Part shown: one piece after another, positions 1-22,566 of the stretch | How positions within the stretch are numbered: the first letter of the stretch is position 1 | Layout: the number at the start of each line of letters is the position of its first letter | Source: a virus | Direction: 5' to 3' (one strand) | IMG/VR virus record: IMGVR_UViG_3300044733_000186 | Location: 1 to 22,566 of that record | Length of the DNA stretch: 22,566 bases | Notes under the pieces: generated by a model | What the model saw: only the letters and a program-made list of their open reading frames with translations | What the model was told of the DNA's origin: nothing | Database searches by the model: none | Program-made: the position numbers and the translations under genes

Positions 1-787
1 TGAACGCCTCAATCAGCGGCGCCTGTTCCAGATAGTGTGCAATCTGGTCTACCGGCAGCGCGTCCATCTTGGCTTTCAGTGCGCGGTCTACCGCGCCTGT
101 CATCACAGGACAAATGGGCTTGGCCGCACACCACTTGCAATGGTCGCCTGACGCCAACGGCGCGTCTGGGCGCATGGCAATCTTAACGGCGGCGGCAAGT
201 TCTTTCTCAAACGCGTCAACGCGTGCAAGGTCAGTCACCCACCGCTTGACGAACGGTGGTTGTACAATGATTAGTTCGACTTCTTTTGCGCCCTCGAAAG
301 CCCAAGCCGTATCCGCCGTGCGTTTAGCCGCCGCAGCGTAGAAGAGTAGCTGGCTGTTTTCCTCGACTTCGACAGCCACGCCATCGCCAAACTTCCAATC
401 CAGAACGACCGCTCGATCACCCATGCGACCAAGAAGATCGGTAGAACCAAAAACGTCAGGCAGAAAATCACCAAAACCAACCCGGCTTTCAACCGCATAT
501 TCCATCTCCCCCTTGGGGTCTATCTCGTCCAGCGCACGCAGCGCGGGTATCAGCTTGTCATCAACCAGTGCTTCAGTCAGCACGGTCTTCTCATAGGTGG
601 TGCCGACCATGCTGTACGGATCAAGGTCACGCTCTAATATGGTGGCTATAGTGTCATGCAGGAGCGTGCCTTCGTCGGCGTAGCTGCTGCTGGGCTTCGG
701 CGGTACGGTGTCCACCAGCGCCACGCTGCCGGGGCAGGCGATGACGCGTTTGGCGGTAGAGCCGCCGACTATCTTACTATGCTGCAT
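1..787 (-). CDS. RecB/Cas4-like nuclease, DUF2800 type (3' end missing)
   Basis: The first 262 codons are visible and the frame stays open to the window edge. The protein shows the RecB-family PD-(D/E)XK layout: H44 in ADEGTLLHD, E100, D117 in GSTDLLG, D130-W-K132 in VLDWKFG, and the QxxxY motif Q146-LLF-Y150. Cysteines C18, C217, C220 and C226 form the C-(n)-CX2CX5C pattern that holds a 4Fe-4S 'staple' in AddB and Cas4 nucleases. The likely role is exonuclease processing of phage or host DNA in replication or recombination; this is inferred from the family. The start is supported by a purine-rich Shine-Dalgarno (AAGGAAGG) about 7 bases upstream. It is divergent from the VRR-NUC gene. DUF2800 proteins are common in phage replication modules beside VRR-NUC and helicase genes. 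The family call is strong; the exact activity is not known. Confidence 0.85.
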   Translation of the reverse strand, partial: MQHSKIVGGSTAKRVIACPGSVALVDTVPPKPSSSYADEGTLLHDTIATILERDLDPYSMVGTTYEKTVLTEALVDDKLIPALRALDEIDPKGEMEYAVESRVGFGDFLPDVFGSTDLLGRMGDRAVVLDWKFGDGVAVEVEENSQLLFYAAAAKRTADTAWAFEGAKEVELIIVQPPFVKRWVTDLARVDAFEKELAAAVKIAMRPDAPLASGDHCKWCAAKPICPVMTGAVDRALKAKMDALPVDQIAHYLEQAPLIEAF

Positions 788-884
788 ACTGAACCTTCCT
801 TTACTGTTTGAGTAGCCGGTATACTCTGCAACATTTTTTAATGCAATGCTTGAAATGCAAAAAATTTTGGAGTAGCGTTTTGGC
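788..884. promoter_or_regulatory. Divergent intergenic region, likely promoters for both sides
   Basis: These 97 bases are the only gap between two head-to-head genes, so promoters for both directions are expected here. The middle is AT-rich (CATTTTTTAATG). A TATACT hexamer at 820-825 is a possible plus-strand -10 box, but no good -35 lies at the right distance. TTGAAA at 850-855 could be a -35. The stretch 840-861 has a repeated AATGC core and could bind a regulator. GGAG at 869-872 is the only Shine-Dalgarno for the VRR-NUC gene and is rather far (12 bases) from its ATG. Individual boxes are weak. Confidence 0.4.
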
Positions 885-1160
885 ATGACTGAGAAAGAGA
901 TAGAGCGGTACTTCTGTAAACGTGTGCGGGCAGCCGGCGGCTTTGCCTATAAGTTTCGCAGCGTTACGCAGATCGGTGTGGCCGACCGCATAGCATGTAT
1001 GCCTAACGGCGAGGCTTGGTTCGTGGAACTGAAGCAGCCTAACGGTAGGCTGTCTGCGTTGCAGCGTATCTTTTCTGATGAGATGGCGCACACCAAGCAG
1101 CATTACGCCTGCCTGTGGTCAGTAGAGGATGTGGACACATGGCTCAAACGCTTCAGCTAA
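885..1160 (+). CDS. VRR-NUC domain nuclease
   Basis: This 91-residue protein is a stand-alone VRR-NUC domain, a PD-(D/E)XK nuclease fold related to FAN1 and to phage Holliday-junction or flap nucleases. The motifs are clear: an early E7, the glycine pair of AAGGF, GVADR with catalytic D34, and VELK with E48 and K50, then NGRLSALQ with Q60. The length is normal for phage members. An in-frame stop lies 12 bases upstream of the ATG, so the start is fixed. The end overlaps the helicase gene by 22 bases, which suggests translational coupling and a joint role. Phage VRR-NUC proteins are often found directly before SNF2-like helicases; branched-DNA cleavage during replication is the likely job. Confidence 0.9.
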   Translation: MTEKEIERYFCKRVRAAGGFAYKFRSVTQIGVADRIACMPNGEAWFVELKQPNGRLSALQRIFSDEMAHTKQHYACLWSVEDVDTWLKRFS

Positions 1161-2452
1161 GGCCGTACCAACAGCAGGCGGCGACGTTCCTGTACGAACG
1201 CGACCGCGCCATGATCCTTGCGCCTGTCGGCGCGGGCAAGACTGCCATTACCTTGACGGCGATGGATGAGATGCTGCGCGACGGCCATGTCAAACGCTGG
1301 CTGGTGGTAGCGCCGAAGCGCGTCTGCACGGATGTGTGGCCGGTGGAAGCGCCGAAATGGTCTGGCGTCGCTCCTGCGCTGGCTGTCGGCACGCCAGCGC
1401 AAAGGGTGGATGCGTTGCGGAGCGACGCCAGTGTGGTCGTCATTAACTATGACAACCTAGATAAGCTAGAGGATTTATCGGGCTTCGACGGAATTGTGTT
1501 CGACGAACTGACACGGCTGAAGAACCCTAGCGGCAAACGCTTCAAGTCGCTGGAAAAGCTGCTGGCTAACGTCAAGGTGCGCTGGGGTTTGACAGGTTCG
1601 TTCACGTCGAACGGCCTTGAGGATGTCTTCGGCCAGTGCAAGATCATCGACCAAGGGCTGCTGGGCCGCGCCAAGGGTGCGTTCATGCAACAGTATTTCA
1701 TCTGCATCAACCGCGACTTCGGCCAATGGGTTCCGGCAGCCGGTGGGTTGGAGCAAGTCATGGCGCGGATCAAACCGGCGACGTTCGTGCTGGAGCCGGG
1801 CGAATATAAGGACAAGCTGCCGCCGTGCCATGTCACGGAGGTGCGCGTCGCGCTGGATGACCGCAAGCCATACGAAAAGATGAAGCGCGAGTATGTCGTG
1901 CGCTTCGGCGATGACCAGATCGTAGCGCAGAACGCAGCGTCGGTGACAACCAAGCTGCAACAGATGGCGTCAGGCTTCGTCTACAACCGCGACGCAGGCA
2001 CGCCGTCCATCTGGTTCAGCAGCCACAAGTTCGACCGGCTGGAAGAGTTGCTGGCGGAGAACCAGCGGGCCAACACCATAGTCGCGTACACCTATCAGGA
2101 AGAGTTGGCGGAACTGAAGCGCCGCTTCCCGCACGCGCAGACAATGGACGACGACAATGTCATCGAACGCTGGAACCGCGGTGAGGTCGAGTTGCTGCTG
2201 GCGCATCCTAAGTCCGCAGGGCATGGCCTAAACCTACAGCATGGCGGATGCCACATGGTGTTCCTGTCGCTGCCGTGGTCGCTGGAACTTTACGAACAGA
2301 CGGTCGGACGCCTGCACCGCAGCGGTCAGACCAAGGATGTCTGGGTCTATGTAATGCTGACTGAAAAGAGTATTGACGAACGCATATGGGCGGCGCTGCA
2401 CGACAAGCGTGCGGTGTCCGACATAGCCTTAGAGGAATTGAAAAATGAGTAA
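1139..2452 (+). CDS. SNF2-like superfamily 2 DNA helicase/translocase
   Basis: This 437-residue protein has both RecA-like halves of an SF2 enzyme. Visible motifs: Q-like LRPYQQQ (8-13), Walker A APVGAGKT (28-35, K34), motif II DELTRLKN (122-129, DE in the usual DEAH position), motif III LTGSF (151-155), motif V around SAGHGLNL (359-366), and motif VI QTVGRLHRSGQ (387-397, arginine finger region). It is a compact phage version without extra domains. A start 24 bases upstream is possible, but the chosen ATG has GAGGA nine bases before it and gives the usual short N-terminus ahead of LRPYQ. It overlaps the VRR-NUC gene and the following small gene. It probably remodels or unwinds branched DNA together with that nuclease. 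Confidence 0.9.
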   Translation: MAQTLQLRPYQQQAATFLYERDRAMILAPVGAGKTAITLTAMDEMLRDGHVKRWLVVAPKRVCTDVWPVEAPKWSGVAPALAVGTPAQRVDALRSDASVVVINYDNLDKLEDLSGFDGIVFDELTRLKNPSGKRFKSLEKLLANVKVRWGLTGSFTSNGLEDVFGQCKIIDQGLLGRAKGAFMQQYFICINRDFGQWVPAAGGLEQVMARIKPATFVLEPGEYKDKLPPCHVTEVRVALDDRKPYEKMKREYVVRFGDDQIVAQNAASVTTKLQQMASGFVYNRDAGTPSIWFSSHKFDRLEELLAENQRANTIVAYTYQEELAELKRRFPHAQTMDDDNVIERWNRGEVELLLAHPKSAGHGLNLQHGGCHMVFLSLPWSLELYEQTVGRLHRSGQTKDVWVYVMLTEKSIDERIWAALHDKRAVSDIALEELKNE

Positions 2453-2636
2453 ACTAAACTGGCGGTCGATGATTGCCGTGCTGTCCGACCTTACGGAAGG
2501 CGAACTAAAGGATGCGCTGGACGCGGAACTGAAGACGCACAAGCGCCCGGCCATCGCCCGGCGGTTGCATCAGCGTTACTCTGCGATGCGGACGGCGCGC
2601 GAACGCGGCGAGATTATGATGAGGTTGAAGAAATGA
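2445..2636 (+). CDS. Small helical protein of the nuclease-helicase cluster
   Basis: This is a 63-residue, highly charged, probably all-helical protein with no cysteines, signal or membrane segment. The sequence SDLTEGELKDALDAEL reads as an amphipathic helix and the second half is rich in Arg/Lys (RRLHQRYSAMRTARERGE), suited to nucleic acid or protein binding. It overlaps the helicase stop by 8 bases and the next gene by 4 (ATGA), so it belongs to the same transcript. GAGGA lies upstream of its ATG within the helicase end. It could be an accessory factor of the helicase; I do not recognise a named family. Confidence 0.7.
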   Translation: MSKLNWRSMIAVLSDLTEGELKDALDAELKTHKRPAIARRLHQRYSAMRTARERGEIMMRLKK

Positions 2637-2764
2637 CAGACCATGCAGCGGCGACCGCTGAAGCACTGGAAATGGTGATTGCCATGCTAAAGGCAGGGCA
2701 ATCACCTGAAGACTTAGGCCCGATGGTTATACTAATCGGGCGTATGATGGCTAGGCGAACCTAA
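2633..2764 (+). CDS. Tiny protein (43 aa), last gene of the plus-strand cluster
   Basis: The reading frame begins at the ATGA overlap with the preceding gene and ends in TAA. The product starts MTDHAAATAEALEMVIAML and ends GRMMARRT. It looks like two short amphipathic helices split by the turn KAGQSPEDLGP. There is a GAGG upstream in the purine-rich GATGAGGTTGAAG. Translational coupling and lack of a gap argue that it is real. Its stop codon overlaps the stop of the convergent minus-strand gene. No function can be assigned. Confidence 0.6.
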   Translation: MTDHAAATAEALEMVIAMLKAGQSPEDLGPMVILIGRMMARRT

Positions 2765-2928
2765 GCTAAGTATTGCGACAGCGCCGTAGCTGCTGCGCCG
2801 ATGATGGCGAGTACGCCGGCCAGCTTGGCTTTCCAACCAAGGGCAGGCTTCGGCGCTTCGTCCATCGGCAAGATTTTACCGGCGACTTCTTTCACGGCAA
2901 TTTTCGTGATGAGGTTCTTCAAGTTCAT
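2761..2928 (-). CDS. Small one-TM membrane protein, end of the lysis cassette
   Basis: This 55-residue protein has a basic/amphipathic N-terminal half (MNLKNLITKIAVKEVAGKIL), a short hinge rich in proline and lysine (DEAPKPALGWKAK), and one hydrophobic helix (LAGVLAIIGAAATALSQYLA) at the extreme C-terminus. A start nine codons upstream exists, but the chosen ATG has a very good AAGGAG five bases before it, and that ribosome site overlaps the TAA of the endolysin gene. Its place directly after the endolysin suggests a holin, antiholin or other lysis helper; this is inference. It is the last gene of the leftward late operon visible here. Confidence 0.75.
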   Translation of the reverse strand: MNLKNLITKIAVKEVAGKILPMDEAPKPALGWKAKLAGVLAIIGAAATALSQYLA

Positions 2929-2938
2929 GTTACTCTCC

Positions 2939-3550
2939 TTACAGCCAAGAAGCATATTTCTTGGTTTTCAGTTTGCGGTCGTCGAGGCCATGCGTGCCCC
3001 CATTAATCCGCTTCGTCAGCGCAAGTATTGCACCGTCGCCAACGCCTTGGTCGCAAATACCCCACAGCTTGTTCCGGTCGAAGAACCAAAGCGCGCTCTC
3101 GAAGCACAGTTCGCCGGCCACAAGGTCAGGATTGTCCATCACGTCGGGGCGACCAATGTAGTTGGCAAATGCTTGGTAGTTGTCCTTGCCGGTTAGCTGG
3201 AGCGCGCCACGACCACGGAACTTCCAGCCGTCGCCGCTGCTCTCAGGACCGTTGCCCATGCGGTTAGCGTAGACGCGGTTGGCAATTTTCATCGGCTGGC
3301 GTTCGTAAGCGCGGGCCAGTGCATCGGTCGGGAAGTACTTACCAAAGATGCCGCGCAGACCCTTCGCGCTGTAGTTCAGGTTCTCGCTGAACGCCTTGAA
3401 GCCGCCCGACTCATGCGCCGTTTGAGCAAAGAAATGTGCAGCCCGATGAGGTGATAGTTTATAAAAAGCCGCAGCCGTTTTAAATGTACCCGGACCGAAC
3501 GCACCATCTGCATGACACCCACATTTATGTTGAAGGTTTAAAAGGCTCAT
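2939..3550 (-). CDS. Endolysin, glycoside hydrolase family 19 (chitinase/lysozyme-like)
   Basis: This 203-residue enzyme should cut the glycan strands of peptidoglycan to release progeny. The GH19 core is plain: HESGGF with the probable general acid E47, SENLNYSA with the second acidic residue E56, and the substrate-cleft block KFRGRGALQLTGKDNYQ (110-125), followed by WFFDRN and the C-terminal KRINGG motif (typical INGG). The N-terminal 30 residues (LQHKCGCHADGAFGPGTFKTAA) resemble part of a peptidoglycan-binding helix bundle, as is usual in this phage subgroup. There is no signal peptide, so it needs a holin. Its ATG overlaps the stop of the preceding membrane-protein gene (ATGA), and the next gene's ribosome site overlaps its stop. 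Confidence 0.92.
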   Translation of the reverse strand: MSLLNLQHKCGCHADGAFGPGTFKTAAAFYKLSPHRAAHFFAQTAHESGGFKAFSENLNYSAKGLRGIFGKYFPTDALARAYERQPMKIANRVYANRMGNGPESSGDGWKFRGRGALQLTGKDNYQAFANYIGRPDVMDNPDLVAGELCFESALWFFDRNKLWGICDQGVGDGAILALTKRINGGTHGLDDRKLKTKKYASWL

Positions 3551-4044
3551 TTACCCGCACTCCGCCAATCAGGAAAGTCACTTTCGTCAACCACGCCGTC
3601 ACCGTTGGCGTCGTAGCGCAAGTCGTTGCGGTACTTCTCCCACGGGGCGAGGTCGTCGTCATCGTCTTCTTCAGGCTCGTCGATAAAGACTGTGCCTTGC
3701 GGATCGTCGTACACCTTCGGCGCCATCGCTGGCGTCAGTTCAAGCGGCGCTTCTGGCTCTGGCGCCGGCGCAGGCTCAGGGTCGGTGTCACGGGCGTTAG
3801 CGTTGAGGCTCAGGCCGCCCAGCAGTCCGACAAGCGCGCCGATGATGGTCTGGAACGCAGGGTTAATCATCTCAAGGACGGCAGTGCTGTCCACGACATC
3901 GTTAGGCACGAACATGCCGACGACCAGCGCCAGCACGACGACAAGGATAACTGCCGACAGCGTAACGATTGCCACGCGAACGACAAACTCAACGGTGTCG
4001 TTGACGCCGTCGTGCTTGCTTTCAAAACTATTCAGGAAGCTCAT
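3547..4044 (-). CDS. Lysis-cassette membrane protein with acidic tail and EF-hand/dockerin-like loop
   Basis: The protein has 165 residues from the chosen ATG; a longer frame exists upstream, but its extra N-terminus lies wholly inside the previous gene, and GAAGGA stands about 9 bases before this ATG. Residues 20-45 form a strong membrane helix and residues 60-80 (MINPAFQTIIGALVGLLGGL) a second. A Pro/Glu/Ala linker (87-105) and an acidic run (EPEEDDDDD) follow. The end contains DANGDGVVDESD (145-156), which fits the calcium loop consensus DxNxDGxxDxxD. The second helix matches that of the preceding gene, so the two look like duplicates. Placed just before the endolysin it may be a holin or regulator. 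Function not established. Confidence 0.85.
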   Translation of the reverse strand: MSFLNSFESKHDGVNDTVEFVVRVAIVTLSAVILVVVLALVVGMFVPNDVVDSTAVLEMINPAFQTIIGALVGLLGGLSLNANARDTDPEPAPAPEPEAPLELTPAMAPKVYDDPQGTVFIDEPEEDDDDDLAPWEKYRNDLRYDANGDGVVDESDFPDWRSAGK

Positions 4045-4306
4045 CTTCTTCGTCCTTCTTCTTTTGCATAGCGCCGCTGCCCTGACCCGCCATAAGTCCT
4101 GCCAACGCCCCGACAATGAACGTCGCTATCGGGTTAATCAACTTGAAAAACTCAGCGTCGTTAGGGGACTGCCCTTCCATCGGCTGCGACACAAACACCA
4201 ACGAGTATAGCACGGTCGCAACGATGAACGTCAGCGTCAGCGACAGGACGATCCCGACGATGAACCGCAGCAATTCCTCCGGCGTCCATTCACTTCTCGG
4301 CTTCAT
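4028..4306 (-). CDS. Two-TM holin-like membrane protein
   Basis: This 92-residue protein has a charged start (MKPRSEWTPEELLR), a first membrane helix at about 13-39 (FIVGIVLSLTLTFIVATVLY), a short polar loop, a second hydrophobic segment at about 55-76 (LINPIATFIVGALAGLMAGQ) and a charged C-terminal tail (MQKKKDEEDELPE). Size, two helices and charged tail are what class II holins have. The pattern INPxxxxIxGALxGL is shared with the next gene. It overlaps the upstream lipoprotein gene by 17 bases and the downstream gene by 17 bases. Holin is the best guess from location and topology, not from a recognised family. Confidence 0.82.
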   Translation of the reverse strand: MKPRSEWTPEELLRFIVGIVLSLTLTFIVATVLYSLVFVSQPMEGQSPNDAEFFKLINPIATFIVGALAGLMAGQGSGAMQKKKDEEDELPE

Positions 4307-4478
4307 GTTCTTCTTCGCCTGTATTGATTAGCCATTCGGTGCAGTAGCCCATAGCGATGCAGCGCGGCTTCTTGCAGAGTTCGTCTTCCCAATTCGCAGG
4401 GTCTTGGCAATCGTAGCGGTAGCGGTCTTCGCAGCCAGCAAGCACCAGCGCCGCCAGTAGTAGACTGACTATACGCAT
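4290..4478 (-). CDS. Small cysteine-rich lipoprotein
   Basis: The 62-residue precursor starts MRIVSLLLAALVLAGC, a lipoprotein signal with lipobox LVLAGC and lipidation at C16. The mature part has four more cysteines (C24, C35, C40, C46), which could make two disulfides in the periplasm, and an acidic tail. A sequence of the type CEDRYRY-CQDPxNW is known to me from lysis-region proteins of other environmental podoviruses. It sits where a spanin outer-membrane subunit (Rz1) would be, but lacks the proline-rich stretch of Rz1, so this is uncertain. GAGGG lies close before the ATG and overlaps the end of the upstream gene's stop. Confidence 0.82.
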   Translation of the reverse strand: MRIVSLLLAALVLAGCEDRYRYDCQDPANWEDELCKKPRCIAMGYCTEWLINTGEEEHEAEK

Positions 4479-4485
4479 ACGCCCT

Positions 4486-4665
4486 CTAGCCGGCCTTTTG
4501 CAGCACGTTCATTAGTATGCCGATTAGCAATACGATGATTGTGCCGGCGGAAGTCATGCCGACTTTTTCAATACGCTTCATCCGCGCGCAGATACTCTCG
4601 TACCTGAACGCGCAGACCTGTTCGTGCGTGTTAAGTTGCGCTTGTGTTTCGTCGATAGTAGCCAT
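4486..4665 (-). CDS. Small one-TM protein, holin candidate (59 aa)
   Basis: The frame gives MATIDETQAQLNTHEQVCAF as an N-terminal soluble helix, a basic patch (RMKRIEKVG) and one membrane helix (SAGTIIVLLIGILMNVL) followed by QKAG and a TAG stop. This soluble-helix plus single C-terminal TM layout resembles the XhlA-type haemolysin/holin partners found in phage lysis cassettes. It lies 2 bases after the ejection-protein gene and 7 bases before the lipoprotein gene, filling a gap that otherwise would have no gene. The ribosome site is weak. The case rests on spacing, start-to-stop fit and membrane topology. Confidence 0.72.
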   Translation of the reverse strand: MATIDETQAQLNTHEQVCAFRYESICARMKRIEKVGMTSAGTIIVLLIGILMNVLQKAG

Positions 4666-4667
4666 TG

Positions 4668-6449
4668 TTAGCGTCTCATGGAGTTAAGATTTACAAACTG
4701 CTTTTCTTTAGGTAGCCTGCCATATATCGGCACGGCATACCCTTCAGAAAAATCTACATCTACCAGTGGTTCACCGGAGTCAGGGTCTATGTCGGGAAAG
4801 TTATACTGCTGTGCGACTTGCGCGGCTATCTGCGGCCTAAACATTTCGCGGGCAGGTGTACCCCGCGCCTGATCCAACATTTTATTGACTTTACCGAGCG
4901 CCATTTTATTAGCCGCCGCGCGCGACGCAAGCCCGCCGCCGGCTATAGTGGCGCCTAGCAACGCAAGACCCGGAGAACCACTATACATAGCTGAACCGGC
5001 GCCCGTTAATGCGGCTGCCGCCGGTAACGAGCGAACTACCTGCTGCGGCGTCGTAGGCAGGGTCGGCCCAAACGTCCCAAGCCCTTGAAGCGTTGACAAC
5101 CCGCCAGTGCCGCGGCCCAAATCTTTTATTTGTTTTTGAATGGTAGGATCAAAAGCCCGCTTTTTTCTTTCGCTTTTACTTACCGACCGCGCCGCCGCCC
5201 GTATCGTATTAGCGGACAGCCCTTCCGCAGTATCGGTTGCTTTCTCTACTATCATATTTTTGATATTGTCAGCTTGGCTTTTGCGGCGATACGCCGTCCG
5301 CGCTTCTTTTATAGCGGATGCTGCGCCGGGGGCATCGCCAGCTATGACAGCGTTGGCGGGCGGCGCGTCAACAAAGTCGTCAATCTGCCGAATAATATTG
5401 GATGTTAAGCGGCGCTCGTCTTTATCAAGGCTACTCCCAGCGGTCCGCGCGACGCGACGTAAAATTTCCATTTGTGAAAACGAAATCGGCGTATTATTTT
5501 TTTGAGCATCAGCTATAACCTCATCTATACGCTGTAAAACGCGGTTCACCCTTGGGTGGAGAACCTCATCAAACTGCACTTTAGGGTCGGAAAGCGACGT
5601 GCGAATGTTCTGGGTTAGTTGTGAAATAGCAGCGGGGTCGAATTGAACACCAGCTTCCTCTGCGCGCAAATACGCCGCATTTGTTAGCTGCTCTAATTGA
5701 TCAGACGTGACAGGTGTAGCGCGGGGGGTTGCCATCCGACCGCCGGCCATGCCGCCGGCCACCGACAAGCCAAACTGTGCAAGAGGATTTTCTATACCTG
5801 CGTACTCGCGGCCAATCGTAGGGGCCGCAGCAGCGCCAGCGCCAGCCGCAGTTTGCACGCCGGGACCGCGGCCAAGTTCCTGCATGACGTTGCGAGTTAC
5901 GCCGGGCGCAGTAGTTTGTGCAAGTTCTCTAAATGCTGTTGCGCCGCTTAGACCCCCGCCAGCGCCTTCGACAGTACGGAACAAAACTTCCTGTTCAGGT
6001 GTCTGCGGTCTACGTCCAATACCAACAGTCTCATACCCACGGCGGATTGTCTCTGACGGCAGCGGAATAGTTTTAGCGTCAAACGCAGGGGCGAACACGT
6101 TATATATGGATGTACCAAGGTCAGCAATGCCCAGCGACGTTACACCGGCAGCAGCGCCGAGAGGCGCGCCAAGACCGCCGGTGGGGATGCCGGTTGCCGC
6201 AGCACCTAACCCCGCTGCCGTAGCGTAAGGCAACAGTGCGCTGGATATAACACCCGCGTATTGTGCAGCCGAACGGTCGGGGGCGGGTTTGGTTGGGACG
6301 CCCGAAAGATAATTAATAATTTCTGCGTCAGTATATCCGGCTTCGCGCGCGGCAGCGGTGTCGAACGCATCTTCAGTGGCTAGATACTCAGCAATTTCTG
6401 CGTCAGTGTAGCCAGCAACGCGCGCACCTTCGACATCAAACTTAGCCAT
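4668..6449 (-). CDS. Large internal virion (ejection) protein with AGYTDAEI repeats
   Basis: This 593-residue protein is rich in Ala and Gly. The N-terminus holds two copies of AGYTDAEI-x2-YL (residues 12-22 and 37-47), a motif I know from internal virion proteins of other podoviruses. Hydrophobic Gly/Ala-rich segments lie at about 63-125 and 465-510 and could insert in a membrane. The middle (about 250-430) is helical and charged, with likely coiled coil. The last part (FPDIDPDSGEPLVDVDFSEG) is acidic. It follows the transglycosylase ejection protein by 2 bases, so the two probably act together in carrying DNA across the cell envelope. The role is inferred from position and composition, and no enzymatic motif was seen. 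Confidence 0.78.
   Translation of the reverse strand: MAKFDVEGARVAGYTDAEIAEYLATEDAFDTAAAREAGYTDAEIINYLSGVPTKPAPDRSAAQYAGVISSALLPYATAAGLGAAATGIPTGGLGAPLGAAAGVTSLGIADLGTSIYNVFAPAFDAKTIPLPSETIRRGYETVGIGRRPQTPEQEVLFRTVEGAGGGLSGATAFRELAQTTAPGVTRNVMQELGRGPGVQTAAGAGAAAAPTIGREYAGIENPLAQFGLSVAGGMAGGRMATPRATPVTSDQLEQLTNAAYLRAEEAGVQFDPAAISQLTQNIRTSLSDPKVQFDEVLHPRVNRVLQRIDEVIADAQKNNTPISFSQMEILRRVARTAGSSLDKDERRLTSNIIRQIDDFVDAPPANAVIAGDAPGAASAIKEARTAYRRKSQADNIKNMIVEKATDTAEGLSANTIRAAARSVSKSERKKRAFDPTIQKQIKDLGRGTGGLSTLQGLGTFGPTLPTTPQQVVRSLPAAAALTGAGSAMYSGSPGLALLGATIAGGGLASRAAANKMALGKVNKMLDQARGTPAREMFRPQIAAQVAQQYNFPDIDPDSGEPLVDVDFSEGYAVPIYGRLPKEKQFVNLNSMRR
6318..6407 (-). repeat. 75-base-spaced repeat inside the ejection protein gene
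   Basis: The 15-base string AATTTCTGCGTCAGT (plus-strand reading) occurs at 6318-6332 and 6393-6407. It encodes the conserved part of the two AGYTDAEI motifs, giving a 25-residue repeat. The flanks have drifted, so this is an old, selected protein repeat and not a recent DNA duplication. Confidence 0.85.
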
Positions 6450-6451
6450 GT

Positions 6452-8203
6452 TTACTTCCTACGGAAAGAGTCGAGAGCCGGTTTACCTTTGGACCCGCCA
6501 GTTGGTGTACCTTTTGGTTTTACGTATGTCATGCCAGCGCCGCGCACAAGTATCGGCAAGACTACGTTTTGCCATTTTGCCAGACGTTCGTTAGCGGGCG
6601 TGTTGGGGTCAGCTATATCACCCATCGTGCTAGCTATTAAGCGGACGTCAGCGTCTGAGATTTGCGCGCCTAACTTACCGCGCAACTTTTCAAACGTCAT
6701 ATTATCTTTTATTGACGCTAGTTGGCCTATTGCCACGCGCCCCGGCGTAGATTCGCCAAAGAAACCAACTATGTCGGAACCAATCTTTTCCAAGCCGCCG
6801 CTAGTAGATGCTTTGATTAACGCTGAAACTGAGTCTTCGCCCGTTTTTTCGTTGTAATCAAACAAATCAAGGGTTTTCTTAAATCCTTTCTGGCGCTGTT
6901 GTTCACCGATAGTTTGCGATTTGGGCGCCGCGCTTGTAGGTGTACCCGCGCCTGTCGATGTGCCTGTGCCTGTACGTGGAGGTGTAGCGGTTGCGCCGGT
7001 AGGCGCGCCAGCGCCGCCAAACACAGTCCTAACATACTTACGTGTTTCTAGCGGGACATGGTTAATCCAGCCGTTAGCACCACCTTTTTTCAGCGCGCTA
7101 CGCACGGCGCCGGGGCCAGCGTTGTACGCAGCCGCCGCCAACTTTTCGTCGCCGCCGAAGTCACGTAACTGCTTTTCATAGTATGCTTTGCCGAGCGCAA
7201 GGTTATACTCAGGATCGTTGCGGTAGCGGTTGTCATCGAACGGAAGTCCTGCCAACTTAGCCGCTTCTGGCGCCGTGCCCGGCATAACCTGAGCAATACC
7301 AATAGCGCCTGCCGATGACGTGAGCGGGCGACCGTTGCGGTCAAACTGCTTACCGCGAGACTCCGCCTGTATCATTCTACTAAACGTATTACCGCCAGCG
7401 CCCGGCGTGCCGAGGCTGATCGACGGGCCGCCAACAGCGGGGGATGGCTGCTCCATCCGAGGCTGCACAAGGGGCGCGCCTGTGCCAGCGCCAACCGCGT
7501 ATGGCGACCTAACGCCAGTGCTGGCGAAAGTAGGTTCGCGTGCCGGAAGACTGCGGTTTTGAGTTGGGTCGCCAATAAGGGCTTCGGCGGCTACGCCGGT
7601 AACTGGGTTTACGTTATACAAGGTGCTGTCAACAACTTGTTGGGTCATTTTAACCGGTTCTGGCGCTGCCGTAAACCGGAACAGTTCTTGACCCATAATA
7701 GGTGACGCAGGGTTAGCGTCGTAGAACACCGTAGCGTCGCCTACCTTTTCTGATTTTACTTCAGGCATCACAAATTTAAGCGCCGCGCGCGCGGGTTCCG
7801 ACTGCGCGATAAATTGCATCACAAATAGTTTGCGTGCATTTGGGTCAGGTATATCCTGTATCTGTTTTAGTATGGGGCCAAATTTGTCCTGTTCCATCCC
7901 AACCGAGGCAAAAGTTTGCCCAGCCTGCATTATGGTTTCGTTGGATGGATCGCGCAATATGCCCACCAAGCCGGTGCCTAATGCGCCCGCTACTCTTGCG
8001 GGTTGCTCCGCGCCGAACTTTGCCACGTCGCGCGCTTCGGCTGCCTGCGCGTATTGCATCTCCTGACGTGTGCGCTGGGCTTGAAGGGCCGCAGCTTCTG
8101 CTTGACGCGCCATATTCATCATGTTTGAATACTGCGCGGTCTGACGCGCAGGATCAGGAAGCTGAGGGTTACGCGCCTGAAGGGCTATCATTTGGTTTGG
8201 CAT
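6452..8203 (-). CDS. Ejection protein with soluble lytic transglycosylase (SLT) domain
   Basis: In this 583-residue protein a lysozyme-like SLT domain spans about residues 272-395: catalytic E281 in QAESRGKQ, SSAGAIGIAQVMPGTA (296-311), then AAAAYNAGPGAV (356-367) and the end motif ETRKYVRTV. It should open the peptidoglycan locally during DNA entry, as the transglycosylase part of T7 gp16 does. The first 270 residues are helical with a Gln/Ala-rich start; a Thr/Gly/Pro linker (400-426) leads to a C-terminal helical domain. It lies between two other ejection proteins with gaps of 2 and 3 bases, which matches the three-ejection-protein set of P22-type phages. No signal peptide, consistent with packaging inside the head. 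Confidence 0.9.
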   Translation of the reverse strand: MPNQMIALQARNPQLPDPARQTAQYSNMMNMARQAEAAALQAQRTRQEMQYAQAAEARDVAKFGAEQPARVAGALGTGLVGILRDPSNETIMQAGQTFASVGMEQDKFGPILKQIQDIPDPNARKLFVMQFIAQSEPARAALKFVMPEVKSEKVGDATVFYDANPASPIMGQELFRFTAAPEPVKMTQQVVDSTLYNVNPVTGVAAEALIGDPTQNRSLPAREPTFASTGVRSPYAVGAGTGAPLVQPRMEQPSPAVGGPSISLGTPGAGGNTFSRMIQAESRGKQFDRNGRPLTSSAGAIGIAQVMPGTAPEAAKLAGLPFDDNRYRNDPEYNLALGKAYYEKQLRDFGGDEKLAAAAYNAGPGAVRSALKKGGANGWINHVPLETRKYVRTVFGGAGAPTGATATPPRTGTGTSTGAGTPTSAAPKSQTIGEQQRQKGFKKTLDLFDYNEKTGEDSVSALIKASTSGGLEKIGSDIVGFFGESTPGRVAIGQLASIKDNMTFEKLRGKLGAQISDADVRLIASTMGDIADPNTPANERLAKWQNVVLPILVRGAGMTYVKPKGTPTGGSKGKPALDSFRRK

Positions 8204-8206
8204 GAT

Positions 8207-8956
8207 TTATCCGTCGTCTGAAAGTGGGTTGATGCCGCCGCTACCGGGTGTTCTGTTTTTATAGTACTGCATAATGGCGTTGTTCATAGGTGCATTGGCT
8301 GCGTATCCACCTATCTGACCCAACGCGTTTGTCAGCGCGTTAGCAGAGCCGATGTAACCAGATGCGCGGGCTTGACCTGCGTTATATATGTTTGATGCTT
8401 GGTTCTGACCCATCTGTCCAGCAGCACCCGTAAGCACGTTAGTGGCGGACTGACCCGAACCCATCAGCGATTGCAGCGGATTAAGACGCGCCGACCGCTC
8501 GACCTGATAGCGGTTAAACGCGTTCTGATATTCTTGGCTGGCTAAGTCTTGGCCGAAACGCTGCACACCCTTCAGAGTGGAGCCGGACAACAGATTGCCG
8601 CGCGCGGCTGCCGACCGCTCTAGCGCCTTCATGCCTTCCGCTTGGCGAAAAGCATAGCCGGGGTCTTGCTGGAATTGATCAGTACCAAAGGCTTTCGCCA
8701 TACTGCCGTAGCCAGCGGCGGTATTGTCACCGCCGATACCTAGTAGCCGCATAAGTTCATTTTGCGCGGTAAGGCCACCTTCACGAAATGGCGCTTGCAG
8801 TTCCGTTTGCCGCTGGAACATCCGCTCCTGCGCTGCGGTCGCGTCTTGCGCCGCGCGCTCTTGCGTTGCTGCTGCTTTTTTAGCTGCTTTTCCCGATATG
8901 GCGGCACCGCCAATTGCGGCTGTAGCTGTTATAGCTGCTGCTGCTGCTAGACCCAT
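8207..8956 (-). CDS. DNA transfer/ejection protein, P22 gp7-like position
   Basis: This 249-residue protein has an Ala-rich hydrophobic N-terminus (LAAAAAITATAAIGGAAISG) and a central block typical of phage DNA-transfer proteins: QQDPGYAFRQAEGMKALE followed by SAAARGNLLSGSTLKG and LASQEYQNAFNRYQ (about 96-150). The rest is low-complexity Gly/Asn/Ala with several NA-rich helices. It would be packed in the head and released first or with its two neighbours to form the DNA-entry channel. GCT codon runs near the start encode the alanines. The family is recognised from the DPGY-FR-EG-KALE block; the equivalence to P22 gp7 is by size and gene order. Confidence 0.85.
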   Translation of the reverse strand: MGLAAAAAITATAAIGGAAISGKAAKKAAATQERAAQDATAAQERMFQRQTELQAPFREGGLTAQNELMRLLGIGGDNTAAGYGSMAKAFGTDQFQQDPGYAFRQAEGMKALERSAAARGNLLSGSTLKGVQRFGQDLASQEYQNAFNRYQVERSARLNPLQSLMGSGQSATNVLTGAAGQMGQNQASNIYNAGQARASGYIGSANALTNALGQIGGYAANAPMNNAIMQYYKNRTPGSGGINPLSDDG

Positions 8957-8957
8957 T

Positions 8958-10025
8958 TTACGCTTCCTTCAGTTGCAAACGGTACGCACTACCGTGATCT
9001 TGCGCGCCGAGGCGCTTGTATAGCATGGAAATACGGGGGCCGGAACCCCTTTTCCCTGCCTCAAAAAACACTTCGTCAACCCCTTTATTTTTTAGTTCTT
9101 TAATTGCTTCGCGTTGCAGTTTCAATCCCAGACCGGGGAACTCTGGCGACGCGAAGAATGTGGTGTTCGTAGCGGATAAAATGTCTGGGGAAGTCAGCGA
9201 CGGCGATATTAGCGTCATCAGATAACCAAACATACGACCATTACACCGCGCAGTCATTATCTGCATAGCGCCAACATTGTCCAGCGCGCGCATCAGCGGC
9301 AAGTTTTTATTCTGCCAGTTGCCCGGTGTCTCGCCGACGCCCACAAGATGTTCGTCAAATAGCTTATCGGCATCCTGCACCCAGCTATCAAAGTCTTCTG
9401 TCTGAAAAGTGATGCCTTCGGGCGGCTCGTCTACTTTCGGCGTTAGCGCCGCTATCGTCTGGTGTTTGGCAATCGACGCCAGCTTTTCCATCGCTGGCGC
9501 GTATGCTGCATAGTGACGCATCATGGCTGGCATACTGATCTGGATGTTGACAGGCGCTATCTGCGCCCAATGCGCGGAGTCATGCGGCTGCTGAAGGCAA
9601 TGCTCGAATACAGCAGCGCAAGTGTCTTCTTCATTCAGGCTGTCAAACGACACTGACAAGACGTTGGGCAACCGCGCCTCTATCTGGTCTAGGCTGCGGT
9701 CCAGCTTCAGCAGTACGGCGTCAAGTTTATCGCGGTCAAACTGCGTGCCGGGTATGCTCATCAGACTTTCAACAACTTCGTCGCGGGGCCGGCGTACAAC
9801 CAGAACGCGGGCGTCAGGGGCAAACCGCTCTAGCAGTCTCCACCAAGGCGCGCCGGCTGTCTCCGCAGTGCCAATGTTAGGCTGCGAGAACCATGCCTGC
9901 ACATCGTCAAGGCTACGCATATGCCGTAACTCTTCGTGGCCGCACATCCATTCACCATAAGTCAGAAAACGGGACAGCCAAGCTGATCGCGATCTGGGTA
10001 ATGAAAATACGACGAAGGGCGGCAT
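8958..10025 (-). CDS. Sulfotransferase-like plus GNAT acetyltransferase-like fusion
   Basis: The first part of this 355-residue protein looks like a sulfotransferase/P-loop enzyme: FSLPRSRSAWLSRFL (7-21) is the 5'-phosphosulfate-binding loop pattern and VLVVRRPRDEVVESL (74-88) the 3'-phosphate motif that binds PAPS. From about 205 onward the protein looks like a GNAT fold: ARCNGRMFGYLM (259-270) as strands 3-4, FPGLGLKLQREAIKEL (296-311) as a somewhat degenerate acetyl-CoA loop and helix, then VDEVFFEAG and MLYKRLGAQ, the usual C-terminal GNAT signature. The gene overlaps the upstream stop by one base (TAATG) and is one base from the DNA-transfer gene, so it is co-translated with virion genes. 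What it modifies is unknown; virion protein, host surface or a metabolite are all possible. Confidence 0.78.
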   Translation of the reverse strand: MPPFVVFSLPRSRSAWLSRFLTYGEWMCGHEELRHMRSLDDVQAWFSQPNIGTAETAGAPWWRLLERFAPDARVLVVRRPRDEVVESLMSIPGTQFDRDKLDAVLLKLDRSLDQIEARLPNVLSVSFDSLNEEDTCAAVFEHCLQQPHDSAHWAQIAPVNIQISMPAMMRHYAAYAPAMEKLASIAKHQTIAALTPKVDEPPEGITFQTEDFDSWVQDADKLFDEHLVGVGETPGNWQNKNLPLMRALDNVGAMQIMTARCNGRMFGYLMTLISPSLTSPDILSATNTTFFASPEFPGLGLKLQREAIKELKNKGVDEVFFEAGKRGSGPRISMLYKRLGAQDHGSAYRLQLKEA

Positions 10026-10360
10026 TAGCTAACCAGACGGCCTGACGCGCGGATGTTGATGGCGGACGCCGTGCCAGCGATTGTGCTGATGAAGCCATTG
10101 TTAGGCAGCACATGACCAACCAGTTCAGGAAACGTATACGTCTCTGATGGCTGGAGCGTCTTGGTCTTAACAATCAAGTTGTCGTTACCGGCGCTGCCCG
10201 CAGCCGTCACAAGGTTGACGCTGATCGTCGCTGCGCTGACGCTGTAGTTAGTTGCGGTGAACTTGTCGATGATCGTCTGCACGCCGTTCGACGTGTACTG
10301 CGTCGTCTGGCTGTTCTCCGCTGTCTTAGCGGGAATGATGTTACTAATAGATACGGCCAT
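10025..10360 (-). CDS. Small beta-rich structural protein (111 aa)
   Basis: This protein is mostly beta strand by composition: alternating hydrophobic/polar stretches such as YSVSAATISVNLV and ISTIAGTASAINIRASG, with few charged residues. There is no signal, TM helix or cysteine. The sequence ends in RASGRLVS. Proteins with this LQPSETYTFPELVGHVL style appear in phage head-tail regions as small head or tail decorations. It begins one base after the C1q-like gene and ends overlapping the sulfotransferase start. Likely a virion component; exact place unknown. Confidence 0.7.
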   Translation of the reverse strand: MAVSISNIIPAKTAENSQTTQYTSNGVQTIIDKFTATNYSVSAATISVNLVTAAGSAGNDNLIVKTKTLQPSETYTFPELVGHVLPNNGFISTIAGTASAINIRASGRLVS

Positions 10361-10361
10361 A

Positions 10362-11210
10362 TTATGTCTCCAAAGAACTTATGTTGTCTGTCACCGTCAA
10401 AATGATTGACGGAACGGAAGGGTGTACGGCAGACGCCGCTTCAGCTAACAAAATAACAGATGTGTCGTCCACTTCCCACATTAATTCGATGTAGTCGCCA
10501 GCGTTTAGTTGGATGACGTAATTCCATGCAGCCAAAATTTCAGCGTTATTACCTTGTATGCGGATTTGACCGGCGCTGTCAGGGACGTTAACGCCGTTCT
10601 TGCGTAACCATATCCACACCAAACCGACACCGCCCGCCGTTTTATCTAGCTGCGCGGAGAACTGCACGTTGTAGACATTTGGCCGGTCAACAAAGATGCG
10701 CGACGTTGGTGTGCCGCGGGTGACGCCTACCGACAAATCAGTGGTGTTGAACGTCATGGCGTAGGCTGTGTTGATTGCTGCCGCTGTCTGTGATGTCGTG
10801 TCATAGAAAGAACCGTAGCGCGGCGACCGAAACTCTTTTGGTGGCGGCGACAGCGCCAGCGCCTGCAACTGCGATTGGATAACCGCGATGTCGCTTTCCG
10901 TAGCAGCCGGCGGCGTGACGCCGGTGGCCTGCGCCAGACTGTTTACCTTGGCATCCACGTCAGCCGTAGCAGAACAGCAGTCAGGGGCGCTTTCGGTTGT
11001 CTGCGCCAACGACTCCAGCATGGCGTCATAGGACGCTATCAGCGACGTAGCGTCCGGCGCTAACTCGACTTCGTCTTGGTTGGTCTGCGTAGCTGTCAAC
11101 AGCGATAGGAAGAACCGATACCATTCACGGCTAATCGCGCCTGACCGTTCGTCGATCAGGGCCACACGCGGCGGCGTTAGCTGTGTAGGATTGATCGGCG
11201 AATACGCCAT
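10362..11210 (-). CDS. Virion protein with helical N-terminus and C1q/TNF-like C-terminal domain
   Basis: The 282-residue protein starts with a motif often seen in phage structural proteins, ERSGAISREWYRFFLSLL (21-38), followed by an acidic helical/coiled-coil part (about 45-120, with C77-C78). Residues 130-280 form a beta-sandwich that reads as C1q/TNF-like: YGSFYDTTSQTAA, then IFVDRPNVYNVQFSAQL, VWIWLRKNGVNV and VIQLNAGDYIELMWEVD. Such domains trimerise and may be needle, fibre or knob parts. It could occupy the P22 gp26 tail-needle slot, directly after the gp10-like gene in transcription order, but this is only by position. Its start overlaps the gp10-like stop by one base. Confidence 0.78.
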   Translation of the reverse strand: MAYSPINPTQLTPPRVALIDERSGAISREWYRFFLSLLTATQTNQDEVELAPDATSLIASYDAMLESLAQTTESAPDCCSATADVDAKVNSLAQATGVTPPAATESDIAVIQSQLQALALSPPPKEFRSPRYGSFYDTTSQTAAAINTAYAMTFNTTDLSVGVTRGTPTSRIFVDRPNVYNVQFSAQLDKTAGGVGLVWIWLRKNGVNVPDSAGQIRIQGNNAEILAAWNYVIQLNAGDYIELMWEVDDTSVILLAEAASAVHPSVPSIILTVTDNISSLET

Positions 11211-12640
11211 TAGGCAGTCGTTCCGCTGAGCAGCAGTTCAGCGCCCATGATGTAAATCCGTACAGGGTCGGTGCCTGACACTTCGTAGACGCGGTCGCGT
11301 ATCTTCATCGTCGCGCCAAGGCGGCGCCAAATGGTACGATAGCCAGAACGGCCAATACGGCCCATCGACTTCCAGTGTTCGCTGGACCATGTGTGCCCGC
11401 CGTCGTCCGACCAGCGCAGCATGGCTTGCGGATTGCTGCCTTGGCCGTTGTTCAGGCCCACGCCTGTCTCGCAGTCAAGCTGCATGGAGTGCTGGATAGT
11501 ACGCGCAAGGTTGTTAGCGCCCGTCGGCAGCGCACGCCATGACCGCAGCCATTTCTGCGGTGCGCCATCGTCAGCGTATACGTTCAGGTCGAATGAATAA
11601 ATCTTGCCGTTCTGATAGTCGCCGACCACCGTAGTGGCGTTGAAGAACATCTGACTGCTGGCGCGGTGACGGTTAAACTCACCGTTAGCGAACGACGCCC
11701 GCTCATGCCATGCGCCGGTGGCGACATCATACACCCATGTGGTGTTGGCGGTGGGGAAGTTCAGAACGTAGAAGCTGTGGCCGTCCTGCTGATACGTGTA
11801 GCCGGTTGCGTCCGAAATGTCGGCATACTCTTGCATCTGCCATTCGATAGCGTGCGTAGACACACGCTGACCGATGTAGCCAGCGGCCCTGTAGACGATC
11901 CCTTGACCGCGCGCGTCCTTGCCTAGCCAATAGACTTGATTGTCCATCTTGGCGATGCTGTACGGCGCCGCGCAGCCTAGTTCGTTGAACGCGCCTTGGA
12001 TACGCGTCAGCGGGAAGTCGAGCAGCCCTGCGTCGTACCAGACTTCGGTCGAGTTGGTGCCGAACACCCACACTTCGCGGTGGTCAACAAATATAGCGAC
12101 CACATTGTCAGGGTTGCCTTCGGCGCTGGCAAACTCCAGCGGATCAACAGACAGGCCGTCAAGCAGCGATGTAACCCAGATTTTCTGCGTGCCGGGTTCG
12201 TTGAACGTAAAATAGCCGTCGATGTAGCCGACCGTGCCGGCGCCGGGGAAGTCAGGGTCGGTGATCTGCTGGAACACATCGGTGTTGGCGTTGTAGATGT
12301 AACCTAGCGGGTTAGCAGCTATGAATAGCTGCGTGCCGTTGTCAGCCATGCTGACAGGGCCAGTGCCGCCTACAGTGCCTTTGGCGACCGCGTTCCAGTT
12401 GCTGTCGATCTGATACAGCGTAGGGCCAGATACGGCATAGCCGTAGTCGCCATAGGTCCACAGCCCGCGGATAGGACCGATGCCAACAGTTGCTAGGGTA
12501 GTCAGCCCCGGCGCGCGCTGAAGGAACGCTGGTTCCTTGCCGCCTTCTGGGACAATCTCAGGAAATAGGTTAACCATGCGGTTGTCGGCGGCGTTGACGC
12601 TTCTAGCGACATACGCCGACCCAAGGATCGGCGTCTTCAT
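11210..12640 (-). CDS. Head-completion/DNA-stabilisation protein, P22 gp10-like
   Basis: At 476 residues it is close to P22 gp10 (472). The start MKTPILGSAYVARSVNAADN with RMVNLFPEI is typical of this family, and the body has repeated beta blades (GPIRGLWTYGDYGYAVSGPTLY, then VGYIDGYFTFNEPGTQKIWV) as in a beta-propeller hub. The end NRVYE-type block (RDRVYEVSGTDPVRIYIMGAELL) is also characteristic. In P22 gp10 closes the portal below gp4 and carries the tailspikes. It lies directly after the gp4-like gene with a one-base overlap, as expected. Confidence 0.9.
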   Translation of the reverse strand: MKTPILGSAYVARSVNAADNRMVNLFPEIVPEGGKEPAFLQRAPGLTTLATVGIGPIRGLWTYGDYGYAVSGPTLYQIDSNWNAVAKGTVGGTGPVSMADNGTQLFIAANPLGYIYNANTDVFQQITDPDFPGAGTVGYIDGYFTFNEPGTQKIWVTSLLDGLSVDPLEFASAEGNPDNVVAIFVDHREVWVFGTNSTEVWYDAGLLDFPLTRIQGAFNELGCAAPYSIAKMDNQVYWLGKDARGQGIVYRAAGYIGQRVSTHAIEWQMQEYADISDATGYTYQQDGHSFYVLNFPTANTTWVYDVATGAWHERASFANGEFNRHRASSQMFFNATTVVGDYQNGKIYSFDLNVYADDGAPQKWLRSWRALPTGANNLARTIQHSMQLDCETGVGLNNGQGSNPQAMLRWSDDGGHTWSSEHWKSMGRIGRSGYRTIWRRLGATMKIRDRVYEVSGTDPVRIYIMGAELLLSGTTA

Positions 12641-13350
12641 TAGTAGTTCCCAGCGTAGATGTTGAACCGCTGACGTGAAGCAATCAGGCTGTACGGTATC
12701 GACATGATGTCATCAGGGTTGTTGATGCGCTTGATGTTACGCTTCGACGACATCGCCAAACGGCGGACTTGCGACGAAGGCTCCGTGCCGAACTCAGGGG
12801 CCATTTCGCAGGCCAAGTTATAACGGAACGCACGCAGATAGCCGGGCGGGAAATGTAGTTGCGTTGCCAGCGTCGCAGGCTGCGTCAGTTCTTCAACCGA
12901 AATGAAATGCCATGTCAGGTCCGCTGTGGGGCGCGGATAAATAAACATTTCAATGTCAGGGTACGTCATGTTGACGAAAATAACTTGCGGAAATGTCGAT
13001 GTGACGGACTTGACCGCGATACCGTTATACTGCTGCTGGTTGATAAATTTGATGCCGTAGCTGACGCCGGTGCCGGGCTGGACGAAGTACGTCGATTCAT
13101 CAAGCAGGACAGGGCGGTTGCCGACGAAGTCGCCGGAAGGCCCAAGCGTGCGCGATATTTGCCCTGCGGGCCATGTGAATATTTGGTCTTGTGTTGCAAA
13201 GACGGACAGGCGCTCTGTGTTCCAGCTATCAATCATCTGGTTCATGGCGCGCAGTGCGTCTTGCGATGTCTCAGCCGATGGAACTTCGCCTTCTGCCAGA
13301 ACACCTAGAAGCCTAAGCGATCCGTTGATTATGTCCCCAGCCGTATCCAT
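12640..13350 (-). CDS. Tail accessory/head-completion factor, P22 gp4-like
   Basis: The 236-residue protein begins TAGDIINGSLRLLGVLAEGE with ALRAMNQMIDSWNTERLSVF (29-50), the helical signature of the P22 gp4 family that plugs under the portal. The later part has the aromatic/proline-rich FPPGYLRAFRYNLACEMAPEFG block (about 166-187) and RRLAMSSKRNIKRINN. It is longer than P22 gp4 (166 aa), as most environmental relatives are. It lies directly before gp10-like, matching P22 gene order. Its ATG has GGAAG upstream in the tail of the 59-aa gene. Confidence 0.87.
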   Translation of the reverse strand: MDTAGDIINGSLRLLGVLAEGEVPSAETSQDALRAMNQMIDSWNTERLSVFATQDQIFTWPAGQISRTLGPSGDFVGNRPVLLDESTYFVQPGTGVSYGIKFINQQQYNGIAVKSVTSTFPQVIFVNMTYPDIEMFIYPRPTADLTWHFISVEELTQPATLATQLHFPPGYLRAFRYNLACEMAPEFGTEPSSQVRRLAMSSKRNIKRINNPDDIMSIPYSLIASRQRFNIYAGNY

Positions 13351-13353
13351 TGG

Positions 13354-13533
13354 TTAGTCTTCCTGCGTTGTGCGGCGGCGACCTTTGGCTGCCGGCATTT
13401 CGTTTACTGGCGCCTCTACAGGCGCGTTAGGATTATAGCGTTCCCAACCAAAATATTCATCAGAAATCGCTTCTTCTTCTGAAATAGCGACTTTTGCGCC
13501 GTGGACTTCGTGAACAAGATATATAGCAGCCAT
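13354..13533 (-). CDS. Small protein before the gp4-like gene (59 aa)
   Basis: The frame reads MAAIYLVHEVHGAKVAIS, then EEEAISDEYFGWERY, a Pro/Ala linker and the basic end PAAKGRRRTTQED with TAA. A CGGAG Shine-Dalgarno lies 7 bases before the ATG, and the stop is 3 bases before the gp4-like start. The first 30 residues look like a small beta-beta-alpha unit; the tail is positively charged. Similar short proteins starting with MAxIYLxHEVHG sit next to coat genes in related phages to my recollection, so it may be a small head or joining protein. Function unknown. Confidence 0.8.
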   Translation of the reverse strand: MAAIYLVHEVHGAKVAISEEEAISDEYFGWERYNPNAPVEAPVNEMPAAKGRRRTTQED

Positions 13534-13544
13534 AGAAACTCCGT

Positions 13545-13569
13545 AAAATGGACGGCCCGAAAGCCGTCC
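13545..13569 (-). terminator. Hairpin with UUCG loop after the 104-aa head gene
   Basis: On minus-strand RNA GGACGGCU pairs with GGCCGUCC around a UUCG loop (8 pairs, the last one U-G), followed by AUUUUA. It lies in the gap between two genes. The wobble pair forms only in minus-strand RNA. It may be a partial terminator or an mRNA end-protecting hairpin. Confidence 0.7.
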
Positions 13570-13575
13570 ACTATA

Positions 13576-13890
13576 TTAGCTGATCGCCATGAACTGCCAC
13601 TTGGTGCCGTCCGCATAGAACAGCTTGCCACGGCCAGTAGCGTTCGTCGTAATGCCGAGCGAACCTACAGGTGCGGAAGTGGTTGTTGTGTTAGCGGTAA
13701 TCGCCGTGCTGAGAATGTAAACACCTGCGTTAAGATTGGCGGCTACTTCGTCGCCTGTTGTTTCGATTGTCGAAGCAACAACGCCGCCGTTGGCGACGAT
13801 AGCGCCGGTGGCGACGATAGCGCCGCTAACCGTGACGCTTTCAAACTCAGGGTCGGCGTAAGCAACGCCTACTGCTTTAGTATTGGGCAT
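13576..13890 (-). CDS. Small head decoration/fibre-like protein (104 aa)
   Basis: This protein is very poor in charge and rich in Ala, Val, Thr and Gly. Residues 18-45 hold a short-period repeat (SGAIVATGAIVANGGVVAS) that suggests a small beta-solenoid or trimeric fibre shaft, and the end GRGKLFYADGTKWQFMAIS is a typical tip of phage fibre/decoration proteins (ADGTxWQ). It follows the 132-aa protein after a hairpin. AGGAGA lies before the ATG. Likely displayed on the capsid; this is inferred from composition and from its place beside the coat gene. Confidence 0.75.
   Translation of the reverse strand: MPNTKAVGVAYADPEFESVTVSGAIVATGAIVANGGVVASTIETTGDEVAANLNAGVYILSTAITANTTTTSAPVGSLGITTNATGRGKLFYADGTKWQFMAIS
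13791..13825 (-). repeat. 18-base tandem repeat in the 104-aa head gene
   Basis: The 17-base string TGGCGACGATAGCGCCG (plus-strand reading) occurs at 13791-13807 and again at 13809-13825, an 18-base period that encodes six residues per unit (GAIVAT, GAIVAN). It is in frame and near-perfect, so it could lengthen or shorten by slippage without breaking the gene. Confidence 0.9.
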
Positions 13891-13903
13891 AATTGTTCTC
13901 CTG

Positions 13904-13932
13904 AAAAGGATGCCCCGACCGTAGCCGGGGCA
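13904..13932 (-). terminator. Hairpin with cUACGg tetraloop after the 132-aa head gene
   Basis: Minus-strand RNA folds as UGCCCCGGC / GUCGGGGCA, nine pairs including one G-U, capped by UACG closed by C-G, which is a very stable UNCG tetraloop. It is followed by UCCUUUUC. It stands right after the stop of the 132-aa gene and before the ribosome site AGGAGA of the next. Intrinsic terminator or attenuator is likely. Confidence 0.75.
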
Positions 13933-13938
13933 AACCTA

Positions 13939-14337
13939 TTAGCCAGCAATGCGGTACAGGTTGTACGTTGTCGCGCTGGTTTTAACAGCACGGAACAACA
14001 CGCTGCGCGATGCAACGCCTGTACCAACGCCAACCAGCGTCCAGCCTGTGCCTGCCGTGATGGTAGGAACGCCGGTGCTGGTAGCAATCAAAGCAAACTC
14101 AAACGACGAGTTAACTTTGGCGCTGCTAACGTCAGCGTCAACAACGCTAACAGCAGGAAGCGCAAGGTCAGCAGTGCTGCTTGACGTGTATACAACTGCG
14201 CCACCAGCCAAATCGGCAGTGGTCAGCGTAACACCTGCGGTGTACGCAGTAGGGATTGCGGATACGCCCAGCGTGACTTCGCCGAGGTTGCCGTCGCCAA
14301 CTTGATAACCGCCGGCGCCATTAGGTAGAATAGCCAT
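13939..14337 (-). CDS. Small head protein next to coat (132 aa), probable decoration protein
   Basis: This beta-rich, low-charge protein begins MAILPNGAGGYQVGDGNLGE, a start seen in phage minor head proteins, and ends with ATTYNLYRIAG. The central part (TLTTADLAGGAVVYTSSSTADLALPAVSVVDAD) and GTGWTLVGVGTGVASRSVLF look like beta strands of an outer-surface domain. It is translated from a strong AAAGG site just after the coat-gene hairpin. Position directly behind the coat gene and the composition suggest a decoration or cement protein. No enzyme motif is present. Confidence 0.78.
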   Translation of the reverse strand: MAILPNGAGGYQVGDGNLGEVTLGVSAIPTAYTAGVTLTTADLAGGAVVYTSSSTADLALPAVSVVDADVSSAKVNSSFEFALIATSTGVPTITAGTGWTLVGVGTGVASRSVLFRAVKTSATTYNLYRIAG

Positions 14338-14351
14338 GATAAAAATCCTTT

Positions 14352-14382
14352 AAAAAGTTTGGCCCCCGGCGAACCGAGGGCC
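14352..14382 (-). terminator. UUCG-capped hairpin directly after the coat gene
   Basis: In minus-strand RNA GGCCCUCGG pairs with CCGGGGGCC (nine pairs, one U-G) around a UUCG loop, then AAAC and five U. It begins 9 bases after the coat stop. Only minus-strand RNA gives a full stem; the plus strand would have a C-A mismatch. It probably limits transcription after the highly expressed coat gene or protects its mRNA. Confidence 0.78.
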
Positions 14383-14391
14383 ATGTTTAAA

Positions 14392-15600
14392 TTAGCCCCA
14401 CATCCGGACGGCCATTTGCGGACGGATCGTGCTGTAGCCATACAGAACGTCAATACGGCAAGGCATACGGTCGTTGTTGATGTCGTACTGACGAACAACG
14501 CGAAGCGAGATGCCGTTGTGTACCTGACGCGAAGCCATATCTACGCCTTGTGGGAGCAGAAGGTCGGCGGTTGCGAAGGTGATGGCATCCTTGTGGTAGA
14601 TGAGGTTCTGCGCGTATTGCGAGTTGGATGCACCAACGAACACAACTGCTTGGCTGTTGGCAGGCAGTGCATTGACGGTAGCAAGCGCGTGACCAGCCGA
14701 GTAGATCGGTGCAACAGTGATGCTGCCTGCGCCAGAGCCGTTGAGCAAGACATCAGCCAATGCAACGAACTGGAACAACGAACCTGTGCTTTCACGGGTC
14801 TGTGGGTTGACAGCAAAGCAACCGTTTACAGTGAACACGTCACCAGCCTTGACGGTGTCGTTAGCGCCAGCGCCAGTGATGGCGATGGTGGTTGCGCCTT
14901 CTGCCGTTACAGCAGCCGAAGTCGAACCGCCAGTTGCGTCGCGCGTACCAGTGGTGAACTGCTTGATGGACTGCGACATATTGATTTCGTCGAAACCAAG
15001 TACGCCAGTACCCATCATGCCGTTCTTGAACTGCTTGCTGATCGTGTCGGTTGGGTTGAATAGACCCTTCATGCCTTCGACCAAACCAGCGTTTGCGGCT
15101 GGGTTGACGGTGGCATAACGTGGCGACATCACGGCAGCATTTTCGTTCAGCTTCTGCTGTGCAGCAAGAAGAACAGCCGAAGTAGCTGGCGTAGTGCCGG
15201 GCGTGCCGACAGTGTTACCGATGGTCAAGAACGAGTTTGCAACGTCAGCGTCGATGCTCGAAGCAAGCTGCGAGATACGTGGCTTCAGAACACGCTCTGC
15301 GAAATCGTCCAACTGCATGGTCAATTCAGCAGTGGTGAAGTTAACGCCGATGTGCTTCTGGTTGGCAACGGTCAGAGTTGTGAACTGCTCGTTGTCGTCC
15401 TGTACCTGAAGGGCTGCGCCATCAGTTACAAGTGCGCGGTCTGGAAGACGGATACGCAGGGTTGAACCGATCTTGGCACCTTCAACAGCAAAGCTGTCGT
15501 CGTACTGACGGTTTACGTTACGTGTAAGAACAAGGTTGTTTTCGAGAATCTCAAGCGCCTTGCGCGTGATCATGTCGATTGTTAAAATCGAGTTAGACAT
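14392..15600 (-). CDS. Major coat protein, P22 gp5-like
   Basis: The 402-residue protein resembles P22 gp5 (430 aa; HK97 fold). The start SILTIDMITRKALEILENNL and the block FAVEGAKIGSTLRIRLPDRA (37-56) are typical of this coat family, as are IGVNFTTAELTMQLDDF and the end YDINNDRMPCRIDVLYGYSTIRPQMAVRM. A Gly/Thr/Ala-rich part at about 215-300 (TTIAITGAGANDTVKAGDVFTV) fits the inserted I-domain of P22-type coats. It follows scaffold by 15 bases with an AGGA ribosome site, and is followed by a strong hairpin. Main shell protein of the capsid. Confidence 0.9.
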   Translation of the reverse strand: MSNSILTIDMITRKALEILENNLVLTRNVNRQYDDSFAVEGAKIGSTLRIRLPDRALVTDGAALQVQDDNEQFTTLTVANQKHIGVNFTTAELTMQLDDFAERVLKPRISQLASSIDADVANSFLTIGNTVGTPGTTPATSAVLLAAQQKLNENAAVMSPRYATVNPAANAGLVEGMKGLFNPTDTISKQFKNGMMGTGVLGFDEINMSQSIKQFTTGTRDATGGSTSAAVTAEGATTIAITGAGANDTVKAGDVFTVNGCFAVNPQTRESTGSLFQFVALADVLLNGSGAGSITVAPIYSAGHALATVNALPANSQAVVFVGASNSQYAQNLIYHKDAITFATADLLLPQGVDMASRQVHNGISLRVVRQYDINNDRMPCRIDVLYGYSTIRPQMAVRMWG

Positions 15601-15615
15601 GGTAATAATCCTAAA

Positions 15616-16404
15616 TTATCTGTTGCGTTGTGCCTCGAACTTCTTGATCTGCCGTAGCCGTTCTGCCTCAATCCAATCTGACGTACTCATGGACTTTACG
15701 GCCCGTGGGTCTGTCGTATCAAATGTCGGCGCACCAGAGGTGCGGGCAGTGACAGGTGCAATCGGTGCCGGGGCGTTGGATGTTTTTTTGAGCGTAGGTT
15801 CGGCTGTAAGCCGCGCCTCGATCATACCAATTTCCCTAGCTTGCAAAATGGGGTCCATACGCGAAATACGCTGGGCGTCTTTTTGGTTAAGCCCTAAGTG
15901 ATAAATCACGTCGGGACCAATATCGGACGCTTGTATTGCTAGTGCCATCGCGTCGGTGATTGGAAGGTTGGGGTTGTATGCGACTTGTTCAAAGTCGTCA
16001 TATTTGTCCCGCGCCGCCTCTTCACGTTCGTGATAAGACTCTAGCATTGCACGTTGCTGGCTGTCCTTTTCACGGCGTGCCAGCAGTTCTTCGGCTTTAC
16101 GTTCGGCCAAAACCTCTGCGTAATCCTCATAAGTCTCAAATTGATCAGGGGTTATGTCGTGGATCGGCTGCTGCCGTGCCTGCATTTCCTCTGCTCTTTG
16201 AGCCTGTTCGCGTTCCCATTTACGCTGCTCTCTTGCGAGTCGTTTGCCTACAATGGCGTCCAAGTCTTCTTGTGTGAAGGTCTTGGGTGCTTCCTGCTCA
16301 GCAGACTGCTCTTCCGGCGTCGTGTTTTCTACAGGCTCGATTGCTGCCGTGGCTTCGAGTTCTGGCGCGGAGGCATCCGCTTCGGTAAAGACATTATCGT
16401 CCAT
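15616..16404 (-). CDS. Scaffolding protein
   Basis: This 262-residue protein is acidic at the N-terminus (many Glu/Ala) and very rich in Glu, Arg, Lys and Gln in the middle, with long predicted coiled coils. The sequence TFTQEDLDAIVGKRLAREQR (42-61) is a hallmark of phage scaffold proteins. The C-terminus STSDWIEAERLRQIKKFEAQ with NR is basic and helical, as in the coat-binding end of P22 gp8. It is immediately before the coat gene, as expected. No protease domain is present, so it probably leaves the shell intact as in P22. Confidence 0.88.
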   Translation of the reverse strand: MDDNVFTEADASAPELEATAAIEPVENTTPEEQSAEQEAPKTFTQEDLDAIVGKRLAREQRKWEREQAQRAEEMQARQQPIHDITPDQFETYEDYAEVLAERKAEELLARREKDSQQRAMLESYHEREEAARDKYDDFEQVAYNPNLPITDAMALAIQASDIGPDVIYHLGLNQKDAQRISRMDPILQAREIGMIEARLTAEPTLKKTSNAPAPIAPVTARTSGAPTFDTTDPRAVKSMSTSDWIEAERLRQIKKFEAQRNR

Positions 16405-16424
16405 GTTTAACCCTTAGAGAGTTC

Positions 16425-16441
16425 CTGATGAGCCGCATCAG
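16425..16441 (-). promoter_or_regulatory. Short hairpin in the leader before scaffold
   Basis: CTGATG and CATCAG form a 6-base inverted repeat with a 5-base loop, 21 bases upstream of the scaffold ATG. There is no U-run. It may affect translation or mRNA stability. Confidence 0.45.
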
Positions 16442-16455
16442 TACGGTTGGTGGCT

Positions 16456-16485
16456 AGACTACATCATTTGATGCAGTCTGGCAAT
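16456..16485 (-). repeat. Intergenic element copy 1 with an 11-base inverted repeat
   Basis: AGACTACATCA and TGATGCAGTCT (16456-16479) form an 11-base inverted repeat with a single mismatch and a 2-base centre. It overlaps the 14-base element TGCAGTCTGGCAAT (16472-16485; minus-strand ATTGCCAGACTGCA) that is repeated at 16817-16830. Its edge is 4 bases from the stop codon of the 90-aa gene. TTGCCA could be a -35 box with TAGTCT 17 bases on, but that -10 is poor. A promoter, RNA processing site or regulator site are options. Confidence 0.65.
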
Positions 16486-16489
16486 CTTG

Positions 16490-16762
16490 TTACGCTTCTA
16501 CTTCTGGTAGTGTTTCTGGCGCAATTTTTGGGTGCTTTGCTGCATACGCAGCTATCACTTCGGCAGTGTGTATTGCGGCGCAGACAGCTTGTACGCGTGC
16601 ATCTTGGGCGCTGTAGTCATCGCCGGGGGCGACAACGTGATGGTGGAATGTAACGCTGATTTGTTCACCGTCTTCGAGAATGGCGGTCTTTGTGCGGACT
16701 TGCACTGCACCCTCCTCAAAAACTTCAATGCTATCGGCTAATACATTTTTTTCTAAGGCCAT
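16490..16762 (-). CDS. Conserved small protein between tailspike and scaffold (90 aa)
   Basis: The protein reads MALEKNVLADSIEVFEEGAV, then QVRTKTAILEDGEQISVTFHHH and ends KHPKIAPETLPEVEA. Two ATGs lie 6 bases apart; AGGAG is only one base from the first but 7 from the second, so the second (MALEKN) is chosen. A much longer frame upstream runs into the spike gene and is not used. Proteins of this kind (VQVRT, EDG-x-I, FHxHVVxPGDD) occur near tail-fibre genes in many phages. The part VFEEGAVQVRTKTAI looks like beta strands and the rest helical. Possible tail assembly helper; function unknown. Flanked on both sides by copies of a repeated intergenic element. Confidence 0.8.
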   Translation of the reverse strand: MALEKNVLADSIEVFEEGAVQVRTKTAILEDGEQISVTFHHHVVAPGDDYSAQDARVQAVCAAIHTAEVIAAYAAKHPKIAPETLPEVEA

Positions 16763-16778
16763 TTTCATTCTCCTGTTT

Positions 16779-16799
16779 CCAGCCCAGCTATTTGGCTGG
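16779..16799 (-). promoter_or_regulatory. Hairpin before the 90-aa gene
   Basis: CCAGCC and GGCTGG can pair (6 bases, loop 9), with an alternative CCAGC/GCTGG fold of shorter loop. It sits just upstream of the AGGAG of the 90-aa gene and downstream of repeat copy 2. No U-run follows, so it is more likely a leader structure than a terminator. Confidence 0.5.
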
Positions 16800-16816
16800 A
16801 TATTAAATCTATGTAT

Positions 16817-16830
16817 TGCAGTCTGGCAAT
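16817..16830 (-). repeat. Intergenic element copy 2
   Basis: The exact 14-base string TGCAGTCTGGCAAT (minus-strand ATTGCCAGACTGCA) matches 16472-16485. Here it starts 5 bases after the stop codon of the second tailspike. TTGCCA followed 18 bases later by TAATAT gives a weak promoter-like pair on the minus strand. Confidence 0.7.
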
Positions 16831-16835
16831 ATCCG

Positions 16836-18377
16836 TTAAGCGCGGACAAATTCGATTGATTGCACGAAAATATCCGCCGTCGTTGTTGCGCGGGTAAAAT
16901 AAGCACCAAACAGGCTGCTAACAGCGGGTGCAACTACAGTGCCGACCAGCGTTGTTGTGTAGCTTGGTAACAAGGATACGGCGGTCAACGGGCCACCAGC
17001 GCCGAAGCCGACAGCGTAAGAAGCGTTTAGCGTTTCAGATGACGGTGACCGAGCGGTAATGTAAACTTCATAGCTTACACCGACTTGAAGCGGATGCAAA
17101 ACGGTTGCGCTCACCTTTGGCAGCATAACAAAGAAAGGTGAGTTAGCCCCTGTCATAGTCGGTTTAATGACTATAGAGTCGCTCCCATTATATCCACATT
17201 CTTCGCCAGCGTCATTTGTGAAAAATCCTGCGTTCGGGGCTACATTTGACGCACTCAGCGTTGCGCCAGTGAGAGTGGCGACAGCGCGTTCAGTGTTGCG
17301 AAAGCCGTTATAGTTTGTGGTTGAAGGCACAACTATATCATAGTTGGCTGTATGCGTTGGGTTAAACACAAGGCTAAGATAGCTGCCTTCAATTTTTAAC
17401 AGCTTTCCTTCAACCGCCGGAACACCTGTTGTCCCCGGATCATACAGTTTAACACTGCGTGCTGGGGTGTCGCCATCCAGATAAAATACGAAGTCAGTGT
17501 ACTCACCTTGTCCGTCTGTACGGTTGTCTACACATACAATCGTGAACGGTGACGCAGGAACATTTGCGCCATATTGCGGGCATCCAATGTTCGTCATATC
17601 AATAGCGCCGACGGCTGGTTCACCAGCAGCCTGTTCGATATAGTTATTGTAAAGCCGCACATGGAGAGAACAGGTCTTAATGTGAGTTCCGCCAGCGTCG
17701 GCCATAACCAAAATATCGTTGTTTTCGATATGGTTTTGCGAACCGAAAGTGCCTGTGCTGATTTCAAGGATGTTATAGCTGGTAGCGTATGCAATCCTGT
17801 TTACAACTACACGGCCAATGTCGCAGCCCTGCATCATTAAGTTAATGTCAAAACGTTGAATTTTGCAGTTTTCGATTACAAAGCCGAATACTTTACTCAT
17901 GGAAATGCCAGTGCCGACACCGTCTGAACGGGCAATCAGAGAGCAGCTACGGATGACAGGCTTCATGATAAACGGTGTAGGGCCGACTTCGGCAATCGTT
18001 TTGGTTTCGTCGTTAAGCCGAATTGGAAAATCAGCCGAAAGACGCAGATTTTCAATGGTAACGCCGTCAATCTGTTGAGATGGAGCGGTAACATCCTGAA
18101 CCATTTGAAAAATACCGCTGCCAACAACAACGTTATTGATTATAGAGCCATCATCAAACTCGCCGCCGTTCGAGCCAAAAACGTGTTGGCCGGGGCGCAA
18201 CTGAATAGGCGCAGTAACTTTATACACGCCTTCAGGCACAAACACTTCTAAGTTTGCCGCAACCGCAGCAACGAAAGCTGCCGTGCTGTCTGCAACGCCA
18301 GTAGAGTCAGCGCCATAGTCCAGCACGTTTGCTGGAGCAGACTTAATCATCGAATATGTGGCTTTGGTCAGCGTCAT
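16836..18377 (-). CDS. Second tailspike, pectate-lyase-type beta-helix (513 aa)
   Basis: The beta-helix begins almost at once: ANVLDYGADSTGVADSTAAF (16-35) is the pectate_lyase_3 entry motif, followed by VFVPEGVYKVTAPIQLRPGQ and beta-helix rungs (VTIENLRLS, FVIENCKIQRF, IENNDILVM, VRLYNNYIEQ) to about residue 255. After this, a C-terminal part of different style (about 370-513) has a carbohydrate-binding-like beta-sandwich look. There is no N-terminal head-binding domain like that of P22 gp9. AAAGG lies 8 bases before the ATG. Likely a receptor-binding protein that may cut or bind host surface polysaccharide; catalytic residues cannot be named by eye. Confidence 0.85.
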   Translation of the reverse strand: MTLTKATYSMIKSAPANVLDYGADSTGVADSTAAFVAAVAANLEVFVPEGVYKVTAPIQLRPGQHVFGSNGGEFDDGSIINNVVVGSGIFQMVQDVTAPSQQIDGVTIENLRLSADFPIRLNDETKTIAEVGPTPFIMKPVIRSCSLIARSDGVGTGISMSKVFGFVIENCKIQRFDINLMMQGCDIGRVVVNRIAYATSYNILEISTGTFGSQNHIENNDILVMADAGGTHIKTCSLHVRLYNNYIEQAAGEPAVGAIDMTNIGCPQYGANVPASPFTIVCVDNRTDGQGEYTDFVFYLDGDTPARSVKLYDPGTTGVPAVEGKLLKIEGSYLSLVFNPTHTANYDIVVPSTTNYNGFRNTERAVATLTGATLSASNVAPNAGFFTNDAGEECGYNGSDSIVIKPTMTGANSPFFVMLPKVSATVLHPLQVGVSYEVYITARSPSSETLNASYAVGFGAGGPLTAVSLLPSYTTTLVGTVVAPAVSSLFGAYFTRATTTADIFVQSIEFVRA

Positions 18378-18387
18378 GTTAAAACCT

Positions 18388-19752
18388 TTATATCGAAGTT
18401 ATAGTCTGCCAAGCAGCGCCCGAATAAACACAGAGTTTTGAAAGTGTCGTGTCAAAAACAACAGTTCCAGCCGAAGGTGTAATTGCGTTCTTTTCGGTGC
18501 TAGTCATGTTTGGAAAACGCACACCCTTTGTCGTTGACTGAACGTCAAGGATAGCCGTTGCGGCGGGTGTAGTTGTGCCAATTCCAAGGTTTCCAGACAA
18601 ATCAAGAGTCATGGCTGTAGTATATGAAATTGCATTTCCAGCAGTTCCAGAGCCAGCAAGTTGCCATTGGTATCCTACACCGCTGAGTACCCGAAAGCGT
18701 TGCGCGGTATCGCTAGAGATATAGGTATCATTAATAGAACCGTTATTAACAAACCATGTCTGTATGTTTCCGGGGACTGAATAGGGTTCAGAAAAAATTG
18801 TTCCTGTAGTGCCAACGGATATTGAGTTAGCAACTTTTAAGTTGCCAAGCGTGTCTAGCGTCATACCGTTCGTGTATGTGCCGGAGACTTCGGCTGCGTT
18901 GTCAGCAGTAACCAGCCATTCCCAGCCAGCGCCGCCTTGCGCCGCATCACGCGATGCACGCATAAGAGCGCCGCCAGCGGTTCCAGATCGGTTTACTTCA
19001 AAGCCAGAATAATAGAAAGAACCTGAAAGTTCTGATGTAGCGCGAACTGTCGTGTTAGACGCGCTGGACTGAGCGTGTACGCGAGTAGCTGGCGATGCTG
19101 TACCAACGCCGAGATTGCTGGCAGTGTCAATCGTCATGGCCGTAACAGTGTTGTTTACGCCAAAGCCCAGTGGAATGGAACTGCCTGTGGTGATGCCTTT
19201 GGCAGTAGTGCCAATTACGAGGTTGCCCGCAGAAACAGTGACATTTCCGCCAGAGGCAAAATACATACGATATGTTGCCGCGCTACCTGCGGAAATATAC
19301 AAATCGGTACTATTGTTGGGTGACCCCATATACCAGTTTTCATAGCCTGTACGGAGAAACTGAATGTTGGGGCTAGCAGCGGCTGCAATTAGCCTTAAGT
19401 TAGACCCAACCGCGCCAGTTCCTGTAGAGGTAATATTTCCCGTAGCCGCAATGGATGATGTTTCTAAACCTGAACCAACTATACGCAGGCGCTCCGTCCC
19501 GCCTTGGCTAAACGCAATTAAGTCCGCCCCCGGCGACCACATACCTGTATTGGTGTCACCAGTAAATGTGTAAGAAGGTAACGCTGCCGTGCCTAAGCCG
19601 TTGGCTACGCTGCTAGAGCTTACAGATCGCCCCGCCGTAAGATCGGCAACCGAAACCTTGACGGTGCTACCTCCCTGCACAATCGGTAAAACTTCCGTCC
19701 CCGCTAAGGGGGTAGCAGATGCGGTTAATGCAGAAATTTTCTTGTCGGCCAT
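18388..19752 (-). CDS. Tail fibre protein (454 aa)
   Basis: The protein is built of repeated Gly/Ser/Thr/Asn-rich fibre units. It begins MADKKISALTASATPLAGTE, continues with SYTFTGDTNTGMWSPGADLI (residues about 60-79) and GGTERLRIVGSG, a motif set common in phage fibre shafts. Units such as SNLGVGTASPATRV and GNLGIGTTTPAATAILDV repeat along the shaft, and the end KGVRFPNMTSTEKNAITPSA through VFDTTLSKLCVYSGAAWQTI is a widespread fibre tip. Likely a trimeric host-recognition fibre. The ribosome site TAAAGGA overlaps the stop of the first spike gene, so translation is coupled. No lectin or peptidase motif was seen. Confidence 0.88.
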   Translation of the reverse strand: MADKKISALTASATPLAGTEVLPIVQGGSTVKVSVADLTAGRSVSSSSVANGLGTAALPSYTFTGDTNTGMWSPGADLIAFSQGGTERLRIVGSGLETSSIAATGNITSTGTGAVGSNLRLIAAAASPNIQFLRTGYENWYMGSPNNSTDLYISAGSAATYRMYFASGGNVTVSAGNLVIGTTAKGITTGSSIPLGFGVNNTVTAMTIDTASNLGVGTASPATRVHAQSSASNTTVRATSELSGSFYYSGFEVNRSGTAGGALMRASRDAAQGGAGWEWLVTADNAAEVSGTYTNGMTLDTLGNLKVANSISVGTTGTIFSEPYSVPGNIQTWFVNNGSINDTYISSDTAQRFRVLSGVGYQWQLAGSGTAGNAISYTTAMTLDLSGNLGIGTTTPAATAILDVQSTTKGVRFPNMTSTEKNAITPSAGTVVFDTTLSKLCVYSGAAWQTITSI

Positions 19753-19765
19753 TTATTAAAATCCT

Positions 19766-22132
19766 TTATAGATTGCCAGTACTTACCCATGTTCCGGGGG
19801 TTCCCGCTACCGTACACATCCAACCTTTAGGTTGACCAACCGCAGGTGTGCTGTTCGCAGACTGATCTCCGACATCCCATGCGCCCGTTGCGGGAGCAGC
19901 AGTAGTTTGCCATGTGAACTTATCACCTAGTCGAGTCACAATTCGTCCAACAGTAGCGCCGCCCAGAGCAGCTCCTGACACTTGTGTCGTGACATTAATG
20001 AAGCGGTTGTCTACAAGCGGGATAGTGTGGTTTCCAGTAGTTCCCGAAATCATAAACCCAGTGTTGCAATCGCGGAACGTATTGCGTTCGTATATATAGT
20101 TAGGTGATCGTCCGGTAGTATAATATTGGGCTGCATAGAAGCCGTAGTAGAAATTATCTATTTCGTTATCAATTATGCGGGCATTTTCAGTTTGCGATGA
20201 AATTCTAATTCCGGCGTTTTGATCGCTCACCGTTGTGTTGTCATTTCCAGTAATCCGATTTCCTTTGACAACCAAAGTGCGCGTTGAAGCCTGCATATCT
20301 ATTGCAATACCGGTAACGGCGCTACCAGACGTGCGAACAATACGATTACGAACAATGTTATGCCCTGCAATGTTTGCGTTTCCAGCATTTGGGACCACAC
20401 TAATGTCATTACCGACATTGCTCAAGAATGTGTTGTCCGCAACTTCTACAAAAGCACTGTTGGTCGTAAGCACTAAGCCTTTGCCAAGTGACCCTTGGAC
20501 AGTGTTGCTGCGTATTGACGCGGAGATAACAGGAGCAGTAGTAGCATTAACAGTGATGCCGCCTGTGTTTACGTTTGTATTTTGAAAGCGCGATATATAA
20601 TTTCCGACAACTTCTTCGTAGCCAGACTGGACAAAATAGATTCCGCCAGAAAGAGTATTGGCCGTGTCATAGCCGTTTAGATCGCAAATGTTATTAGCAA
20701 TGATAACGGGACCAGACGAAACGCCTTGCTTATAAATGCCTGTCCAGCGTGTGTTGCGGCAAACATTTCCTGACACAACGGTGCGGGGGCCGGAAACTGT
20801 GCTTGAGTTATAACCGATAACAATCCCATGCCGCCTGTTTCCGCCGGTTGCGGCCAACGCCCACGTCCCTGTTTCCGTGCAGGTTGTAGTGTCAAGCGTT
20901 ACGCAAGTATTGTTGGATACCAAAATGTCGCCGTCATACCCAAGAGCGTCAATAAAAATGCCTTGGCTGTTATTAGACAGGCAGAAATTGCCGTCTATGA
21001 TGTGACGTTCCGATGCTCCTGACGAGTAAAGTAAAATATCTGATGCTGAAGCTGCCGTCGAAACACCTGACGTAAACTTACCGCCATAGATACGGTTGCC
21101 ACGAACTACGCTGTTTTGAACATTGCGGATGTGAACGCCGACGCCGCCGAGATCGCCCAGTTCTAGAAAGCAATCCAACACAGATAGATTGTTTACCGCA
21201 GACGCATAAACGCAGTTTACAAAATCAGTGTCGTTTCCGTCCGCAACTTTCATGCGAAGCGCACGAAACGTATTGCTGTTACCCGCGATAAATACATCTT
21301 TGTTCAGTGTAACTTGCTGGATAAGACTATCCCAGCCATCGCCATAAACCGTGACGCCGTTTGGTACGGTTATGTCGTCAGTAATTTTGTAATATGTTGT
21401 TGTCGCAGGGACATATACAGCCGCCACGCCGTTGTTAACCGCAGCCTGAATAGCAGCCGTATCATCAGCCGCACCATCGCCAACAGCGCCGAAGTCCTTA
21501 ACCGAGACGTACTGGGCTAATTTATTTTCGACGTTAGTAGCAACACTACCTGTAAAGGGTGGGGAATATCCGACATCTGATGCGTCTACAGCCCCTGTAG
21601 ATACAGAAATAGCGGTCGTAAACTTCACTTCTCCGCCGACATGTACGCCAGACGTAAACGTCACGGTGTCGCTGTCCGTTTCAAGATAGCTGTCGCCGAC
21701 ATACTGGTTCACGCCGTCGATGTAGACCGTCAGCGAGTTAGTGCCGGGCGTGTAATTGATCGTCGAAAGGTTAAACACAGTCTGGCCGGCGGTGGCCGTA
21801 ATGACTTCTTCCTGCACCGTGTAGTTGACGAAGTTCGAGTTGACGCCGGTAATGTTATCGTAAGTGCCAAGCAGGATGCCTGTCGCTGTTTCGATGACAA
21901 ACTTATAGACCAGACCGTCAGTCAGCCAAATCTCACCGCCCGGTACGCGTCCTGCGCTATCCAGAATGATGGGGTTGCTGTGCGGCGTAGCGCCTGACGC
22001 GCTGGTATACGTTGCCTGCGGCGTAGTTGTGCCGGCTGCATAGGTATAAATCTTGCCGCCCGACAGGATAACGCCGTTATTGTCGAAGAACTGCGCTGCG
22101 AAGCCGCCGATGGGTGAGGGGGTTACTGACAT
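19766..22132 (-). CDS. First tailspike with head-binding N-terminus and beta-helix (788 aa)
   Basis: The chosen ATG has GGAG 8 bases upstream at the end of the preceding gene; a start 53 codons earlier would translate the preceding 53-aa gene in another frame and is rejected. Residues 1-95 (GGFAAQFFDNNGVILSGGKI, AGRVPGGEIWL, VYKFVIETATG) resemble the P22 gp9 head-binding domain. Residues 110-178 form a second beta domain (ITATAGQTVFNL, LTVYIDGVNQYV). VSVKDFGAVGDGAADDTAAI (209-228) opens the pectate_lyase_3 beta-helix, which runs with many rungs (NSVVRGNRIYGG, ISASIRSNTVQG) to about 710. The end KGWMCTVAGTPGTWVSTGNL is a common phage tail terminus. Main receptor-binding spike, probably polysaccharide-binding or -degrading. 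Confidence 0.92.
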   Translation of the reverse strand: MSVTPSPIGGFAAQFFDNNGVILSGGKIYTYAAGTTTPQATYTSASGATPHSNPIILDSAGRVPGGEIWLTDGLVYKFVIETATGILLGTYDNITGVNSNFVNYTVQEEVITATAGQTVFNLSTINYTPGTNSLTVYIDGVNQYVGDSYLETDSDTVTFTSGVHVGGEVKFTTAISVSTGAVDASDVGYSPPFTGSVATNVENKLAQYVSVKDFGAVGDGAADDTAAIQAAVNNGVAAVYVPATTTYYKITDDITVPNGVTVYGDGWDSLIQQVTLNKDVFIAGNSNTFRALRMKVADGNDTDFVNCVYASAVNNLSVLDCFLELGDLGGVGVHIRNVQNSVVRGNRIYGGKFTSGVSTAASASDILLYSSGASERHIIDGNFCLSNNSQGIFIDALGYDGDILVSNNTCVTLDTTTCTETGTWALAATGGNRRHGIVIGYNSSTVSGPRTVVSGNVCRNTRWTGIYKQGVSSGPVIIANNICDLNGYDTANTLSGGIYFVQSGYEEVVGNYISRFQNTNVNTGGITVNATTAPVISASIRSNTVQGSLGKGLVLTTNSAFVEVADNTFLSNVGNDISVVPNAGNANIAGHNIVRNRIVRTSGSAVTGIAIDMQASTRTLVVKGNRITGNDNTTVSDQNAGIRISSQTENARIIDNEIDNFYYGFYAAQYYTTGRSPNYIYERNTFRDCNTGFMISGTTGNHTIPLVDNRFINVTTQVSGAALGGATVGRIVTRLGDKFTWQTTAAPATGAWDVGDQSANSTPAVGQPKGWMCTVAGTPGTWVSTGNL

Positions 22133-22136
22133 CAAA

Positions 22137-22298
22137 TTACTCCAGCAGCAACAATCCGCCGTCCTCTTGGACGAGGTTGTCTCCGTTTTCAGTTTCGAGG
22201 TTGCCCTGCGCTTGATCCGGACCATAGCCAGAAAAAAACGAGATAATGCTGCCCAGACCGAGCGCAATACCGTTACGAAGGGCGCCACCAAACCCCAT
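22137..22298 (-). CDS. Small protein before the tailspike (53 aa)
   Basis: The frame reads MGFGGALRNGIALGLGSIIS, FFSGYG, then an acidic tail QGNLETENGDNLVQEDGGLL and LLE. The first 25 residues are hydrophobic and Gly-rich (possible membrane or virion-insertion helix); the tail has the repeated E-N/D-G-D-L pattern found in other short phage proteins ending in LLLE. GGAA lies 8 bases before the ATG, and its stop overlaps the GGAG site of the spike gene by base sharing nearby. Position suggests a small virion or tail-joining protein. Function unknown. Confidence 0.72.
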   Translation of the reverse strand: MGFGGALRNGIALGLGSIISFFSGYGPDQAQGNLETENGDNLVQEDGGLLLLE

Positions 22299-22301
22299 AT
22301 A

Positions 22302-22566
22302 TTAATTCCGGTTGATCGGCTTGGCGTACACCGTACCGTCGTTTGTCACGCGGATTGCGCTCACACGCCAAGGCGCGCCCGACGTGTTGACAGTCAGCAC
22401 AAAAGGAATTGGCGTAAATGGCGGGATTGGCGTGCTGGCAGTCGTAGCGACAGCGCCGACGCCTACTTCGACGTAGCAAGCCTGATCCGACCAGACCACA
22501 ACGCCCTGCGCGCCGGGAGGCCATGTGGACGTGTTACCAGCAGTGCCGGTATACGCCACGCTGTAT
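22302..22566 (-). CDS. Small structural protein, start at or beyond the window edge
   Basis: The frame is open from the edge and ends with TAA 3 bases before the 53-aa gene. A GTG at 22559-22557 could start MAYTGTAGNTSTWPPGAQGV, but the upstream codons (Tyr-Ser) stay in frame and no ribosome site is visible, so the true start may be further right. The sequence is beta-rich: VVVWSDQACYVEVGVGAVAT, a TPIPPFTPIPF proline stretch, then SGAPWRVSAIRVTNDGTVYA. Small proteins of this kind follow the portal region in related phages and are thought to be virion parts. At least 85 residues are present. Confidence 0.7.
   Translation of the reverse strand, partial: YSVAYTGTAGNTSTWPPGAQGVVVWSDQACYVEVGVGAVATTASTPIPPFTPIPFVLTVNTSGAPWRVSAIRVTNDGTVYAKPINRN

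Follow-up and report, generated by a model that had tools for sequence, protein, structure and literature searches.

Little is understood of the GNAT and gp13-type genes found in podoviral virion modules. T7 gp13, which falls in phrog_308 (E 1.1e-42), and P22 gp14 (DUF2824, phrog_651) are encoded ahead of the first gene for an internal virion or ejection protein, and both DUF2824 and the T7 gp13 family are placed in a GNAT clan. The GNAT genes of the Zobellviridae, SIO1 (pc40) and VpV262 occupy a similar place beside internal virion genes, and PMC6775973 equates the pc40 GNAT with T7 gp13. For phage phiPsa17, a text passage on the detected virion proteins (PMC4517105) gives the homologues of gp14, gp15, gp16, gp6.7 and gp7.3, the gp13 homologue going unnamed in that passage, which fits an assembly factor. 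As regards sulfotransferases, phage proteins of phrog_10855 and phrog_38824 (for example of Pseudomonas phage Ab18 and Stenotrophomonas phage Bhz60) share 27-29% identity with the sulfotransferase-like half described below; their genes stand alone and lie away from the virion module, in the company of genes for replication and nucleotide metabolism. Such genes are at present labelled 'hydrolase' or hypothetical (L048:7001-7552, L049:6980-7558), and their relation to sulfotransferases suggests a better label. Sugars or small molecules are the substrates of many bacterial sulfotransferases, and the enzymes that rank first by Foldseek for the half studied here are the tyrosylprotein sulfotransferases TPST1 and TPST2.

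In the locus reported here the two kinds of domain are joined in one polypeptide, and it is very probable that this sulfotransferase-like plus GNAT-like pairing is a genuine, conserved feature of podoviral virion modules. An account of a sulfotransferase-GNAT fusion was not found in the open-access papers searched, judged mostly at title and abstract level; the parts are of known kinds, and the pairing and its four arrangements appear new.

The fusion gene and its virion module

The window analysed is the whole stretch of 22,566 nucleotides of IMG/VR virus record IMGVR_UViG_3300044733_000186. Its virion genes lie on the minus strand and follow one another, in the order of transcription, as a scaffolding protein (15616..16404; phrog_8865, E 2.9e-29), a major capsid protein of the P22 coat type (14392..15600; phrog_283, E 3.8e-73), two small genes, a P22 gp4-like head-tail adaptor (12640..13350; phrog_637, E 1.2e-10), a P22 gp10-like head closure protein Hc3 (11210..12640; phrog_578, E 2.1e-132), a 282-aa gene with a weak tail or appendage-like match (10362..11210; phrog_746, E 1.3e-3), a 111-aa gene that is present in some loci of the family (10025..10360), the fusion gene (8958..10025, 355 aa), a gp7-like DNA ejection protein (8207..8956; phrog_598, E 4.1e-39), an ejection-type protein bearing a transglycosylase (SLT) domain by family match (6452..8203), and a 593-aa protein in the third ejection position (4668..6449), probably an ejection protein by its place and with no clear family match. 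An HMM grown from the gp7-like protein of the window recovers P22 gp7 with an E-value of 9.7e-24. The gene order and the virion families indicate that the window belongs to a P22-type short-tailed phage, and among named records its coat protein finds its best matches in Manatee Spring ctNMl277 (80%) and phage DSL-LC05 (74%).

An earlier note, made from the letters of the window, had described an open reading frame at 8958-10025 in which a sulfotransferase is fused to a GNAT and which is embedded among virion genes next to those for ejection proteins. The frame was found as described, its neighbours are virion genes by PHROG assignment, and the gp7-like gene directly downstream bears out the adjacency to ejection proteins. 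The genes are tightly packed: the fusion ATG (10025) shares one base with the stop codon of the 111-aa gene in a TAATG overlap (10025..10027), and a single base separates the fusion TAA (8958-8960) from the gp7-like ATG (8956). When the fusion protein was searched against PHROGs, residues 3-184 matched phrog_10855 (E 1.3e-9) and residues 207-350 matched phrog_1249, an acetyltransferase family (E 1.6e-5); the match was to phrog_1249 and to neither phrog_308 nor phrog_651. About 44-45 near loci of the fusion were found in IMG/VR. Of 44, 38 were translated, the other six being contig-end fragments, and none of the 38 contained an internal stop; the product has 355 aa in 37 of them and 354 aa in one, at identities of 90-100%. 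Between the window and 15 relatives (15 pairs), the median dN/dS is 0.108 for the sulfotransferase half and 0.052 for the GNAT half, and both halves are under purifying selection. A chance or artefactual origin of the fusion was rejected, since no stop interrupts any of the 38 near relatives that were translated and fusion is seen in 90 of the 123 distinct sequences of the wider set.

Predicted folds and conserved sites of the two halves

The AlphaFold2 model of the whole fusion, built from an alignment of 26 sequences (pLDDT 85), shows a sulfotransferase-like half at residues 1-193 (9447..10025) and a GNAT-like half at residues 204-355 (8961..9416), separated by a linker at residues about 194-203 (9417..9446); the mean pLDDT drops to 64 at residues 191-200, in the linker zone. 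Structure prediction favours two separate folds in one chain over a single known domain of another type. Fold searches with the full-length model returned only GNATs from the PDB because the GNAT half filled the list, and the first half was therefore modelled alone, with a pLDDT of 94.2. With this model, tyrosylprotein sulfotransferases take the top 13 places of the Foldseek list (chains from seven PDB entries; E from 2.8e-6, TM-score by query length 0.53-0.62, identity 15-19%), and the best 12 rows of the VIA comparison are all sulfotransferases (Z 13.4-11.9), headed by the sulfotransferase domain of an olefin synthase (Z 13.4) with the tyrosylprotein enzymes tied behind. The lead over kinases is small: gluconate kinase comes next in VIA with Z 11.8 against 11.9 for the last sulfotransferase, and shikimate kinase has Foldseek rank 15. 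It is the motifs that, given this narrow gap in fold, decide for a sulfotransferase; a Walker-A kinase identity is not favoured, the loop being without GxxxxGK[ST] and the top VIA rows being sulfotransferases. The sulfotransferase fold claimed for the P-loop half is in this way borne out by prediction and comparison.

The Pfam family Sulfotransfer_3 matches the fusion with an E-value of 5e-4 and a score of 20.8, under the curated cut-off of 27, and the relative L210 exceeds the Sulfotransfer_4 cut-off (28.9 vs 22.8). In PDB searches the de novo helix bundle 9u78 (E 9.6e-4 and 4.4e-7) was dropped as arising from a short repeated match; one search that also gave 9u78 placed real sulfotransferases at E 0.0076 and 0.062 (SgdX2).

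All the motifs named for the fusion at the outset are present, namely the P-loop in FSLPRSRSAWL (residues 7-17), the second phosphate motif in VLVVRRPRDEVVESL (residues 74-88), and, in the GNAT half, FPGLGLKLQREAI (residues 296-308) and MLYKRLGAQ (residues 334-342). Their conservation was counted with one representative per 70% cluster, which gave 64 clusters for the sulfotransferase half and 61 for the GNAT half. The loop SLPRSRSAW (residues 8-16, 9978..10004), which we take to be the 5'-phosphosulfate loop, follows strand 1 in the first-half model (strand 4-8, loop 9-13, helix 14-20); P10, R11, R13 and W16 are found in 64/64 clusters and S12 in 63/64. The candidate catalytic pair H30-E31 (9933..9938) is equally constant, with His at position 30 and Asp or Glu at position 31 in every cluster. 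E32 occurs in only 33/64 clusters, and its assignment by spacing as the counterpart of TPST2 Glu99 was accordingly dropped. R79 and S87 (9765..9791), each in 64/64 clusters and eight residues apart, correspond to the 3'-phosphate motif by the Arg/Ser spacing of known sulfotransferases, and the conserved residues presumably serve to bind PAPS. G52 is present in 64/64 clusters, and E55 and T56 in 63/64. Altogether 18 of 192 columns of the first half are kept at 95% or more, at a mean pairwise identity of 0.47 among fused and 0.39 among split forms; PAPS-type residues that remain almost invariant in halves of such low identity look like an active site.

The resemblance to TPST1/2 extends to the predicted fold, the 5'-phosphosulfate loop and the spacing of the 3'-phosphate Arg and Ser. 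The half encoded in the window differs from these enzymes in having only about 190 residues, in its low identity to them and in its location in a phage virion operon; moreover, its family carries the loop PRSR[ST]xW, in which an Arg replaces the Gly of the TPST loop. As a fold in common is no proof of function, the modelled likeness to tyrosylprotein sulfotransferases is to be read at the level of fold only. The first-half model is also matched by sulfotransferases whose substrates are polyketides, glycopeptides, small molecules or heparan sulfate (VIA Z 13.4-10.7), the best VIA row being among them. Such matches would agree with an enzyme that acts on the host, carrying out late sulfation, and perhaps acetylation, of a lipopolysaccharide precursor, a surface polymer or a small molecule, for example so as to block adsorption of new phage; the genomic evidence on this alternative is taken up with the arrangements below.

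The GNAT fold of the second half is found with the full-length model, for which Foldseek returns GNATs of the PDB from E 1.9e-7, with tRNA cytidine acetyltransferase at rank 1 (1.1e-7), and the best VIA match to this half has a Z of 16.0 over 146 residues at an rmsd of 2.7. A profile of 38 GNAT rows finds solved GNATs from E 1.2e-6. The Pfam search gave no GNAT row for the fusion of the window; the relatives L171, L207 and L152 exceed the Acetyltransf_1 cut-off. Homology to the GNATs of Zobellviridae and other podoviruses was detected by tblastn (E 1e-4) and by HMM (E 1.9e-15 and 3.6e-15), VpV262 being the best BFVD hit; the Zobellviridae-type GNAT is a single-domain gene, whereas that of the window carries a sulfotransferase. 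The equivalent of the CoA loop, ASPEFPGLGLKLQR, lies at residues 292-305 (9111..9152) and has Pro where Arg would be expected from the motif Q/R-x-x-G-x-G/A, which we take to be that of the CoA pyrophosphate loop. Across the 61 clusters this loop drifts, position 297 being Pro in 34, Arg in eight and Ala in six, G298 being kept in 42, and position 300 being Gly in 50 or Ala in nine. The site of Tyr336, presumably the usual catalytic Tyr of GNATs, carries Tyr in 31 of the 61 clusters and Phe in 24; among the 17 split forms, 14 have Phe. Of the 153 columns of this half, seven hold a residue that is conserved at 95% or more (an eighth such column is a gap), and R260 and Y268 are found in 61/61 clusters.

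These observations bear on the two-headed modifying enzyme that the earlier note had proposed. Both folds and intact PAPS-type motifs agree with it, but the CoA loop and the Tyr of the GNAT half drift across the family, so that the supposed two-headed enzyme may be one enzyme plus one tether. If both halves were active, a single chain would sulfate and acylate either one substrate or paired ones. The GNAT half of the window itself, with its G-x-G loop and Tyr336, agrees with this, as do its dN/dS, lower than that of the sulfotransferase half, and the relatives that pass the Acetyltransf_1 cut-off; the family-wide drift of loop and Tyr, with Phe in place of Tyr in most split forms, counts against it and makes dual activity decidedly improbable. 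The same drift, together with a gp13/gp14-like position that suggests a structural or chaperone role, would agree with a protein in which neither half is a working enzyme and both folds act as scaffolds of an assembly factor or internal virion protein, as T7 gp13 may. R11, R13, H30, R79 and S87 are, however, present in every cluster, and S12 in all but one, at the low mean identities given above, and we regard a purely structural role as unlikely.

Distribution and arrangements of the pairing

Relatives of the first half were collected from IMG/VR as the best 80 of 307 confirmed matches for one query and the best 80 of 377 for a more distant query. The set analysed holds 123 distinct sulfotransferase sequences, counting that of the window and the stand-alone ones of two named phages, and falls into 67 clusters at 70% identity. 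The GNAT is fused in 90 sequences and encoded by a separate gene directly after the sulfotransferase in 23; five have no GNAT hit and five are cut off. In the split form of L156 the sulfotransferase gene (7989-8546) is followed by a GNAT frame (8527-8994), with a 20-base overlap as called, and then by a gp7-like gene. The recurrence of the two-domain architecture in other phages, for which the earlier note had asked, thus holds in IMG/VR; it did not extend to a collection of 50,697 phage records, in which no record with both halves together was obtained with the fusions of the window, L136 and L165, the sulfotransferases of L312 and L158, and the DNA of L182 as queries. The fusion of the window matched 18 of these records, each on one half only (cover at most 46%), and the L158 sulfotransferase matched four, on the sulfotransferase only; the L136 and L165 fusions, the L312 sulfotransferase and the split-pair DNA of L182 (near mode) gave no match among them.

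The place of the gene is largely constant. HMM markers made from these same loci were used to chart it. Where the flank offers 1,800 bases or more, a gp7-like gene was found downstream in 64/74 fused and 14/19 split sequences; where it offers 3,500 or more, Hc3/Ad3 was found upstream in 62/73 fused and 16/21 split sequences. Some marker-less loci lie in virion modules of other kinds: L207 encodes tail proteins of phrog_394 and phrog_376 and an internal virion protein of phrog_418, L213 has a phrog_376 tail module, and the DNA ejection protein of L191 belongs to a different family (phrog_4287); no PHROG match was obtained for the genes tried from L205 (two) and L175 (one). The module of the L207 type is T7-like by gene order and sizes, T7's own proteins falling in other PHROGs (446, 457, 805).

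In further loci the partner of the sulfotransferase is a gp13-family domain or a relative of it. In the nearly identical phages L190 (5536-6621) and L193 (4432-5532) the sulfotransferase forms the C-terminal part of a fusion whose first ~150 residues belong to phrog_308 (E 7e-24 and 1e-23), the family of T7 gp13, and in L190 the next gene encodes an internal virion protein of phrog_418. A separately encoded product that is 43% identical to the gp13-family domain of L190/L193, and has no Pfam match, occurs in L311 and L312 (region 4001-5085 of the latter), with the sulfotransferase gene directly after it. The sulfotransferase is therefore coupled in four arrangements to a small factor of the internal virion slot, which is either a GNAT or a gp13-family protein: a fused sulfotransferase-GNAT, a sulfotransferase gene followed by a GNAT gene, a gp13-family domain fused before the sulfotransferase, and a gene for a gp13 relative before the sulfotransferase gene. 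Neither T7 gp13 nor P22 gp14 shows a detectable sequence relation to the GNAT half of the window, and their homology by sequence found no support, hhalign scores being at noise (15.0 for the pair A7-A8, and 15.6-18.4 for the five best of 50 shuffled-column controls); the link between GNAT, gp13 and gp14 is positional.

A tree built from 69 sulfotransferase rows unites the gp13-linked with the stand-alone forms in one clade (SH-aLRT 99) and places the window among the fused forms. To account for fused versus all other forms this tree requires six changes, and its well supported branches force two or more of these; it was obtained by a quick method, and 33 of 65 inner branches are weak. This repeated fusion or adjacency, in both orders and in more than one kind of virion module, strongly hints at a slot for the chemical modification of ejection proteins; if that were true, sulfation would join the known modifications of virion proteins.

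Seen from the genomes, action on the host would agree with the distant stand-alone relatives located away from virion genes and with a gene that is dispensable among near relatives. A surface-modifying gene would, however, be expected to move about, and the same location next to ejection genes in the majority of sequences whose flank is long enough, in another kind of virion module too, and the coupling to a gp13-family protein speak against a host substrate, which we consider possible though on the unlikely side. As to the sulfate donor, APS kinase is above cut-off in all five genomes or MAGs that hold the family, so that PAPS can be made there, a permissive result only as it is also above cut-off in 11 of 14 control genomes.

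Proposed role during assembly and further loci

The repeated coupling, the usual place and the near-invariant PAPS-type site make a partner-delivered sulfotransferase the best explanation of these data, and the place of the gene points to an ejection or other virion protein as its target. The reading that we prefer, and hold tentatively, is that of a sulfotransferase tethered to a gp13-like assembly factor, whose target while the particle is assembled would be a virion or ejection protein. The fusion protein would be a late enzyme, produced alongside the ejection proteins, whose N-terminal half would bind PAPS and transfer sulfate. The C-terminal GNAT-fold half may fill the role of an assembly factor of the T7 gp13 or P22 gp14 type and could dock on newly made ejection (internal virion) proteins, thereby delivering the sulfotransferase to them; the likeliest substrate would be one of the phage's virion proteins, probably an ejection protein, which would be modified before or during packing. 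In favour of such a mechanism are the two predicted folds, PAPS-type residues that are intact, the purifying selection on both halves, and the recurrence of the pairing and its usual location. Against it stand the near relatives without the gene, one clade in which the sulfotransferase precedes gp7 without a GNAT hit (L208, L221 and others), the distant stand-alone relatives outside virion modules, and a link between the GNAT half and gp13/gp14 that is without profile support.

The pairing across many uncultured phages suggests the chemical tagging of something while the injection apparatus is being built. It is conceivable, although we doubt it, that podoviruses of many lineages sulfate their own ejection proteins through delivery of the gp13/GNAT type, in what would be a phage virion protein sulfation system, the GNAT-fold genes there being docking or modification units for grafted enzymes; if this were true, it would explain why GNAT-fold genes adjoin ejection genes at all. 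An accessory gene adjoining ejection genes also recalls a counter-defence factor, injected or made late, in which sulfation would inactivate a host defence protein or signal, and another phage acetyltransferase, Rac, reportedly acts on a host protein (a reference cited in PMC10269572); we nevertheless regard a counter-defence role as highly improbable.

The near relatives DSL-LC05, Rhodoferax phage P26218 and MW202483 gave no match to the gene, either in the phage-record search or in the stretches of them that were searched, which indicates that particles of this type can do without it. In relatives lacking the fusion, small genes of other sorts fill the slot before gp7: a cupin-like gene, by eye only, in DSL-LC05 (L314:5411-5884), a product with a SET-like C-terminus in Rhodoferax phage P26218 (L315:5000-5875; E 0.015, under cut-off) and a GNAT-like product in Pseudomonas phage PAE2 (L317:4480-4887; E 0.027, under cut-off). 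This slot may be a general site for modifying enzymes. In L208, L214, L215, L217 and L221, of which only L221 was read by frames, the sulfotransferase lies between Hc3 and the gp7-like gene and has no GNAT hit. In L160 (1-2824) the fusion is opposite in strand to the flanking gp7 and Hc3 matches, either an inversion or an assembly error. Lastly, a fusion of this kind is found in a phage region of the Azospirillum rugosum genome (L152:8001-9059), which offers a possible experimental system.
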